Positions 1-64,000 of a stretch of DNA of 64,000 bases are shown in pieces. Made by a program: the position numbers and the translations under genes. Below the pieces are notes generated by a model, which was not told the origin of the DNA, did not search any database, and saw only the letters and a program-made list of their open reading frames with translations. Position 1 is the first letter of the stretch. The number at the start of each line of letters is the position of its first letter. This DNA comes from an uncultured Paracoccaceae bacterium (GTDB lineage: Bacteria > Pseudomonadota > Alphaproteobacteria > Rhodobacterales > Rhodobacteraceae), in the NCBI GenBank assembly GCA_947498645.1, contig CANMKS010000001.1:2952032-3016031 (forward strand), given 5' to 3'.

Positions 1-446
1 ACAGGGCGCGCTGCAGCCACATGCAGCGCCAGCCCGGTCCCCATCGAATAGCCATGCACCACAATCGGCCCCGTGTGCCGGGCCGCGAGCCAGTCGTAAG
101 CGGCCAGCGCATCGGCCTTCAACTGCACCTCTGACGGGGTGCCGGGGATGCCGCCACCGCCGGGGTATTCCATCGCCGCAATCGGGCGCCCTGCCCGTTC
201 ATGTGCATCCAGCGTATAGGTGAAATAGGCCAGCGCACCGCCGTTACCCATGAAAAACAGAACTGCTGTTGCGTCGTCCCCATCGCGCCATGCCATTGCG
301 ACCTCGCGGTCGGTCACGACCTCTTGTGCATAGCGGGGATTGTCAAAGGGGTCCGCACCAAAGGGATAGATGAACTGGGGATGGGCAAAGACCATCGCAA
401 TCGCGTAAAGCAAATAAGCGCCAATCAGCATCCAAAGCCAGTTCAC
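1..446 (-). CDS. alpha/beta hydrolase, partial (3' end beyond window)
   Basis: The minus-strand frame is open from a GTG at 446 to the left edge, so the C-terminal part is missing. The first ~20 residues are hydrophobic (VNWLWMLIGAYLLYAIAMVF), which suggests an N-terminal membrane anchor. Further in, the frame encodes an LFFMGNGG stretch and an HGYSMGTG stretch, the latter being the nucleophile elbow (G-x-S-x-G) of serine alpha/beta hydrolases. The GTG overlaps the coaD stop by four bases (GTGA), so the two genes are probably translationally coupled. An ATG at 431 is an alternative start. The substrate is unknown; homologues are often annotated as membrane-bound prolyl oligopeptidase-like hydrolases. 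Confidence 0.75.
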   Translation of the reverse strand, partial: MNWLWMLIGAYLLYAIAMVFAHPQFIYPFGADPFDNPRYAQEVVTDREVAMAWRDGDDATAVLFFMGNGGALAYFTYTLDAHERAGRPIAAMEYPGGGGIPGTPSEVQLKADALAAYDWLAARHTGPIVVHGYSMGTGLALHVAAARP

Positions 447-937
447 ACGCCAAAGCGCTCCAGCAAGGCGGTATTCACCGACGGCGACACGAATTTGGAC
501 ACATCACCGCCAAGTCGCGCGATTTCCTTGACCAGTTTCGATGCAATGGCCTGATGCTGTGCTTCGGCCATCAGAAACACCGTCTCGATACTGTCATCCA
601 ACACGCGGTTCATGCCAACCATCTGATATTCATACTCAAAATCGGCAACGGCACGCAGACCGCGAATGATGACACTCGCCCCGACATCGCGGGCGCAATC
701 AATCAGCAGATTTTCAAAGGGATGGACTTCGATCTCGCACCCCACGGCAGCGCCCAGAGGTATCGCCTCTGCCGCGACCATGGCGACCCGTTCTTCCAGC
801 CCAAACAAGGGGCCCTTGTCGCGATTGATCGCCACACCGATAACCAGTCGATCCACCAATGAACAGGCCCGGCGAATGATGTCGATATGCCCATACGTGA
901 CCGGATCAAATGTACCGGGGTAAAGTCCTACGCGCAT
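443..937 (-). CDS. coaD: pantetheine-phosphate adenylyltransferase
   Basis: This enzyme transfers AMP from ATP to 4'-phosphopantetheine to make dephospho-CoA, the penultimate step of CoA synthesis, in the cytoplasm. The 164-residue length is normal for the family. The nucleotidyltransferase signature is visible at the N-terminus (GTFDPVTYGH, residues 8-17, with the T-x-G-H motif), followed by RGLRAVADFEYEYQMVGMNR and a C-terminal SPSVNTAL segment in place of the common ISSTxVR loop. The downstream alpha/beta hydrolase gene overlaps its stop by four bases. Confidence 0.97.
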   Translation of the reverse strand: MRVGLYPGTFDPVTYGHIDIIRRACSLVDRLVIGVAINRDKGPLFGLEERVAMVAAEAIPLGAAVGCEIEVHPFENLLIDCARDVGASVIIRGLRAVADFEYEYQMVGMNRVLDDSIETVFLMAEAQHQAIASKLVKEIARLGGDVSKFVSPSVNTALLERFGV

Positions 938-1003
938 GGCCGTCCTCGTCTATTATGCGTTTCGGCCAAGCAACATGATTGCGCGGGCAAATGCAATATC
1001 GGG

Positions 1004-1438
1004 CTAGTGCCCCATAATCATACCTTCGAGTGCGTCTTTTTCCATCGACAGTTCAGCAAGACGCGCCTTGACGGCATCCCCGATGGAAATCAGACCGACC
1101 ATCTTGTCACCATCCATGACCGGCACGTGGCGGAACCGCCCCTCGGTCATCATTTCAAGCACCTCGATGGCGCTGTTTGAAGGGGAGCATGTCACCAGCT
1201 TGGCGGTCATCAAATCCTTGACCTGATCGGTCAGGCACCCCGCCCCACGTTTGCCCAGTTCGCGGACGATGTCGCGTTCTGACAGGATACCATCAAGGCT
1301 TTCGCCATCGGCAGAAACCACAACAGTACCGATCCGATGCTCTGACAATAGTTTCGCCGCATCCGATATTGTGGACGTCGGCTTGACCGAGATCACGCCC
1401 ACATCAGGCTTGGACTTGAGAATTTGGGAAACAATCAT
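1004..1438 (-). CDS. CBS domain-containing protein
   Basis: This is a 144-residue protein made of a tandem pair of CBS domains, roughly residues 8-65 and 78-135. The conserved GILSERDIVR and GLISIGDAVKARL segments end each repeat. Stand-alone CBS pairs usually bind adenine nucleotides (AMP, ATP, SAM) and act as energy or stress sensors; the partner is not evident here. It lies 66 bp upstream of coaD on the same strand and downstream of a LysR gene, so co-transcription with coaD is possible. The sequence shows no extra catalytic domain. Confidence 0.9.
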   Translation of the reverse strand: MIVSQILKSKPDVGVISVKPTSTISDAAKLLSEHRIGTVVVSADGESLDGILSERDIVRELGKRGAGCLTDQVKDLMTAKLVTCSPSNSAIEVLEMMTEGRFRHVPVMDGDKMVGLISIGDAVKARLAELSMEKDALEGMIMGH

Positions 1439-1475
1439 AACGGGCTCCTTGACACGGCTCCGGGTGTTCAGCGTC

Positions 1476-2378
1476 TCAAATCAATGGGCTGGCTGTCAAG
1501 CGCGCAGTGCGCTCAAGTCGCACAACTTCCTCTTGCAGGCCCCGACGCAGGGCGTCCGCAAAGCGGTTCAGCCGGTCAGAGTGTCGGTCGGTGGTGTGGC
1601 GCACAAGGTAGAACGCGCGCTGCAATGACACATGTTCGGTCAGCACGCGCCGCAATTCAGGCGCAAAAGGCAGCGCAAAATCATGCACAATCCCAACCCC
1701 GGCCTGCCGGATCATCTGCAACTGCACAGCAACCGAATTTGATGCAAGCTGCACGCCGCCAGCCCCAATCGCACCAAGATAGTCCAGTTCCTTGTCAAAA
1801 ATCATATCGGGGATGTAACCCACAATCTGATGGGTCTTGAGGTCCGCCACGGACCGCGGTTCGGGCTGGTCGGCGCGCATCGCGAGGTGCAACTGGTAAT
1901 CCACGATTTTCTGCACTGTCAGTTGGCCGGCCTGCGGCGGGCTGACCGTGATGGCCATATCTGCCTCGCGTCGCGACAGGTTGACGACACGCGGCAAGGC
2001 CAGAATCTGCACTTCCAAATCCGGGTTGTCCCTTTGGATGGCCGCACAAACCTGCGGCAGCAGGAAATTCGCCGCCCCATCGGGCGCACCAATCCGAATT
2101 TGGCCGGTCAAGGCGGCTGATGCCTCCTGCCCCTCATGCAACGCGCGGGTCAGATGCACTTCGGCCTGTGCAGCGCTGTCGCGGATGCGCACGCCCAGAT
2201 CGGTCAGTTGATACCCTTGCGGCGATTTCACAAAAAGCGCACCACCCATGGCGCGTTCCAACCGCGCCACGCGGCGACCCAGCGTTGAGGGGTCCATTTT
2301 CAACCCCGGTGCAGCAGCAGACAGCCCTTCGGCCCGCGCCACGGCCAAAAACACCCGCATGTCATCCCAATGGTTCAT
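1476..2378 (-). CDS. LysR-family transcriptional regulator
   Basis: This 300-residue protein has an N-terminal winged helix-turn-helix (about residues 5-60, with LSAAAPGLKMDPSTLGRRV) and a LysR substrate-binding domain behind it. The start chosen is the ATG at 2378, preceded by AAGGTAGAG; the open frame reaches a TTG at 2399 but that lacks a good ribosome site. It is divergent from mmsA, and a long inverted repeat lies in the shared promoter. It is therefore a candidate regulator of the valine-degradation operon, perhaps answering to a pathway intermediate. That role is inferred from position. Confidence 0.9.
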   Translation of the reverse strand: MNHWDDMRVFLAVARAEGLSAAAPGLKMDPSTLGRRVARLERAMGGALFVKSPQGYQLTDLGVRIRDSAAQAEVHLTRALHEGQEASAALTGQIRIGAPDGAANFLLPQVCAAIQRDNPDLEVQILALPRVVNLSRREADMAITVSPPQAGQLTVQKIVDYQLHLAMRADQPEPRSVADLKTHQIVGYIPDMIFDKELDYLGAIGAGGVQLASNSVAVQLQMIRQAGVGIVHDFALPFAPELRRVLTEHVSLQRAFYLVRHTTDRHSDRLNRFADALRRGLQEEVVRLERTARLTASPLI

Positions 2379-2383
2379 CTCTA

Positions 2384-2443
2384 CCTTGCATTTTTGCAAA
2401 ATGATTTTGGGATATTGGCTCTTTTACGGCAAAAAATGCAAGG
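2384..2443. promoter_or_regulatory. inverted repeat in the LysR/mmsA divergent promoter
   Basis: Arms at 2384-2397 (CCTTGCATTTTTGC) and 2429-2443 (GCAAAAAATGCAAGG) are reverse complements except for one extra A in the right arm. A smaller palindrome TTTTGCAAAA (2392-2401) sits at the left arm. The left arm touches the ribosome site of the LysR gene and the right arm precedes mmsA. This fits a LysR-type operator serving both genes; binding is inferred. Confidence 0.55.
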
Positions 2444-2472
2444 CTAGACTTGGGCAAACCAAGGAGGCTCCC

Positions 2473-3972
2473 ATGCAAGAACTGACTCATTACATCGGCG
2501 GCGCACATGTCAAAGGCACATCTGGCCGTTTCGCAGACGTCTTTAACCCCGCCACAGGCGAAGTGCAGGCCAAGGTGCCGCTGGCAAATGCGGACGAAAT
2601 GGCCAAGGCCGTGGCGATCGCCGCCGAGGCGCAGCCAGCATGGGCTGCCGTGAACCCACAGCGCCGCGCGCGGGTGATGATGGCCTTTGTTGGCCTGCTC
2701 AACCGCGATATGGACAAACTGGCCGAGGCGCTCAGCCGCGAACACGGCAAGACGCTGCCCGACGCCAAGGGCGACGTGATCCGTGGCCTTGAGGTGGTCG
2801 AATACTGCATCGGCGCCCCACAGCTGCTGAAGGGTGAATTCACCGACAGCGCAGGCCCCGGCATCGACATGTACTCCATGAAGCAGGCACTGGGCGTCAC
2901 CGCCGGTATCACGCCTTTCAACTTTCCTGCCATGATCCCCATGTGGATGTTCGCCCCAGCCATCGTTTGCGGCAATGCCTTTATCCTGAAACCATCGGAA
3001 CGTGATCCATCGGTGCCACTGATGTTGGCCGAACTGATGGAAGAAGCAGGTCTGCCCAAGGGCATCCTGCAAGTCGTGAACGGCGACAAAGAAGCGGTTG
3101 ATGCGATCCTCTATGACGACACGATCCAATCGGTGGGTTTTGTCGGATCAACCCCAATCGCCGAATACATCTACGGCACAGGCTGCGCGCAGGGCAAACG
3201 CGTGCAATGCTTTGGCGGTGCCAAGAACCACATGATTATCATGCCTGACGCGGATATGGATCAAGCCGCCGACGCGCTGGTTGGCGCAGGCTACGGCGCA
3301 GCGGGCGAGCGTTGCATGGCGATTTCCGTCGCCGTGCCTGTGGGTGATGAGACCGCAGACCGCCTGTTGGAAAAACTGGTGCCCAAGGTCGAGGCGCTAA
3401 AGGTCGGCCCTTACACCGCTGGCAACGACGTGGATTATGGCCCTGTCGTCACGGCGGCAGCCAAGGAAAACATCGGTCGCCTTGTGCAATCCGGAATCGA
3501 TCAAGGCGCGAAACTGGTCGTCGATGGGCGCAACTTCAATCTGCAAGGCTATGAAGATGGTTTCTTCGTCGGCGCGCATCTTTTCGACAACGTCACCAAG
3601 GATATGGACATCTACAAGAAAGAGATCTTCGGCCCTGTCCTGTCAACTGTCCGCGCGCAGTCCTATGAAGAGGCCATCGGCCTTGCCATGGACCATGAAT
3701 ACGGCAATGGCACCGCGATCTTTACCCGTGACGGCGACACGGCCCGCGATTTTGCCAGCCGGATCAACATCGGCATGGTCGGTGTGAACGTGCCAATCCC
3801 TGTGCCGCTTGCCTATCACACCTTTGGTGGCTGGAAGAAATCCATGTTTGGTGACCTCAACCAGCACGGGCCGGATGCGTTCAAGTTCTACACACGGACC
3901 AAGACGATCACCTCGCGCTGGCCCTCTGGCATCAAGGAAGGTGGCGAGTTTTCCATCCCACTTATGGAGTAA
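2473..3972 (+). CDS. mmsA: CoA-acylating methylmalonate-semialdehyde dehydrogenase
   Basis: This 499-residue aldehyde dehydrogenase family member converts methylmalonate semialdehyde (and malonate semialdehyde) with NAD+ and CoA to propionyl-CoA (or acetyl-CoA), the last step of valine degradation and part of myo-inositol/thymine breakdown. The NAD-binding region (GITPFNFPAMIP, about 140-155; FVGSTPIA) and catalytic Cys281 in GAAGERCMAIS are present. The ATG at 2473 follows a strong AGGAGG; the open frame runs further upstream but has no ribosome site there. It is the first gene of the valine operon and is followed by a terminator-like hairpin, so downstream genes may be expressed partly from it and partly from their own promoter. 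Confidence 0.96.
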   Translation: MQELTHYIGGAHVKGTSGRFADVFNPATGEVQAKVPLANADEMAKAVAIAAEAQPAWAAVNPQRRARVMMAFVGLLNRDMDKLAEALSREHGKTLPDAKGDVIRGLEVVEYCIGAPQLLKGEFTDSAGPGIDMYSMKQALGVTAGITPFNFPAMIPMWMFAPAIVCGNAFILKPSERDPSVPLMLAELMEEAGLPKGILQVVNGDKEAVDAILYDDTIQSVGFVGSTPIAEYIYGTGCAQGKRVQCFGGAKNHMIIMPDADMDQAADALVGAGYGAAGERCMAISVAVPVGDETADRLLEKLVPKVEALKVGPYTAGNDVDYGPVVTAAAKENIGRLVQSGIDQGAKLVVDGRNFNLQGYEDGFFVGAHLFDNVTKDMDIYKKEIFGPVLSTVRAQSYEEAIGLAMDHEYGNGTAIFTRDGDTARDFASRINIGMVGVNVPIPVPLAYHTFGGWKKSMFGDLNQHGPDAFKFYTRTKTITSRWPSGIKEGGEFSIPLME

Positions 3973-3983
3973 CACAATTCCGC

Positions 3984-4015
3984 GCCTCGCCCGATCGCTC
4001 GGGCGGGGCTCTTTT
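3984..4015 (+). terminator. hairpin terminator after mmsA
   Basis: An 11-bp stem (3984-3994 with 3999-4009, one G-T pair) with a TCGC loop is followed by CTTTTG. It may be an attenuating terminator within the valine operon, since the next gene starts only ~75 bp downstream. Confidence 0.65.
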
Positions 4016-4087
4016 GTGGCAGGCTTGCGCTTATCGCCCGTTCGCGACAAAATATGAACAAGCGTTCAATTCTTGCAGGAGCTCCCG

Positions 4088-5227
4088 ATGGATTTTGCAC
4101 TCACCGAGGAACAACCAGCCATTTTCGATATGGCGCTTGCTTTTGGCCAAGAGCATATCGCACCCCATGCCCGCACCTGGGAAGCAGAGGGCGAGATCCC
4201 CAAATCACTTTGGCCAGAACTGGCCGCACTTGGTTTTGGTGGTCTTTATGTGTCGCCTGACAATGGCGGCTCTGGCCTGTCGCGGCTTGATGCAACGCTG
4301 GTGTTTGAAGCGCTCGCGCAGTCCTGCGCATCGGTTGCCGCATTCCTTTCGATCCACAATATGTGTGCCAAAATGATCGAAAGCTACGGCACGGAGTCGC
4401 TGAAGGATCGTGTTTTGCCCAAAGCACTCGCGATGGAGACGATCCTGGCCTACTGCCTGACAGAACCCGGTTCCGGCTCTGACGCTGCTGCGCTGAAAAC
4501 CAAGGCAGATCGCACCAACGACGGCTACAGCCTGACAGGAACCAAGGCATTCATTTCCGGCGGCGGATACTCGGACGCCTATATCGTGATGTCCCGCACC
4601 GGTGCCGACGGCCCCAAGGGCGTCAGCGCCATCGTTGTGGAAGACGGCGCGCAGGGCCTCTCCTTCGGTGGGCTCGAGGACAAGATGGGCTGGAAGTCGC
4701 AACCAACGCGACAGGTGCAACTGGATGCAGCGCTGGCCCCGGCCGAAAATCTGCTGGGTGAAGAAGGGTCCGGTTTCAAATACGCAATGGCGGGCCTTGA
4801 TGGCGGGCGACTGAACATCGCGGCCTGTTCAATCGGGGCGGCCCAATCGGCCCTTGATCAAACGCTGGGCTACATGGCCGAGCGCCAAGCCTTCGGCAAA
4901 TCCATTGACCAGTTCCAAGGGCTGCAATTCCGGCTGGCGGATATGGAAATCAACCTGCAAGCCGCCCGCACCTTCCTGCGTCAGGCGGCCTGGAAACTGG
5001 ACAACGGCGCGCCCGATGCGACGAAGTTCTGCGCGATGGCCAAGAAGCTATGCACAGAAACCGGCAGCCAAGTCGCCGACCAATGCCTGCAACTGCACGG
5101 CGGCTATGGTTACCTTGCGGATTACGGGATCGAAAAGATCGTTCGCGACCTGCGGGTGCATCAGATCCTTGAAGGCACAAACGAGATCATGCGCGTAATC
5201 ACCGCACGCCACCTAATTCACAAATGA
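4088..5227 (+). CDS. acyl-CoA dehydrogenase (probable isobutyryl-CoA dehydrogenase)
   Basis: This 379-residue FAD enzyme should oxidise isobutyryl-CoA to methacrylyl-CoA in valine catabolism. The acyl-CoA dehydrogenase signatures AYCLTEPGSGSDAAALKT (FAD/substrate middle domain) and the C-terminal LEGTNEIMRVI with the flavin-contacting segment QCLQLHGGYGYLADYGIEK are present. The ATG at 4088 is preceded by GCAGGAGC; an ATG 15 bases earlier is possible. It sits between mmsA and a 3-hydroxyisobutyryl-CoA hydrolase, which is the main reason for assigning isobutyryl-CoA rather than another short acyl-CoA. It overlaps the next gene by four bases. Confidence 0.93.
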   Translation: MDFALTEEQPAIFDMALAFGQEHIAPHARTWEAEGEIPKSLWPELAALGFGGLYVSPDNGGSGLSRLDATLVFEALAQSCASVAAFLSIHNMCAKMIESYGTESLKDRVLPKALAMETILAYCLTEPGSGSDAAALKTKADRTNDGYSLTGTKAFISGGGYSDAYIVMSRTGADGPKGVSAIVVEDGAQGLSFGGLEDKMGWKSQPTRQVQLDAALAPAENLLGEEGSGFKYAMAGLDGGRLNIAACSIGAAQSALDQTLGYMAERQAFGKSIDQFQGLQFRLADMEINLQAARTFLRQAAWKLDNGAPDATKFCAMAKKLCTETGSQVADQCLQLHGGYGYLADYGIEKIVRDLRVHQILEGTNEIMRVITARHLIHK

Positions 5228-6267
5228 CCGATATCATCATTCGAAAATCCGGGCGTGCCGGATGGATCACACTGAACCGGCCCAAGGCGCTGAATGCGCT
5301 GACCTGGGATATGTGTCTGGCGATTGAGACAGCACTGGACGACTGGCGTGACGACGCGGAGGTGGCACTTGTGATCATCGACGCCACAGGTGACCGGGCC
5401 TTTTGTTCTGGCGGCGACATCGCCGAGATGTACGCCGCAGGCCAGCGTGGTGATCTGGACTACGGGCGGCGGTTCTGGCGGGATGAATACCGGCTCAACG
5501 CCAAGATCCACAGCTACGGCAAGCCAATTGCGGCCTTCCTGCAAGGGTTCACCATGGGCGGTGGGGTTGGTGTCGGATGCCATGCGTCCCATCGGATCGT
5601 CTGTGACAGCAGCCAGATTGCCATGCCCGAATGCGCGATCGGGTTGGTGCCTGACGTCGGTGGATCGCTGTTGCTGGCGCAGGCACCGGGCTATGTGGGC
5701 AGCTATCTGGGGCTGACCGGCGACCGTATGGATGCGGGCGACGCGATCTTCGCAGGGTTTGCGGATCACTTTGTGCCAAAGACCGCATGGGAAGACCTGA
5801 AACACACGCTCGCCACCACTGGCACGACCGATGCCATCGCATCGGCAAAACACGCAGCCCCCGACAGCCGCCTTGCGGAATGGCAGTCAGAGATCGACAC
5901 ATGCTTTGCGGGGCCGACCCTCGCCGCGGTGTATCAGGCCATGCCCGCCGACGCAGGCCCGGCCATGACACAGGCGCGCAAGCTGATGGACCGCAACTGC
6001 CCGCTGAGCATGGCCGTCTCAGCCCAGATCATTGATGCCGTGCGCCATGACCCGCAGATCAGAACCGCGCTTGATTGCGAGTTTCGCTACACATTCCGCT
6101 GTGTCGCTCAGGGCGACTTTATCGAAGGGATCAGGGCGGCCATCATCGACCGGGACCGGAACCCGCAATGGCAACACGACAGTTGGGCCGATGTGAAGGA
6201 CACAGACGTCGCACAGATGACAGCACCCTTGGGCAAAGATGCGCTGCAATGGAAGGAAGAGACATGA
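5224..6267 (+). CDS. 3-hydroxyisobutyryl-CoA hydrolase (enoyl-CoA hydratase/isomerase family)
   Basis: This crotonase-fold protein of 347 residues is longer than ordinary enoyl-CoA hydratases (~260) and matches the HIBCH subfamily, which releases CoA from 3-hydroxyisobutyryl-CoA. Characteristic blocks are FCSGGDIAEMY (about 60-70), KPIAAFLQGFTMGGGVGVG (oxyanion hole) and MPECAIGLVPDVGGS with the conserved Glu and Asp. The ATGA overlap with the preceding dehydrogenase gene indicates coupled translation. The hydratase that makes its substrate from methacrylyl-CoA is not encoded in this operon. An annotation as plain enoyl-CoA hydratase would also be seen in databases. Confidence 0.92.
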   Translation: MTDIIIRKSGRAGWITLNRPKALNALTWDMCLAIETALDDWRDDAEVALVIIDATGDRAFCSGGDIAEMYAAGQRGDLDYGRRFWRDEYRLNAKIHSYGKPIAAFLQGFTMGGGVGVGCHASHRIVCDSSQIAMPECAIGLVPDVGGSLLLAQAPGYVGSYLGLTGDRMDAGDAIFAGFADHFVPKTAWEDLKHTLATTGTTDAIASAKHAAPDSRLAEWQSEIDTCFAGPTLAAVYQAMPADAGPAMTQARKLMDRNCPLSMAVSAQIIDAVRHDPQIRTALDCEFRYTFRCVAQGDFIEGIRAAIIDRDRNPQWQHDSWADVKDTDVAQMTAPLGKDALQWKEET

Positions 6268-7130
6268 AAATCGGATTTATCGGATTGGGCAACATGGGCG
6301 CGCCGATGGCGGCCAACCTTGCCAAGACGCATGAGGTCACCGGATTTGATACCGTGGCCAAACCCGCTGGGATCACGCTGGCGGATAGTGCCGCTGCTGC
6401 CGCCAAAGACGCCGACGTTGTGATCACCATGCTCCCAAACGGGGATATCCTGCGGGCTGTCGCCGCCGACATTCACGCGGTGATGAAGCCCGGTGCGGTA
6501 CATCTGGACTGCTCTACCGTTGACGTGGAAAGCGCGCGTGCCGTTGCCGCGGCAGCACAGGACAAAGGGCTTGCAGCGGTTGACGCCCCTGTTTCCGGCG
6601 GAATCGGCGGGGCAACCAACGGGACGCTGACCTTTATGGCGGGCGGGCCTGCTGCGGCTTTCGCCACCGTGGAGCCTCTTTTTGACATCATGGGGCAAAA
6701 GGCCGTGCATTGTGGCGACGCGGGCAACGGGCAAGCGGCCAAAATCTGCAACAACATGATCCTCGGGGTCACGATGATCGCCACCTGCGAGGCGTTCGTG
6801 CTGGCCGACAAACTTGGTCTCGACCGTCAGGCGATGTTTGATGTGGTCAGCACCTCATCGGGCTATTCCTGGACCATGAACGCCTACTGCCCCGCCCCCG
6901 GTGTCGGGCCGGTCAGCCCGGCGGACAATGATTACACGCCGGGTTTCGCAGCGGAACTCATGCTCAAAGACCTCAACCTGTCACAAATGGCCGCCGAAGC
7001 CGCAGACGCCGACACGCCCATGGGCAAGGCTGCAACCGCCCTCTATGCGCAATTCGTCGAGGATGAGGACGGCAAAGGCAAAGACTTCTCAGCCATGCTG
7101 CCACGGTTCGAATGCAGGCGCCGCGCCTGA
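6264..7130 (+). CDS. mmsB: 3-hydroxyisobutyrate dehydrogenase
   Basis: This NAD+-dependent enzyme oxidises 3-hydroxyisobutyrate to methylmalonate semialdehyde, the substrate of MmsA. The 288-residue protein begins with the Rossmann motif GFIGLGNMGAPMA, has the DAPVSGGIGGATNGTLTFM substrate-binding signature (about 115-135), and the catalytic Lys in GNGQAAKICNNMI. The ATG at 6264 overlaps the upstream stop by four bases (ATGA). The C-terminus reads FECRRRA, slightly unlike the usual LPRLRG-type ending but without any sign of truncation. Confidence 0.95.
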   Translation: MKIGFIGLGNMGAPMAANLAKTHEVTGFDTVAKPAGITLADSAAAAAKDADVVITMLPNGDILRAVAADIHAVMKPGAVHLDCSTVDVESARAVAAAAQDKGLAAVDAPVSGGIGGATNGTLTFMAGGPAAAFATVEPLFDIMGQKAVHCGDAGNGQAAKICNNMILGVTMIATCEAFVLADKLGLDRQAMFDVVSTSSGYSWTMNAYCPAPGVGPVSPADNDYTPGFAAELMLKDLNLSQMAAEAADADTPMGKAATALYAQFVEDEDGKGKDFSAMLPRFECRRRA

Positions 7131-7165
7131 CTTTCCATGTCCAGTCAAACTTCCGCCGGAGGCAT

Positions 7166-7190
7166 CCCCATAATTTCTTGAATTATGGGG
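7166..7190. terminator. perfect 10-bp hairpin between mmsB and uvrA
   Basis: CCCCATAATT (7166-7175) and AATTATGGGG (7181-7190) are exact reverse complements around a 5-base loop. It lies between the convergent ends of mmsB and uvrA, so it probably ends transcription from both sides. Neither side carries a clear run of T. Confidence 0.6.
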
Positions 7191-7191
7191 A

Positions 7192-10050
7192 CTACTCAGC
7201 AGCGACCGATTTCGCCGCAAGCATCTCTTTCAGATAACGCCCGGTGTGGCTCTCGGCCACTTCCGCCACTTTCTCGGGCGTGCCTGTGGCCACGATCTTG
7301 CCACCGCCATCGCCGCCCTCAGGGCCGATATCAATGATGTGATCGGCGGTTTTGACAACATCCAGATTATGCTCGATCACAATGACAGAGTTCCCCTGAT
7401 CTACCAATTCATGCAGCACTTCCAATAGCTTACGCACATCTTCGAAATGCAGACCCGTGGTTGGCTCATCAAGAATATACAGTGTGCGCCCGGTTGAGCG
7501 TCTGGACAATTCCTTGGACAGTTTCACCCGCTGGGCTTCGCCGCCCGACAGCGTTGTCGCCTGCTGGCCCACCTTGATATAACCAAGGCCCACCCGCATC
7601 AGCGCATCCATCTTTTCGCGGATCGAGGGCACAGCGGTAAAGAACGTCTGCGCATCCTCGACAGTCATATCAAGCACATCGGCAATGCTCTTGCCCTTGA
7701 ATTTGATCTCAAGCGTTTCGCGGTTATAGCGCGCACCCTTGCAGGTCTCGCAGGTCACATAGACGTCTGGCAGAAAGTGCATCTCGATCTTGATGACACC
7801 GTCACCCTGACAGGCCTCACAGCGGCCGCCCTTGACGTTGAAACTGAAGCGGCCCGGCTTGTAGCCGCGCGCCTTCGCCTCTGGCATGCCGGCGAACCAT
7901 TCACGGATCGGGGTAAAGGCCCCGGTATAGGTCGCAGGGTTGGACCGGGGCGTGCGTCCGATCGGGCGCTGGTCGATGTCGATCACCTTGTCCAGATGCT
8001 CAAACCCCTTGATGGTCTCACAAGGCCCCGGCGTCTGGCGCGCGCCATTCAATTTCATCGAGGCATTCTTGAACAATGTCTCAATCGTCAGCGTGGATTT
8101 CCCGCCGCCCGATACGCCGGTGACACAGACGAACTGACCCAGTGGAAAGTCGGTGGTGACATTTTGCAGGTTGTTGCCCGTGGCCTTCACCACGGTCAGC
8201 TTCTTGCCTTTCCCTTTGCGGCGCTTTGCCGGCACGGCAATTTCTCTGGCGCCAATCAGATATTGACCGGTGACAGAGGCTTCATTGGCCATAATCTCTT
8301 GCGGGGTGCCTTTGGCCACGACCTCACCCCCGTGCACGCCAGCGCCGGGACCGATATCAAAGACATAATCGGCCTCGCGGATGGCCTCTTCATCGTGTTC
8401 AACAACGATCACGGTATTGCCCTGATCGCGCAGGTTCTTGAGCGTGGTCAGCAGGCGGTCATTGTCACGCTGGTGCAAACCAATGGACGGCTCATCCAGC
8501 ACGTAAAGCACCCCCTGCAAGCCCGATCCGATCTGGCTTGCCAGCCGAATACGCTGGCTCTCGCCGCCTGACAGCGTGCCGGAGTTGCGCGAGAGCGTCA
8601 GATATTCAAGGCCCACGTTATTGAGGAACCCAAGCCGTTCACGGATTTCCTTTAGAATCGCAACCGCAATCTCATTCTTCTGCTTGCTCAGCGCCTCAGG
8701 AACATCTTTGCACCAATCATAGGCTTCCTTGATCGACATCTGCACAACCTGCCCCACATGCAGACCTCCAATCTTCACTGCCAGCGCTTCCTCGCGCAGA
8801 CGATAGCCGCCACAGGTGCCGCAATTGCGGTTGTTCTGGTAGTTCTCGAATTCTTCACGAATCCAATTGCTGTCGGTTTCGCGATAGCGGCGTTCCATGT
8901 TCGGGATCACACCCTCAAAGGCGCGTTCGACCTGATAGACCCGGCCGCCTTCATCATAGCGGAACTTGATCTCCTCCGTGCCAGAGCCACGCAGGAACAC
9001 CTGCTGTACCTTCGGATCAAGATCCTTCCAGCGGGCATTCTTGTTGAAGCCATAGTGCTTGGCGATGGCTTCAATGGTTTGCAGAAAATACGGGCTCTTA
9101 CCCTTGCGCCAGGGCGCCAAGGCACCATCTGCGATTTTCAGTGTCACATCGGGGACGACCAGTTGTTCGTCAAAGAACAGCTCAACGCCCAGGCCGTCAC
9201 AGGACGGGCAAGCACCAAAAGGCGCGTTGAAGGAAAACAGGCGCGGCTCGATCTCGGGGATCGTGAAACCAGACACGGGGCAGGCGAAATTTTCGGAAAA
9301 CGTCAGGCGCTCTGGGTCGCCCTCTTTTGGGGCAGTCTCCAATATCGCGATCCCGTCAGCCAGATCGAGGGCGGTACGGAAACTGTCGGCCAATCGGGTC
9401 TCCAGCCCTTCGCGCACCACGATACGGTCCACAACCACATCAATGTCATGGCGAAACTTCTTGTCCAGCGTCGGCGGCTCGTCCAATTCGTAGAATTCAC
9501 CGTCAACCTTGACTCGCTGAAAACCCTGCTTGCGGAGTTCCAGAAACTCCTTGCGGTACTCGCCCTTGCGGTCGCGAATGATCGGGGCCAGCAGATAGCC
9601 GCGCGTGCCCTCCTCCAGCGCCATGACACGGTCGACCATGTCCTGCACTTGCTGCGCTTCAATCGGCAGGCCGGTGGTCGGGCTGAACGGTGTGCCCGCA
9701 CGGGCGAACAGCAGACGCAGATAATCGTAAATCTCGGTGATCGTGCCCACAGTCGATCGCGGGTTCTTGGAGGTCGTTTTCTGCTCAATCGAAATCGCGG
9801 GCGACAGGCCGGAAATGTGATCCACATCCGGCTTTTCCATCATATCAAGGAACTGGCGGGCATAGGCGGACAGCGATTCCACGTAGCGGCGCTGCCCTTC
9901 GGCATAGATCGTATCAAAGGCCAGCGATGATTTCCCCGATCCCGAAAGGCCGGTGATCACAACAAGCTGATCGCGCGGAATATCAACATCTATATTCTTC
10001 AGATTATGCTCGCGCGCGCCGCGTACTTCGATGTTCTTCAGCTCTGCCAT
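7192..10050 (-). CDS. uvrA: excinuclease ABC subunit A
   Basis: UvrA is the DNA-damage recognition ATPase of nucleotide excision repair; it loads UvrB at lesions. The 952-residue protein has two ABC ATPase modules: Walker [15 protein letters not shown] near residue 31 and [14 protein letters not shown] near 640, with two LSGGE-type signatures ([26 protein letters not shown]). Zinc-finger cysteines are visible in ACPSCDGLG and in CEACQGDG...[10 protein letters not shown]. Its promoter carries a LexA box, so SOS induction is expected. It stands alone between convergent mmsB and the lpdA unit. Confidence 0.98.
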
Positions 10051-10114
10051 GACGGTCTCCTCAGAGGACAGCTATCAGATAGCGGCGCGATGCGAGAACG
10101 CCACCCCAATAACG

Positions 10115-10129
10115 GAACGTTTCGGGAAC
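10115..10129 (-). promoter_or_regulatory. LexA (SOS) box upstream of uvrA
   Basis: The sequence reads GAAC-N7-GAAC on the plus strand, that is GTTC-N7-GTTC toward uvrA, the direct-repeat LexA site of Alphaproteobacteria. It lies 65 bp before the uvrA start. On the minus strand TTGTAT and GTTATT flank it at 18 bp, a plausible -35/-10 pair with the box in the spacer. Confidence 0.85.
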
Positions 10130-10167
10130 ATATACAAATTAATATTCCGCTACCAGCCAAAAGCGAA

Positions 10168-10192
10168 CAGGCCCGCCAAGATGGCGGACCTG
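10168..10192 (-). terminator. terminator of lpdA
   Basis: A 10-bp stem with one G-U pair (10168-10177 with 10183-10192, 5-base loop), followed toward uvrA by TTCGCTTTT. A second, shorter hairpin (AGGTGGATT...AATCCACCT, 10204-10223) directly follows the lpdA stop codon. Confidence 0.65.
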
Positions 10193-10223
10193 TGCAAACA
10201 GTAAGGTGGATTTCAATCCACCT

Positions 10224-11618
10224 CTACATATGGATCACACGGTCATATGCATCGAGGACACTCTCATGCATCATCTCTGACAAGGTTGGATGCGGGAAGA
10301 CCGTGTTCATCAAATCCTCTTCCGTTGTCTCCAACTGGCGACCCACAACATAGCCTTGAATCAACTCCGTCACCTCGGCACCCACCATATGCGCACCCAG
10401 CAATTCGCCCGTCTTGGCGTCGAATACCGTCTTGATCATGCCCTCAGGCTCGCCCAATGCAATCGCCTTGCCGTTGCCGATAAAGGGGAAACGGCCAACT
10501 TTGATGTCGTAGCCCAGCTCCTTGGCTTTCGCCTCGGAATAGCCGACCGATGCCACCTGCGGATGGCAATAGGTGCAGCCTGCAATGCTTTCTGGCTTGA
10601 CCGGGTGGGCGTGTTTGCCTGCGATCAGATCGGCCACCATAACACCTTCATGGCTGGCCTTATGGGCCAACCACGGCGCACCGGCGATATCGCCAATGGC
10701 ATAAAGGCCTTCAACACCCGTGCGGCAGAATTCATCGGTTACAACATGGGTGCGATCAACCTTCACGCCCAGTTCCTCAAGGCCCAGACCTTCGACGTTG
10801 CCGACAATGCCAACGGCCGAGATAACGGTGTCAAAATCCATCTTCTCGACCTTGCCACCCGCCTCAATATGCGCGGTGACCTTGCCCTTGCCGCGATCCA
10901 ACTGCTTGACCATGGATTTCTCCATGATCTTCATGCCCTGTTTCACAAACTGCTTCTTGGCAAAGGCTGAAATCTCGGCATCCTCAACCGGCAACACACG
11001 GTCCATCACCTCAACCACTGTCGTATCGGCGCCCAGCGTATTGTAGAAGCTCGCAAACTCGATCCCGATGGCACCGGACCCAATCACCAACAGCTTTTTG
11101 GGCATCTTCTTGGGCTCAAGCGCGTGCTTGTAGGTCCAGACCAGATCGCCATCCGCCTCCAGCCCCGGCAATTCGCGGGCGCGGGCGCCAGTGGCCAGCA
11201 CGATATTCTTGGCCGTCAGCGCCTCTGCGCCCTTCTCGCCTTTGACAGAGACCTTGCCCTTGGCTGGGATCGTGGCCTCACCCATGAAAACCGTGACCTT
11301 GTTCTTCTTCATCAGGTGCCCGATGCCACCCGACAATTGACCCGCAACAGCGCGGCTGCGTTTGACCACCGCGCCCAGATCATAGTCTACGCCCGTCGCC
11401 TTGAGGCCGAATTCCTTGGCCCGTTGCATCAGATGGAATACTTCGGATGACCGCAGCATTGCCTTGGTCGGGATACATCCCCAGTTCAGGCAAATGCCGC
11501 CCAGATGCTCGCGCTCCACAATGGCGACTTTCATCCCCAGCTGCGCGCCACGGATCGCGGCCACATAGCCGCCCGGTCCGGCACCAATTACAATCAGGTC
11601 AAAGTTCTGCGCTGCCAT
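10224..11618 (-). CDS. lpdA: dihydrolipoyl dehydrogenase
   Basis: This 464-residue FAD flavoprotein is the E3 component of 2-oxoacid dehydrogenase complexes and re-oxidises dihydrolipoamide with NAD+. The N-terminal FAD motif is VIGAGPGGYVAAIRGAQLG, the redox disulfide is GGICLNWGCIPTKA (Cys pair CxxxxC), the NAD motif is VIGSGAIGIEFASFYNTLG, and the C-terminal dimer interface carries HPTLSEMMHE with the catalytic His-Glu. The ATG at 11618 follows GGAGGG; a start 21 bases upstream is less likely. E1/E2 genes are not in the window. Confidence 0.96.
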   Translation of the reverse strand: MAAQNFDLIVIGAGPGGYVAAIRGAQLGMKVAIVEREHLGGICLNWGCIPTKAMLRSSEVFHLMQRAKEFGLKATGVDYDLGAVVKRSRAVAGQLSGGIGHLMKKNKVTVFMGEATIPAKGKVSVKGEKGAEALTAKNIVLATGARARELPGLEADGDLVWTYKHALEPKKMPKKLLVIGSGAIGIEFASFYNTLGADTTVVEVMDRVLPVEDAEISAFAKKQFVKQGMKIMEKSMVKQLDRGKGKVTAHIEAGGKVEKMDFDTVISAVGIVGNVEGLGLEELGVKVDRTHVVTDEFCRTGVEGLYAIGDIAGAPWLAHKASHEGVMVADLIAGKHAHPVKPESIAGCTYCHPQVASVGYSEAKAKELGYDIKVGRFPFIGNGKAIALGEPEGMIKTVFDAKTGELLGAHMVGAEVTELIQGYVVGRQLETTEEDLMNTVFPHPTLSEMMHESVLDAYDRVIHM

Positions 11619-11640
11619 CAGACGGCCCTCCAAATCCAAA

Positions 11641-11657
11641 TTTAGTTGAACACTAAA
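11641..11657. promoter_or_regulatory. inverted repeat upstream of lpdA
   Basis: TTTAGT-N5-ACTAAA is a perfect 6-bp inverted repeat centred ~30 bp before the lpdA start. It is either an operator or chance in an AT-rich promoter; no regulator gene adjoins it. Confidence 0.3.
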
Positions 11658-11720
11658 CTATTTTTGAAAAGACCTCTAGTGACCTCGGGGCATATCAGCT
11701 ACCCGATGGGCGCAAAGGGG

Positions 11721-12299
11721 CTATTCTGCGGCTTGCTGGGCCCGAATAGCCGCACCATAGCCACCTGCATCCAGAAAGGCCTGTTCGGCCGCAGTCGTCT
11801 TGCGACCCAAGACATCATTGCGATAGGGGAACCGGCCAAAGTCGCGGATGACAGCGCGATGCGCACAGGCATGGTCGCGGTTGCTATCGCCGTATTCAGG
11901 CATACGGGTGTGGATCAACCGGACGGCCCGATCCTGATCGCAAAGATTTTCGGCATGCATCAAAGGCAGATAGAAGAACTGCCGCGCAGGTTCATCAATC
12001 TTGAGATCCCAATTGCGATCAATCGCCATCTTTGCCGCCGCCCGCGCCAGCGCATCGGTCGAAAACGCATCGCAATTGTCGCGGAACATATTGCGGGGGA
12101 ATTGATCTGTCAGGATGATGTAAGCAAGGGTGCCGGATGGATAAGTCAGCCAAAGGCCCAATGCCCCTTCTGCGGCCAGTTTCCACGTGCTTTTGAATTT
12201 CTCTGAAATCCTGGCGTCAAACGCCGGGTCCGATTTATACCAATCCGCCGGCGAACATTCGTCCAGCCAGAACGCCAACACCTCGTCGGGGGTTACCAC
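11721..12299 (-). CDS. DUF924 family protein
   Basis: This 192-residue protein begins VTPDEVLAFWLDECSPADWYKSDPAFDARI and contains WLTYPSGTLAYIILTDQFPRNMFRD plus FFYLPLMHAENLCDQDRAV, the typical blocks of the DUF924 (YPO2259-like) family. The fold is an all-helical TPR-like domain; its biochemical function is not known. The GTG start at 12299 is preceded by AAGGAG. It is flanked by lpdA and an MFS gene on the same strand with modest gaps, so it is likely a separate transcript. Confidence 0.88.
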   Translation of the reverse strand: MVTPDEVLAFWLDECSPADWYKSDPAFDARISEKFKSTWKLAAEGALGLWLTYPSGTLAYIILTDQFPRNMFRDNCDAFSTDALARAAAKMAIDRNWDLKIDEPARQFFYLPLMHAENLCDQDRAVRLIHTRMPEYGDSNRDHACAHRAVIRDFGRFPYRNDVLGRKTTAAEQAFLDAGGYGAAIRAQQAAE

Positions 12300-12447
12300 G
12301 GCACCACTCCTTGATGGTTCATCAACCTGTTACAATTCGAAGCAGAGAACCCCTGCCCTGACAAGGGGTAAGTTTCGCAAATCATTCACCCTTTCTTTCG
12401 GTGTGACATCTTGAGTGACCTTGCGGCACTTATTGCGCCTGAACTGG

Positions 12448-13698
12448 CTATTCTTCGTCCTCTGCACCATCCAGATAAATCTCTTGCGCCAACTCAACGG
12501 CAACGGTCGAGGATGCAGCCGACACCGGCACATAGCTGCTTTGCTCGTCTTCCCAATCAGTGCTGGTGCGCTGCGTTGTGCGATACAAACCGTAAAAACC
12601 AACCCCAAACAACAAAGACGCCGTGAAAAGCCAGAACCCGTTCACCCCGATGACATCCATCATCACACCAACCGTCAAAGGCCCGGCAATCGCGCCAACC
12701 CCATTGATAAACAGCAGCCCGCCAGAGGCCGAGGCCATATCATCACGATCAAGCCGGTCATTGGCATAAGCCAGAAGCAGCGCATAAAGCGGGTTCGAGG
12801 TTCCGCCGACAATCGCGCCGCTGATGATGATAATATAAAGGCTGCCTGGCAGGAAAAACGCGAGCATTGATCCCGCTCCGCCAATCATGGCAACCCAAAC
12901 GATCAGGACGCGGCGGTCCATCCGGTCAGACAGCCACCCGATCGGGTATTGCAGGACAAGCGCCGACACATAGATCGCCGAGACAAAGAACGAAATCTCG
13001 CCCACCGTCAGCCCTGCCTGGCTGCCGTAAACGGCCGACATGCCAAACTGTGCCGAGAAGACACCGCCCAGCAAGAACATGCCGACACAAGCCAGCGGCG
13101 ACGCGGCAATCAGGTCTCTCATCTTCATCGGTTTGGTTGTCTCAAACGCGGGCATCGGGCGCGCGGAGAGCAACACCGGCGCAAACGCCAGCGAGACAAG
13201 GATCGACGGAATAATGAACAGCACATAACCCGACACATCACCCCGGCTGACGATCCACTGCGCAAAGACGATGCCCGCCATCTGCACGATCATGTAAAGC
13301 GACAGCGACTTGCCACGGTTTTCATTGCTGGAAGCATCGTTCAGCCAGCTTTCGGCGGTGATATAGACCCCACAGAAACAAAACCCGATGATGACGCGGC
13401 CAATGGCCCAGGCCCAGGGCTCGATCAAAACGGGGTAAGAGATCAACACCGCAGAAACAAGCGACCCCAGTGCCGCAAAGACCCGCACATGGCCAACCCG
13501 GCGGATCAGCTCTGGCGTGAACCGCGAACTGAACAAAAAGCCCAGAAAATAGGCGGACATGACGATGGAGAGCGACAGGGTGCTGAACCCTTCAATGCCA
13601 CCGCGCAGGCCAAGAAGTGTGCCCTGCAAGCCGTTGCCGACCATCAACAGGAACATGCCAAGAAACAGCGCCCACGAGCCTGTAAACACCTGAATCAT
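12448..13698 (-). CDS. MFS transporter
   Basis: This inner-membrane protein of 416 residues has about twelve hydrophobic segments from residue ~5 to ~385 and an acidic cytoplasmic tail (DGAEDEE at the end). It resembles the YcaD/UMF2 type of major facilitator. Typical features are NGLQGTLLGLRG in the first loop region, GRVIIGFCFCGVYITAESWL in helix 4-5 and YPIGWLSDRMDRR in the loop between helices 8 and 9. The substrate is unknown. The ATG at 13698 follows AGGGCAGG; an upstream GTG at 13713 is possible. Confidence 0.9.
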   Translation of the reverse strand: MIQVFTGSWALFLGMFLLMVGNGLQGTLLGLRGGIEGFSTLSLSIVMSAYFLGFLFSSRFTPELIRRVGHVRVFAALGSLVSAVLISYPVLIEPWAWAIGRVIIGFCFCGVYITAESWLNDASSNENRGKSLSLYMIVQMAGIVFAQWIVSRGDVSGYVLFIIPSILVSLAFAPVLLSARPMPAFETTKPMKMRDLIAASPLACVGMFLLGGVFSAQFGMSAVYGSQAGLTVGEISFFVSAIYVSALVLQYPIGWLSDRMDRRVLIVWVAMIGGAGSMLAFFLPGSLYIIIISGAIVGGTSNPLYALLLAYANDRLDRDDMASASGGLLFINGVGAIAGPLTVGVMMDVIGVNGFWLFTASLLFGVGFYGLYRTTQRTSTDWEDEQSSYVPVSAASSTVAVELAQEIYLDGAEDEE

Positions 13699-13792
13699 AG
13701 CCTGCCCTTTCACGGATAATATGAACCGCCTATGTCACGATTCGAATCCGACTACACCATGTTTCAGCGACCACTTCGCGTCTGTTTACGCC

Positions 13793-14845
13793 CTATCCAT
13801 GGGGCAGCAAAAGCGAGGCATCCCCATAAGAGAAAAAGCGGTACTCCTGGCCAATTGCATGGGCGTAAATGGCCTTGATCGTATCGACCCCCATCAGCGC
13901 CGACACCAGCATCATCAGGGTCGATTTCGGCAGATGAAAATTGGTCATCAACCCATCCGCCATCTGAAACCGGAACCCCGGCACAATGAAGATGTCCGTC
14001 GGCCCCGTCCAAGGTTGCATGACGCCACCCTCGGCTGCACTCTCAATCAACCGCAACGCCGTTGTGCCAACCGGAATGATGCGCCCGCCAGCGGCCTTGG
14101 TGGCGTTGATCTCGGCGGCGGCCTGTGCGGTAACCTCGCCCCATTCCGCGTGCATCTTGTGGTCCGTGACATCATCGACCTTGACCGGCAGGAATGTCCC
14201 GGCCCCTACATGCAACGTCACATGCGTGAACTGCACACCGCGCGCGCGCAAAGCCTCCAGCAAGGGTCCATCGAAATGCAATGACGCTGTAGGCGCAGCC
14301 ACCGCACCAGCATGATGCGCCCAATAGGTCTGGTAATCTTCCTTGTCGGCCTCGTCGGCCGGACGTTTTGCGGCAATGTAAGGTGGCAAAGGCATTGCAC
14401 CCACATCGGCCAATGCCGCATCAAAATCATCCCCTGTCAGGTTGAACCGCAATCGCCCCTGCCCATCTGCGCGGCCAGTCACTTCAGCGGACAGCACATC
14501 CGAGAATACGATCACTTCGCCATCGCGCACCTTCTTCAAGGGCTTGATCAGCGCAGTCCATGTGCCATCCGCCTGCGGTTCCAGCAGTGTCACATCCATG
14601 CGCGCGCTGGTTTTACCTGCGCCACCAGATCGGTGTCTGGCCCCGGTCAGCCGCGCTGGGATCACCTTTGTGTCATTCAGGATCAGGCGATCGCCCGGTT
14701 GCAGAATATCCGGCAACTCATGCACGATCCGATCCGCAATCTGATCGGCCTGCGCCAGCAACAGCCGCGCCGAAGAGCGCGGGCGCGCAGGGCGCGTCGC
14801 AATCAGATGCTCGGGCAGGTCAAAATCAAAGGTACTCAGCTTCAT
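13793..14845 (-). CDS. queA: tRNA preQ1(34) S-adenosylmethionine ribosyltransferase-isomerase
   Basis: QueA transfers and isomerises the ribosyl moiety of SAM onto preQ1 at tRNA position 34 to give epoxyqueuosine. The 350-residue protein has the family blocks [19 protein letters not shown] at the N-terminus, [29 protein letters not shown] and the C-terminal [18 protein letters not shown]. It ends ~80 bp before the MFS gene start and its start overlaps the stop of the upstream AsmA-like gene by four bases. The tgt gene often found next to queA is absent from the window. Confidence 0.97.
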
Positions 14846-17800
14846 TGCGACAGCTCTGGTGCCGGTCTGCGAAAGATTTCGCGGAACATCCCCGGCGTCA
14901 GGATCGACAGCGGGTTCACCGCAACGCGCGGCGCATCCGAGGTGCCGCCAATGGTGAAGTTGAACCCGATCAGCCCCTCGCCGCGACGGGTCAGAAAAGA
15001 CCCGATGCTGTTGACAAAATAAAATGGTGACACGACGCCCTGCAGATCAATCTGTTTGTTGGCGAGCGTGTAAATCCCGTCGACCGAAATGCCAAGCCCC
15101 GGCCCCACGGCACTGGCCTCGGAGACAATCACTTGCTGCGGGGTCAGGCGGAAACGCGCATCAACCTCATCAAAAACAAGGCCCTGACCATCCAGTTGCT
15201 GCAACAGCCCAACGCCGCTGATCGCGTTGAGAAGGGCCGCCATCGCTGGCGCGTCAGTCACGCGGATATCGCGAATACCCAGAAAACCATCAAAGGTTCC
15301 GGCCGCGACAGCGGGCAAAAGGGTCAGGTCCAGGGCCCCGCCGCGGGCATTCCGCGTCAGCCCCGCCGCGCGCAACACCGCCCCCGCATCATCACTGCGC
15401 AACCGCACGGCAGAGCGCCCATCGCGCGGTGCCACGGCCCCGCGCACCGGCGCTGCGCCATTCAGCTGACCACTGAACTCGCCCCGAAAGCCGCCTTGCC
15501 CGCGAAAATCACCCCTGAAATCCGTCAGGGCAATGCCTTCGCTGATCTGCAACCGATCCAGCGCGATTGTTACCGGCCCACTTTCGCCCTGCCCGGCCCC
15601 AAATCGTGCGCCGCGCAAATCAAGCGTCCCACCGCCAATGGTGACACCGACCGGCAGGCCCGCCCCGCGTCCCGAAAGCGTGATTGCCGCGTTCAGCCAG
15701 TTATCCAAACGGACACGCGAAAAGACAGCACTCTCGAGCTGACCACTGTCATCAAGGTTGATCTGTCCAGAGGCCTCAAGCCCGCCGCCCGCGATCTCCA
15801 GCGTGCCAATCGACGGGACTGGCCCCAACGCACCGGCAACCAAAAGACGGCCAGAGGCATCAGGCGGTTTTGACCAGCCAACGGCGGGTATGCCCACGCT
15901 CATGCCAACCAGATCAGAGCTGAGACTGAATTGAGGCGCCAGCGCGGGTAAAAGATCAATCTGCAACGCACCACGGCCCCGCCCACCAACGGTGCCGGGG
16001 GGCAACGCTATGCCAAACTCATCCAGAAAATCCTGCGACAGGCTCACATCTGCCTCTACCCGGCTGCCGGGCCTTTGCGGATCGCCGAACCGCTGTTCCC
16101 ATGCGCCATTGGCAGAGACCGCGCCGACGCGCACCGGGCCGGACACGCGCACGCCTTCACGTGTTGCCGTCACATCCAGCCGGGGCGCAATGAATTGCCT
16201 GTCAGGCAACAGCGTGGCACTGCGCACCCCAACCAACACAGAGGCGATATCAACTGCGATGTCGTCAACTGCCGGGCGCGGCTCCAGCGGCCAGATGATC
16301 TGCCCGTCGGTCAGCGCCCGCCCTTCGGCAAGGCTGACAGGCAGGTTCGCCTTGTCGAGGAATGCGAAGGGCGGTTGGTTGAGCACCGACAAAGACGCGG
16401 TGATCGATCCATCCACCTGAAGGTCCAGAACAGCGGGGGACGGGCGCTGGCGCAGGTCCACAACCGTGAAATGCGATCCCGCCATTTGCAGCGGTCCCCC
16501 CTCTGGGGCCAGTACCGTGCCAGCGTCAATGCTGGCCACAAACTGATGGTCCGCAATGCTGGCCACACCTTTTGCGCCCCTGAACGGGGGCACATGGCGC
16601 AGGAATTTGATCGTTGTGTCGTCAAATTCAAACCCGAAGGCGGTGCGGACCTCTTGTTCGGGCGCGGCCCGGACCCCAGTGTAAAGATTGAACAAACGTC
16701 CTTCGCTGACATTGGCCGAAAACCACTGGCGCGTGCTTGGTTTCATGGTGAGCGGCCAGAAGTCCAACAAGCGCTCCGGCGCGATCTGGTCGATTTCCGC
16801 GTCAACCGCAACGCGCCAGCCCGCATCCGTCGCCGCCGCCTCGCCTTTGGCTATCATGCGGGTGTCGCCGTCGATGATGACGGCCTGTCCTACCTCTACC
16901 GCAAAAGGGTCAAAGCGAAAGCGCAGGTCAACAGCGGCCTGCGGCACTTGCGGGGCTACGTCAAAGAAACCGGGCGGATTAATGGCAACGTCACGGAATT
17001 GAAACTGCGCCAGCAGGGCGCGCGGCAGACCTGCACGGAATTCGCGCAAATAGGCATCACCATCGGCAGCAAGGCTGCCCCATTCCGTCTCTAGGCTGAT
17101 CTCGCTAAAGGAAATACGGTCGCGCACCGGATCATAGCTGAAATAGGCGCGGGCGGCATCAAAGGCGACAGGCCGGGTGGCGGGATTGGGTTGCAAAACA
17201 CCCTGCCCGATATCAAGCGATGCATTCAACGGGCCAAGCGCGCCCTCTTCATCCAGTTCTGTGCGCAAAGAGGCCGAAATCGGCGCATCCACATCGCGCA
17301 ACCAACTCAGCGCGGGGGATTGCGCCGCAATATCGCTGGCCACGGCATCGGTCAGGTTCATCCCGATCTGTGCCGCGCGGCTGCCACGCGGGCTGAGATA
17401 GGACAGGTTCACATTCGTCACCCCCGCCCGCCCCGACAAAACCGAAAAGTTCCCCCGCAATGAGGTCTGTGCATTGCGCAGATCAAGTGCGACCGTGCCG
17501 CCATCCACGATCCAGCTGCGGCCTGCGCGGGCATCATCAAAGTTGACGACCATCCCGTCGGCGCGCACGACCTCAAGCGCCTCCAATGCGGGGCGCTCGA
17601 ACATCTGATCAAACTGGTCCAGCAATTCCGGCAAGCTGCGGGCACTGCCCAGATCAGACCCGCCGGTGGTCAGCGCAAATGATACGTCCCCCAGCGCGCT
17701 GCGCCGCAGGTTCACCTGTGCCCCGATCAGGCGCACCTCTTGCATCAGCACCTCTTGCCGCAGGATCAACCCGCGTGGTGACATCAGCCCTTCAACAACA

Positions 17801-18144
17801 GGCACGCGGGTCAGGGTCAGCCCGCCCTGATCCACCAAACGCGTATCCACAAGGCGCACCGTGGGATGTAGATCGCGGCCAATGCGCAAGGTGATCGCGC
17901 CAAAATCAAGCGTCGCCCCCTCCAGCAAATCACCGGCGCGAGCCTCGATCCGTTCGGTGATCCAACTGGGGGCTGTGATCTCGCGATCAATGATCATCAC
18001 CGCAGCGGCCGCCAGAAAAACCAGCGGCAGCAAACACACCACAAAACCCGCGCGCAGCCAGAACAGCCACTTTGGCATTGCTTTTGCCCGCTTGCGCTTG
18101 GGGTTCGGTTTTTCCGGCTTTTCGGATTCGCTGTCTTCGGTCAT
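14842..18144 (-). CDS. AsmA/YhdP-like envelope protein (DUF3971 type)
   Basis: This 1100-residue protein has a charged, Lys/Arg-rich cytoplasmic N-terminus ([15 protein letters not shown]), a single transmembrane helix at about 28-52, and a long beta-rich periplasmic remainder. The C-terminal AsmA-like region includes GVLQQ-type [30 protein letters not shown] and [31 protein letters not shown]. Such proteins form groove-like bridges that carry phospholipids to the outer membrane in E. coli (YhdP, TamB relatives); the same role is inferred here. Its stop overlaps queA. Confidence 0.85.
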
Positions 18145-18232
18145 CGGCTCTTCTGTTCAGGCCACCCCTTTATCTTTCACGGATCGGGGCTAAAACAAAA
18201 CCAAGAAACGCCACTAACCCAAGGACACCCTC

Positions 18233-18700
18233 ATGACCCAGCCCGCCGTCGGCGATCAAGCGCCTGCCATCAGCCTGCCCCGCGACGGGGGCGAGATCGT
18301 CAACCTGTCCGATTTTGCAGGCAAAAAGGTGGTTCTTTATTTCTACCCAAAGGATGACACCCCCGGCTGCACCAAAGAGGCCATCGGATTTACCGATGTG
18401 GTCGATGAATTTGCGGCGCTTGATACGGTGATCCTTGGTGTTTCCAAGGACAGCGTGAAAAAGCACGACAAATTCGTTGCCAAACACGATCTGAAAATCG
18501 CCCTTCTGTCGGATGAGGACGGTGACGTCTGCGAGCGTTACGGCACATGGGTCGAAAAAAACATGTATGGCAAGACATATATGGGGATTGAACGGGCGAC
18601 CTATCTGATCGGGGCTGACGGCAAGATCGTGCAGGTCTGGCGCAAGGTGCGCGTGCCCGGCCATGTCGATGCGGTGCTGGACGCGGTGCGTGCGGCGTGA
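18233..18700 (+). CDS. bcp: thioredoxin-dependent peroxiredoxin, BCP type
   Basis: This 155-residue peroxiredoxin reduces hydrogen peroxide and organic peroxides in the cytoplasm. The peroxidatic cysteine is Cys46 in YPKDDTPGCTKEAIGF. The E. coli-type resolving Cys five residues later is replaced by Ile (CTKEAI), so it is either a 1-Cys enzyme or uses Cys100 (DGDVCERYG). The start is an ATG after AAGGACACCCTC. The next gene overlaps its stop by GTGA, indicating an operon. Confidence 0.95.
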   Translation: MTQPAVGDQAPAISLPRDGGEIVNLSDFAGKKVVLYFYPKDDTPGCTKEAIGFTDVVDEFAALDTVILGVSKDSVKKHDKFVAKHDLKIALLSDEDGDVCERYGTWVEKNMYGKTYMGIERATYLIGADGKIVQVWRKVRVPGHVDAVLDAVRAA

Positions 18701-19518
18701 CGCTCACGGAAATGGCCGTTGCGGTGCTGAACACCGCTGACGGGCGCGCCAAGACGGCGCTTTCGCGTCAATATGCCAAAACCTGGCAAGAGGCCCGCAA
18801 GGCCGGCCAAGAGATCGCAATCGGCAACGCCAAACCTCCACTCTTTCCGGCGCGCCCGGACAGGCCGGAACTGCTGGACCCCCGCGATGTGCCCCAACGC
18901 AAACCCGGATCAGAGGCCGGGCGCATCGCCCTGCTGCATGCTGTCGCGCATATCGAATTGAACGCGGTTGATCTGCATTGGGACATCATTGCGCGGTTTG
19001 CGGCCACGCCACTGCCGCTTGGCTACTATGATGACTGGGTCAAGGCTGCCGATGAAGAATCCAAACATTTCAATCTGATGTGCGACTGTCTTGAAGCGAT
19101 GGACAGCCACTATGGCGCGCTACCAGCGCACGCAGGCATGTGGCGCGCGGCAGAAGATACAGTTGACGATCTGATGGGGCGGCTGGCCGTGGTGCCGATG
19201 GTGCTCGAGGCGCGCGGGCTGGACGTGACACCGGGCATGATCAAGATCTTCAAACAGGCCAAGCTGACGCAAGCGGTCGAGGCATTGGAAGTGATCTATG
19301 CCGAAGAGGTGCATCATGTGGCCTACGGATCGAAATGGTTTCATTTCCTCTGCGGCAGGCACGATCTGGACCCGACAGGTGTGTTCCATAATCTGGTGCG
19401 CAAGTATTTCCACGGAAACCTCAAACCGCCCTTCAACGAAGAAAAGCGGGCCGAGGCCGGGATCCCCCCAGATTTCTACTGGCCCCTCGCGGGGACCGGG
19501 CACATCACCCGAAAGTGA
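18697..19518 (+). CDS. DUF455 ferritin-like domain protein
   Basis: This 273-residue protein belongs to the DUF455 family, which has a ferritin-like four-helix fold. Metal-ligand style motifs are visible: HAVAHIELNAVDLHWD (about 85-100), ADEESKHFNLM and EEVHHVAYG. The spacing of E-x-x-H pairs suggests a diiron site. The reaction is unknown. The GTG start overlaps the bcp stop by four bases, so it is co-translated with a peroxidase, which fits an oxidative-stress or iron-linked role (inference). Confidence 0.85.
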   Translation: MTLTEMAVAVLNTADGRAKTALSRQYAKTWQEARKAGQEIAIGNAKPPLFPARPDRPELLDPRDVPQRKPGSEAGRIALLHAVAHIELNAVDLHWDIIARFAATPLPLGYYDDWVKAADEESKHFNLMCDCLEAMDSHYGALPAHAGMWRAAEDTVDDLMGRLAVVPMVLEARGLDVTPGMIKIFKQAKLTQAVEALEVIYAEEVHHVAYGSKWFHFLCGRHDLDPTGVFHNLVRKYFHGNLKPPFNEEKRAEAGIPPDFYWPLAGTGHITRK

Positions 19519-19678
19519 GCCGATGGATCGGCGAGACCTTGCGCAGAACGCCTTTACGCTATGGCACTTGCATAAAAACAAGCGCAAAAATCTTGCAGGA
19601 TCGGCCCCGTCTGCGTAAACGAGGTGGGACCGCCAAAAAGAGGCATTGGCATTTGAACGGGACAGGACAGGCACAATC

Positions 19679-20986
19679 GTGAGATCACGACTGACAGCAC
19701 GCATTCATGGAATGCTCGAACGGGTCTTTCCCGAACGGCGGCTTTTCCTGCGCTCGGATACTGAAACGCGGTTTATCCGGCTTAAGCCGGAAACGCAGTT
19801 GGTCGCCTGGACCGGCAGTATCATCGTTGTCGCCTGGACCATCATTGCCACGGCAATTCTGCTGATGGACAGCATCGGTGCGGGGAACTTTCGCGCACAG
19901 GCCCAGCGTGATCAGTTCACCTATGAACAACGCCTGAACGCCCTGTCGACGGAACGGGACGCCCGCGCGATGGAAGCACTGGCCGCGCAGGAACGCTTTA
20001 CCTCGGCCTTGCAGCAAATCTCGGTCATGCAAACCGAACTGCTGGCCACCGAAGAAAAGCGGCGCGAGCTTGAAACGGGGCTTGAGGTTGTGCAGGCCAC
20101 ATTGCGCGACGCCATGCGCGCACGCGAAGCAGCCCGCCAACAGGTTGCCGCACTCACCGCCGATGAGGATGACCAGCCTAACGCCTCGATCAGTGAAGAT
20201 GCCGCTGGTACGGTCGATCTGCTGGCCACAGCACTGGCCGAAACCGCATCAGAGCGTGACCAGATCGCGGCGGATGCGGAATCTGCAATCACCGTCGCAC
20301 AGGAAATGCAGCTGGAACTGCGACTTTTGCAGGAACGTAACGACCAGATTTTCCGACAGCTGGAAGAGGCGATGCTGGTCTCGGTCGAACCGCTGGATGA
20401 CATGTTTCGCGCGGCTGGCATGAACCCTGACACGCTGATTGAACAGGTGCGGCGCGGCTATTCAGGCACCGGCGGCCCTTTGACCCCCATCCAGTTCTCG
20501 ACCCGTGGCGGCGAACCCGACCCTGACGCCCTGCGCGCCAATGCCATCCTGACCGCGATGGACCGGATCAACCTCTACCGGATTGCGGCCGAGAAAGCGC
20601 CCTTCTCGATCCCGGTCAAGTCGAACTTCCGTTACACCTCTGGCTTTGGGCCGCGCTGGGGGCGGATGCACAATGGCACGGATTTCGCCGGGCCGATCGG
20701 CACGCCGATCTATACAACGGCCGATGGCGTTGTCACCCATGCTGGCTGGTCGTCGGGATATGGCCGATTGATCAAAATCCGGCATGACTTTGGCATTGAA
20801 ACACGCTATGCGCACCTTAATGCGATTGATGTTCGCGTCGGCCAAAGGGTCTCGCGCGGCGAACGTATCGGTGCTATGGGGAATTCTGGTCGCTCGACTG
20901 GCCCCCACCTTCACTACGAGGTCCGTGTGAACGGCAACCCCGTCAACCCCATGACCTATATAAGAGCTGGACAGAATGTTTTCTAA
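19679..20986 (+). CDS. M23 family metallopeptidase (peptidoglycan endopeptidase)
   Basis: This protein of ~435 residues has a cytoplasmic N-terminus, a transmembrane helix at about 41-62 (VAWTGSIIVVAWTIIATAILLM), a long coiled coil to ~230, and a C-terminal LytM/M23 domain. The zinc site is HNGTDFAGPIGTP (H-x4-D) and HLHYEVRVNG (H-x-H). GTG at 19679 is preferred because RSRLTARIHGML then opens the protein as in related proteins; the frame also allows a TTG at 19646. It overlaps the bactofilin gene by 11 bases, a pairing known for LmdC/BacA systems that shape the cell wall. Confidence 0.93.
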   Translation: MRSRLTARIHGMLERVFPERRLFLRSDTETRFIRLKPETQLVAWTGSIIVVAWTIIATAILLMDSIGAGNFRAQAQRDQFTYEQRLNALSTERDARAMEALAAQERFTSALQQISVMQTELLATEEKRRELETGLEVVQATLRDAMRAREAARQQVAALTADEDDQPNASISEDAAGTVDLLATALAETASERDQIAADAESAITVAQEMQLELRLLQERNDQIFRQLEEAMLVSVEPLDDMFRAAGMNPDTLIEQVRRGYSGTGGPLTPIQFSTRGGEPDPDALRANAILTAMDRINLYRIAAEKAPFSIPVKSNFRYTSGFGPRWGRMHNGTDFAGPIGTPIYTTADGVVTHAGWSSGYGRLIKIRHDFGIETRYAHLNAIDVRVGQRVSRGERIGAMGNSGRSTGPHLHYEVRVNGNPVNPMTYIRAGQNVF

Positions 20987-21479
20987 ATCCAAAATCAATG
21001 AGCCCGGACCAAAAACGTCCGAAACCGACACAAGCACCTCACCCCAGGCGTCCAAGCCTGCCGGGTCCGACAGCGCGCCCGCGACGCCGAAAGCCAAGCC
21101 GGCGGCGTCCGTGCTGTCCTCTGATTTGCTGATCACCGGGAACCTCAAGACAAGCGGCGACATCAAGGTCGAAGGTCAGGTCGAAGGCGACGTGCGCGCC
21201 CACTTGCTGACCGTCGGCGAAGGCGCCACCGTCAAAGGCGAAGTGGTTGCCGATGATGTTGTGGTCAACGGCCGTGTTGTGGGCCGCGTGCGTGGTTTGA
21301 AAGTGCGCCTGACATCAACCGCACGGGTTGAAGGTGACATCATCCACAAGACGATTGCCATCGAATCCGGAGCGCATTTCGAAGGCTCTGTGCAGCGTCA
21401 GGACGATCCACTGTCCACCGGTGCCAAGAAGATGCCAACGACCCCCGCTGCCGAGGCAAAGCCTGCTGCAAAGCCATAA
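20976..21479 (+). CDS. bactofilin (polymer-forming cytoskeletal protein)
   Basis: This 167-residue protein has a central beta-helical bactofilin domain (about 48-140) with repeating hydrophobic-Gly steps such as GDIKVEGQVEGDVRAHLLTVGEGATVKGEVVA quoted in part: VEGQVEGDVRAHLL. Disordered, Pro/Lys/Ala-rich tails lie at both ends. Bactofilins polymerise without nucleotide and scaffold cell-wall enzymes at the membrane. The 11-base overlap with the M23 peptidase gene says the two are made together, and the peptidase is the likely client. Confidence 0.93.
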   Translation: MFSKSKINEPGPKTSETDTSTSPQASKPAGSDSAPATPKAKPAASVLSSDLLITGNLKTSGDIKVEGQVEGDVRAHLLTVGEGATVKGEVVADDVVVNGRVVGRVRGLKVRLTSTARVEGDIIHKTIAIESGAHFEGSVQRQDDPLSTGAKKMPTTPAAEAKPAAKP

Positions 21480-21501
21480 GCGGCTCAGCATAGCGAAATT
21501 G

Positions 21502-21532
21502 AAAAGGCGCCCCATCAGAGGGCGCCTTTTTT
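21502..21532 (+). terminator. terminator after the bactofilin gene
   Basis: An 11-bp GC-rich stem (21502-21512 with 21520-21530, 7-base loop) leads into TTTTTT. On the minus strand the same hairpin, with its A-run, also serves the DUF2189 gene that ends at 21531. Confidence 0.9.
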
Positions 21533-22289
21533 ATTGGGCGTACAATGCACGCCGATAAAGATGCCAAGTGGCATGGCCCAGAACCGGCAGCACGACGATC
21601 AACCCCAGAAACCAGGGGATCAGCGCCACAACCGACAGCACCGCGATCACAGCCGCCCAGACCAGCATGACCGGCAGATTGGCCCGCACTGCCGCAAGGC
21701 TGGTCAACATGGCCGTGACAAAGTCCACCTCGCGATCCAGCACCATCGGCAGGCTCATCACTGTGAGCGAGAACAGCAGAAACGCCAGCACAGCCCCCAC
21801 GCCAAGCTCGACCGCGATCATCGTCAGCCCGTTGGGTGTCAGGAACACATCAAAACTTTGCGAGATATTGGTCATGGTCGAAAGCCCCATGAACAATGCA
21901 AAGATCATATGCGCCAGAAACGTCCAGAACAGAAAATAGACCACGATCAACGCACCCAGCCAAGGCAACTGCCGTGTCCGCTCTTGCCAGACAATGCCCA
22001 GCACACCGCGCCAATTCAGCGGGTCGCCCTTCTCCAGGCGGCGGCTTACCTCGTACAACCCTGCCGCGGCAAAGGGCGCGATCAAGGGAAAGCCCAGCGA
22101 TGTGGCCAGGGTCCATGTCACATGCCCTGCCCCCAGCCAGATCATTGCAAATCCGCCAACGACATAGACCGCGCTGAAAAACAGCCCGAACTGAGGCGCC
22201 TGCCGGAAATCCTGCACACCGGCGCGCAGCACTGCCCCGATATCGGCAAACGTCACCTGTTTGACCTTTGACTGAATGGCACTTGTCAC
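21531..22289 (-). CDS. DUF2189 integral membrane protein
   Basis: This 252-residue protein starts with a short cytoplasmic segment and has about six transmembrane helices from residue ~38 onward, with the DUF2189 blocks FPLIAPFAAAGLYEVSRRLEKGD and FFLTPNGLTM-like FLTPNGLTMIAVELGVGAVL. Function is unknown; the family is common in Alphaproteobacteria. The GTG at 22289 overlaps the amidase stop by GTGA and is preceded by GGAGGAGGCG, making it a better start than the upstream ATG at 22307. Confidence 0.85.
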   Translation of the reverse strand: MTSAIQSKVKQVTFADIGAVLRAGVQDFRQAPQFGLFFSAVYVVGGFAMIWLGAGHVTWTLATSLGFPLIAPFAAAGLYEVSRRLEKGDPLNWRGVLGIVWQERTRQLPWLGALIVVYFLFWTFLAHMIFALFMGLSTMTNISQSFDVFLTPNGLTMIAVELGVGAVLAFLLFSLTVMSLPMVLDREVDFVTAMLTSLAAVRANLPVMLVWAAVIAVLSVVALIPWFLGLIVVLPVLGHATWHLYRRALYAQ

Positions 22290-23662
22290 TGTCTCGCCTC
22301 CTCCCATGCCTGCCCCAATTGTAGTACCGCCAGATCCGCCCCGCGCGGCCCGGCAATCTGCAACCCCATCGGTCGCGGCCCGTCAATGGGCACGGCCAAA
22401 CACGGCAGTCCAATCAGGCTGACAGGCACAACCACTTCCATCCAGCGATGATAGCTATCCATGTCAACGCCTACGATCTGCCGCGGCCAATGCCAGTCAA
22501 TCGGAAACGGCCAGCATTGGGCCGTAGGCAAAACAAAGGCATCATAGGACTGAAACAGGGCCGCCGCCGCACGATACCAATCCGACCGCAGGGCACTTGC
22601 CCGCTGGATCTGCGGCCCGCTCAGGGCAAGCCCGCGCTCAACCTCCCAGATCGCCTCGGGCTTCAGCGCGTTGCGTAAATCCGGCTGATCGTAGATTGGC
22701 CCCAGCGATGCCGCGACAGCGAAGGAACGCAGGGTGATCCACGCCTCCCAAATCGCCTCGGCAGCAAAGGGTGGTTTCACGGCCTCAACGGTGCATCCTA
22801 TCTCGGCAAAGCGGGCCACGGCGGTCTCTGCCACGTCGCGCACGCCCGCTTCCATCGGATAGGCACTGCCCCAGTCCCCCAGCCAGGCAATCCGGCACCC
22901 TTTGACGTCGCCCGCAATCCGATCTGCAAAATACTCCTTGGGTAAACCAAGGGGCTGACGCGGGTCAGGCCCTGACTGCACATCCAGCAACATCGCAATG
23001 TCACGCGGGCAGCGTGCCATCGGGCCGCCCGTTGACAGGTGATGCATGAAGACATCCCCCAGCGGCTCTGACGGCACACGTCCCCATGTCGGGCGCAGCC
23101 CGTAGACTCCGTTCCATCCCGCCGGATTACGCAGACTGCCCATCATGTCGGAGCCATCCGCAAGGCAAACCATATGGCGCGCCAGTGCCACCGCCGCACC
23201 GCCCGAGGATCCACCCGCACTGGTGCCCGGCAGCAGCGCATTCTGTGTGGCACCAAACACCGGGTTGAAAGTATGACTGCCCAATCCGAACTCAGGTGTA
23301 TTCGTCTTGCCAATGATAATGGCACCGGCATCCTGCATCCGCTGCACCATGATATCGCTTTGCGCAGCGACAGAGCCTGCAAACAAAGGCGATCCCTGCG
23401 AGGTCGGCAGACCGGCAGCATTGGCCAAATCCTTCACCGCAATCGGGATACCATGTAGCGGGCCGCGTGTGCTTTGGTCGTCAGCCGCACGGGCCGCTGC
23501 AAGCAGGTCATCCCCGTCGCGCAGTGACACAATCGCATTCATCGCAGGGTTCTCTGCGGCGATCTGATCCAGCGTCGTCTGCATCACCTCTACCGCCGAC
23601 ACCTGCCGGGCTGCCAAAGCAGCCGTCAGTTGGTGCGCCGTCCATGTCATAAACTCAGCCAT
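22286..23662 (-). CDS. amidase (amidase-signature family)
   Basis: This 458-residue enzyme has the Ser-cisSer-Lys triad of the amidase-signature family: Lys in GIPIAVKDLANAAGLPTSQGS, and the serines in GTSAGGSSGGAAVALA. It resembles GatA-like amidases but has no gatB/gatC neighbours, so it is more likely a catabolic amidase. The substrate cannot be read from sequence. It lies just downstream of prfB on the same strand (36-bp gap) and overlaps the DUF2189 gene at its 3' end. Confidence 0.9.
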   Translation of the reverse strand: MAEFMTWTAHQLTAALAARQVSAVEVMQTTLDQIAAENPAMNAIVSLRDGDDLLAAARAADDQSTRGPLHGIPIAVKDLANAAGLPTSQGSPLFAGSVAAQSDIMVQRMQDAGAIIIGKTNTPEFGLGSHTFNPVFGATQNALLPGTSAGGSSGGAAVALARHMVCLADGSDMMGSLRNPAGWNGVYGLRPTWGRVPSEPLGDVFMHHLSTGGPMARCPRDIAMLLDVQSGPDPRQPLGLPKEYFADRIAGDVKGCRIAWLGDWGSAYPMEAGVRDVAETAVARFAEIGCTVEAVKPPFAAEAIWEAWITLRSFAVAASLGPIYDQPDLRNALKPEAIWEVERGLALSGPQIQRASALRSDWYRAAAALFQSYDAFVLPTAQCWPFPIDWHWPRQIVGVDMDSYHRWMEVVVPVSLIGLPCLAVPIDGPRPMGLQIAGPRGADLAVLQLGQAWEEARQ

Positions 23663-23698
23663 ACGCCATCCAAACGCGGGACGGCGGACTTGGCAAGG

Positions 23699-24823
23699 CT
23701 ACTCTGCGTTGGCCTCTGCCCGGCTTTTGCCAGACACATCCATCGCCAATGTCGCAGCCATCAGCCCATCCAGGTCACCGTCCAGAACGCCCTTGGTGTC
23801 GGAGGTCTCAAAATTGGTGCGCAGGTCTTTGACCATCTGATAAGGCTGCAACACATAAGACCGGATTTGGTTGCCCCAGCCCGCGTCGCCCGCGTTTTCA
23901 TGCGCCTCGTTGACCAGCGTTGAGCGTTTGTCCAACTCCATCTGGTAAAGCCGCGATTTCAGCGCCTTCATGGCGATATCGCGGTTCTGGTGCTGTGACT
24001 TTTCCGAACTGGTCACAACGATCCCGGTGGGATGGTGCGTGATCCGCACCGCCGAATCCGTGGTGTTCACGTGCTGACCACCTGCACCTGATGACCGGTA
24101 GGTATCAAGACGAATATCAGCGGGGTTCACCTCGATCTCGATGTTGTCATCCACAACCGGATAGACTTTCACCGACGTGAACGACGTGTGCCGCTTGGCG
24201 GCACTGTCAAAGGGCGAGATGCGCACCAACCGGTGCACGCCGCTTTCCGATTTCAACCAGCCATAGGCGTTATGGCCGCTGATCTTGTAAGAGGCCGATT
24301 TGATGCCCGCCTCATCACCGGCCTGTTCGGATTGCAACTCGACCTTATAGCCCTTCTTTTCGGCCCAGCGGACATACATACGCGCCAGCATATTGGCCCA
24401 GTCACAGCTTTCCGTGCCACCGGCACCGGCGTTGATTTCAAGGAAGGTATCGTTGCCGTCAGCCTCACCGTCCAGCAGGGCTTCCAGCTCTTTCTTGGCG
24501 GCCTTGTCAGCGAGCTTCAGCATCGCGGCTTCGGCCTCTGCCACGACTTCGGCGTCTTCTTCCATCTCGCCCAGTTCAATCAGCTCGATGTTGTCGGACA
24601 GCTCTTGTTTGATGCTGTCATGGTTCGCCATGGCGTCAACAAGCAACTGACGCTCACGCATCAGTTTCTGCGCCGCCTCGGGATCATCCCACAGGGTCGG
24701 GTCTTCAACGCGGGCGTTGAACTCTTCCAGCCGATGGGGTGCTGTTTCCGCATCCATCCGCTGTGCAAGCAGGGCCAGCGACTTTTCAATCGCCTCCACA
24801 GTATTTTGGATTTCCGCGCGCAT
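23699..24823 (-). CDS. prfB: peptide chain release factor 2
   Basis: RF2 terminates translation at UGA and UAA codons. The 374-residue protein has the GGQ loop ([17 protein letters not shown]) that triggers peptidyl-tRNA hydrolysis and the SPF tripeptide ([13 protein letters not shown]) that reads the stop codon. The frame is continuous from the ATG, so the autoregulatory +1 frameshift known from E. coli prfB is absent here. It follows the PBP1A gene with a 78-bp gap. Confidence 0.97.
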
Positions 24824-24901
24824 GGGGCACCTATTCAGGGATGGGTCAATCTGATTGTCGGTTGGTCTTACCGCGCGGTCACGCGGGCGACAAGCGCAAG
24901 G

Positions 24902-27418
24902 TCAGTAAAGACCGCCTGTGGACAGCGTGCCAAAGGTCGCCTTGTCGCCAACTGTTGCCGTTTCACCTGTTGATGTCGTGACCTGACGCTGCGTGCGCGG
25001 CACCTCATCAAACAATGGCAAATCTGCCGCCATCGCAAAACCACCGTCAAACATGATGCCAAACAGCGGCTCTTCGCCGGGGCGGAAACATTCACCGATC
25101 ACATTGTCGCCCGTCGCATCAATGGGCAGGCGGGCACCGCTAAAGCGGTCAATGTTGATGAATTGACAATCGGCAGGCACGGCAAACGGGCCAGAGCCCA
25201 GTTTTTCAATCGCCTCACCCATGAAACGGTTAAAGACCGGGCCACAGATACCGCCACCAGAGGCACCACGCCCCAGAGTGCGCGGCGTGTCATAGCCGAT
25301 ATAGCAACCGGCAACGATGTTCGATGAAAAGCCGATGAACCAAACATCCTTGGCTTCATTGGTTGTGCCCGTCTTGCCCGCAATCGGCACCGGCAGATTC
25401 ACCGTGCCACTGGCCGTGCCGCGCTGCACAACGCCGCGCATCATTGATGTCAGTTGATAGGCAGTGATTTCATTCATCACGCGGTCCCGGTTGGTCACGA
25501 TCCGCGGTCCCTCACCCTCGGCCAGCACCGCATTGTTGCAATCCACGCAAGTGCGCTGGTCGTGGCGATAGACAGTGTTGCCGTAACGGTCCTGCACACG
25601 GTCCACCAGTGTCGGCTCTACCCGTTCACCGCCATTTGCGAACATCGCGTAGGCGGCAACCATCTTGAACAGCGTCGTCTCGTCCGATCCGAGTGAGGCC
25701 GCAAGCACCCGGTTCATGTCTTCATAAACGCCAAAGCGTTCGGCATAGCGCCCAACCGTATCAATCCCGATTTCCTGCGCCAGACGAATGGTCATCAGGT
25801 TCCGCGACCGTTCAATGCCGGTGCGCATGGGCGTCGGGCCATAGAATTGGTTGGAAGAGTTACGCGGACGCCACGTGCCCTGCGGCGTGTTGATCGTGAT
25901 CGGCGCATCCACAATGATCGTCGCGGGCGAATAGCCACTGTCGAGGGCCGCAGCATAGACAAACGGCTTGAACGACGATCCCGGCTGACGCTGCGCCTGT
26001 GTCGCACGGTTGAAGACCGAATGCTGGTAACTAAAGCCACCCTGCATTGCGATCACGCGACCGGTGTTGACGTCCATTGCCATGAACCCGCCCTGCACTT
26101 CCGGTACTTGCCGCAAGGACCAGTTCTGGAAGTTTCCATCGCCGTCCACAGCGCGGCGCACATGGACCACGTCACCGGGGGTAAAGTTGTCAAAGAAATC
26201 GCCAATCAGCCAACGGATATCGGCGCGTGGCACGGTCGAGGGTTCGGCCTGGGTCGCCTCAACCCCCTCGATCCCGAGGGTCAGCGTGTTCTCGGCGACA
26301 TCCAGAATAACCGCCGGATACCACTGCCCACCGTAATCCACATCACGAGGCACATTTACATTGGCCAGCGCGGCGCGCCACAAGGTTTCATCAGCAAGCG
26401 CGTCCTCGGGGATGGTCTCACCCGTCCCACGCCATTCACCGCTTTCGCGGTCGTATTCTTCTAGCGCGCGCTGCAAGGCATGAGCCGCCGTGACCTGCAA
26501 CTCTGGATCAATTGTCGCCCGGATCGACAGACCACCGGAAAAGAATTCCTCTTCACCAAAGTTCTGGCTCAGCTGGCGGCGGATTTCATCAGTGAAATAG
26601 TCACGTTCCGGCAGGCTGTCGCGGAAATCATCATAGTCACCGCCCTGAACGGACAGCAAAGGCGCCTCGCGCTCCGCATCATAGGTCGCCTGATCAATAT
26701 AGCCGTTCTCAAACATCTCGCGCAGCGTGTTGTTGCGCCAGAAGATCGCCGCATCACGGTCGCGGACCGGGTGGCGGTTGCTGGGGGACTTCGGCAAGGA
26801 CGCCAGATAGGCCGCCTCTCCCGGTGTCAGTTCCGTCAGCGGTTTGTTGAAATAGGTCAAAGCGGCAGCGGTCACGCCAAAGCTGTTCTGCCCCAGAAAA
26901 ATTTCATTCAGATACAGCTCAAGAATGCGTTCCTTGGGCATTGCACCCTCAATGCGGACCGCCAGGATGATCTCTTTGATCTTGCGCTCGACGGATCGCG
27001 AACCATCCAGCAGGAAGTTCTTCATCACCTGCTGGGTGATGGTCGAGGCACCGCGGACGTTCTCACCACGTGATTCCACCGCATCCACAAATGCCGACAC
27101 CATACCCATGGCGTCATAGCCGGAGTGTTCGTAGAAATTCTTGTCCTCAGCGGAAATAAACGCCTGTTTGACGATATCGGGGATTTCCTCGGCGGGGGTG
27201 AACAGACGCCGCTCCACCGCGAATTCGTCGATTATGCGCCCTTCGCCCGAATAGATCCGGCTGATGGTCTTGGGGGTGTATTGCGACAGCGTCTCATAGC
27301 TGGGCAGATCGCGCCCATACATGTAAAGGACACCACCCACGACAAGCGCGCCCATGACAAGGCCAAGGGTCAGCAGCGTGAACAAACCGCCAATAAACGA
27401 AGAAATAAAGCGCAACAT
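24902..27418 (-). CDS. mrcA: penicillin-binding protein 1A
   Basis: This bifunctional peptidoglycan synthase of ~838 residues has an N-terminal transmembrane helix (about 5-38), a GT51 glycosyltransferase domain (SAEDKNFYEHSGYD, GASTITQQVMKN), and a transpeptidase domain with PGSSFKPFVYA (catalytic Ser, S-x-x-K), SRN in IERSRNLMT and KTGTT. An OB-like insert lies between the two, as usual in PBP1A. The ATG at 27418 gives the normal N-terminus; an upstream start at 27472 would add 18 unlikely residues. Confidence 0.97.
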   Translation of the reverse strand: MLRFISSFIGGLFTLLTLGLVMGALVVGGVLYMYGRDLPSYETLSQYTPKTISRIYSGEGRIIDEFAVERRLFTPAEEIPDIVKQAFISAEDKNFYEHSGYDAMGMVSAFVDAVESRGENVRGASTITQQVMKNFLLDGSRSVERKIKEIILAVRIEGAMPKERILELYLNEIFLGQNSFGVTAAALTYFNKPLTELTPGEAAYLASLPKSPSNRHPVRDRDAAIFWRNNTLREMFENGYIDQATYDAEREAPLLSVQGGDYDDFRDSLPERDYFTDEIRRQLSQNFGEEEFFSGGLSIRATIDPELQVTAAHALQRALEEYDRESGEWRGTGETIPEDALADETLWRAALANVNVPRDVDYGGQWYPAVILDVAENTLTLGIEGVEATQAEPSTVPRADIRWLIGDFFDNFTPGDVVHVRRAVDGDGNFQNWSLRQVPEVQGGFMAMDVNTGRVIAMQGGFSYQHSVFNRATQAQRQPGSSFKPFVYAAALDSGYSPATIIVDAPITINTPQGTWRPRNSSNQFYGPTPMRTGIERSRNLMTIRLAQEIGIDTVGRYAERFGVYEDMNRVLAASLGSDETTLFKMVAAYAMFANGGERVEPTLVDRVQDRYGNTVYRHDQRTCVDCNNAVLAEGEGPRIVTNRDRVMNEITAYQLTSMMRGVVQRGTASGTVNLPVPIAGKTGTTNEAKDVWFIGFSSNIVAGCYIGYDTPRTLGRGASGGGICGPVFNRFMGEAIEKLGSGPFAVPADCQFINIDRFSGARLPIDATGDNVIGECFRPGEEPLFGIMFDGGFAMAADLPLFDEVPRTQRQVTTSTGETATVGDKATFGTLSTGGLY

Positions 27419-27575
27419 GGGCGGTGATACAGTCCTGTTTGTTTTGTCTCTATATACTTGGACGTGGCCCAATGGTCAAAAGACCAATTGTCCCGTTCGG
27501 CCATAACGTGCCGCCATGTCAGTCACATTTCAAAGAGGTCTTGTGCAGGTTCCGGTCAGACGCCATGCAGGCGCC

Positions 27576-28184
27576 ATGCAAGCAGATGATGTGATCCCCA
27601 CCTATGAACGCCTTGGCCAGACATGGGCCAAGCAGCGCAACCGCAACCTGATGGAAAAGCACTGGCTGGACAGGTTTCTGGCCGCTGCCCCGCGCAATGC
27701 GGGGCCAAGCCATGTCCTGGATATCGGCTGCGGGTCCGGCCAACCCATTGCTGCGTATCTGTCAGAGCGCGGTGTGCGGCTGACCGGGGTGGATGCCACC
27801 AGGACAATGACAGAGCTTTATGCGACCAACCTGCCCACGGCCAAGGTTGTGCAGGCTGATATGCGCGGGCTGGCACTGGATCAGAGGTTTGATGCAATCC
27901 TCGCGTGGGATAGTTTCTTTCACCTCTCCGCTGCCGATCAGCGCCCGATGTTCGCGACTTTCGCGGCCCACGCGGCACCGCGTGCCGCACTGATGTTCAC
28001 CTCTGGCCATATCGCGGGCGAGGCTATTGGCACAGTGGTGGACGCCCCGATCTATCACGCATCACTTGATCCCGATGAATACCGGCAACTGCTGGATGAC
28101 GCAGGTTTCAAAGTTCTGCGCTACACACCGGAAGACCCCAACTGCGGGCAGCATACGGTCTGGCTTGCGCAGTATCGGCCCTAA
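27576..28184 (+). CDS. class I SAM-dependent methyltransferase
   Basis: This ~202-residue protein has the SAM-binding motif I VLDIGCGSGQPIAAYL, followed by GVDATRTM (motif II acidic residue) and FDAILAWDSFFHL (motif IV). The substrate is unknown. The chosen ATG (27576) precedes QADDVIPTYERLG, the natural N-terminus of such proteins; an ATG at 27516 is also open. It is the only plus-strand gene between the PBP1A gene and the muramoyl amidase, and its stop codon overlaps the amidase stop by three bases. Confidence 0.88.
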   Translation: MQADDVIPTYERLGQTWAKQRNRNLMEKHWLDRFLAAAPRNAGPSHVLDIGCGSGQPIAAYLSERGVRLTGVDATRTMTELYATNLPTAKVVQADMRGLALDQRFDAILAWDSFFHLSAADQRPMFATFAAHAAPRAALMFTSGHIAGEAIGTVVDAPIYHASLDPDEYRQLLDDAGFKVLRYTPEDPNCGQHTVWLAQYRP

Positions 28185-29335
28185 CGCGCCAATAATGCGA
28201 CCGTGCTTGTCATTGCCGCGATGATTTTCTGACGACCCTCAGGGTTGGCCAGAAAAGCCCGGTCGTCAGCATTGGACAGAAAGCCCACCTCGACAAGGAC
28301 GCTGGGAAAATCCGCCGCCGTCAGTACGGCAAACTGCCCTTCGCGGCGCGGGCGTGAATTCATCGGCACCCCTTGGGTTGCCATCGCCGTCGCCAGCGCA
28401 TCGGCAAAGCGCCGCGCCGCAGGGCCTGTCTGGGCACGGGCCAGATCCATCAAGGCGGTGGCCACACGATCCTCTGCTGCGTCCAGATCAACCCCTGCCA
28501 GCAAATCGCCCCGCTCATGGCGCTCCACAATCCGCTGAGACGCCGCATTGCCGCCGTCAGGGGCCAAAGTGTAGACAGAAGCCCCCCGCGCCGCGTCGGT
28601 TTCCAGCGCATCCGCATGCAGCGAAATCATCAGATCCGCACCAACCTGCCGGGCAATGGTCAGCCGGGCAGAAAGGGGCACAAAAACATCACCGCTGCGG
28701 GTCAGAACCGCCCGCACTTTCGGCACTTCGTTCAGACTGACGGCCAGTTCCGCGGCAAGCAACAACATCAGATCGGCCTCTTTGATGCCGCCTTGATTGG
28801 CACCGGGGTCAATCCCGCCATGGCCGGGATCAATGACCACCACGAAATCCTCGCTGCGGGCAATCTGCGCGGCCTCCTGGCTGTCAAAGCCGGTCACGAC
28901 CTCCCACCCCGGATCAGGCGGCGCACCGCTGGCGGCGGCAAATTCCACCTCTGAGGCCTGTTCAAGCACCAGCGACAGGGCGGCACCATCGGGGTGCGCC
29001 GCCATTCCCGCCTCTGCGATGATCAGCGGTTCTGCCAGATCAATCACCATACGTGACCAGCCGGGGCGCAAGGGGCCAAAGCGTACAGCCGTCGCACGAT
29101 CACCCGACAGCATCGCATCAGGATCAAGGCCCGCGATATCCGCCACCTCAAAATCAAGGACCAGACGGCGCGGCGCATCCAGCGTGAAGACACGGTAGGG
29201 GACAATCTCGCTCAGCCCCAATGTGACCTCCAGCTTCCACCAGCCGTCACGCACAGCACTGCGTTCTGGATCAAAACTGACCTGGGCTTGCCCCATTGTG
29301 GCCAGGCAAAGCAATGCCAAAACCCAACGGATCAT
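28181..29335 (-). CDS. N-acetylmuramoyl-L-alanine amidase (AmiC-like)
   Basis: This exported zinc amidase cleaves stem peptides from peptidoglycan, chiefly at division. The ~384-residue protein starts with a signal peptide (MIRWVLALLCLATMGQAQ), then an AMIN domain (about 20-130), then an Amidase_3 domain with VVIDPGHGGIDPGANQG, KEADLML, SLHADA and LVEVGFLSN, which carry the zinc and catalytic residues. The ATG at 29335 overlaps the upstream aminotransferase stop (ATGA). A start further upstream is open but would mask the signal peptide. Confidence 0.94.
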   Translation of the reverse strand: MIRWVLALLCLATMGQAQVSFDPERSAVRDGWWKLEVTLGLSEIVPYRVFTLDAPRRLVLDFEVADIAGLDPDAMLSGDRATAVRFGPLRPGWSRMVIDLAEPLIIAEAGMAAHPDGAALSLVLEQASEVEFAAASGAPPDPGWEVVTGFDSQEAAQIARSEDFVVVIDPGHGGIDPGANQGGIKEADLMLLLAAELAVSLNEVPKVRAVLTRSGDVFVPLSARLTIARQVGADLMISLHADALETDAARGASVYTLAPDGGNAASQRIVERHERGDLLAGVDLDAAEDRVATALMDLARAQTGPAARRFADALATAMATQGVPMNSRPRREGQFAVLTAADFPSVLVEVGFLSNADDRAFLANPEGRQKIIAAMTSTVALLAR

Positions 29336-30477
29336 GACGCGCGCTCTTGCATGAAGCGGGTCAGACGGGCAAGGCCCTCGCGGATATCCTCGGTGGCGCG
29401 GGCATAGGAAAAGCGGAGCCAATGATGACCACGCGCTGCATCAAAATCGAGGCCGGGCGTGACAGCAACGCCCGCTTTCTCAAGGATTTTAGCCGCAAAG
29501 CCCAACGCATCGTCGGTGTATTCTGACACATCCACATAGACATAAAACGCCCCATCCGGCGGGGCAAAGCGCGTTAATCCAGCAGCTTGCAGGCCTTCCA
29601 TCATCAAGGCACGGTTGGCGGCATAAACGGCCTTGTTGGCCTCTAATTCTGCTGTGCAATCCATTGCGTGCAGCGCCAGCCGCTGGGCCGCATGAGGCGC
29701 GCAGATGAACATGTTCTGCGCCAGACGCTCGACCCGGCGCACATGATCCTGCGGCACAATCATCCAGCCGACCCGCCAGCCCGTCATGGAAAAATACTTT
29801 GAGAAGGAGTTCACGACATAAACGTCATCCGTGACCTGCAAAGCGGTCACCGGGGCGGTATCATAGTCAATCCCGTGATAAATCTCGTCCGAGATCAGCG
29901 CCGCACCGCGCGCGGCACACGCCTGCGCCAAAGCGGCCAGCTCAGCCTGGTCCAGCATCGTGCCCGTGGGGTTGGCAGGCGAGGCCACAATCAGCCCGTC
30001 CAGATCGTGTGCCGTCACATCCTGGGGGCGCGGCTGAAACCGCTGGGCGAAGGTTGTGGGAATATCCACAGGGGTCAGGCCGACAGCTTTCAAAATCTGC
30101 CGGTAAGAGGGATAGCACGGCGTCCCCAGCCCAACGTGCGCGTCGTTGTCAAAAAGTGCAGAGAACGCCAGCAGAAAGGCACCAGAGGCCCCGCTGGTGA
30201 TCACAACACGGGCCGGGTCCAGATCAACACCGTACCAATCGGCGTAATGGCGTGCGATCCGGGCGCGCAGCTCTGGCAGGCCAAGACCTACGGTATAGCC
30301 CAACGGATCAGACATCTCGGCAATCAACGCGGATTTTGCGGCCTCCGGCGCACCGGTGCCGGGTTGGCCTACTTCCATATGGATAATGTGGCGGCCAGCG
30401 GCCTCGGCCTGCCGGGCTGCCTCCATCACGTCCATGACGATGAACGGATCAACATCGCCGCGTGTTGAGTGTCGCAT
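29332..30477 (-). CDS. class I/II pyridoxal-phosphate aminotransferase
   Basis: This ~381-residue aspartate-aminotransferase-fold enzyme contains the PLP-lysine segment NSFSKYFSMTGWRVGW, the ASPANPTGTM block with the cofactor Asn and ISDEIYHGIDYD with the cofactor Asp and Tyr. An Arg for the substrate carboxylate lies in HWLRFSYA. The substrate amino acid is uncertain; it could be an alanine or aromatic aminotransferase. It overlaps the muramoyl amidase gene by four bases, an operon link with no obvious metabolic reason. Confidence 0.9.
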   Translation of the reverse strand: MRHSTRGDVDPFIVMDVMEAARQAEAAGRHIIHMEVGQPGTGAPEAAKSALIAEMSDPLGYTVGLGLPELRARIARHYADWYGVDLDPARVVITSGASGAFLLAFSALFDNDAHVGLGTPCYPSYRQILKAVGLTPVDIPTTFAQRFQPRPQDVTAHDLDGLIVASPANPTGTMLDQAELAALAQACAARGAALISDEIYHGIDYDTAPVTALQVTDDVYVVNSFSKYFSMTGWRVGWMIVPQDHVRRVERLAQNMFICAPHAAQRLALHAMDCTAELEANKAVYAANRALMMEGLQAAGLTRFAPPDGAFYVYVDVSEYTDDALGFAAKILEKAGVAVTPGLDFDAARGHHWLRFSYARATEDIREGLARLTRFMQERAS

Positions 30478-30596
30478 CTGCTGCCTCATGTTTCTTGGCC
30501 CCTGTGTGCCCGCGACAAAGGGGGAAGGTCAATGCGCAATGGACGGGGACGCGATGCGCACTATCTTAACAAATGGACAACGAAAGGATGACATCT

Positions 30597-31367
30597 ATGC
30601 AGACCCGTCGCACGTTCCTGACTTCAGCCGCCGTCGCAGGCGGGATCACACTTCTGCCTTACCGGCTCAATGCTGCCGGCCACGGCGCGCATGACAGCTT
30701 TGCCTCTGCTACAGGCGAGGTGATCGTGACACCCAAAAGCCACGCCTCTTTCGTGATGGAGACGCCTCTGGGCGTGATCTACGTCGACCCGGTGGGCGAA
30801 GCCGCGCTCTATGCGGATATGCCCGCGCCCGATCTGATCCTGATCACACATGAGCATGGGGATCACTACAACGCGGACACACTTGCGGCCATCATGGGCG
30901 AAACAACCCAAATGATCACCAACCCCGCCGTCTACGCCATGCTGCCCGCCGAGATGCAGGGCCGCGCCTCAGCCGTGGGCAACGGTGATGTCGCCGCCGC
31001 CGATCAGATCATGGTCGCGGCGATCCCCGCCTATAACACCACCCAAGAGCGGCTGAACTTCCACCCACAGGGGCGCGACAACGGCTATGTGGTCACGGTG
31101 GACGGGCTGCGCATCTATATTTCCGGCGATACCGAAGACATCCCCGAAATGCGCAGCTTGCAGGATATCGACATCGCCTTCGTCTGCATGAACCTGCCGT
31201 TCACAATGGACGCCACAGCAGCGGCATCAGCGGTCAGCGAATTCGCACCCACCTATGTCTACCCCTACCACTACCGCGGGCGGGACAACGGCACACAGGA
31301 CCCGGCAGAGTTTGCGGGGATGCTGGAAGGGGATATCGAAGTGAAAATGGGTGCTTGGTACGGGTGA
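30597..31367 (+). CDS. MBL-fold metallo-hydrolase with Tat signal
   Basis: This 256-residue protein begins with a twin-arginine signal (QTRRTFLTSAAVAGGITLL), so it is exported folded to the periplasm. The zinc site of the UlaG/RomA-like beta-lactamase fold is seen in ITHEHGDHYNADT, SGDTEDIPEM and YPYHYRG. The ATG at 30597 has AAGGA 8 bases upstream. Substrate unknown. It stands alone and is followed by a hairpin. Confidence 0.9.
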   Translation: MQTRRTFLTSAAVAGGITLLPYRLNAAGHGAHDSFASATGEVIVTPKSHASFVMETPLGVIYVDPVGEAALYADMPAPDLILITHEHGDHYNADTLAAIMGETTQMITNPAVYAMLPAEMQGRASAVGNGDVAAADQIMVAAIPAYNTTQERLNFHPQGRDNGYVVTVDGLRIYISGDTEDIPEMRSLQDIDIAFVCMNLPFTMDATAAASAVSEFAPTYVYPYHYRGRDNGTQDPAEFAGMLEGDIEVKMGAWYG

Positions 31368-31374
31368 AACAGCC

Positions 31375-31404
31375 AAAGCCGCCATGCATCGGGTGTGGCG
31401 GCTT
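31375..31404 (+). terminator. hairpin after the metallo-hydrolase gene
   Basis: AAGCCGCCA (31376-31384) pairs perfectly with TGGCGGCTT (31396-31404) across an 11-base loop, 8 bases after the stop codon. There is no T-run after it, so termination is probable rather than sure. Confidence 0.5.
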
Positions 31405-31635
31405 CGCTGACATGTCAGTCATTCGCGCGTTTTCCGACAATGGCTAAAACCAGCCCAAAAGATCCTACAGATGGACCTATCGGCCACCATGTGCGTTACG
31501 GGCCAGGGTCCGAATGAAATGCAAAGACTGCCGATATGATTGAAATCGCGACCCAGTGCGTCTGGCATGTCTGTCGAAAGACAAGGCTACCTTTCTCAGG
31601 TGTCGCTCTCATCAAACCACTTTTGAAAGAAGGCT

Positions 31636-32154
31636 CTAGCCCTCCCAGTTGGTCGTCCAACGGATGGCAAGCGTTTCGCGGCTCGGACTGTCATCGAAAA
31701 AATCTGCATTGGACATACTGTCGTAGATGACAGTCAGGTTACTGCCGTTGTCAAACGTATAGCCAATTCCAATTGCCGCTCGAAATTGCAGAGTCCCATC
31801 AAGATCAGCGCCGTCACCTTGCCTATAAAAACCAGGCATCAGCGAGGTTTCGACAAACAGTGGAGTATCGTAAACGTATTGGCTGCTCCATTTACCGCCG
31901 ATCCCGAACCACGCAGCCCGATCGGTTGTGAGTGAAAGACCATAAGTTGGGCGAAAGGGACCGCGTCGACGATGGCTGTCGTAGCCAAGGTAGAACTCAT
32001 TCGCACTCTGAAATTCATCAGATTGCAGTCGTCCTAACTGATAAAATATCTGTGGCTCTTGCTTCTCGGTAACAAGGCAACCGTTAGGGCAATCATTCAA
32101 CGTCATATCTGTCAAACTCGTAAGTAGCCAGATCAGACCAAGTGTACCGTCCAT
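31636..32154 (-). CDS. PagL-like outer-membrane protein with altered active site
   Basis: The 172-residue protein resembles Rhodobacteraceae acyloxyacyl hydrolase/PagL (lipid A 3-O-deacylase) proteins: alternating amphipathic beta strands, FVETSLMPGFYRQGDG, and a C-terminal strand ending RWTTNW. In PagL the catalytic triad is His, Ser two residues later and Glu fourteen residues after the His. Here Ser148 and Glu160 keep that spacing but the His position is Ser146 (DSMSNAD). Deacylase activity is therefore doubtful. The N-terminal ~20 residues are only weakly signal-like. AGGA lies 8 bases before the ATG. It is isolated, next to a 0.77-kb gene-free region. Confidence 0.65.
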   Translation of the reverse strand: MDGTLGLIWLLTSLTDMTLNDCPNGCLVTEKQEPQIFYQLGRLQSDEFQSANEFYLGYDSHRRRGPFRPTYGLSLTTDRAAWFGIGGKWSSQYVYDTPLFVETSLMPGFYRQGDGADLDGTLQFRAAIGIGYTFDNGSNLTVIYDSMSNADFFDDSPSRETLAIRWTTNWEG

Positions 32155-32927
32155 GATGTCATCCTATTTTTGTGGCTCGCTGGAGCCTCCCGAAAGATGT
32201 GCTAGGGTTAAATAACACAAAGACGCATATCTGCCTGCAACAGCGCGGCTAAACAAAGTGCCTTGAGTAATCTCCCAAAAAACGGCTTTTGACCTGTCAA
32301 CTTACATCTTGCGCGGCCGCGACACAACGGCAGGGTACAGCGCGTCACTGGCCGCCACAATGGGCACTTTTCCTCGTGGTTGATGTTGCGGTGCCCCAAG
32401 GCACACAACGCCCCTGCAGCCGAGGCGGATTGAAACCCACCACAGTCGATGGCCCCCCATCGACATGCTGCGAGCGGGTCACGGGTCAGCAATTCATATC
32501 ACTGGCAGTACACCGGATCAGCCTTATCGCTGAGACCATCATGCAGTACGAACGCAATAGACTGGTCCGAGTTTGCAATTTTGCAGCAACCGCCTTTAGC
32601 GCGCCGCTGCCGTTCTGGCACGGTGCAGCATCACGCACTTTGGGCTCTTAGCCGACTTTTCCTGCGCTGTGCGCAGAGGTCTACTCTGCGGGCAAAACCG
32701 ACCGTGGATTTTCAGTCTTTGCCTTGCCAGTCTCGCGCCTTGACCACGGCGACCCTGCTCTGCAGCGGCTTTTCCACTCATCCGGTTTGGATCAGGTTCC
32801 TGGTCACGGCGTCGAGACTGCCTGAATGCTGAGCGTCAAGACGGCGAGAAGGCAGCGAAATGATGACGACATTTCTGTGTATTTCCTGCGGATGGGGTTT
32901 GAAGCACCCTCGCTGTCGGTTTCTTGG
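32155..32927. other. 773-bp region without a convincing gene
   Basis: Short open frames on both strands have Cys/Arg/Ser-rich, low-quality translations and no ribosome sites; I recognise no protein. The clearest structure is a perfect 8-bp hairpin GTCGATGG-CCCC-CCATCGAC at 32445-32464. The stretch separates the PagL-like gene from the LysR gene and may be decayed horizontally acquired DNA, although no transposase fragment or target duplication was found. Confidence 0.5.
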
Positions 32928-33845
32928 TCAACGTTCCTGTGACGGCGCGGACTCCGCAGCAAAGGATCTATGCACATATGCATGGAATTGATCCACCAAA
33001 GAACTTGACCGCAATCGCTCTGGCCGGGCCAAAGCAATGCGGTGAGGCGCCAGTTTCCCGGTAAGCGGCATCCGCACGATGGGTTGTTGGTCATAGGCGG
33101 TATCATGCGGAATATCGGTTGCCAAAAGCCCAACCCCAAGGCCGTTCGCGACCATGGAACGCAGCATTTCGATAGACGCGGTTTCGTGGGCAATCCTTGG
33201 GCTGATCCCATGCATTTGTGCCAAAGACAGGAAATAGCCGCGGCTATGCGGCAGGTTCACCAGGATCAACGGGTCTTGCAGCAGCTCGGCGATGCTTATG
33301 GCCTTTCGGCCCGCCAACGGATGCCCGCCCGGCAACAGGCCGTAGGGCCGTATATCTGCAACCGGCGTGATTTTGAGGCTTGAGGGAAGGCCCAGATCAT
33401 AGATGAGGGCGACATCTATCTGTCCGGTTTCCAGCCATCCGGTGAGGGTTTCCAGATTTGCTTCATGCAGCCGCACCTGAATGCTTGGGGCTTCATCCTG
33501 AAATCCGCGCACCAGCTTTGGCGCATAACGCGGGCCAAGGGTGGAGAAAACGCCAAGGTTCAAGATGGCTTTATCGGCAATGTCGGCATGCAATACGCCC
33601 TCGGCGTCCGCACGCAAGCGCCTGAATTCGCCAAGCTTTTGGCGCCCATAATGCGTTGGAACAACACCCTGACCCGCAGTACGCGCAAAAAGGGGACGGC
33701 CAAAATGTTCCTCAACCTTCGCAATCGCCAAAGATACAGAGGGCTGTGAGACGTTCAATATCCGTGCGGCGGCAGCTGTGCTGCCCCCGTCAGCCGTCGC
33801 AATGACGTAGTCAATTTGCCGTAAACTTACCGGTATAGCTTTCAT
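32928..33845 (-). CDS. LysR-family transcriptional regulator
   Basis: This 305-residue protein has an N-terminal winged HTH (LRQIDYVIATADGGSTAAAARILNVSQPSVSLAIAKVEEHFGRPLF, read in part as VSQPSVSLAI) and a C-terminal LysR effector domain with the GHPLAGRKAIS segment. It is divergent from the CaiB-type CoA-transferase gene with only ~80 bp between the starts, so it probably controls that gene pair. The effector is unknown. Confidence 0.92.
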   Translation of the reverse strand: MKAIPVSLRQIDYVIATADGGSTAAAARILNVSQPSVSLAIAKVEEHFGRPLFARTAGQGVVPTHYGRQKLGEFRRLRADAEGVLHADIADKAILNLGVFSTLGPRYAPKLVRGFQDEAPSIQVRLHEANLETLTGWLETGQIDVALIYDLGLPSSLKITPVADIRPYGLLPGGHPLAGRKAISIAELLQDPLILVNLPHSRGYFLSLAQMHGISPRIAHETASIEMLRSMVANGLGVGLLATDIPHDTAYDQQPIVRMPLTGKLAPHRIALARPERLRSSSLVDQFHAYVHRSFAAESAPSQER

Positions 33846-33926
33846 CTATTGCCCTATGATGATTCAATGTTTCTATATATACCATTTCTTGTCTTAACCT
33901 CCAACCATTCAGGTCAGAGGAACGAC

Positions 33927-35102
33927 ATGCAACAGACATCAGCCACGACAAATGCCAGACCGCTTGACGGGGTGCGCGTTCTCGACTTCACCCGCGTGCT
34001 GGCCGGCCCTTACTGCACCGCGCTCATGGCCGATCTGGGCGCTGACGTGATCAAGGTGGAAGCCACACAAGGGGATGACTACCGCCATATCGGCCCGTTC
34101 AGGGATGGCGAAAGCCTGTTGTTTCAATCAATAAACAGAGGCAAACGATCAATTACGCTGAACCTGAAGTCTGACGAGGATATCGCAAAGATCAGACAAC
34201 TGCTGGCAGATACGGATGTCCTAGTTGAGAACTTCCGCCCAGGTGTGATGGAAAAGCTGGGTCTTGGGTTTCAGGAATTGTCCGCCGCATTTCCCAAGCT
34301 GGTCTATGTGTCAGTGTCCGGCTTTGGGCAGACAGGCAGCAACACGGCCAGACCGGCATATGACATCATTATCCAGGCCATGAGCGGCCTGATGGATGTG
34401 ACAGGAGAGCCGGACGGCACACCGACAATGATCGGCGAAGCCCTGGGTGATGTGGCGGGCGGGCTTTTCGCGGCCTGGGGCACGATGGTGGCCTTGTTTG
34501 ACCGCAGCCGCACCGGCAAGGGCCGGCACGTGGACGTTGCGCTTTTTGACGCGCTGACGTCGATGATGCCACTGTTGGCCTGCCGCACCCTGATGGGCGC
34601 GGAAACCCCCAGCCGAACCGGCAATCGGCACGCGCTGTCTGCCCCTTTTGGCACCTATCCCGCAGCGGATGGGCATTTCGCCGTCGCGGTCCTGAACGAT
34701 CGTTTGTTCGCAAGCTTCTGCGAAGTCATCCAACAGCCTGAATTGGCCAGTGATCCGCGCTTTCTTACAGACCCGCTGCGCCGGGAAAACGAACCCGCCC
34801 TCGCCGAGCAGATCGCGCTCTGGGCGGGCGCGCGCACGGCGGCTGAGGTCGTTGCCAGCCTGTCCGCAAGCGGGATTCCAGCATCCGAAATTCAATCAGT
34901 TGCTCAGGCCTGGGCCTCGTCACAAGCGGTTGAGCGTGGTCTTGCGTCGGAGGTAGAGCACCCTGTTTTGGGTCGTCTGAACGTGCCAGAGCAACCGGTG
35001 CATTTCAGTGGAGTCGCCCGTGGCGGCCGCACTGCCGCGCCGGGGTTGAACGCGGACGCCGTAGAAATTCTGGCCACACTGGCCCAAGGAGACAACAAAT
35101 GA
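33927..35102 (+). CDS. CaiB/BaiF-type CoA-transferase (family III)
   Basis: This 391-residue protein is a class III CoA-transferase, which moves CoA between carboxylic acids via aspartyl mixed anhydrides. The family signature GVRVLDFTRVLAGPYC (about 15-30), GADVIKVE, NRGKRSITLNL and the catalytic Asp146 in RPAYDIIIQAMSG are present. AGAGGA precedes the ATG at 33927; the longer open frame from 33849 lacks this. The gene is followed, with a 4-base overlap, by an acyl-CoA dehydrogenase, so the pair likely activates and then desaturates a short or quaternary-ammonium carboxylic acid. The substrate is unknown. Confidence 0.92.
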   Translation: MQQTSATTNARPLDGVRVLDFTRVLAGPYCTALMADLGADVIKVEATQGDDYRHIGPFRDGESLLFQSINRGKRSITLNLKSDEDIAKIRQLLADTDVLVENFRPGVMEKLGLGFQELSAAFPKLVYVSVSGFGQTGSNTARPAYDIIIQAMSGLMDVTGEPDGTPTMIGEALGDVAGGLFAAWGTMVALFDRSRTGKGRHVDVALFDALTSMMPLLACRTLMGAETPSRTGNRHALSAPFGTYPAADGHFAVAVLNDRLFASFCEVIQQPELASDPRFLTDPLRRENEPALAEQIALWAGARTAAEVVASLSASGIPASEIQSVAQAWASSQAVERGLASEVEHPVLGRLNVPEQPVHFSGVARGGRTAAPGLNADAVEILATLAQGDNK

Positions 35103-36235
35103 CCTACCCCATGCTTGAAGATGAACATGCCGTGATCCGCCAGATCGAGCGGTTCTCGCAAGAGGTATTGGCCCCCAAGGCTGCGCAACTGGATGAAGAG
35201 GCGCTGTTTGCGACCTGTCATTTGCCCGCCATGGCCGAGATGGGCCTGATGGGCATGAACCTTCCCGAAGATGCGGGCGGTCTGGGCCTGTCCGGTCCGG
35301 CGCTTTATGCGGCGGTCGAGGCTGTTGCGGGGGCTTGCGGCTCGACCGCGTCGATGCTGACCGCGCATTTTCTGGCGACGGATTCGATATTGTTGGGCGG
35401 GGATGCTGCGCTCAGGGCCCGGCTGTTGCCGGATGCCGCCGCAGGCAGCGCCCTGGGTGCATTCGCTCTGACAGAGCCCCAGGCCGGATCCAACCCCGCA
35501 GATATGACCACTTATGCCGTGCGGGACGGCGACGGATACCGGATCAAGGGCAGCAAGTGTTTCATTTCGAACGCCGGTGCGGCTGACTTTATCGTTGTTT
35601 TTGCGAAGACAGACAGAACAGCCGGCGCGCGCGGTGTCAGCGCCTTTATCGTCGAACCCAAGGCCATCACGGGCGTCGATATCGCCCCGAACGAGCGGAC
35701 AATGGGGCTGAACGGCGGACATGTCTTTGGCATTACCTTCGACTGCTGGGTGCCAGAGGAAAACCGGCTTGGCGATGAGGGCACAGGGTTCCGCACTGCT
35801 ATGAAGGTGCTGGACAACGGGCGCATCGAAGTTGCGGCACAGGCAACGGGCATCGCCGCTGCGGCGCTTGATGCCGCGGTTTCTTACGCCAAAGAGCGCA
35901 AAGTTGGAGGCCATCCAATTGGTGACTTTCAAGGTCTGCAATTCATGCTGGCTGATTGCGCCACCGAATTGGCGGCAGCGCGGGCGCTGTCAATGCAGGC
36001 AGCCGTCAAACGCGGCACCGGCGAACGCTACGCAACCGAGTCAGCACTCGCCAAACTATACGCAACTGAAGCCGCATGGCGCATCGCTGACAGGGCCCTG
36101 CAAATACACGGTGGCTATGGATACACCCGCGATTTCCCACTGGAACGCTACCTGCGCGACCTTCGCATTTTCCGCATCTACGAGGGATCATCCGAGATTC
36201 AACGCACAATCATCGCGCGCGGACTACTTTCCTGA
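35099..36235 (+). CDS. acyl-CoA dehydrogenase
   Basis: This 378-residue FAD enzyme has the signatures FALTEPQAGSNPADM (middle domain) and YEGSSEIQRTIIARGL at the C-terminus with the catalytic Glu region, plus ALQIHGGYGYTRDFPLERY. The ATGA overlap with the CoA-transferase gene shows they are one operon. It is a candidate to desaturate the acyl-CoA made by that enzyme. The arrangement resembles CaiB/CaiA in crotonobetaine metabolism, and a betaine-type transporter is encoded next door, but no step can be proven here. Confidence 0.93.
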   Translation: MTYPMLEDEHAVIRQIERFSQEVLAPKAAQLDEEALFATCHLPAMAEMGLMGMNLPEDAGGLGLSGPALYAAVEAVAGACGSTASMLTAHFLATDSILLGGDAALRARLLPDAAAGSALGAFALTEPQAGSNPADMTTYAVRDGDGYRIKGSKCFISNAGAADFIVVFAKTDRTAGARGVSAFIVEPKAITGVDIAPNERTMGLNGGHVFGITFDCWVPEENRLGDEGTGFRTAMKVLDNGRIEVAAQATGIAAAALDAAVSYAKERKVGGHPIGDFQGLQFMLADCATELAAARALSMQAAVKRGTGERYATESALAKLYATEAAWRIADRALQIHGGYGYTRDFPLERYLRDLRIFRIYEGSSEIQRTIIARGLLS

Positions 36236-36315
36236 CGAGATATGACCCCGCTACATCCAGCGGCGGTCTCAGGCGTCCAGACTCCGGTATTGCAGCCGTT
36301 CCAGACCTGCGAACC

Positions 36316-37344
36316 CTATAGCAATAGGGATTTCATGATGTCGGATCGGTCCAACCTGCCGACAATGGCCGCGCCGTCCGTGACAAAGCTTTCGGCGTCG
36401 GTTTCAAGGTGGGACCGCAACAGATCCTTGACCGGCGTGTCCAGACCATGCGTGATCGCGCCCTCCGGGACCGGCCCGTCATAGGGTCGCATGATCTCGA
36501 CAGCGCGCAGGATACCCAAGGGGTTCATCTGCGCCACAAACTTGGAGACATAATCCGTTTTGGGGCTAAGGACGATGTCCTGCGGCGTGCCCATCTGAAC
36601 GATCCGGCCACCTTCCATGATGGCAATGCGGTTGCCCAGCTTCATCGCTTCATCAAGGTCGTGGCTGACGAACAAGATGGATTTGTTCAGACCTTTCAAC
36701 AGATCAAGCAATTCTTCCTGCAATTCATGGCGTATCAGCGGGTCCAGGGCCGAAAACGGTTCGTCCATCAACAAAAGCGGTGCATCGGTCGCAAGTGCCC
36801 GCGCAAGGCCGACCCGCTGCTGCATACCACCTGACAGCTCCGAAATTTTCATATGGGCCCATTGATGCAGATGGACTGTTTCAAGCTGCGCCATCGCCTT
36901 TTCGAGCCGTTGCGCCTTTTCCATGCCACCCGCCTCAAGCCCGAAAGCGGTGTTTTCAAGGACGGTTCGCCAGGGCAATAGCCCGAACTGTTGAAACACC
37001 ATCGAGACACTGGTGCGGCGCACGTCCCGCAGAGATTTACCCGTAAGCTTTGCAAGATCAACCATGCCGTCTGCGGTGCGCAGTTCGATCTGCCCGCGTG
37101 TCAGCGGGTTCAACCGGTTTGCGGCCCGCAGCAAGGTCGATTTGCCGGACCCGGAAAGCCCCATCAGCACAACAATCTCGCCAGAGTTCACTTCAAGCGA
37201 GCAGTTGTGTACGCCCAGTATCTGGCCGGTCTTCCCGCGGATGGCCTCGCGGTTTTCACCGGCATCCATCAACGGCAAGGCTGCGTTGGGCTTATCGCCG
37301 AAAACGATGCTCGCATCCGTGATTTTCAGGATCGTATCAGTCAT
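36316..37344 (-). CDS. choV: choline/betaine-type ABC transporter, ATP-binding protein
   Basis: This ~342-residue ATPase of the ProV/OpuAA/ChoV group powers uptake of quaternary ammonium compounds. Walker A is [15 protein letters not shown], the signature is ELSGGMQQRVGLARALA, Walker B is LLLMDEPFSALD and the switch His is in FVSHDLDEAM. A truncated CBS-like tail follows residue ~270. The ATG at 37344 overlaps the permease stop by eight bases. It is the last gene of a minus-strand operon starting at ~40.0 kb. Confidence 0.92.
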   Translation of the reverse strand: MTDTILKITDASIVFGDKPNAALPLMDAGENREAIRGKTGQILGVHNCSLEVNSGEIVVLMGLSGSGKSTLLRAANRLNPLTRGQIELRTADGMVDLAKLTGKSLRDVRRTSVSMVFQQFGLLPWRTVLENTAFGLEAGGMEKAQRLEKAMAQLETVHLHQWAHMKISELSGGMQQRVGLARALATDAPLLLMDEPFSALDPLIRHELQEELLDLLKGLNKSILFVSHDLDEAMKLGNRIAIMEGGRIVQMGTPQDIVLSPKTDYVSKFVAQMNPLGILRAVEIMRPYDGPVPEGAITHGLDTPVKDLLRSHLETDAESFVTDGAAIVGRLDRSDIMKSLLL

Positions 37345-38179
37345 TCCTAACACCCTTCAGCCTAAGGATCCGGTCCAGCAGGATCGCCACAATCACAATG
37401 GCAATGCCCACCTCGAAACCCTTTGCGATGTTCACCTGGTTCAGCGCCCGAAGTGTCGGAACACCCAGTCCGTTCGCCCCGACAAGCGCGGCAATCACCA
37501 CCATGGAGAGCGACAGCATGATCGTCTGTGTCAGCCCGGCCAAAATCTGCGGCATGGCCCAGGGGAATTTCACTTTCCACAGGATCATCTGCCGGGACGC
37601 GCCGAACGCATCTGCCGTCTCGATCAGGGCGCGTGGTGTTGACGACACCCCCAGATAGGTCAGCCGGATCGGTGCCGGGATCGTAAAGACGACAGTTGCA
37701 ATCAGCGCAGGGACAGCGCCCAGACCGAACAGGATCAGCGCAGGGATAAGATACACGAAGGTCGGTATGGTTTGCATCAAATCCAGGATCGGTTGCAAAA
37801 CGCGGTAAAAGACAGGGTGGTCGGCCGCATAGATGCCAATCGGCACACCGATCACCATGCTGGTCGCTGTTGCGGCAAGCACCAGTGCAAGCGTTTCAAG
37901 CGTTTCGTCCCAGAAACCAAGGTTGATTACCAGAAACAACCCCAGCACACAGAACACCACCAGCGCGATCGAACGATGCAACGCATAGGCAAGTGCTGCA
38001 ACCAACGCGATCAACACAAGAGGATGCGGAAGTTGCAGCACCCACAAGAACGCCCCGACCGTCGCCTCGATAACGGCGGAAACCGCATCGAAAAAGCCGC
38101 CCATGTTCGCAGTCAGCCAATCCACGCCGGATTTTGCCCAGGCGCCAATCGGCAGTTTGTTGTCTTCAAGCCATTCCAT
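37337..38179 (-). CDS. choW: choline/betaine-type ABC transporter permease
   Basis: This ~280-residue inner-membrane protein has six or more hydrophobic segments and the ProW/ChoW-type core GIYAADHPVFYRVLQPILDLMQ with the EAA-like coupling loop ADAFGASRQMILWKVKFPWAMPQ (about 190-212). The ATG at 38179 is preceded by GGAGGG; upstream in-frame starts have no ribosome site and would precede the natural MEWLEDNKLPIGAW N-terminus. It lies 23 bp downstream of the alpha/beta hydrolase gene. Confidence 0.92.
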   Translation of the reverse strand: MEWLEDNKLPIGAWAKSGVDWLTANMGGFFDAVSAVIEATVGAFLWVLQLPHPLVLIALVAALAYALHRSIALVVFCVLGLFLVINLGFWDETLETLALVLAATATSMVIGVPIGIYAADHPVFYRVLQPILDLMQTIPTFVYLIPALILFGLGAVPALIATVVFTIPAPIRLTYLGVSSTPRALIETADAFGASRQMILWKVKFPWAMPQILAGLTQTIMLSLSMVVIAALVGANGLGVPTLRALNQVNIAKGFEVGIAIVIVAILLDRILRLKGVRND

Positions 38180-38202
38180 TGGCCAGCCCTCCGATAGAGT
38201 TC

Positions 38203-39099
38203 TCAGGATGGCGACGCTGTCAGCCAATCCAACGTTTGTCGGCACATCTCGCCAGTGATGATGTGTCCCGCACCTGACAGGATGCTCAGCTGTGCATCGG
38301 GGATAAGGGCGGCAGCGCCTCGGCCCCGCTCCACAGAAATACAAGGGTCATGGTCACCGTGGATCACCAGGGTCCGGGCGCGGATGCCGGGCAAAAGGTT
38401 GCGACGGTCCGGAGAGGCGAGCACGGCCATGCCGTGGCGGGCGGCCCCGCCGAATTGGTAGCCCTGCGCGACGATTTCGTTGATTTCTGCGCGCAGCTCT
38501 GCCGTGTCTTGCAACTGCCCTGCCCCATAGTACAGGGCATCGCTCAGGATATGGTCAAATGTGCTTTCCGGCGTGGATGGTTTCGAGAAAAGCCGCGCCA
38601 TGCGTCGCTTGCTTTCTTCATCGCTGTCCACCTCTGCGCTGCCATCATTGCTGGCAAGTTGAACAAAATTCTTCACCCGGTCGGACAGCGCAATCGCAAC
38701 CGTTTGCGAAATCATTCCCCCCATCGAAAAACCGACGATATCGAATTTGTCGATCCCCAGCCGATCAACCAACGCCACGACATCGTCGCGCATGTCTTCC
38801 AGCAGATACGGTGCGATTTGCCTTGCGGCGTCTTGGTCCCGGCGGAGCCAGACATCCCCAAATGTCGGTTCGCTTTCCGGCCCGCAGATCGGTGAACGAC
38901 CTGCATCACGATTGTCCGGACAGATGACACGATGGGTACGGGATAACTCCCTGATAAGATGCTCGGGCCATTCAAACCGCTGCATCCCCAACCCAACCAG
39001 GAGGATCACCGGTGGCGCAGACGGATCGCCGAATTCGTCAAAATCCAGCGACAAGGGGCGCCGCCACCGGTCGGATTGATGTGCGTGAGCACCCTGCAT
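38203..39099 (-). CDS. alpha/beta hydrolase within the transporter operon
   Basis: This 298-residue alpha/beta hydrolase has the nucleophile elbow VGFSMGGMISQ (Ser), an acid in IHGDHDPCIS (Asp) and His in LSGAGHIITGEM, so the triad is complete. An oxyanion segment LLVGLGMQRFEWP follows strand 1. It is likely an esterase or lactonase in the cytoplasm (no signal peptide). It lies between the binding-protein gene (2-bp gap) and the permease gene (23-bp gap), an unusual place that suggests it acts on the imported compound, for example a choline or carnitine ester. That substrate idea is inference. Confidence 0.88.
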   Translation of the reverse strand: MQGAHAHQSDRWRRPLSLDFDEFGDPSAPPVILLVGLGMQRFEWPEHLIRELSRTHRVICPDNRDAGRSPICGPESEPTFGDVWLRRDQDAARQIAPYLLEDMRDDVVALVDRLGIDKFDIVGFSMGGMISQTVAIALSDRVKNFVQLASNDGSAEVDSDEESKRRMARLFSKPSTPESTFDHILSDALYYGAGQLQDTAELRAEINEIVAQGYQFGGAARHGMAVLASPDRRNLLPGIRARTLVIHGDHDPCISVERGRGAAALIPDAQLSILSGAGHIITGEMCRQTLDWLTASPS

Positions 39100-39101
39100 T
39101 C

Positions 39102-40031
39102 TTACGAGTCCAGATCAAGATGGGCGCGCACCGCGGCCAACCCATTCTGGCCATCCTTGGTTTCGACGCCCTCCAGCCAGCTTTCAAGATAGCCGGGATT
39201 GTTCTGCAGAACGCGGGTACCCGCATCGGTTGGATCGTCACCATCGTTCAGGATGTACCCCATTCCTTCGTTTTCCATGTCGACGTCGAATGCGATCTGC
39301 GAAAAGAGCTTTCCCAGATTGGGGCATTCATCAGAGTAACCGACGCGGCTGTGCGTATGGACAGTGGCGGCACCAAATTCCGGTCCGAAATAGGCGTCAC
39401 CCCCCGACAGATAGGCAATGTCGAACTCGACATTCATCGGATGCGGTGCCCATGCCAGAAAGACGACCCAATCCTCGCGCGAAACCGCGCGGCGTACCTG
39501 CGCCAGCATCCCCTGCTCAGAGCTTTCGACCACATTCCAGCCGCCCAGATCGAAGTCATTGCTTTCAATCATCGCCATGGTTTGAACGTTGGAGCCTGGT
39601 TCGATCCCGTAGAAGGTGCTGCCAAACTTGTCCGCGTGGGCGGCCAGGTCTGCAAAGTCGTGGACACCAGCGTCGTAAACATATTGCGGCACAGCAAGCG
39701 TATATTTTGCGCCGCTCAGGTTTTGCCTGAGCACATCAACTTTCTCATCCTCCACATAGGAGGAGAAAAACTCCGCCATCGCCGGATCCCAGTAACCAAG
39801 AAAGACGTCGAGGTCATCGTTGGCAAGGGATTCATAAATCACCGAGGGCCCAAGAACATTGGAGCGCGCTTCATAGCCCAGACCCTCGACCACAACCGAG
39901 GCAATGCCGGTTGTCAGCGCAAGGTCGGTCCAGCCGGGTTCAGCCATGCGGACCGAGTCGCAGTTCGCCAAGGCAGAGGTTGTACCCGCAAATGTGACGA
40001 CAAGAGAAAGAACAAAGTTTGGGTTTTTCAT
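39102..40031 (-). CDS. choX: choline/betaine-type ABC transporter substrate-binding protein
   Basis: This periplasmic binding protein of ~309 residues has a signal peptide (MKNPNFVLSLVVTFAGTTSALA). It carries aromatic segments matching the trimethylammonium cage of choline/betaine binders: EPGWTDLAL, LGYWDPAM, VPQYVYDAG and AWAPHPMNVEF. ChoX-type choline binding is favoured over glycine betaine, but either is possible. It is the first gene of the operon and divergent from a BetI-like repressor gene with a palindrome between them. The ATG at 40031 is used; GTG/ATG codons just upstream have no advantage. Confidence 0.88.
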   Translation of the reverse strand: MKNPNFVLSLVVTFAGTTSALANCDSVRMAEPGWTDLALTTGIASVVVEGLGYEARSNVLGPSVIYESLANDDLDVFLGYWDPAMAEFFSSYVEDEKVDVLRQNLSGAKYTLAVPQYVYDAGVHDFADLAAHADKFGSTFYGIEPGSNVQTMAMIESNDFDLGGWNVVESSEQGMLAQVRRAVSREDWVVFLAWAPHPMNVEFDIAYLSGGDAYFGPEFGAATVHTHSRVGYSDECPNLGKLFSQIAFDVDMENEGMGYILNDGDDPTDAGTRVLQNNPGYLESWLEGVETKDGQNGLAAVRAHLDLDS

Positions 40032-40088
40032 GGTCGGCCAGCCTTTCATTTTAGATCGTATAACTTATAAATTGTATGCTTGGTCTAT

Positions 40089-40106
40089 GTTGACAACTCA
40101 GTCAAC
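40089..40106. promoter_or_regulatory. palindrome between choX and the BetI-like gene
   Basis: GTTGAC-N6-GTCAAC is a perfect 6-bp inverted repeat, 33 bp before the TetR-type gene start and 58 bp before choX. It is a good candidate operator for the regulator, acting on both directions; binding is inferred. Confidence 0.6.
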
Positions 40107-40138
40107 AAAAAATAGCCCTACCGGTAAAGGAGACCTGC

Positions 40139-40777
40139 GTGCCGCGCAAAAATCTGAAGTCTGTCAGAACCGAAGAATATTCACGGACAGCATTTGAATT
40201 GCTGTGCGAACACGGCGTGAGCGGGACAACGGTGGACAAGGTCGCCACTGTGGCGGGCGTGTCAAAAACGAATGTGCTGCACTATTTCGGCAACAAGACG
40301 AAGCTTCTCGAAATGGCGCTGCGGTACGGCAATGCGGACCTCGCCGGAGAGGTCCGCGCCCTTCTAAGGCGTTCCCATACGCCTTGGGAGCGTGTCTATT
40401 CCGTCATCTTCGCCAACTTCTCAAAACAATACTTCACCCCGAAACTTGCCCATGCGTGGATGTCGCTTTGTGCCGAGGTGCCGCATCAAAAAGCCTACCA
40501 GCGCATTCAGACCGCCATCCACCGCCGCATGCGCTCCAACCTGGTGGACGCGCTGTCAAAGATCACCGACGGCGAGACCTCCGAACGGGTTGCCCTTTCG
40601 ATCTCTGTCATGATTGACGGACTCTGGATGAGGAGCGGGCTACAAAGCGAAGGGATCAGTCGCGAAACGGCTTTGGCGTTGATTGAAGCACATCTGAATG
40701 CACTGTTCCCCGGCGACAAGGACCGCCTTGCGGCCCGAAAGCGGATCGCGGAAATCTGCGACATTCTTCACCCGTAA
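40139..40777 (+). CDS. TetR-family regulator, BetI-like
   Basis: This 212-residue repressor has an N-terminal TetR HTH (GVSGTTVDKVATVAGVSKTNVLHYF, read in part as VAGVSKTNVLHYF) and a C-terminal domain like BetI (ISVMIDGLWMRSGLQ). BetI responds to choline. The start is a GTG with AAAGGAG upstream, and the protein opens PRKNLKSVRTEEY as BetI proteins do. Divergence from a choline-type transporter operon supports control of uptake. No betA/betB genes are in the window. Confidence 0.9.
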   Translation: MPRKNLKSVRTEEYSRTAFELLCEHGVSGTTVDKVATVAGVSKTNVLHYFGNKTKLLEMALRYGNADLAGEVRALLRRSHTPWERVYSVIFANFSKQYFTPKLAHAWMSLCAEVPHQKAYQRIQTAIHRRMRSNLVDALSKITDGETSERVALSISVMIDGLWMRSGLQSEGISRETALALIEAHLNALFPGDKDRLAARKRIAEICDILHP

Positions 40778-41053
40778 CGGCGGGGTGCGACACGCACACA
40801 GGTCAGCCGCCGCAATCATCCAGCGCAATGCATGATCGCCAAAACCGGTGTCGCCATGCGGCAAATGACGGTGTTGCTGGCTGCAACTGCCGCATCTGAC
40901 ATCCATTTTCGATCCCGCCTCTCGGCGCTTCGCCACCTTTCACAAGTGAGCCGCACTCGTTACCTTGGCCTCTCGGTCAACTTTTGCTGCTTGGTGTGCG
41001 AAGGCTTGCTGTACTGGAGTGGGCGTGAATTCGCTGCGACTGCGCCAATGGGC

Positions 41054-41191
41054 CACCTCGTTTTGCATCCGATCCAACTGATCGAACTTGCTGATGTCCG
41101 CCGTGATCGCGTTGCTGTCGCCACCCAATCTCTCTTGGGTCGCTTCAAGTTTGGCGGTGTCTCTTCCGGTGATTGCGATGCGCGCGATGCC
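41054..41191 (-). pseudogene. remnant of a short-chain dehydrogenase gene
   Basis: Immediately downstream of the C-S lyase stop, the minus-strand frame reads GIAR directly joined to IAITGRDTAKLEATQERL, then GGDSNAITADISKFDQLDRM and QNEV. This is the second strand/helix region of a short-chain dehydrogenase (xITGRDxxKL...AIxADxSxxxQLDxM). There is no start, no Rossmann glycine motif and no catalytic Tyr-Lys; similarity stops near 41054. The rest of the 40778-41191 gap holds no gene I can support. Confidence 0.65.
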
Positions 41192-42355
41192 TTAGTCCAA
41201 CACGTTCTTGAACCGCCGAAGCGCGTCCTGAAGATCCGCGCGCGGGGCTGCAATGTTGATGCGAATGAAGCGGGTTGCGTCCTGATCAAACCAGGTGCCA
41301 GGAGTTGCGCCGAACCCCGCCTCGCCAAGCTTTGCTTTCAGAGCGTCGCCCTCCAATCCGGTGTCGGAGCAATCCAGCCAGAGTTGATAGGTGCCCTCGG
41401 CGGGCGACATTTTCACCTTTGGCAATTCATCCGACAGAAAATCATCGATCCATTCGATGGTGCCTTGCAAATAGGACAGCAGCTCATCAACCCATGCATC
41501 GCCCTTTTCATATGCGGCAATTGTCGCAAAAGTTGTGAACGCATTGCCGTGGCCCAGATACATGGAATCCTCGACATGGTTCATCCGTTTCAGGATGGCA
41601 TCGTTTTCGGTGTAGATGTAACCGTTCGAGATGCTCTGCATGCCAAAGGTCTTCGCAGGCGAACCCAACACCGAGACATGCTGTTCGTTGTCCAGCGACG
41701 ACAGGCTGGTAAACCGGGCATCGCCATAGACGATATCGGCATGAATTTCGTCACTGATGATGGTCACGCCTTGGCGTTCGGCGATCTCAACGACCTTTGT
41801 AAGTTCGTCCATAGTCCAGACGCGCCCGACCGGGTTGTGTGGATTGCACAACAGCATCAGCTTGACGTGATCCGGGGTCAGTTTGGCCTCCAGATCAGCA
41901 TAGTCCATTCGGTAGCGACCAGCGTCGTTGATCAGCGAAGACTTGACCGCCTTGCGCCCCGCAGCGGTGATGATCTTGCCAAACTGGTGGTAAGCCGGGA
42001 CCTGTATGAGCACACCGTCGCCATCGTTAGACAACTCACGGATCAAGAGCGAGATTGCCGTCAGCACGCCGGGGAACGGCACAAAATTCTCAGGTTTGAG
42101 GGTTAGATCGTGGCGACGGGCAAACCAAGCCGAGATCGCGGCAAATATGCCGTCGGAATTGAATTCATAGGCAAATTGCCCGCGCTCTGCGACATATCGC
42201 AGGGCGTCCTTGATCGGATCGGCAATCGGCAGGTCCATATCGGCCACCCAGAATGGGGTGACCTGATCGGTGCCATAGAACATCTTCAGGTAGTTCGGAT
42301 TGTGCCGAACAAAGGTATCGCCTGTTTTGGCCGGTGCGGTGTCAAATTTGCTCAT
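41192..42355 (-). CDS. PatB/MalY-type PLP enzyme (cysteine-S-conjugate beta-lyase-like)
   Basis: This 387-residue aminotransferase-fold protein belongs to the MalY/PatB group, which cleaves C-S bonds of cystathionine or cysteine S-conjugates to give a thiol, pyruvate and ammonia. Supporting segments are FWVADMDLPIADPI near the N-terminus, CNPHNPVGRVW, ISDEIHADIVYGDARFTSL and the PLP lysine in SPAKTFGMQSIS. GAGGA precedes the ATG at 42355. It lies 21 bp downstream of the glutathione S-transferase gene, which supports a role in processing thioether conjugates (inference). Confidence 0.88.
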   Translation of the reverse strand: MSKFDTAPAKTGDTFVRHNPNYLKMFYGTDQVTPFWVADMDLPIADPIKDALRYVAERGQFAYEFNSDGIFAAISAWFARRHDLTLKPENFVPFPGVLTAISLLIRELSNDGDGVLIQVPAYHQFGKIITAAGRKAVKSSLINDAGRYRMDYADLEAKLTPDHVKLMLLCNPHNPVGRVWTMDELTKVVEIAERQGVTIISDEIHADIVYGDARFTSLSSLDNEQHVSVLGSPAKTFGMQSISNGYIYTENDAILKRMNHVEDSMYLGHGNAFTTFATIAAYEKGDAWVDELLSYLQGTIEWIDDFLSDELPKVKMSPAEGTYQLWLDCSDTGLEGDALKAKLGEAGFGATPGTWFDQDATRFIRINIAAPRADLQDALRRFKNVLD

Positions 42356-42376
42356 GTCTTTGGTCCTCATCCGCGC

Positions 42377-43078
42377 CTAGCAACACATTTCCAACGGAGT
42401 GCTGTCACTAAACTCTCGATTCTTGGCGGCGGCGCCTCGGCCCAGAAACGTCTGATCGGACAAGTAGAAATCCGAGAAATCACCGACGAAGTCAGGGGTG
42501 ACTGACTTGGCGGGCAGGCCGGATTGCATGATGTTGGTCTGCCATGCTTTCAGCTTTGGACGGCCTCCAAGAAAGTCATGACCGCTTTTTTGCTCGATGA
42601 TGCAGGCGCGGTGCAGCAACACCAGCCAGGCCACATCGACCATGCCGATCTCGTCCCCCGCAAAGAACTTGGTGTCGCTCAGCTGCGCTTCTATAGTGTC
42701 GAAGGCTTTATTCAACTTCTGGCTCCGCTCAGTCAAAACATCCCGATCAGCACTACGCTGCGCGCCACATTGGGTCAGGTAGTGTTTGGTGGCCAGATAG
42801 CTCCATGCTCGCTCGCGTGCCTTCTCAACCGGCGTCAGGTTGGGGCGCAGAGGGGGATATGCTTCTTCGATGTATTCGACGATGGCATCGCTCTCAAACA
42901 GCGCTTCGCCCTCATCGGTGATCAACAGGGGCACCTGCGCATTGGGCGAGATGTCCAGGAACCACTGAGGTTTGTTGCTGAGACTGATAAATTCAAGATC
43001 ATAGGCAACGCCCTTGGCTTCCAAAAGGGAAGTGACGCGTTGAACAAATGGGCAGATTTTGAAGCTGACGATTTTCAT
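42377..43078 (-). CDS. glutathione S-transferase family protein ending in Cys-Cys
   Basis: This 233-residue protein has an N-terminal thioredoxin-like GST domain beginning KIVSFKICPFVQRVTSLLEAKG; Cys9 sits at the catalytic position of omega-type GSTs. The cis-Pro segment NAQVPLLITD and SDAIVEYIEEAYPP glutathione-binding Ser-Asp follow, then an all-helical C-terminal domain. The protein ends with EMCC, an exposed vicinal cysteine pair. The ATG at 43078 is chosen over an upstream one at 43114. A palindrome lies just upstream. Downstream is the C-S lyase gene. Confidence 0.88.
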   Translation of the reverse strand: MKIVSFKICPFVQRVTSLLEAKGVAYDLEFISLSNKPQWFLDISPNAQVPLLITDEGEALFESDAIVEYIEEAYPPLRPNLTPVEKARERAWSYLATKHYLTQCGAQRSADRDVLTERSQKLNKAFDTIEAQLSDTKFFAGDEIGMVDVAWLVLLHRACIIEQKSGHDFLGGRPKLKAWQTNIMQSGLPAKSVTPDFVGDFSDFYLSDQTFLGRGAAAKNREFSDSTPLEMCC

Positions 43079-43104
43079 GTTGGATTTCCTTACTAATTTT
43101 ATGG

Positions 43105-43125
43105 ATCGATGCATTGATCATCGAT
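43105..43125. promoter_or_regulatory. 21-bp palindrome upstream of the GST gene
   Basis: ATCGATG-N7-CATCGAT is a perfect inverted repeat, 27 bp before the GST start. It shares GATCATCGA with a site before the neighbouring padR gene, so PadR is the likely binder. Confidence 0.6.
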
Positions 43126-43145
43126 GCTTGCGGTCAAAATTTTTC

Positions 43146-43517
43146 CTAGGTTGCCGTGCTGCAAGAACAATCCTGTAGGCAGCGCGTGATCTTCATCCAT
43201 TCCGCAAGGGCCACCTGAAAGGCCTGACGCCCTTTGTCGGTGACGGAATAGATCTTCCGTTCCCGCCCCGACACGGTTTCGGAGATATAGGTGACATAGC
43301 CGCCTTCGGTAAACTGTTTCAGGACCGGATAGATGGTTCCTTCACGCGGCGCACAACACCCATCGGTGCGGCGCTCAACAGTCTTGGCAATATCATAGCC
43401 ATGCAGTTCTTCATCCTGCAGCACGCAGAGAATGAAGAATTTCGACAGACTCATCTTGATCGTATTGCCCCAATAGTTGGGGTCGAGCAGATCGGGAGAG
43501 TGTAACTTATTTTTCAT
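43146..43517 (-). CDS. PadR-family regulator with extra cysteines
   Basis: This 123-residue winged-helix protein has the PadR core: LSKFFILCVLQDEELHGYDIAKTVE, then REGTIYPVLKQFTEGGYV and the wing SGRERKIYSVTDKGRQAF. Unusual are a vicinal pair Cys54-Cys55 (TDGCCAPREG) before the recognition region and a C-terminal RCLQDCSCSTAT with Cys113, 117 and 119. They could sense thiol reagents, metals or metalloids. It lies upstream of the GST gene on the same strand. Confidence 0.9.
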   Translation of the reverse strand: MKNKLHSPDLLDPNYWGNTIKMSLSKFFILCVLQDEELHGYDIAKTVERRTDGCCAPREGTIYPVLKQFTEGGYVTYISETVSGRERKIYSVTDKGRQAFQVALAEWMKITRCLQDCSCSTAT

Positions 43518-43531
43518 GAGGGCGGCTTATG

Positions 43532-43546
43532 CCTCGATGATCGATG
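43532..43546. promoter_or_regulatory. PadR-like operator before padR
   Basis: CCTCGATGATCGATG holds the near-palindrome TCGATGATCGA (43534-43544) 15 bp upstream of the padR start and shares nine bases (GATCATCGA on the other strand) with the palindrome before the GST gene. This suggests autoregulation plus control of GST. Confidence 0.5.
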
Positions 43547-43571
43547 TGTCAAGGGAATTTCGCCCTTACCC

Positions 43572-44036
43572 TTAGTCCTGCTCAGCCCTTGCCAACAAAG
43601 TCGCGATCTGGGCGCCAACATGCATCTCGGAAACCTGACCAAAGTGATGGGCGGCAATCTGCCCCACCTGATCCAGCACGATCAGGCTCGGCGTGCCTCG
43701 CATGGCATATGCGGCCATGGTTTCTGGCAGCGGGCCAGCCCCCCGGTTATCGACACCGACCGGAAACTGGATGCGGTATTCGTGCAAAAACGCTTTGAGC
43801 GACACAGGGGTCATCGCGTCATGATGTTCAAACACCGTGTGAATCCCAATGACCGCGACTTTGTCTTCTGGAAAGGTTCTGCGAACGGTTTGTGCCAAGG
43901 GTATGCCGTGAAGCACGCAGCCCGGACAAAGCATCTGAAATGCCTCAATGACTACGACTTTGCCGCGCAAACTGACCAATGAAATGTCCTGATCTGTATT
44001 GAACCATTGCGATATGAAGAGGTCGGGGGCTTGCAT
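43572..44036 (-). CDS. redoxin/TlpA-like thiol-disulfide protein
   Basis: This 154-residue thioredoxin-fold protein has the active site AFQMLCPGCVLHGIPLAQ with Cys37 and Cys40 (CPGC) and the cis-Pro region RGTPSLIVLDQVGQI. It has no signal peptide, so it probably works in the cytoplasm as a reductase or peroxidase partner. It lies upstream of padR on the same strand with a gap that contains the PadR site, so it may be a separate unit. Confidence 0.88.
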   Translation of the reverse strand: MQAPDLFISQWFNTDQDISLVSLRGKVVVIEAFQMLCPGCVLHGIPLAQTVRRTFPEDKVAVIGIHTVFEHHDAMTPVSLKAFLHEYRIQFPVGVDNRGAGPLPETMAAYAMRGTPSLIVLDQVGQIAAHHFGQVSEMHVGAQIATLLARAEQD

Positions 44037-44093
44037 GTGATTACTCCGATGTGATTGCGGGCGGCGAACTACACAGCTCCGCAGCCCAGAAAA

Positions 44094-44846
44094 TTACTTC
44101 AGAACGCCCGGTAGGCTCAAATCGCCGGAGGCGATGTCAAACACGTCCGTCACGCACAAGAGCGGTGAGTGGATATTGGCGTTCACCCGCAAAGCCGCTG
44201 TCACGCCGTCATAGGCGACCCGGGCCAGCTCCACATCGCTGGAAAAGCCAGCATTGACGCTGATTTCGGCGCCATCAAACAATGGGGTAAATCCGGGGCT
44301 ATCCAGAAAGATCGGAAAGCCAGGCCAGGTCGCGGGTAGTTTCGGGGAACTGCCTTCAGGAATGTCGCGGACCGCCAATGCACCGGGGCCGCAGCCTTCG
44401 GTCGGAGTTAGAACAACCCAGTGGCTGTGCCATTCCACCCCATCGTTAGATGGGTCACCATCGCCGTTTTCATCGAACAGCGGTGTGTCGTCAAAGTCAG
44501 GATGGCTAGTGGCGGCCATTGCCAAAATGCCCGTACCGCCTTCGAAGCCTACGGCGGAAGGATCAAGCGATGTAGGCCAGACATAGGACCACACGTCAGA
44601 ACCACCAACCGCACCAATGGCCGCCGGAATGTCGGACCCCGCGACCCCATTGGTGGTCATGTGGAAGGTCACGGTGTTGCCTTCGCGATGTGCGTGTGCA
44701 GCCAGAATGTCAAAGGCTGCGACTTTGTCTGCAACCGCGGGAGAATGAACTGCGTCGCGCATTTCCGCTGCGTGATCTCCGTCAGCAAATGCAGCGCTGG
44801 CAGCGAGCAGAATTGCGGATGTCGTAAGAGAGGTTTTGATGGACAT
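44094..44846 (-). CDS. exported protein of unknown function
   Basis: I do not recognise this 250-residue protein. It has a clear Sec signal peptide (MSIKTSLTTSAILLAASAAFADG), an acidic, aromatic mature part, a DENGDGDPSNDG loop like a calcium-binding loop (about 127-138), and several His-containing segments (LAAHAHREGN, VEWHSHWVVL, NANIHSPLLC). Two Cys residues could form a disulfide in the periplasm. It is divergent from a MarR regulator with a palindrome between them, so it is probably the regulated target. Confidence 0.8.
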   Translation of the reverse strand: MSIKTSLTTSAILLAASAAFADGDHAAEMRDAVHSPAVADKVAAFDILAAHAHREGNTVTFHMTTNGVAGSDIPAAIGAVGGSDVWSYVWPTSLDPSAVGFEGGTGILAMAATSHPDFDDTPLFDENGDGDPSNDGVEWHSHWVVLTPTEGCGPGALAVRDIPEGSSPKLPATWPGFPIFLDSPGFTPLFDGAEISVNAGFSSDVELARVAYDGVTAALRVNANIHSPLLCVTDVFDIASGDLSLPGVLK

Positions 44847-44872
44847 TGTAAGTCTCCTTGGGATTAATTTAC

Positions 44873-44885
44873 TAGCGACTCGCTA
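44873..44885. promoter_or_regulatory. MarR-type operator palindrome
   Basis: TAGCGA-C-TCGCTA, perfect 6-bp arms around one base, lies 27 bp before the exported protein gene and 54 bp before the MarR gene. The size suits a MarR dimer; control of both directions is inferred. Confidence 0.6.
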
Positions 44886-44938
44886 TCATATGACAGATAA
44901 GGATTGCAATGATAATTTCGACTCGATACTTAATTGTC

Positions 44939-45490
44939 ATGACTTCAGAACGAAAAATCCGCGCCCTGATGAACAGGTTGGCAAGGTTGGATAACGCCAG
45001 CAGCTGGTCCGGCGACTTGAATCCGGTGCAGCGGTCTGCGCTTGAGTACCTGCGCGATGCGAACCGATTTTCCCGATCTCCGTCGCATGTCGCAGAGTTC
45101 CTGGGCACAACACGCGGAACCATGTCGCAAACTCTCAAGGCGCTTTTGCGCAAAGGATTTGTCGAGGAAGTGCGCTCGGAAATCGACAAGCGGTCGATCT
45201 CTTATGCGCTGACGCGGGTAGGATCCGCGGTGCTGGATGAAGAAGGCATCATCGCCTTGGCGCTGACGAAACTCAACGACCAAGACGCGGTTGAGTTGGA
45301 AAGCGGGCTACACTTAGCCTTGCGACAGGCCCTAAAGTTGAACGGAGGGAAATCGTTTGGCCAATGCAACACATGCCGGTATCACGACACCACGACTGGC
45401 GCACCGTACTGCCAGCTTTTGTCTTTGCGATTGTCAACTGATGACGGCGGAAAAATCTGTGTCGAACACAAAGAGGCGGCAATCGTTTGA
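44939..45490 (+). CDS. MarR-family regulator with C-terminal four-cysteine motif
   Basis: This 183-residue protein has a MarR winged helix (LNPVQRSALEYLRDA, SHVAEFLGTTRGTMSQTLKALLRKGFVEEV, read in part as TRGTMSQTLKALL) and a C-terminal tail with Cys143, Cys146, Cys158 and Cys174 plus His149 and His177 (CNTCRYH...YC...ICVEH). That pattern suggests a zinc or iron-sulfur site used as a sensor. The ATG at 44939 is chosen; an ATG 30 bases earlier adds ten unlikely residues. The MOSC gene overlaps its stop (TTGA), so they are co-translated. Confidence 0.88.
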   Translation: MTSERKIRALMNRLARLDNASSWSGDLNPVQRSALEYLRDANRFSRSPSHVAEFLGTTRGTMSQTLKALLRKGFVEEVRSEIDKRSISYALTRVGSAVLDEEGIIALALTKLNDQDAVELESGLHLALRQALKLNGGKSFGQCNTCRYHDTTTGAPYCQLLSLRLSTDDGGKICVEHKEAAIV

Positions 45491-46191
45491 CCCAGAAACT
45501 GTCGTCCAAAATTGATGGTCTGTTTGTTGGGAAGGTGGCGGATCGCTGGCCCGGCAAACCACCGTCTGCCATCCAAAAGGACCCCGCAACCGGGGCGCAG
45601 GAAATCGGAGTCTGCGGGTTTGTTCAGGATTCGCAGGCCGACCTTGAAGTTCACGGCGGGGTAGAAAAGGCCATTCACCACTACGCATTCGACCACTACG
45701 CCGCGTGGCAGGCTGAGGGGCTGATCCCCGACGGGGCTCAGCCTGCGGCATTTGGTGAGAATATCTCGACCAGCGGCCTAACAGAAGACACGCTTTGTGT
45801 AGGTGATATTCTGAGCCTTGGAAGTGCAACGGTCCAGATTTCGCAAGGGCGCCAGCCCTGTTGGAAACTGGGACGCCACACAGGCCAAGAAAAAATGCCC
45901 TATCTGTTTCAAAAGACTGGCCGGACCGGGTGGTACTATCGGGTGCTTGAAGTTGGCTCAGTTGCTGTGGGTGACAAGGTTAGCCTTGTCGAGCGACCCC
46001 AACCGAACTGGACAGTCCGAAAAGTGACCCAAGCACGCCTGACCAAACGCATCACGCCCGAGGATGCGGCACAATTGGCGTGCATGCCAGAGCTTGCCAA
46101 TGGATGGCGGATCGCCTTTGCGAAGATGGCGGCAGGTCAAATGAAGGAAGATACATCCAGGCGATTGGCAGGGCCGGACATCGAGGGCTGA
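45487..46191 (+). CDS. MOSC domain protein (YiiM-like)
   Basis: This 234-residue protein has a MOSC domain (HGGVEKAIHHYAFDHYAAW, then AFGENISTSGLTEDTLCVGDILSLG and the key Cys in GRQPCWKLGRHTG) and a C-terminal 3-alpha domain. MOSC proteins carry sulfur or act with molybdenum cofactor; YiiM relatives reduce N-hydroxylated compounds. The start is a TTG that overlaps the MarR stop. Its link to the Cys-bearing MarR suggests a thiol or N-hydroxy stress response. Confidence 0.9.
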   Translation: MTQKLSSKIDGLFVGKVADRWPGKPPSAIQKDPATGAQEIGVCGFVQDSQADLEVHGGVEKAIHHYAFDHYAAWQAEGLIPDGAQPAAFGENISTSGLTEDTLCVGDILSLGSATVQISQGRQPCWKLGRHTGQEKMPYLFQKTGRTGWYYRVLEVGSVAVGDKVSLVERPQPNWTVRKVTQARLTKRITPEDAAQLACMPELANGWRIAFAKMAAGQMKEDTSRRLAGPDIEG

Positions 46192-46629
46192 GCCGGTTAA
46201 CTCAGCCCATCGCAAATGTCAGCAACCCCATTCCGCGCCGGATCGCACGCGAAAATCCAGTGGCCAGTTTAGGTTACTCTGTGATTGTCGCCTTGGCTTT
46301 CTTCCGCCGAAACATGGGCGGTGTTTAGATCAATGCCCGTGCAATGGAAATCCTTCGAGGTCACGCTGACCAGTACGGTCGTTGGCGCGACGATATTCGC
46401 CATTGGCCTGCCTTGTGGCGAGGCACCGACCAACTTGGCCATCAGTAAGGAAGCTGACATTCGTCAGACTTCTGCGATGTGGTCAATTTGGCCTCAAAAA
46501 TGCTCTTTCGTTGCGGTGCTTGCCAAACTCCGCTACGGGCCGGTTGCTTCAACGGTGAATTTAACGATTTCATCTTGTGTGGCGGACTACAAAACCTGAC
46601 ATCGGCAAAAGACAAAAGGAGTCGTTCAA
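46192..46629. other. 438-bp region without a supported gene
   Basis: Two short open frames exist (63 codons minus, 104 codons plus) but I recognise neither and only the Grx gene at its right end has a ribosome site. I see no repeat or strong hairpin. It may contain the promoter for the glutaredoxin gene and gene debris. Confidence 0.5.
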
Positions 46630-46899
46630 ATGCCCAAGGCTATTCTTTATCGCATGGACCTACCGAACTATACATGTGGCTATGGGACGGCAGCACGCGA
46701 CCTGTTGCGGAAAGAAAACTACGAGATCGAAGAAAACATCTTGCGGACGCGGCGGGAAACAGATGCGTTCAAGGACAAGCACCATATCACGACAACACCG
46801 CTGATCTTTATTGACGGCGTAAAAATTGGTGGCTTTACCGATCTAAAGAAATACCTCAAGACCCAAAAACCACAGCCCAAGCGCCTTTGGAAGCGCTGA
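46630..46899 (+). CDS. glutaredoxin-like protein with a single active-site cysteine
   Basis: This 89-residue protein has the glutaredoxin fold (KAILYRMDLPNYTC..., ending TTPLIFIDGVKIGGFTDLKKYL with the TTP cis-Pro and GG-[FY] motifs). The active site reads TCGYGTA: Cys16 is present but the second Cys of CxxC is Gly19. Related proteins usually fuse this domain, with a CPSG site, to a MauE/DoxX-like membrane domain; here the C-terminus ends at KRLWKR without one. AAAGGAG precedes the ATG. Function is probably monothiol redox or metal transfer. Confidence 0.82.
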   Translation: MPKAILYRMDLPNYTCGYGTAARDLLRKENYEIEENILRTRRETDAFKDKHHITTTPLIFIDGVKIGGFTDLKKYLKTQKPQPKRLWKR

Positions 46900-46909
46900 T
46901 CAGGCGGAT

Positions 46910-46921
46910 TGACCGCGGTCA
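46910..46921. repeat. 12-bp perfect palindrome after the glutaredoxin gene
   Basis: TGACCGCGGTCA is fully self-complementary and lies 10 bases after the stop. It may be part of a terminator or an operator; the 260 bp that follow hold no gene. Confidence 0.35.
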
Positions 46922-47159
46922 GCAGTCATCACCCCCAATGTCAGCAATGCGGGCTGTGGCTGCGGCATCAAAATCTGGTGCGCAATGGCTGATTTGGCCC
47001 GATTGTCACCCGGATCCTAAGACCCCCTCACCCACCCGCGTGATGGGCCCGGCGGTTTGCCGGCACGGTGACACCTGCCAATTTACCGCCCCCTGCCCCC
47101 CTTTACGCCCGCGCGCCCAATCCCTATATGTTTGCTCAGGAATAAGAGGCTCATCGACC

Positions 47160-47522
47160 ATGACCGACGCAAACGCTCAGCTGGAAGGCGCACCAATGAT
47201 CGCCCCCTCCACCACCGACCACCCTTTGTACGACGATGTCGTCAAGGCCTGTCAGTCTGTCTATGATCCAGAGATCCCGGTGAACATCTATGATCTTGGT
47301 CTGATCTATACCATTGATATCAAAGACGATAATGCTGTGAATGTCATCATGACCCTCACTGCCCCCGGCTGTCCTGTCGCCGGCGAGATGCCCGGTTGGG
47401 TGGCTGACGCTATTGAGCCTTTGCCCGGCGTCAAACAGGTTGACGTTGAAATGACGTTTGAACCGCAATGGGGCATGGACATGATGTCGGACGAAGCCCG
47501 CCTTGAACTGGGCTTTATGTAA
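47160..47522 (+). CDS. sufT: SUF system iron-sulfur assembly protein (SufT/MIP18 family)
   Basis: This 120-residue MIP18/DUF59 protein helps mature Fe-S clusters. Typical blocks are VYDPEIPVNIYDLGLIY, MTLTAPGCPVAGEMPGWV with the conserved Cys, and VEMTFEPQWGMDMMSDEARLELGF. The ATG at 47160 is used; the open frame extends ~90 codons upstream into non-coding-looking sequence. The rest of the suf operon is not here, but sufA-like gene lies 1.6 kb downstream on the same strand. Confidence 0.93.
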   Translation: MTDANAQLEGAPMIAPSTTDHPLYDDVVKACQSVYDPEIPVNIYDLGLIYTIDIKDDNAVNVIMTLTAPGCPVAGEMPGWVADAIEPLPGVKQVDVEMTFEPQWGMDMMSDEARLELGFM

Positions 47523-47639
47523 ACTGCGATGCGCTGCCGCTAAAACGTACCATCGCCCTGATCCCTTGCGCGATCGGGGTATTGCGTCTTGCACTTGCCC
47601 CCGCCCCGCGCCAGCATGGCGACAAAACGCGAGGGGCCG

Positions 47640-48242
47640 ATGACCAATTATGCCGTTCTGACAGGCGATATCGTCAAATCTTCCCAGCTGCCCGAGGGCG
47701 GGCTGGATCGGATTTTTGCCAACCTGCAACATGCCGCGGATGTGATCGCAGGCTGGCAGGATGCCCCAACCTATCTGACCCGCAACCGGGGTGACGGCTG
47801 GCAAATGGCTGTTGCACCACGCTTTGCCTTGCGGGCCGTTTTTGCCGCCCGTGCGGCGGTGCGGATGGCGGACAAGCGCTTTGATACCCGCATTGCGCTG
47901 GCCATTGGCGATGGTACCATACCCGGACCTACGCTGGCAGATGCCCGTGGCCCGGTGTTCACCGCCTCCGGACAAGCGCTTGAGGCCATGCCCCGCCGCC
48001 GCGATATGGTTGTGGCCGGGGATCAAGGCACCCTCGCGATTGCCCTGCGTCTGTCCGAAGAGATCATCAAACGCTGGACCGAAGCCCAGGCCGCGGTGGC
48101 GCTGCGGGCGCTTGACCCGCTGGGGCCAACGCAAGAGACTATCGCCGCAGCCCTGGAGCTGTCGCAGCAAGGTGTGCAAAAACATATTGAAGCGTCAGGT
48201 GTGGATGCGTTGATCGACGTGTGCGAGGCGCTGGATGGGTAA
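47640..48242 (+). CDS. SatD family protein
   Basis: This 200-residue protein matches the SatD family: YAVLTGDIVKSSQLPEG at the N-terminus, RNRGDGWQMAV, RIALAIGDG and DARGPVFTASGQALEAM. The C-terminus holds a helix-turn-helix-like segment (GPTQETIAAALELSQQGVQKHI). SatD was first described as an acid- or stress-induced protein in Streptococcus; its activity is unknown. The ATG at 47640 follows GAGGGG. Downstream, after a striking array of half-sites, is a DUF3307 membrane protein gene, a recurrent neighbour. SatD may bind that array (inference). Confidence 0.85.
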   Translation: MTNYAVLTGDIVKSSQLPEGGLDRIFANLQHAADVIAGWQDAPTYLTRNRGDGWQMAVAPRFALRAVFAARAAVRMADKRFDTRIALAIGDGTIPGPTLADARGPVFTASGQALEAMPRRRDMVVAGDQGTLAIALRLSEEIIKRWTEAQAAVALRALDPLGPTQETIAAALELSQQGVQKHIEASGVDALIDVCEALDG

Positions 48243-48243
48243 G

Positions 48244-48338
48244 ATACAATCGGATTTGGGGGTTTCGATGCAATACAGCCTTAGAAGGTTGTATTTTGTT
48301 ACTACAACCTCATTTGGTTGTATTTTGACAAAACAACC
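48244..48338. promoter_or_regulatory. array of alternating half-sites before the DUF3307 gene
   Basis: Half-sites related to GGTTGTAT and its complement ATACAACC alternate: ATACAATC at 48244, weak GGGGGTTT at 48258, ATACAGCC at 48273, GGTTGTAT at 48287, CTACAACC at 48302, GGTTGTAT at 48316 and AAACAACC at 48331. Start-to-start spacing is 14, 15, 14, 15, 14, 15. It fills the gap between the SatD stop and the DUF3307 start, so it looks like a cooperative operator. Confidence 0.65.
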
Positions 48339-48350
48339 ACAGGCCATCCC

Positions 48351-49052
48351 ATGTTAACAACTGCCCTTGCCCTGATGCTGGCCCATGTGCTGGCTGATTA
48401 TCCGCTGCAAAACAGCTGGATTATCAACAACAAGAAAAAACCTGCCGCAATGGCGGCGCATATTGGTGTGGTGTTTCTGCTGACGATGCTGGCACTGCGT
48501 GGCCAGATCGCCCCGGCCCTGACAATCGCGGCTGCGCATTTGGGGATTGACCTGATCAAGACCCATTTCGCGCCGGAAACACTTTGGGCTTATGTCACTG
48601 ACCAACTGGCACATTTTGCCACAATCGCGGCCGTTCTCTGGTTCTCGCCCGCGCTGGGCGATCTCTGGCCAGAGGCCACGCCATTTATTCAGTATCTTCT
48701 TGCAATCGCCACGGGGCTGATCCTGTGCGTGCATGCCGGTGGGCCCGCTGTTGGCCTGCTCATGCAGGGGTTTGAGGAAAACCAGCCCCAAGGCCTGCCC
48801 CAGGCCGGGCGCATGATCGGCATTCTGGAACGCGCGCTGATCTTTCTGATGGTGCTTGCCGGGCAACCGACAGGTATCGGATTTCTGATCGCCGCCAAAT
48901 CGGTGCTGAGGTTTGACACCGCATCCAAGGATCAACGCGCCAGCGAGTATGTCATTATCGGCACGCTGGCCTCTTTCGGGTGGGCCTTGCTGGTCAGCTT
49001 TGCGACGCTTTCACTCATCACATTCTACGGCATTGATCCCACACCGTCTTGA
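48351..49052 (+). CDS. DUF3307 integral membrane protein
   Basis: This 233-residue protein has about six transmembrane helices. The DUF3307 signature lies at the N-terminus: LTTALALMLAHVLADYPLQNSWIINNKK, read in part as HVLADYPLQ, then HLGIDLIKT. The family is of unknown function and is often next to SatD genes. The ATG at 48351 follows an AGG-containing leader. Expression is probably controlled through the half-site array just upstream. Confidence 0.88.
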   Translation: MLTTALALMLAHVLADYPLQNSWIINNKKKPAAMAAHIGVVFLLTMLALRGQIAPALTIAAAHLGIDLIKTHFAPETLWAYVTDQLAHFATIAAVLWFSPALGDLWPEATPFIQYLLAIATGLILCVHAGGPAVGLLMQGFEENQPQGLPQAGRMIGILERALIFLMVLAGQPTGIGFLIAAKSVLRFDTASKDQRASEYVIIGTLASFGWALLVSFATLSLITFYGIDPTPS

Positions 49053-49097
49053 GCGACGGCCCCCGCTGCCCTACATAAGGGACAAAGGAGCACCACA

Positions 49098-49460
49098 ATG
49101 TTCGGCATCCCAGGCAAACAAGCGGTCAGCATCACCGACAAGGCAGCGGCGCAGATCGCCAAGCTGATGAACAAGGACGGCCATCAGGGCCTGCGCATTG
49201 GCGTCAAGAAAGGCGGCTGTGCGGGTATGGAATACACGATGGACTATGTGACCGAGGTTGATCCACTGGACGAAGTTGTCGAACAGGACGGCGCGCGGGT
49301 GATGATCGCACCGATGGCGCAGATGTTTCTTTTCGGGACCGAGATTGATTATGAGGTCTCGCTGCTGGAATCCGGCTTCAAGTTCCGCAACCCCAATGTG
49401 GTGGATGCCTGCGGCTGCGGCGAGTCGATCAAGTTCGACGAAAACATCAGCGCAAGCTGA
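49098..49460 (+). CDS. sufA: iron-sulfur cluster assembly accessory protein (SufA/IscA type)
   Basis: This 120-residue A-type carrier receives and passes Fe-S clusters. The three conserved cysteines are present: KKGGCAGMEY and VDACGCGESI. The AAAGGAG before the ATG is strong. It overlaps the next gene by one base (TGATGG), so transcription with the TfoX-N and tpiA genes is likely. Confidence 0.95.
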   Translation: MFGIPGKQAVSITDKAAAQIAKLMNKDGHQGLRIGVKKGGCAGMEYTMDYVTEVDPLDEVVEQDGARVMIAPMAQMFLFGTEIDYEVSLLESGFKFRNPNVVDACGCGESIKFDENISAS

Positions 49461-49756
49461 TGGCTGTTTCGGACGCGGATATCGCCTTCGCAACCGATCT
49501 GTTCTCTGATCTTGGTCAAGTGACCAGCCGCAAGATGTTTGGCGGCATATGCCTTTATCACCAAGGCGTGGTCTTTGCGCTGGTCAGCAGCGAAGGCCGG
49601 ATCTACCTCAAGGTGAAAGATGATCTTCTGGCAACGCTCAAGGCAGCAGGATCGTCGCAGTTTCACAATATGCCCTATTGGTCTTTGCCACCCTCGGCCC
49701 TTGACGATCCCGAGGAGGCCTGCACATTGGCACGTACAACACTTGCCACTTTGTGA
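49460..49756 (+). CDS. TfoX N-terminal domain protein
   Basis: This 98-residue protein has the TfoX/Sxy N-terminal domain ([33 protein letters not shown] motif at about 27-30, and the [14 protein letters not shown]-terminal block). Full-length TfoX regulates competence in gammaproteobacteria; these stand-alone domains are of unknown role. The ATG overlaps the sufA stop. The downstream tpiA gene starts within 20 bases. Confidence 0.9.
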
Positions 49757-49767
49757 AGGACGCCAAT

Positions 49768-50499
49768 ATGCCCCGTAAGATCGCCGCCGGTAACTGGAAG
49801 ATGAACGGGCAGCGCGAGGATCTGAAGGAGCTGAAACGGCTTGAGGATCTGCATGGCGATGCCGACATCGCGATCCTGATCTGCCCCCCCGCCACGTTGA
49901 TCAGCGCATGCGAGGACACCCCATTTGATATTGGTGGGCAAGACTGTCACAGCGCCATGTCGGGCGCGCATACCGGCGACATCAGCGCGGATATGCTGGC
50001 AGATGCGGGTGCCAGCTATGTGCTGACCGGTCATTCCGAACGCCGCGCCGATCATGGCGAGACCGATGCAATGGTTGCCGCAAAATCCGTGGCTGCCATT
50101 GATGCCGGCCTGATCGCCGTGATTTGTATCGGTGAAACGCTGGATGAACGCGAAAACGGCAAGACCCTGGACGTAATCGATACCCAGCTTGCGGGATCAC
50201 TGCCCGACAGCGCAAACGCGCAGGATTGCGTCATTGCCTATGAGCCGGTCTGGGCGATCGGGACGGGCAAAGTCCCAACCCTTGAACAGATCGCAGAAGT
50301 CCACGCCCATATCCGCGCGCGCCTGAATGCCCGGTTTGCCGATGGGGATGCGTTCACGCTGCTTTATGGCGGTTCTGTCAAAGGCAGCAACGCGGCTGAT
50401 ATCTTTGGCGTTGCCAATGTCGATGGGGCCCTCGTCGGTGGTGCCAGCCTGAAGGCAGATGATTTTTCACCCATCATCACTGCGCTTGAGCGCGCCTAG
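49768..50499 (+). CDS. tpiA: triose-phosphate isomerase
   Basis: This 243-residue TIM barrel interconverts dihydroxyacetone phosphate and glyceraldehyde 3-phosphate. The catalytic Lys in [10 protein letters not shown], His in [10 protein letters not shown], Glu in [14 protein letters not shown] and the phosphate loop [11 protein letters not shown] are all seen. The ATG at 49768 has AAGGA seven bases upstream; a GTG at 49753 is the longer alternative. It follows the TfoX-N gene closely. Confidence 0.97.
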
Positions 50500-50579
50500 C
50501 GCCCAAAAATCGCGATCCGGCAACAGGCGACGGTCCTTGCCCACTTGCATCGGGCAAAGGGCTGATCCAAAGCTGCATC

Positions 50580-51755
50580 ATGCAAAGATTCCAACAGTCC
50601 CCGAACGACCCGCAGTTTATTCAAAACCCCTACCCGTTTTATGATCAGGCCCGCGCTGCGGGTGATTTCTTTTGGTGGGACGATTACAACATGGCCTGTG
50701 CCGTCTCGCACAAGATGGTGCATGCGGTGCTGCGCGACAGACGGATGGGCCGCGAATGCCCACCCGAACTGGCACCCGACATTCCGGCGCATTTACAGCC
50801 ATTCTATGACGTCGAGGCCCATTCGATGCTGGAACTGGAACCGCCCCGTCACAAGCGTCTGCGCGGGCTTGTGCTGCGGGCCTTCACCAGCCGCACCATT
50901 GCCGCACTTGGCCCCGACATCGCGGCGCTCTGCCACGGCCTGATTGATAGCTTCCCCGATACCCCCTTTGATCTGCTGACCCACTACGCCCAGCCCGTGC
51001 CGGTGATCATCATCTCCCGTCTGCTTGGTGTGCCAGAGGAGCGCGCGGATGACCTGCTGCGTTGGTCCAACGCCATGGTGGCGATGTATCAGGCCCGCCG
51101 CACGCCCCAGATCGAGGCCGCCGCCGTGGCCGCCACCAATGATTTCGTCGATTTCATGCGCAGCTACATCGCAAAGCGCCGCAAGACGCCGACTGATGAT
51201 CTGATCTCGACCTTGATCGCCGCCGAAGAAGATGGCGCGCGGCTAAGCGAGGATGAGTTGATCACCACATGCATTCTGCTGCTGAACGCCGGGCATGAAG
51301 CGACAGTGCATACCCTTGGCAATGGCGCCAAAACCCTGCTGGAACATGGGATCAGCGAGATTACAGAAGCTGCGGTTGAAGAGGTCATTCGCTACGATCC
51401 CCCGCTGCACATGTTTACCCGCTGGGTTTACGAGGATGTCACGCTGGGCGATCACAGCTTCAAACGCGGTGATCAGATTGCCTGCCTTCTTGGGGCGGCA
51501 AACCGTGATCCGGCGGCTTATGACACGCCCAACACGTTTGATCCGGCCCGCACCGGCCCGCAGAACACCAGCTTTGGTGGTGGTATCCATTTCTGCGTGG
51601 GCGCCCCGCTGGCACGGCTGGAACTGCGAATTGCACTTGAAATCCTGTTCACGCGCTGCCCGAACCTGCGCCTGACAGACACCCCGCAATACGGCGACGT
51701 CTACCACTTTCACGGGTTGGAGCGGTTGATGGTCTCAACCGCTCCCGAGACCTAG
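50580..51755 (+). CDS. cytochrome P450
   Basis: This soluble bacterial P450 of 391 residues has the I-helix motif LLLNAGHEATVHTL (AGxxT), the ExxR motif in EEVIRYDPP and the haem-binding loop FGGGIHFCVGAPLARLE with axial Cys339. It resembles CYP-type class I enzymes that hydroxylate small molecules. No ferredoxin or reductase gene adjoins it, so electron partners must come from elsewhere. Substrate unknown. Its stop overlaps that of the converging DUF2145 gene (CTAG). Confidence 0.95.
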   Translation: MQRFQQSPNDPQFIQNPYPFYDQARAAGDFFWWDDYNMACAVSHKMVHAVLRDRRMGRECPPELAPDIPAHLQPFYDVEAHSMLELEPPRHKRLRGLVLRAFTSRTIAALGPDIAALCHGLIDSFPDTPFDLLTHYAQPVPVIIISRLLGVPEERADDLLRWSNAMVAMYQARRTPQIEAAAVAATNDFVDFMRSYIAKRRKTPTDDLISTLIAAEEDGARLSEDELITTCILLLNAGHEATVHTLGNGAKTLLEHGISEITEAAVEEVIRYDPPLHMFTRWVYEDVTLGDHSFKRGDQIACLLGAANRDPAAYDTPNTFDPARTGPQNTSFGGGIHFCVGAPLARLELRIALEILFTRCPNLRLTDTPQYGDVYHFHGLERLMVSTAPET

Positions 51756-52558
51756 AACCTGACCAATCGGTCGGGTGTGATGCGGTAGGTCTCATCACTC
51801 AAGTCGTGTGCCTGCATAAAGCGTGCAATCGACCCGAATGTCGCGGTCCCCACGGATTGACCGTGATCTGCCGTCGTCAAAGCCCCCGATGCGGCGGGTG
51901 CAAACAGCCGTTGCAGGCCGTTCAAGGCCACCGGCTGCGGCGTGAAATGCGCGGCAATATTCGCCTTGATCTGTTGCCGGTCGTTCGTGTCATAAAGGGC
52001 CGCCATCAGCACATCGAGCGTATGTTCGGTGCAATTCTGGAACTGCCCAGATCGCGGATTGGCCAAGACCGAATAATTGGCATTATGCAGCGCCGCATAG
52101 GTCGGGCTGGAGATCACATCTATCAGCTTTCTCTGCAAACGCGGGTCGGGGATGATGACACCTGCATCCAGACTATGCGCGCCGGCAAAGAAATCGCCGG
52201 GCGTATCCTGCACAAGATCGCTGCGCGTCAGATCCCCCTCTTGCTGATAAAGGTTATAAACCCGGTATCCCATGCCTGTGCTGCCATCGGCTTGGGTAAT
52301 CCGCGAATAGACCCAGAACGCCACATGGGTGTAGTTGATCCCGTCAGGCAGAACGGATGGATCGCGGCCCACCCGCGATACGATAGCAACATTGGCCCCC
52401 CGCGATGCAAGGTCGTGCTGCACGCGGTTTGCAAAGGCCGCCACATCAGCGGCAGGCAGGACAGGATTTGCAGCAGCCGAACTGCCTGCTGTTGCGTCCA
52501 GCGGGGCAAGCGTTACGATGCCCAAAGCCAACGCAGCTAAAATACTTTTTCGTTTCAT
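51752..52558 (-). CDS. DUF2145 exported protein
   Basis: This 268-residue protein has a signal peptide (MKRKSILAALALGIVTLAPLDATAG, read in part as MKRKSILAALALG) and matches DUF2145. Conserved residues are His78 in INYTHVAFWVYS and Cys176-His179 in FQNCTEHTLDVL. The order His then Cys recalls permuted papain-like cysteine hydrolases such as YiiX/YaeF, so a thiol hydrolase is a possible fold (inference). GGAG precedes the ATG at 52558. The next gene upstream encodes a small lipoprotein with only four bases between. Confidence 0.82.
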   Translation of the reverse strand: MKRKSILAALALGIVTLAPLDATAGSSAAANPVLPAADVAAFANRVQHDLASRGANVAIVSRVGRDPSVLPDGINYTHVAFWVYSRITQADGSTGMGYRVYNLYQQEGDLTRSDLVQDTPGDFFAGAHSLDAGVIIPDPRLQRKLIDVISSPTYAALHNANYSVLANPRSGQFQNCTEHTLDVLMAALYDTNDRQQIKANIAAHFTPQPVALNGLQRLFAPAASGALTTADHGQSVGTATFGSIARFMQAHDLSDETYRITPDRLVRF

Positions 52559-52562
52559 AATC

Positions 52563-52913
52563 TTACTCCAAGCTTGGTGCGGCTTGCGGCACAACACATT
52601 CCGGCGTCGGAGTGCCCGCACATATCTGCTGCGGCGTGGTCCCTAGCCCGGCGTTCAACACCGCAGCACCCGCATCGACCGAGGTTGTTCCGACGCTTTC
52701 AAGGGCGGCACCCGTCACGGCAAGAACGGACCCCGCCGCAACCACTGGCACGGCTGAGACAGTTGCAACGCTGGTGGCCCCGGCCGCAACACTATGCCCT
52801 GCCGCCTGGGCACTATGCTCGGCAGAGGCCGCAGCGTGTTGCGCACTGGGGGACGCACAGGCCGAGGTGAGAATGAGCGCTGTCACGCTTCCTGAGATGA
52901 TAAGACGATGCAT
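52563..52913 (-). CDS. small Ala-rich lipoprotein
   Basis: This 116-residue protein starts with a lipoprotein signal (MHRLIISGSVTALILTSAC; lipobox LTSAC) and continues with an Ala/Val/Ser-rich helical or hydrophobic middle (VATVSAVPVVAAGSVLAVTGAAL). Two more cysteines lie near the end (ICAGTPTPECVV). Function is unknown. GGAG precedes the ATG at 52913. Four bases separate it from the DUF2145 gene, so the pair is a single operon and may act together at the outer membrane. Confidence 0.8.
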   Translation of the reverse strand: MHRLIISGSVTALILTSACASPSAQHAAASAEHSAQAAGHSVAAGATSVATVSAVPVVAAGSVLAVTGAALESVGTTSVDAGAAVLNAGLGTTPQQICAGTPTPECVVPQAAPSLE

Positions 52914-53005
52914 GGGTTTCTCCATTGTGAACATTGTTCATATCAATAGAGATCGCACAGCGCCTGCGTCAAGGAAAAAATTGAACGTCGTTCAGCAAAA
53001 GTGAT

Positions 53006-53467
53006 TTATAACGGCAAGGCCACCGTCGATTTAATCTCTTCCATCGACAAAAGTGCCGTCACATTGTGTACTTTCACCTCGGATATCAGCGCCTGATAAA
53101 ATGTGTCATAGGCACGCGCATTCTGCACCCGGACCTTCAAAATATAGTCGATATCACCCGCCAGACGATGTGCTTCCTGCACCTCCGGCCGCGCCTTGAG
53201 CGCCTTGAGAAACCGCTTTTGCCACTCGGCATCATGCTCTGACGTGCGGATCAGAACAAAGAAACAGGCCTCGAACCCCAACGCCTCGGCATCCAGCATG
53301 ACCGTCTGCTGCCCAATGATCCCCGCCTCGCGCATTTTGCGGATGCGATTCCATACTGGGGTCTTGGACGAGCCGACAGATTTGGCAATTTCGTCCAATG
53401 ATTGCGCTGCATCCGCTTGCAATGCTGCCAAAATCTTCCGGTCTGTGGCGTCGATCCGCACTGACAT
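53006..53467 (-). CDS. Lrp/AsnC family transcriptional regulator
   Basis: This 153-residue protein has the AsnC-type HTH (LDEIAKSVGSSKTPVWNRIRKMREAGII, read in part as SSKTPVWNRIRKMREAG) and a RAM ligand-binding domain (about 70-145). It is divergent from the siroheme synthase gene that opens the sulfate-assimilation operon, as in many Rhodobacteraceae, and probably controls it, perhaps by sensing a sulfur amino acid. The ATG at 53467 is chosen; the longer frame to 53524 lacks a ribosome site. Confidence 0.93.
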   Translation of the reverse strand: MSVRIDATDRKILAALQADAAQSLDEIAKSVGSSKTPVWNRIRKMREAGIIGQQTVMLDAEALGFEACFFVLIRTSEHDAEWQKRFLKALKARPEVQEAHRLAGDIDYILKVRVQNARAYDTFYQALISEVKVHNVTALLSMEEIKSTVALPL

Positions 53468-53559
53468 TCTCAATTCTCCAAAATCATAGGACACACGGTC
53501 CGAAATGCGGTCAGTGCAGAACACACGTCCTTAACTGCCGCCTGGGGGAGGCAAATAGC

Positions 53560-53572
53560 AGAACAATATTCT
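53560..53572. promoter_or_regulatory. possible Lrp-type site before cysG
   Basis: AGAACAATATTCT has AGAA/TTCT ends (4-bp arms) and is followed by TATATAAAA, a possible -10 region. It lies 30 bp upstream of the siroheme synthase start, opposite the Lrp gene. The match is weak. Confidence 0.3.
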
Positions 53573-53601
53573 ATATAAAACCCAAGAAATTGAGGTCCGC
53601 C

Positions 53602-54990
53602 ATGAAGCACTTTCCCATCTTCCTTGCCGTCGAAGGCCGCCACATCGTTCTGTCGGGCGGTGGCGATGCCGCCATGGCCAAGCTGCGGCTGCTGATGAAG
53701 ACCGAGGCGCAGCTGACCGTGATCGCCGCGGAAGTGGCAGATGACATCCGCAAATGGGCGGCCCAGGGCAAGCTGCGGATTATTGAGCGCGCAATGGAGC
53801 CCGGTGACACTGTTGGCGCCGCATTGTTCTATGCCGCCAACGAAGATGACGCAGAAGACGCGCGCGTATCCGCCATTGCGCATGCCGAAGGCGTGTTGGT
53901 CAATATCGTCGATAACCTTGCCGACAGCCAGTTCATCACGCCCGCCATCGTGGACCGCGACCCGGTGACGGTTGCTATCGGCACCGAAGGCGCCGCCCCT
54001 GTTCTGGCCCGTGCAATCAAGGCCGATCTTGAGGAACGCCTGCCAACATCGCTCGGCGTTCTTGCCCGCATCGGCAAGACATTCCGCCATGCGGTTGATA
54101 TCCTGCCTATGGGCTGCAAGCGCCGTGATTTCTGGACATCGTTCTATTTCAACACGGGCCCCAAGGCGCTGGACGCGGGCGAAGGTGCCGTGATCCCAGC
54201 GCTCGAAACCCTACTCGACGCTCATGTGATGGCGGCCGACAAGCAAGGGTCTGTCGATCTGGTTGGCGCGGGCCCCGGTGATCCCGAATTGCTGACGCTC
54301 AAGGCCCGCAATGCGCTGGATAAGGCTGATGTGGTGATCCATGACCGTCTGGTCACAGGTGAAATCCTTGAACTGGCCCGTCGCGAGGCAATCATCATTG
54401 ATGCAGGCAAAGAAGGTTTCGGCAAAGCGATGCAGCAATCGGACATCGACGCGCTGATCGTCAGCCACGCGCTGGAGGGGCATCATGTTGTGCGCCTGAA
54501 GGCCGGTGATCCAACGGTGTTTGGCCGTCTGGACGAAGAGATTGAGGCGATCGAAGCCCACGACATCCCCTATCGCGTCATTCCCGGCATCACCGCCGCC
54601 TCTGCTGCGGTGGCCAACATCGGGCAAAGCCTGACCAAGCGGCACCGGAACTCTGCCGTGCGCCTGATTACCGGGCATGACACCAAGGGCTATGCCGATC
54701 ACGATTGGAAAGCGCTTGCCGCGCCGGGCGAAGTCGCCGCGATCTACATGGGCAAGAAATCCGCGCGGTTCATCCAAGGCCGCTTGCTGATGCATGGCGC
54801 CGATCCCGGCACCCCGGTCACCATCATCGAAAACGTCAGCCGCGCCGACCAGCGCATTATAGCGACCACATTGGCCGAGATGGAACCGACGATGACGCAG
54901 GCCGATCTGAAAGGCCCCACGATAACATTCTATGGCCTTGCCCCGCGCGACGCCCAAGCCCACGCAGAAAATCTCAGGGAGTTTGCATAA
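53602..54990 (+). CDS. cysG: siroheme synthase (trifunctional)
   Basis: This 462-residue protein makes siroheme, the cofactor of sulfite reductase. The N-terminal part (about 1-210) is the precorrin-2 dehydrogenase/sirohydrochlorin ferrochelatase (GRHIVLSGGGDAAMAKLRLL, SLGVLARIGKTFR). The C-terminal part is uroporphyrinogen-III C-methyltransferase (VDLVGAGPGDPELLTLKARNAL, read in part as GAGPGDPELLTLKA; VIHDRLV; RLKAGDPTVFGR; VIPGITAASA). GAGG precedes the ATG at 53602. It is the first gene of the assimilatory sulfate-reduction operon and overlaps the next by one base. Confidence 0.95.
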   Translation: MKHFPIFLAVEGRHIVLSGGGDAAMAKLRLLMKTEAQLTVIAAEVADDIRKWAAQGKLRIIERAMEPGDTVGAALFYAANEDDAEDARVSAIAHAEGVLVNIVDNLADSQFITPAIVDRDPVTVAIGTEGAAPVLARAIKADLEERLPTSLGVLARIGKTFRHAVDILPMGCKRRDFWTSFYFNTGPKALDAGEGAVIPALETLLDAHVMAADKQGSVDLVGAGPGDPELLTLKARNALDKADVVIHDRLVTGEILELARREAIIIDAGKEGFGKAMQQSDIDALIVSHALEGHHVVRLKAGDPTVFGRLDEEIEAIEAHDIPYRVIPGITAASAAVANIGQSLTKRHRNSAVRLITGHDTKGYADHDWKALAAPGEVAAIYMGKKSARFIQGRLLMHGADPGTPVTIIENVSRADQRIIATTLAEMEPTMTQADLKGPTITFYGLAPRDAQAHAENLREFA

Positions 54991-55292
54991 TGGCCCGCAC
55001 ATTCACACCCAAGGTCGTGACCGCCAACGCATTGTTGGAAGGTGATGCGGTCTGGTTGACCGAAGCCAACACATGGACCCGCGACATCCGCAAAGCCGAA
55101 CTGCTGACAGATGAGGCCCACGCCGACCTGCGCCTGCTCGAGGCACAAGCCCGCGCCGGTGAAATCGCCGGTGCCTATCTGGCCGATGCCAAGCCGGGCG
55201 ACAACGGCCCCGAACCCACACATTTCCGGGAAGATTTCCGCACACGCGGCCCATCCAACTACGCTCATGGCAAGCAAGTGGAGCTTTCATAA
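54990..55292 (+). CDS. DUF2849 domain protein
   Basis: This 100-residue protein (MARTFTPKVVTANALLEGDAVWL..., ending YAHGKQVELS) belongs to the DUF2849 family, found almost only between cysG and cysI in Alphaproteobacteria. It has an N-terminal segment TANALLEGDAVWLTEANTW typical of the family. Its role is unknown; operon position suggests it helps sulfite reductase maturation. It overlaps both neighbours by single bases (TAATG). Confidence 0.9.
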   Translation: MARTFTPKVVTANALLEGDAVWLTEANTWTRDIRKAELLTDEAHADLRLLEAQARAGEIAGAYLADAKPGDNGPEPTHFREDFRTRGPSNYAHGKQVELS

Positions 55293-56962
55293 TGTACACC
55301 TACAATGATTTTGATGAGGCGTTTGTCCGTTCGCGCGTGGCCCAGTTCCGTGGTCAGGTGGAACGCCGCATTGATGGCTCGCTGACCGAAGACGAGTTCA
55401 AGCCACTGCGCCTGATGAATGGCCTCTATCTGCAACTGCACGCCTATATGCTGCGCGTGGCGGTCCCTTATGGCACGCTGAACCCCAGCCAGATGCGCCA
55501 GTTGGCGTTTATCGCCGACAAGTGGGACAAGGGCTATGGCCATTTCACCACGCGGCAGAACATCCAATACAACTGGCCCAAGCTGCCGGACGTGCCGGAT
55601 ATGCTGGACGCTTTGGCCGATGTGGGGATGCACGCCATCCAGACATCCGGCAACACCATCCGCAACGTGACCGCCGATCATTTCGCCGGGGCTGCTGCCG
55701 ATGAAATCGAAGATCCCCGCCCCGTGGCAGAGCTGCTGCGCCAATGGTCCACCGACCACCCTGAATTCCAGTTCCTGCCGCGCAAATTCAAAATTGCGGT
55801 GACAGGTGCCGCCCATGACCGTGCGGTCACCAAGGCGCATGACATCGGCTTGCGCATGGTGCGCAATGACGCGGGCGAGCCCGGCTTTGAGGTGATCGTC
55901 GGCGGTGGCCTAGGCCGCACGCCAATGGTGGGCAAAGTGCTGCGTGCCTTCCTGCCCAAGGCCGACCTGCTGCCCTATTGCGAGGCGATTGTCAGCGTCT
56001 ACAACCTGCTGGGCCGCCGCGACAACAAATACAAGGCGCGGATCAAGATCACCGTGCATGAGAACGGGCTGGAGAAAATCCAGGAGCTTGTAGAAGAGCG
56101 TTTTGCAGCTGTCCGCGCTGGTTTCTCTGGCGTTGATCAGGAATTGCTGGCGGAAATCGAAGCGGCTTTCGCTCCGCCTGCCTTCGCGGTCAAGCCAACC
56201 GCCGGATATGAGGCGGCGCGCCTCGCCAACCCGGCGTTCCGGTCGTGGACCGATACAAACCTCGCCCAACATAAGGCCGATGGGTATGCCATCGTGTCGA
56301 TCAGCATCAAGAAACACGGTGCGACGCCGGGTGATGCAACATCTGACCAGATGCGCGTGATGGCCGATCTGGCCGAACAATACTGCCATGGTGAATTGCG
56401 CATCAGCCACGAACAGAACGTCATCCTGCCGCATGTGCATAAGGCGGATCTTGCCAAGGTTTACGCAGCCCTGCGCGAAGCGGACCTGGCGACGGCGAAT
56501 ATTGGCCTTGCATCCGACATCATCGCCTGCCCCGGCATGGACTATTGCGCGCTGGCCACGGCCCGGTCGATCCCCATCGCACAGGAAATCGCCACGCGGT
56601 TTGATGAGCTGAAGATCGAGCATGAGATTGGCGCGCTGAAAATCAAGATCTCGGGCTGCATCAACGCCTGTGGGCACCACCATGTGGGACACATCGGTAT
56701 CCTTGGCCTGGATCGGGCTGGCGTTGAAAACTACCAGATCACGCTGGGCGGTGACGGGACCGAGACCACCACAATCGGCGAACGCGCTGGCCCCGGCTTT
56801 AGCGCCGAAGAGATCGTGCCCGCGATCGAGCGGTTGGTGACAGGTTACCTTGATCTGCGCAGCGACCCCCAAGAAACCTTCCTGCAAACCTATCGCCGTC
56901 TTGGCATGGAACCCTTCAAAGCCATCCTGTACCCAGCAGAGGACAAAGCAAATGCCGCTTAA
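55292..56962 (+). CDS. cysI: sulfite reductase hemoprotein (nitrite/sulfite reductase family)
   Basis: This 556-residue protein reduces sulfite to sulfide with six electrons. Siroheme/4Fe-4S ligands are seen in ACPGMDYCALATARS and KISGCINACGHHHVGHIGILG (C-x5-C and C-x3-C). The repeat of two ferredoxin-like half domains is typical, with FTTRQNIQYNW and ISHEQNVILPHV blocks. It overlaps DUF2849. The electron donor is probably reduced by the ferredoxin-NADP reductase at the end of the operon. Confidence 0.95.
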   Translation: MYTYNDFDEAFVRSRVAQFRGQVERRIDGSLTEDEFKPLRLMNGLYLQLHAYMLRVAVPYGTLNPSQMRQLAFIADKWDKGYGHFTTRQNIQYNWPKLPDVPDMLDALADVGMHAIQTSGNTIRNVTADHFAGAAADEIEDPRPVAELLRQWSTDHPEFQFLPRKFKIAVTGAAHDRAVTKAHDIGLRMVRNDAGEPGFEVIVGGGLGRTPMVGKVLRAFLPKADLLPYCEAIVSVYNLLGRRDNKYKARIKITVHENGLEKIQELVEERFAAVRAGFSGVDQELLAEIEAAFAPPAFAVKPTAGYEAARLANPAFRSWTDTNLAQHKADGYAIVSISIKKHGATPGDATSDQMRVMADLAEQYCHGELRISHEQNVILPHVHKADLAKVYAALREADLATANIGLASDIIACPGMDYCALATARSIPIAQEIATRFDELKIEHEIGALKIKISGCINACGHHHVGHIGILGLDRAGVENYQITLGGDGTETTTIGERAGPGFSAEEIVPAIERLVTGYLDLRSDPQETFLQTYRRLGMEPFKAILYPAEDKANAA

Positions 56963-57671
56963 GGAAATGGCCGAGCGCCGCAATATCCTGCATCGTAAAT
57001 CTGACGCGCAAACCGTGCTGCGGCACGCCCTGAGCGATGTGCTAATCGGGCCGGTGGCCCTTGTGTCGTCCTTTGGTGCCGAAAGCGTTGTGCTGCTGCA
57101 TATGGTTGCGCAGATCGACAAGGCCACACCGGTGATCTTTCTGGACACCGAAATGCTGTTTCCCGAAACGCTGACCTATCAGCGCGAAGTCGCCGCAATG
57201 CTGGGGCTGACCGATCTGCGGGTGATTACCCCAAATCGCAACGATGTTCTGGTCGAGGACGTGGACGGCATCCTTCATTTGGCGGACACAGATGCGTGCT
57301 GTGATCTGCGCAAGACCCGCCCCCTGAACGCCGCCTTGCAGGACTTCGACGGATGGATCACAGGCCGCAAGCAGTTTCAGGGTGGTCAGCGTGCCCAACT
57401 TCCACTGTTTGAAAAGGAAAATCGCAAGATTAAGATCAACCCGCTGGCAAAATGGAGCGCGGATGATCTGAAATCGTACATGGATCAGCACGATCTGCCG
57501 CGCCATCCACTCGTGGCAAAGGGCTATCCTTCGGTGGGCTGTATGCCCTGCACCACGCGGGTTGGCGACCATGAAGATCCACGTGCAGGCCGTTGGCGCA
57601 ACAGTGAAAAAACCGAATGTGGCATCCATTTTGCGGATGGCAAAGCGACCCGAGAAGGACAAGCAGCATGA
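56952..57671 (+). CDS. cysH: adenylyl-/phosphoadenylyl-sulfate reductase
   Basis: This 239-residue enzyme makes sulfite from APS (or PAPS). The 4Fe-4S cysteines of APS-type reductases are present: ACCDLRKTRPL and GCMPCTTRVGDHEDPRAGRW, and the catalytic Cys lies in EKTECGIH near the C-terminus. The PP-loop region reads ALVSSFGAESVVLLHM. APS rather than PAPS is thus the likely substrate. The ATG at 56952 overlaps the cysI stop by 11 bases and its own stop overlaps the DUF934 start. Confidence 0.95.
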   Translation: MPLKEMAERRNILHRKSDAQTVLRHALSDVLIGPVALVSSFGAESVVLLHMVAQIDKATPVIFLDTEMLFPETLTYQREVAAMLGLTDLRVITPNRNDVLVEDVDGILHLADTDACCDLRKTRPLNAALQDFDGWITGRKQFQGGQRAQLPLFEKENRKIKINPLAKWSADDLKSYMDQHDLPRHPLVAKGYPSVGCMPCTTRVGDHEDPRAGRWRNSEKTECGIHFADGKATREGQAA

Positions 57672-58081
57672 TGAGCGTGATTGTGACTGATGCAGGGTTT
57701 GCCCCAGATGATTTCGCCTGCGGTTTTGTCGCCTTGGATGAAGCCGCGGCAAACGATTGTGACTACGGCATTGATCTGCCGTCTGACACAGCGCCCGCAG
57801 CACTGGCCGGGTTGAACAATGCCGCGATGATCCGCATAGATTTCCCGTCATCTGCTGACGGGCGCGGGTTCACACTGGCCGCCATGCTGCGCCGCGCAGG
57901 CTACAAGGGCCGGTTGCGGGCCAAAGGCCATGTGCTGGCGGATCAATACGCAATGGCGCGCCGGTCGGGTTTTGACGAGGTGGAGATTGACCACGCTCTT
58001 GCCGCGCGGCAGCCCGAAGAGCAGTGGCAGTTCCGGGCCGACTGGCAAAACCACCACTATCAGGCCCGCTTGCGCGGTTAA
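57668..58081 (+). CDS. DUF934 domain protein
   Basis: This 137-residue protein belongs to DUF934, a family fixed in the sulfate-assimilation operon of Alpha- and Betaproteobacteria (often called CysX-like). Blocks are IDLPSDTAPAALAGLNNAAMIRIDF, read in part as LPSDTAPAAL, and DGRGFTLAAMLRRAGYKGRLRAKGHVLADQ, read in part as DGRGFTLAAMLRR. It probably assists sulfite reductase. The start is ATGATGA, overlapping cysH; an ATG three bases later is equivalent. Confidence 0.9.
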   Translation: MMSVIVTDAGFAPDDFACGFVALDEAAANDCDYGIDLPSDTAPAALAGLNNAAMIRIDFPSSADGRGFTLAAMLRRAGYKGRLRAKGHVLADQYAMARRSGFDEVEIDHALAARQPEEQWQFRADWQNHHYQARLRG

Positions 58082-58139
58082 GCCCCTTTCCCTGATCCAG
58101 ATCAATGACTAAACCGGAGGGCGGCCCTATCAGGCTGCC

Positions 58140-58997
58140 ATGACACATATGACCGAGCAATCACCCGTGACCCTAGACACCGCCAAAGCCGTCCCCACCC
58201 TGCCCGATGCGCAGACCGTAACAGACGTGAAGCATTACACTGACCGGCTTTTTTCGTTTCGCGTGACGCGCCCTGCGTCCCTGCGTTTCCGGTCTGGTGA
58301 GTTTGTGATGATCGGCCTGATGGGCGATCCACACCCCGAAACAGGCAAGCAAAAACCGCTGTTGCGTGCCTATTCCATTGCCTCTCCGTCCTGGGATGAG
58401 GAGTTGGAGTTTTATTCGATCAAAGTGCAGGACGGTCCACTGACCTCCAGACTGCAACACATCCAGCCCGGTGACGAACTGATCCTACGCCCGAAACCCG
58501 TTGGCACACTGGTCCATGACGCCCTGCTGCCCGGCAAGCGGATCTGGTTCTTTGCCACTGGCACTGGTTTTGCGCCTTTCGCATCGCTGCTGCGCGAGCC
58601 GCAGACCTATGAAGACTATGACGAGGTGATTATCACCCATACATGCCGCGAAGTCGGTGAGCTGACCTATGGACGTGATCTGATTGAAGCGCTCAAGGAC
58701 GACGAATTGCTTAACGAGGTCATCGGCGAAGGCTTCTGGAAGAAAATCAAATACTACCCGACAACCACCCGCGAAGAGAGCCCCAAGATGGGCCGGATCA
58801 CTGATCTGATGCGCTCGGGCGAGGCTTTTGCCGATCTGGGCGTACCACCGCTGTCGCCCGAGACGGATCGCGCGATGATTTGCGGCAATCTTGCCTTCAA
58901 CCTGGAGCTCAAAGAGATGTTTGAGGCGTATGGATTGGTTGAGGGTGCCAACTCAAATCCGCAGCATTATGTGGTCGAGAAGGCGTTTCTCGACTAG
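58140..58997 (+). CDS. fpr: ferredoxin-NADP reductase
   Basis: This 285-residue flavoprotein moves electrons between NADPH and ferredoxin/flavodoxin, here probably to feed the sulfite reductase. FAD motif RAYSIASPSWDEELEFYSIK (read in part as RAYSIASP), the NADP motif ATGTGFAPFASLLRE and the C-terminal VEKAFLD are typical. It follows DUF934 with a 58-bp gap in the same operon. An ATG at 58149 is an equally good start. Confidence 0.95.
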   Translation: MTHMTEQSPVTLDTAKAVPTLPDAQTVTDVKHYTDRLFSFRVTRPASLRFRSGEFVMIGLMGDPHPETGKQKPLLRAYSIASPSWDEELEFYSIKVQDGPLTSRLQHIQPGDELILRPKPVGTLVHDALLPGKRIWFFATGTGFAPFASLLREPQTYEDYDEVIITHTCREVGELTYGRDLIEALKDDELLNEVIGEGFWKKIKYYPTTTREESPKMGRITDLMRSGEAFADLGVPPLSPETDRAMICGNLAFNLELKEMFEAYGLVEGANSNPQHYVVEKAFLD

Positions 58998-59017
58998 GAA
59001 GCATGTCCTTGGAATAG

Positions 59018-59051
59018 AAAAGGCCGCGTCATTTCTGACGCGGCCTTTTTT
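59018..59051 (+). terminator. terminator of the cys operon
   Basis: A 13-bp stem (59018-59030 with 59037-59049, 6-base loop) running into a T tract, 20 bp after the fpr stop. The same hairpin ends the converging Ala-rich gene, whose stop is at 59069. Confidence 0.9.
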
Positions 59052-59068
59052 GTTTTATATGTAAAGGC

Positions 59069-59689
59069 TTAGAGGCCAAGCAGGTTGCGGATGTTATCCA
59101 GAACAGGTTGCAACAGTGCAGGGTTGTCCTTGGCAAAATCCAGCGCGCTGGTCAGCGTGGTTTTCTGATCGTCCGGAATATCGGACCCGGCAAGAAGCTG
59201 GGTGACTTTCTCGGCATCAAAACCATCAAGTGTCAGCAGATCATCTGCCATCGTCATCAGATCTTCACCGGCCTCTTCCACGGCTTCAGCCGCTTCTTCA
59301 ACAGCTTCTTCCGCGACAGCGGCCGCTTCCTCAGCTTCGGCGGCAGCAGCTGCGGCGGCTTCTTCAGCGGCGGCGGCAGCGGCGGCGGCGGCTTCTTCCG
59401 CTTCTGCGGCAGCGGCGGCGGCAGCTTCTTCTGCTTCAGCGGCAGCAGCGGCGGCGGCTTCTTCAGCGGCAGCAGCAGCTTCAGCGGCGGCAGCCTCGGC
59501 CTCAGCGACGGCGGCGGCTTCAGCCTCTGCCTGGGCAGCGGCAGCCGCCTCTGCGGCCACACGCTCGGCCTCTTGCGTTGCACCGGTCAGCACGCCGATT
59601 GCTTCACCTGGGCCACGGCCTTCGGCCGCATATTGATAGCCAAAAAATCCCAGCACAGCCAAAACTACGAGAATAATAATTGCACGCAT
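59069..59689 (-). CDS. membrane-anchored Ala/Glu-rich helical protein
   Basis: This 206-residue protein has an N-terminal transmembrane anchor ([20 protein letters not shown]), then about 100 residues (roughly 38-140) made almost only of Ala and Glu in repeats of the type [14 protein letters not shown], and a C-terminal globular part ([20 protein letters not shown]... ending IRNLLGL). The middle should form one long rigid helix or coiled coil reaching into the periplasm. Function is unknown. It faces away from infC with ~200 bp between. Confidence 0.82.
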
Positions 59690-59887
59690 TGGTCAGTTCC
59701 TTCCAAATTACGTCATTTGGGCCCCCATCGACCCGCTCTGCCGTCGATATGTCAGAAGGCGCGGGAAAGGGAAAGCCTCACCGAGGGGGAACTTTCGGCG
59801 AAAAACCGCATCTTTTGCGGGTTGAAGCTGCACCTGTGGGTGTTTAGTTTCACCCTACCAAACCTGAACAATCAAAGGATAAAGACC

Positions 59888-60433
59888 ATAGGACGCAGAC
59901 CACATAACGCGCCACCACAACGTGACACCGGCCCACGGGTCAACGACCGTATTCGCTCGGACCAGATTCGCCTGATCGGGGCCGACGGCGAAAACGTCGG
60001 TGTTGTCACGCCCGCACGCGCAATGGAAATGGCCGATGACGCTGGCCTTGATTTGGTGGAAATCTCACCAAACGCCAACCCGCCGGTTTGCAAAATCATG
60101 GACTATGGCAAGTTCAAATACGAGACTCAGAAAAAAGAGGCTGAGGCGCGCAAAAAGCAAAAGATCATCGAGATCAAAGAAGTGAAGTTCCGCCCCAATA
60201 CGGACAATCACGATTATGATGTGAAAATGCGCAACGTGTTCAAGTTTCTTGAAAACGGCGACAAGGTAAAGATTACCCTGCGCTTTCGTGGTCGCGAAAT
60301 GGCACACCAACAATTGGGACGTGAACTGTTGGAGCGTGTCGCCGAGGATACCAAGGAAACTGGCAAGGTCGAAAACTTCCCCAAGATGGAAGGCCGCCAG
60401 ATGGTCATGCTGATCGGGCCCCTGCCGAAATAG
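59888..60433 (+). CDS. infC: translation initiation factor IF-3, ATA start
   Basis: IF-3 keeps ribosomal subunits apart and proofreads the start codon. From the ATA at 59888 the protein is 181 residues, the normal size, opening [21 protein letters not shown]. The N- and C-domains are linked by [23 protein letters not shown] lies just upstream, and no ATG, GTG or TTG fits the length. IF-3 genes in other bacteria use AUU or AUA for autoregulation, since IF-3 itself rejects such starts. The upstream open frame over the antisense Ala-rich gene is an artefact of its repeat. Confidence 0.92.
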
Positions 60434-60455
60434 GAACAGCAACGATAGAACGCTC

Positions 60456-60483
60456 AAGGCCCCGGCATTTGCCGGGGCTTTTT
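60456..60483 (+). terminator. terminator after infC
   Basis: An 11-bp stem (60456-60466 with 60471-60481, one G-T pair, 4-base ATTT loop) followed by TT, 23 bp past the infC stop. The A-rich left side may also serve the converging OmpA gene. Confidence 0.85.
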
Positions 60484-60505
60484 CGTGCAGCCTAAGGTCA
60501 GGCCC

Positions 60506-62236
60506 CTAGCGCAAAAGCGATGTAATATTGCGCACGGATGCCCGCCGGTTTGCCCGCTCGGCTCGCAGCGTCTGCACTTTCAGTGTGCTTTCACCGTAGC
60601 CCTGCGTGATCAGGTTCTCTGGCGGAATACCAAAATACTCTGTCATTGCCAGCGCCACAGTCTCAGCGCGCCTGTCAGACAATGAAAGATTGTATCCAGC
60701 ATCACCCACTGCATCAGTGTGCCCTTCGATCAGGAACACCTGCGACGGGTCTTCCTCGATGATGTTGGCAATGGCGAGGCCAAGGTTGGTCAGTTCCTCA
60801 GCCTGGCTTGGTTGAATGGCCGCCGATCCCGTCGCGAAGGTCACAACGTCCAGCTCCACCTCTGGTGCGAGCGCGCGTACTTCTTCGATTTGGCGGATTT
60901 GGCGCAATGAGTAGCTGCGATCAAACTGCGCCGTCTGGTTGGCAAGCAGCGCAAGCCGCAACGTATCGACATCACTTTGCGAGGCCTGCATTTGAACACT
61001 GGCGCGATCATTGGCGGGTAATTCCGTCACATCAATAGGCTCTGCCTGCTGTGTGTCGTCGAACAACACAAATTCGCTGCCGTCGTTCATAATCCGTGTA
61101 CGGCGCAGCACCCGGCCATCACCAGCGCGGATCGTGATGATCTGCGTGCCATCGGCGCGGGTCACAACCGTGCGGGTCGATCCATCATCGAACGATCGCG
61201 TCTCAACCTGCGAACCGGGCTGGCGCAACAGCACATCATCGTCCTTGAGGACAACCAATTCATCGTTGCGCCGGACCACAACCCGGTCCCCACTGTTAGA
61301 AACAACTTCGTCGCCATTGTTCATCACGGACCCAACGACAACAGCGCCAAGGCCGATCAGCAATGCGCGCTCGAAATCGCTCATCCCGCGGCTGCCATCA
61401 CTGGACGATGCGGCCTCTGTGTCACCGGTTGCGGCTGTCGCAAAATCTTCGTCACTGGTGCGCACGTCTTCTTCGGTCAGTTCTTCGACAACAACCTCTG
61501 CCCCCGCCGCGTTCTCATCATCATCCTCTGCGGCGGCGGCTGCTGCCGGGGTGTCGTCCACGACAATCGTGTTTTCTGCGGTCGCAGCCTCGTCGGTCAC
61601 GACCGGGCTTTCGCCTTCTGGTAGGCCTTCCGTCACCACGACATCTGTGTCGTCACCCTCTGGCACGCCTTCGCTGACGATCACATCATTGGCCTCAGCT
61701 TCGGCAGCGGTGTCAGCCTCGGCAGTTGTTTCGTCCTGCACGGTGACCTCTGCTTCGTTGCTGGTCGCAACCTCCGCTTGGATTTCGCCTTCGGCAGTTT
61801 CACTTTCCATGACAACAGGTTCTTCAGTCCCTTCAACCTCTGCCTCTTCGGTCTCGACTGGTTCTGCGGGTTCTGCGGGTTCTTCAACCGCAACCTCGGC
61901 AGCGTCCCCTTCAGCAACATCAGTCGCGGCCGGTGCATCGTCTTCGGCTGGCGCAGGGGTATTCACCGCCTCAACCTGTGCGGCCAATGCAGCGTCCAGC
62001 GCGGCCTGATCGGTGATCAGCGCACCATCAGTATCAAAGCAGGGCAATACGGGTTCTGCGTCGGGGTCGACCTCAGTATCAACGGCGATGTCGGCATCAT
62101 CCAAAGGATCAAGTCCGACGCAAAGCGTCGGTTCACCTTCCGCTTCTACGGCAACTGTTTGTGCAAAAATGGGGCTGGCAATCAGGCTAAAGCTGACGAC
62201 CAACGATGTGGTGGATCTCAGTGTCGATTTACGCAT
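60506..62236 (-). CDS. OmpA-family protein with long acidic linker
   Basis: This 576-residue protein has a signal peptide (RKSTLRSTTSLVVSFSLIASPIFAQ, read in part as LVVSFSLIASPIFAQ), a very acidic Glu/Ala/Val/Thr-rich middle (about 85-285) that is probably disordered, a short Gly/Val hydrophobic stretch (FERALLIGLGAVVVGSVM) and a C-terminal OmpA domain (VVTFATGSAAIQPSQAEEL, IEGHTDAVGDAGYNLSLSDRRAETVALAM, read in part as EGHTDAVGDAGYNLSLSDRR). OmpA domains bind peptidoglycan. It likely tethers the outer membrane or a large complex to the wall. It converges on infC. Confidence 0.9.
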   Translation of the reverse strand: MRKSTLRSTTSLVVSFSLIASPIFAQTVAVEAEGEPTLCVGLDPLDDADIAVDTEVDPDAEPVLPCFDTDGALITDQAALDAALAAQVEAVNTPAPAEDDAPAATDVAEGDAAEVAVEEPAEPAEPVETEEAEVEGTEEPVVMESETAEGEIQAEVATSNEAEVTVQDETTAEADTAAEAEANDVIVSEGVPEGDDTDVVVTEGLPEGESPVVTDEAATAENTIVVDDTPAAAAAAEDDDENAAGAEVVVEELTEEDVRTSDEDFATAATGDTEAASSSDGSRGMSDFERALLIGLGAVVVGSVMNNGDEVVSNSGDRVVVRRNDELVVLKDDDVLLRQPGSQVETRSFDDGSTRTVVTRADGTQIITIRAGDGRVLRRTRIMNDGSEFVLFDDTQQAEPIDVTELPANDRASVQMQASQSDVDTLRLALLANQTAQFDRSYSLRQIRQIEEVRALAPEVELDVVTFATGSAAIQPSQAEELTNLGLAIANIIEEDPSQVFLIEGHTDAVGDAGYNLSLSDRRAETVALAMTEYFGIPPENLITQGYGESTLKVQTLRAERANRRASVRNITSLLR

Positions 62237-62337
62237 GGCGTCCTCGCAATTTTCATGCCCGCGAACGGGCTATTACGGTTTAACACCTGAGATATCGCAA
62301 TCGTTCCGCGCAACTTCACGCTGCGCGGATTATAGCC

Positions 62338-62357
62338 AAAAATTGGGGGCCGGCCCC
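62338..62357 (-). terminator. weak terminator after the FAD-subunit gene
   Basis: GGGGCCGGCCCC (62346-62357) can fold with a 4-base loop right after the stop codon, and TTTTT follows on the minus strand (62338-62342). A second 7-bp inverted repeat (CCGCGCA/TGCGCGG, 62306-62328) lies further on. Confidence 0.45.
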
Positions 62358-63148
62358 TAGGCGGCGGCTGTCACCGCCCTGCCGGTCATTACTTTCACCA
62401 GATGCGCACGATAGTCTGACGACCCGTGCAGATCAGCGATCATACCGTCTGCAGGCACTGTGAGGCCGTCCAAAGCATCCTTGGAAAAGTCGGAAGACAA
62501 GGCCGTCTCTGCCTCTGACCAGCGGTAGACGCCGTTTTCTGACGCGCCGGTCACGGCCACACGCACGCCATCAGCGTATTTGGCGACAAACACACCCACC
62601 AGCGCAAAGCGCGAGGCCGGTTGCACGAACTTTTCGTAGTGCGACTTTTCGGGAACCGGAAAGCGCACTTCGGTGATCACTTCGCCTTCCTCGAGGGCGG
62701 TTTCAAACATCCCCTGGAAATAGTCATCCGCCGCGATCTGGCGCGTATTGGTGATGATTGTGGCACCTGATCCAAGCGCCGCCGCTGGATAGCATGCTGA
62801 CGGGTCGTTGTTGGCAAGCGATCCGCCAACCGTGCCCCGGTTGCGCACCGCAGGATCGCCGATGTTCCCTGCAAGACCCGACAGGCCGGGATAGGACGCG
62901 GCTGTTTCAGCCGCCACCGTCGCGTGGTTGGTTGCACCACCCACACAGACCTCGCCGTTGTCACCAATGCAAACGCCCTGCATTTCGCCAATGCCGGTCA
63001 GGCTGACCAATGTGGCAGGCATGGCCAGACGTTGTTTCAGCGTCGGGATCAATGTCTGCCCCCCGCCCAGCGCCTGCGCGTCCTCCTCCGACAGCGCCTT
63101 GATCGCATCCGCAATCGTGGAAGGCCGTTCAATTTCAAAAGCATACAT
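62357..63148 (-). CDS. FAD-binding subunit of a CO/xanthine dehydrogenase-type enzyme
   Basis: This 263-residue protein is the medium (FAD) subunit of an aerobic CO dehydrogenase/xanthine dehydrogenase family complex. Features: DAQALGGGQTLIPTLKQRLA (FAD-binding), RNRGTVGGSLANNDPSACYPAAALG (read in part as RNRGTVGGSLANNDPSACY) and EVRFPVPEKSHYEKF. It passes electrons from the Fe-S subunit to an acceptor. It lies 12 bp downstream of the large-subunit gene. Confidence 0.92.
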   Translation of the reverse strand: MYAFEIERPSTIADAIKALSEEDAQALGGGQTLIPTLKQRLAMPATLVSLTGIGEMQGVCIGDNGEVCVGGATNHATVAAETAASYPGLSGLAGNIGDPAVRNRGTVGGSLANNDPSACYPAAALGSGATIITNTRQIAADDYFQGMFETALEEGEVITEVRFPVPEKSHYEKFVQPASRFALVGVFVAKYADGVRVAVTGASENGVYRWSEAETALSSDFSKDALDGLTVPADGMIADLHGSSDYRAHLVKVMTGRAVTAAA

Positions 63149-63160
63149 GAGCGTTCTCCC

Positions 63161-64000
63161 TTACGCGTTGTTCATGGCAGCCCAGACGCGCGCGGGCGTC
63201 AAAGGCATGTCGATATGGGTGACGTTCTTGCCGCCCGATTGCAGCGCGTCGATGACCGCGTTGACCACCGTGGGCGGCGATCCGATCGCGCCCCCTTCGC
63301 CACAGCCTTTGGCCCCCAGCGGGTTATGCGTACAGGGTGTGCCGTCGGAATGATCCACCGCGATGAACGGCAGATCATCCGCGCGCGGCATGACGTAGTC
63401 CATGTAACTGGCCGACAAAAGCTGACCGTTTTCGTCATAGGTGGTGTTTTCCAGCAAGGCCTGCCCAATCCCTTGGACAACACCGCCCTGCACCTGACCG
63501 CTGACAATCATCGGGTTCATCACATTGCCAAAGTCGTCACACGCCGTGAAGCGTTCGATGGTGACCTTGCCAGTCTCCGGGTCAACCTCGACCTCGCAGG
63601 CATAGGCACCTGACGGATAGGTAAAGTTGGCCGGATCATAAAAGGCCGTTTCTTCCAGCCCCGGCTCGATATCCTCGATCGGGAATTCATGCGGGATATA
63701 GGCCTTGAGCGCCACCTCACCAAAGCTTACCGATTTATCGGTGCCTTTGACAGTGAATTGCCCATCTGTGAACTCCAGATCATCGGCAGAGGCTTCCAGC
63801 ATATGTGCTGCGATCTTCTTGGCCTTTGCGATAATCTTTTCCGTGGCGCGCACCACAGCAGATCCGCAGACTGCCAATGAACGCGATCCATAGGTGCCCA
63901 TCCCGAAGGGGATCTTGGACGTGTCGCCATGCACAATATCAACGGACTGAGGATCAATCCCCAGCATCTCGCCCACAATCTGTGGGAACACCGTTTCGTG
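63161..64000 (-). CDS. molybdopterin-binding large subunit of a CO/xanthine dehydrogenase-type enzyme, partial
   Basis: The frame is open to the right edge (reading HETVFPQIVGEMLGID from 64000), so the N-terminal part and the true start lie outside the window. The 279 residues present are the C-terminal molybdenum domain: GTYGSRSLAVCGSAV, YACEVEVDPETGKVTIERF, AGVVQGIGQALLE-like GGVVQGIGQALLENTTYD and GAKGCGEGGAIGSPPTVVNAV, which carries the catalytic Glu. The active-site loop that separates true CoxL (form I, AYRCSFR) from form II is upstream and cannot be judged here. Confidence 0.92.
   Translation of the reverse strand, partial: HETVFPQIVGEMLGIDPQSVDIVHGDTSKIPFGMGTYGSRSLAVCGSAVVRATEKIIAKAKKIAAHMLEASADDLEFTDGQFTVKGTDKSVSFGEVALKAYIPHEFPIEDIEPGLEETAFYDPANFTYPSGAYACEVEVDPETGKVTIERFTACDDFGNVMNPMIVSGQVQGGVVQGIGQALLENTTYDENGQLLSASYMDYVMPRADDLPFIAVDHSDGTPCTHNPLGAKGCGEGGAIGSPPTVVNAVIDALQSGGKNVTHIDMPLTPARVWAAMNNA

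Follow-up and report, generated by a model that had tools for sequence, protein, structure and literature searches.

In an uncultured Paracoccaceae bacterium, the gap between a satD-like gene and a gene for a membrane protein carries a strictly periodic array of half-sites, which is highly likely to be the operator of the adjacent SatD, a putative one-component regulator of the membrane gene. SatD very probably binds this array, given that the half-site letters follow its predicted recognition helix, that the geometry recurs, and that the array is specific to this locus. The window, i.e. the whole stretch of DNA analyzed here, comprises 64,000 nt of the forward strand (GCA_947498645.1, contig CANMKS010000001.1, positions 2,952,032 to 3,016,031), and the following genes surround the array:

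46887 to 47522, forward strand: open reading frame with a FeS_assembly_P domain (Pfam), SufT-like; its true start is probably later
47640 to 48242, forward strand: satD-like gene, an open reading frame of 200 amino acids with a predicted N-terminal class III cyclase-like domain and a C-terminal helix-turn-helix
48351 to 49052, forward strand: membrane protein gene, the putative target; 233 amino acids from the ATG at 48351, 12 predicted helices
49098 to 49460, forward strand: A-type Fe-S carrier gene, ErpA/SufA-like (Pfam)

An earlier, sequence-only reading of this DNA had described up to seven related 8-mers of alternating orientation in the gap, 14 and 15 bases apart, and this description is exact: the 8-mers start at 48244, 48258, 48273, 48287, 48302, 48316, and 48331, i.e. 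in steps of 14, 15, 14, 15, 14, and 15. Taken as 6-mers, they form seven half-sites in strictly alternating orientation between 48246 and 48338, with a 6-N6-6-N11-6 geometry and a period of 29, and four of the seven are perfect matches to ACAACC when read in one orientation:

48246 to 48251, forward strand: half-site 1, ACAATC, 5/6 match to ACAACC
48258 to 48263, reverse strand: half-site 2, GGGGGT, 4/6 match, the most decayed
48275 to 48280, forward strand: half-site 3, ACAGCC, 5/6 match to ACAACC
48287 to 48292, reverse strand: half-site 4, GGTTGT, 6/6 match
48304 to 48309, forward strand: half-site 5, ACAACC, 6/6 match
48316 to 48321, reverse strand: half-site 6, GGTTGT, 6/6 match
48333 to 48338, forward strand: half-site 7, ACAACC, 6/6 match, 12 nt upstream of the membrane gene start (ATG)

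At an arm step of 12 and a period of 29 the gap scores 33 out of 36, a value reached by none of 5000 dinucleotide shuffles, and when all geometries were scanned it scores 36, which none of 300 shuffles reached (shuffle maximum 29). Half-sites 1 and 2 are clearer in the two closest relatives (L031 and L032; ACAACC and GGGTGT), with some changes in the others, and pairwise differences are rarer within half-sites (6–7 of 42) than outside of them (16–23 of 66). The 220 bases upstream of the window satD hold nothing array-like (12/24, no better than satD coding DNA). Since the array of the window stands before the membrane gene only, SatD should control its partner, rather than itself, in this genome. 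The odd number of half-sites (seven) does not fix the pairing unit as N6 or N11.

Relatives of this locus were collected through searches for DUF3307 (PF11750), the Pfam domain covering residues 6–103 of the membrane protein (E 6.2e-14, 52.5 bits, cut-off 23), and for SatD. A DUF3307 gene was found in 41 of 198 genomes of the family and in 24 of 56 genomes of the same genus; we took the best 30 places of the 41 family genomes (L001–L030), the remaining 23 of the 24 genus matches (L031–L053), and the best 80 of 244 SatD relatives from a search of genome contigs (L054–L133). Because the best-scoring places were taken, this set is biased towards relatives of the window. In each of its 133 loci satD and the membrane gene are neighbors, with a SatD homologue directly upstream of the DUF3307 gene in 53/53 loci from the DUF3307 searches and a DUF3307 gene directly downstream of satD in 80/80 best loci of the SatD contig search. 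At below 80% SatD identity, 102 non-redundant loci remained, of which 92 have a SufT-like homologue upstream of satD and 100 an A-type Fe-S carrier homologue downstream of the satD-DUF3307 pair. A class-wide SatD profile search matched 8 of 385 genomes, five of these matches being partial and probably unrelated.

The geometry of the array was surveyed over the 102 non-redundant loci with a geometry-only detector of two palindromes with 6-bp arms, for which arm step and period were scanned over the 160 bases preceding satD and over the satD-membrane-gene gap (the target regions). The grid peaks at a step of 12 and a period of 29, with a mean score of 26.06 (grid median 17.7, sd 1.26), while the 37 loci scoring below 24 at period 29 peak at step 12 and period 30 with a mean of 27.1. 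Using periods of 28–30 and no sequence preference, the target regions of 89/102 loci reach a score of at least 26. When whole loci were scanned, the best match fell ahead of satD in 73 loci, within the gap in 18, and outside both places in 11, i.e. in the target regions in 91/102, these regions representing 5.7% of the sequence; matches scoring 26 or more numbered 89 in the target regions vs 4 elsewhere, and in four of the 102 loci such an elsewhere match outscored that of the target regions. When a CA core was mildly favored, 93 loci passed a four-half-site test, with periods of 29 (65 loci), 30 (24), or 28 (4) and two (43), three (38), or four (12) palindromes per array. By eye, two to four half-sites can be recognized in eight of the nine failing loci, and the last (L111) is doubtful; all nine were left out of the covariation counts below. 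In two loci (L064 and L067), a single outward-facing half-site pair with an 11-bp spacer is visible, which suggests that an N11 pair can be a minimal site.

Within the 93 passing loci, the array stands before satD with no real gap between the genes in 56, before satD only with a gap present in 6, confined to the gap in 18 (including the window), and in both places in 13. Starts of satD had been taken from the alignment and often lay some residues late, and the in-frame ATG was therefore located directly for upstream arrays: it follows the array by 0–3 nt in 54 of 72. The half-site letters differ between clades, with ACAACC or ACAGCC in that of the window and, for instance, GCAAGC, GCANCC, GCAAAT, GCAAGG, or TCAAGC elsewhere. 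The sequence-only reading had looked to the gaps of relatives for conservation of both half-sites and spacing: the geometry is indeed widely kept, whereas the letters are not kept in wider relatives.

This change of letters follows the SatD protein. We compared every well-occupied SatD column with nine half-site positions across the 93 loci, and the two top residue-base pairs linked residue 176 to base 1 (0.93 bits) and residue 181 to base 5 (0.86 bits), the next value being 0.55. These residues occupy the first and sixth positions of the predicted recognition helix, encoded in the window as follows:

48165 to 48197, forward strand: recognition helix, codons 176–186, a DSSP helix on the predicted model
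48165 to 48167, forward strand: codon of Q176, specificity residue of the top covarying residue-base pair
48180 to 48182, forward strand: codon of K181, specificity residue of the second covarying pair

Across the 93 loci, base 1 is G with R176 in 69/69, A with Q176 in 11/11, and T with P176 in 5/5 and with A176 in 2/2, the rarer cases being T-T (1), H-G (1), K-A (3), and K-T (1). Base 5 is C with K181 in 26/26, and G with Q181 in 31/32, A181 in 7/8, Y181 in 6/6, and D181 in 4/4; rarer combinations are G-C (3/3), R-C (2/2), N-A (2/2), S-G (5), S-A (3), M-G (1), and E-G (1). Helix columns are richer in signal than the other SatD columns (0.69 vs 0.31, Mann-Whitney p 0.007). The fifth-highest pair value belongs to I36, a column of the N-terminal domain, and some signal of shared ancestry is therefore present. 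When base identity was evolved along the DUF3307 tree as a null model, however, none of 2000 simulations reached the values observed for 176-base 1 or 181-base 5, nor that of residue 178 with base 4. Base changes on this tree number about 16 for base 1 and about 17 for base 5. The main covariation tables used CA-core seeds; a rerun without the CA preference moved four loci (in place or register) and gave R-G in 66/66, Q-A in 9/10, K181-C in 25/25, and Q181-G in 31/31.

The correspondence was also assessed in loci outside of this set, taken from a search with the SatD family model (PF16264) across the phylum, from DUF3307 genes in an order of another class, and from one Sphingomonas plasmid. 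Seventeen loci were reduced to 15 by leaving out L141, which occupies the place of L154, and L160, where no SatD could be found. The loci found with the PF16264 model (L134–L141, 5/8 over its cut-off) mostly share the array geometry. An array scoring 24 or more lies by satD or in the gap in 14/15 loci, although three are weak (L134 and L154 score 24, L156 scores 23) and a score of 24 arises in 0.7% of single-period scans of shuffles; the array of L138 has a 5-bp spacer. Scored by eye, base 1 was predicted correctly in 8/11 testable loci, the misses (L139, L140, and L151) all carrying R176, while L134, L136, and L137 have V or L at 176, for which there is no rule. Base 5, likewise scored by eye, was predicted correctly in 11/14 loci, with misses in L139 and L140, where the R181-C rule fails, and a tie for K181-C in L153. 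The L139 and L140 loci break both rules, with TCACAT or TCACAA arrays and R-S-N-V-S/T-R helices, and the DNA contacts may differ there. The plasmid locus, L151 (Sphingomonas insulae, NZ_CP048421.1, 1–5621), carries a satD-DUF3307 pair whose TCAACC array is perfect, with a period of 28; the pair is flanked by TIR and ImmA/IrrE genes and, on the other side, by genes annotated as a Pycsar effector, an E2-associated protein, and a cyclase.

Within the window genome, the two-palindrome pattern at up to three mismatches is present at the satD locus alone. A wider regulon was considered and rejected: three half-sites at three mismatches matched three other places, vs four for a reversed-pattern control. 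Among the 56 genus genomes, a degenerate window-type pattern occurs at the satD locus in nine, which are exactly those with Q or K at residue 176 among the 24 with a DUF3307 match; elsewhere the scan found two single places with three mismatches each, and the reversed control pattern matched one genome. Together with the residue-base covariation and the presence of the geometry beside satD in other orders and classes, this near-exclusive locus strongly supports the earlier proposal that SatD would bind the array.

Other explanations of the array fare less well against these data. Its repetitive look alone could suggest chance or a mobile repeat, a reading refuted by the shuffle test (0/5000) and by recurrence beside satD in 89–93 of 102 loci with differing letters, and whose probability we consider negligible. 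The palindromes might instead act as RNA hairpins in termination or attenuation between the two genes, and the one at 48272–48295 is indeed a terminator-like hairpin. Yet the arms of the same palindrome (core agreement 0.96/0.90/0.98/0.78/0.73/0.63, n 248) agree no better than arms of different palindromes at the same locus (0.96/0.92/0.98/0.74/0.72/0.67, n 458); there is therefore no stem-specific pairing constraint, which favors a DNA-bound protein. The arrays also mostly precede the first gene (72/93), where 54/72 end 0–3 nt before an ATG, and no Rfam match was found in 47400–49200. With neither stem-specific arm agreement nor an Rfam match, the hairpin reading is largely refuted and extremely unlikely. 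A protein other than SatD may also be considered as the reader, since a regulator whose gene lies elsewhere might use a site next to this conserved pair, with SatD a mere neighbor, and some columns of the SatD N-terminal domain also correlate with the half-site. This is very unlikely: the two best columns lie in the SatD recognition helix, the correlation survives the tree null, and about 16 site changes tracking SatD, as well as an array confined to a single locus per genome, would be unexpected of a global regulator.

If SatD reads the array, its likely target is the neighboring membrane gene, as the sequence-only reading had also suggested. The evidence is positional, with the array in the target regions in 91/102 loci and the two genes always adjacent (133/133), and from this SatD quite likely controls the membrane gene. 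Repression is the probable direction of this control. The last spacer of the array resembles TATAAT (at least 4/6) in 31/72 upstream arrays vs 14/72 for the preceding spacer, and in the period-30 class it reads TATATT, TATTAT, TATAAT, or ATTATA in 21/24 loci. A TATAAT-like spacer next to an ATG is suggestive of a leaderless promoter lying within the operator, from which we infer repression by occlusion. A sigma-70 promoter scan of the window passed no promoter and the -10-like spacer is weak in the array of the window itself, and repression by occlusion is therefore least certain there.

SatD could instead activate upon binding, or form a structural scaffold that spreads along the DNA. Usual repressor arrays sit on the same face of the DNA, whereas a period of 28–30 bp does not correspond to whole helical turns, so that successive SatD molecules should wind around the double helix; in the window, moreover, 12 nt separate the last half-site from the ATG, and the scan revealed no consensus promoter. 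Against this, where a promoter can be guessed, half-sites lie on either side of the -10-like spacer and reach the start codon, i.e. the position of a repressor, and activation or scaffolding is on this evidence unlikely.

The window SatD was modeled with high confidence (AlphaFold2 pLDDT 95.8, pTM 0.92), and the predicted N-terminal domain has a class III cyclase fold by model, profile, and fold comparison: a profile match to the class III adenylyl cyclase Ma1120 (E 0.006), Foldseek matches of the model to Ma1120 (4wpa, E 2.2e-4) and Rv1900c (1ybu, E 2.6e-4), and one hhalign comparison of SatD with up to 29 cyclase domains from relatives (probability 93, E 2.4e-7). The metal aspartates D10 and D52 align to the cyclase D and GD motifs and are invariant in 81 SatD sequences. 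Class III cyclases rely on an Asn-x3-Arg transition-state pair for catalysis. This catalytic Asn/Arg pair is absent from the aligned SatD stretch, SG..L(D/E), where the local register is uncertain by about one residue. SatD thus shares with Ma1120 and Rv1900c the fold, the profile match, and both metal aspartates, but differs in lacking the Asn-x3-Arg pair and in being a bare 200-residue protein that ends in a helix-turn-helix. Based on this model, the N-terminal domain is probably a sensor pseudo-cyclase that binds a nucleotide or a metal, and on balance we favor ligand sensing by this domain.

At the other end of the protein, the proposed helix-turn-helix is borne out by the predicted helix 176–186 and by helix-turn-helix families matching up to 22 of 45 aligned relatives (best E near 3e-4); among PDB sequences, the C-terminus is best matched by a zinc transport regulator (5yi0, E 0.005). 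A sensor-like domain and a helix-turn-helix would hence be combined in one chain, in which the N-terminal domain presumably does the sensing, and the covariation suggests that the helix-turn-helix reads the operator of SatD itself, as in a one-component factor. SatD resembles the one-component repressors of the GntR, IclR, and MarR families in this combination and in an operator beside its own gene. Unlike these, it has a class III cyclase-like sensor, arrays of 4–8 alternating half-sites with a fixed 28–30 bp period, and apparently a single local target. Correlations between factors and their sites have reportedly been studied in the GntR, IclR, and MerR families, and a survey of actinobacterial cyclases is on record (PMC2447327).

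The family name derives from the sat genes of Streptococcus mutans, linked to acid tolerance, as cited in PMC11323703. The PF16264 model does not match the window protein at E up to 1 and matches 4/45 aligned relatives (best E 6.1e-7), while PF16264 loci elsewhere in the phylum, like the window, carry arrays by satD. In the literature searched, from which subscription papers were mostly absent, we found no DNA-binding role, operator, or cyclase-like domain described for SatD, and no paper treating SatD and DUF3307 together; the SatD family as such appeared in a single annotation paper. The earlier statement that SatD is a family without known activity thus holds as far as a described function goes in that literature, whereas its N-terminal domain is now seen to be class III cyclase-like.

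The membrane partner was modeled with 12 helices (pLDDT 94), and its fold has no PDB match below E 1.4. The DUF3307 half contains conserved His and Asp residues, and the C-terminal half conserved E, R, K, and S; the latter corresponds to a separate domain:

48666 to 48998, forward strand: C-terminal domain of the membrane protein, about residues 106–216, with no Pfam match found

In five of the out-of-family loci (L134–L138), the gene after satD, which encodes a short membrane protein, matches this C-terminal half alone (hmmsearch E 2e-17 to 2e-13 within the five-sequence set; by hhalign, E 3e-15 for the C-terminal part vs 0.54 for the N-terminal part). Since this half is what these partners have in common, the sequence comparison suggests that the constant partner of SatD is this unannotated domain rather than DUF3307. 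The DUF3307 half (48354–48644, residues 2–98) matches a phage membrane protein family of moron genes (phrog_2470, E 3.5e-15), and thus occurs in phages; in the literature searched, DUF3307 is named once, in a jumbo phage gene table (PMC8504454). A tblastn search of the window DUF3307 protein against phages gave no match, no SatD relative was confirmed on viral contigs, and a plasmid search returned one record for the window SatD and none for that of L138.

Pycsar systems pair a cyclase with a membrane or TIR effector. The satD locus is similar in that a cyclase-fold protein is paired with a membrane protein, and the L151 copy adjoins an annotated Pycsar effector and cyclase; it differs in the missing catalytic pair, in the DNA-reading helix predicted on SatD, and in the absence of PADLOC matches (0 at E up to 0.1 for the window SatD, the window DUF3307 protein, and the L151 pair). 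SatD could by analogy be a nucleotide-sensing pseudo-cyclase repressor that silences a potentially harmful membrane effector until a nucleotide signal, e.g. upon phage attack or envelope stress, releases it from a spiral operator, a Pycsar-like logic in which transcription replaces direct effector gating; we regard this proposal as improbable. Two single observations fit it, namely the defense neighborhood on the Sphingomonas plasmid and the essentiality of satD in Streptococcus pyogenes, whereas the lack of a PADLOC match and the usual chromosomal neighbors, Fe-S genes, speak against it. According to PMC11323703, satD is essential in several S. pyogenes strains while being accessory in the population (about 71% of complete genomes). 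Such a pattern would be expected if satD repressed a harmful partner. In PMC5786311, satD is lowered by lysozyme in the transcriptome of one Streptococcus gallolyticus strain.

We therefore propose SatD as a small one-component regulator whose C-terminal helix-turn-helix would read 6-bp half-sites and whose N-terminal class III cyclase-like domain would probably dimerize and sense a ligand, perhaps a nucleotide, while making no cyclic nucleotide. SatD molecules would fill successive half-sites 6 and 11 bp apart, at a period of 28–30 bp and possibly in a cooperative manner, and the array so covered would extend over promoter and start codon, either those of the membrane gene or those of a satD-membrane-gene operon, such that the membrane gene would most likely stay repressed until SatD meets its ligand. 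Compared with what was first claimed, the finding is wider, extending to what appears to be a conserved operator array and a legible SatD code. A protein family hitherto known by name only thereby receives a specific and testable activity, and a two-letter recognition code, relating residue 176 to base 1 and residue 181 to base 5, largely predicts operators in other bacterial classes. A class III cyclase fold has apparently been adopted as the sensor of a transcription factor. The finding also offers a possible reading of why satD can be essential though accessory.
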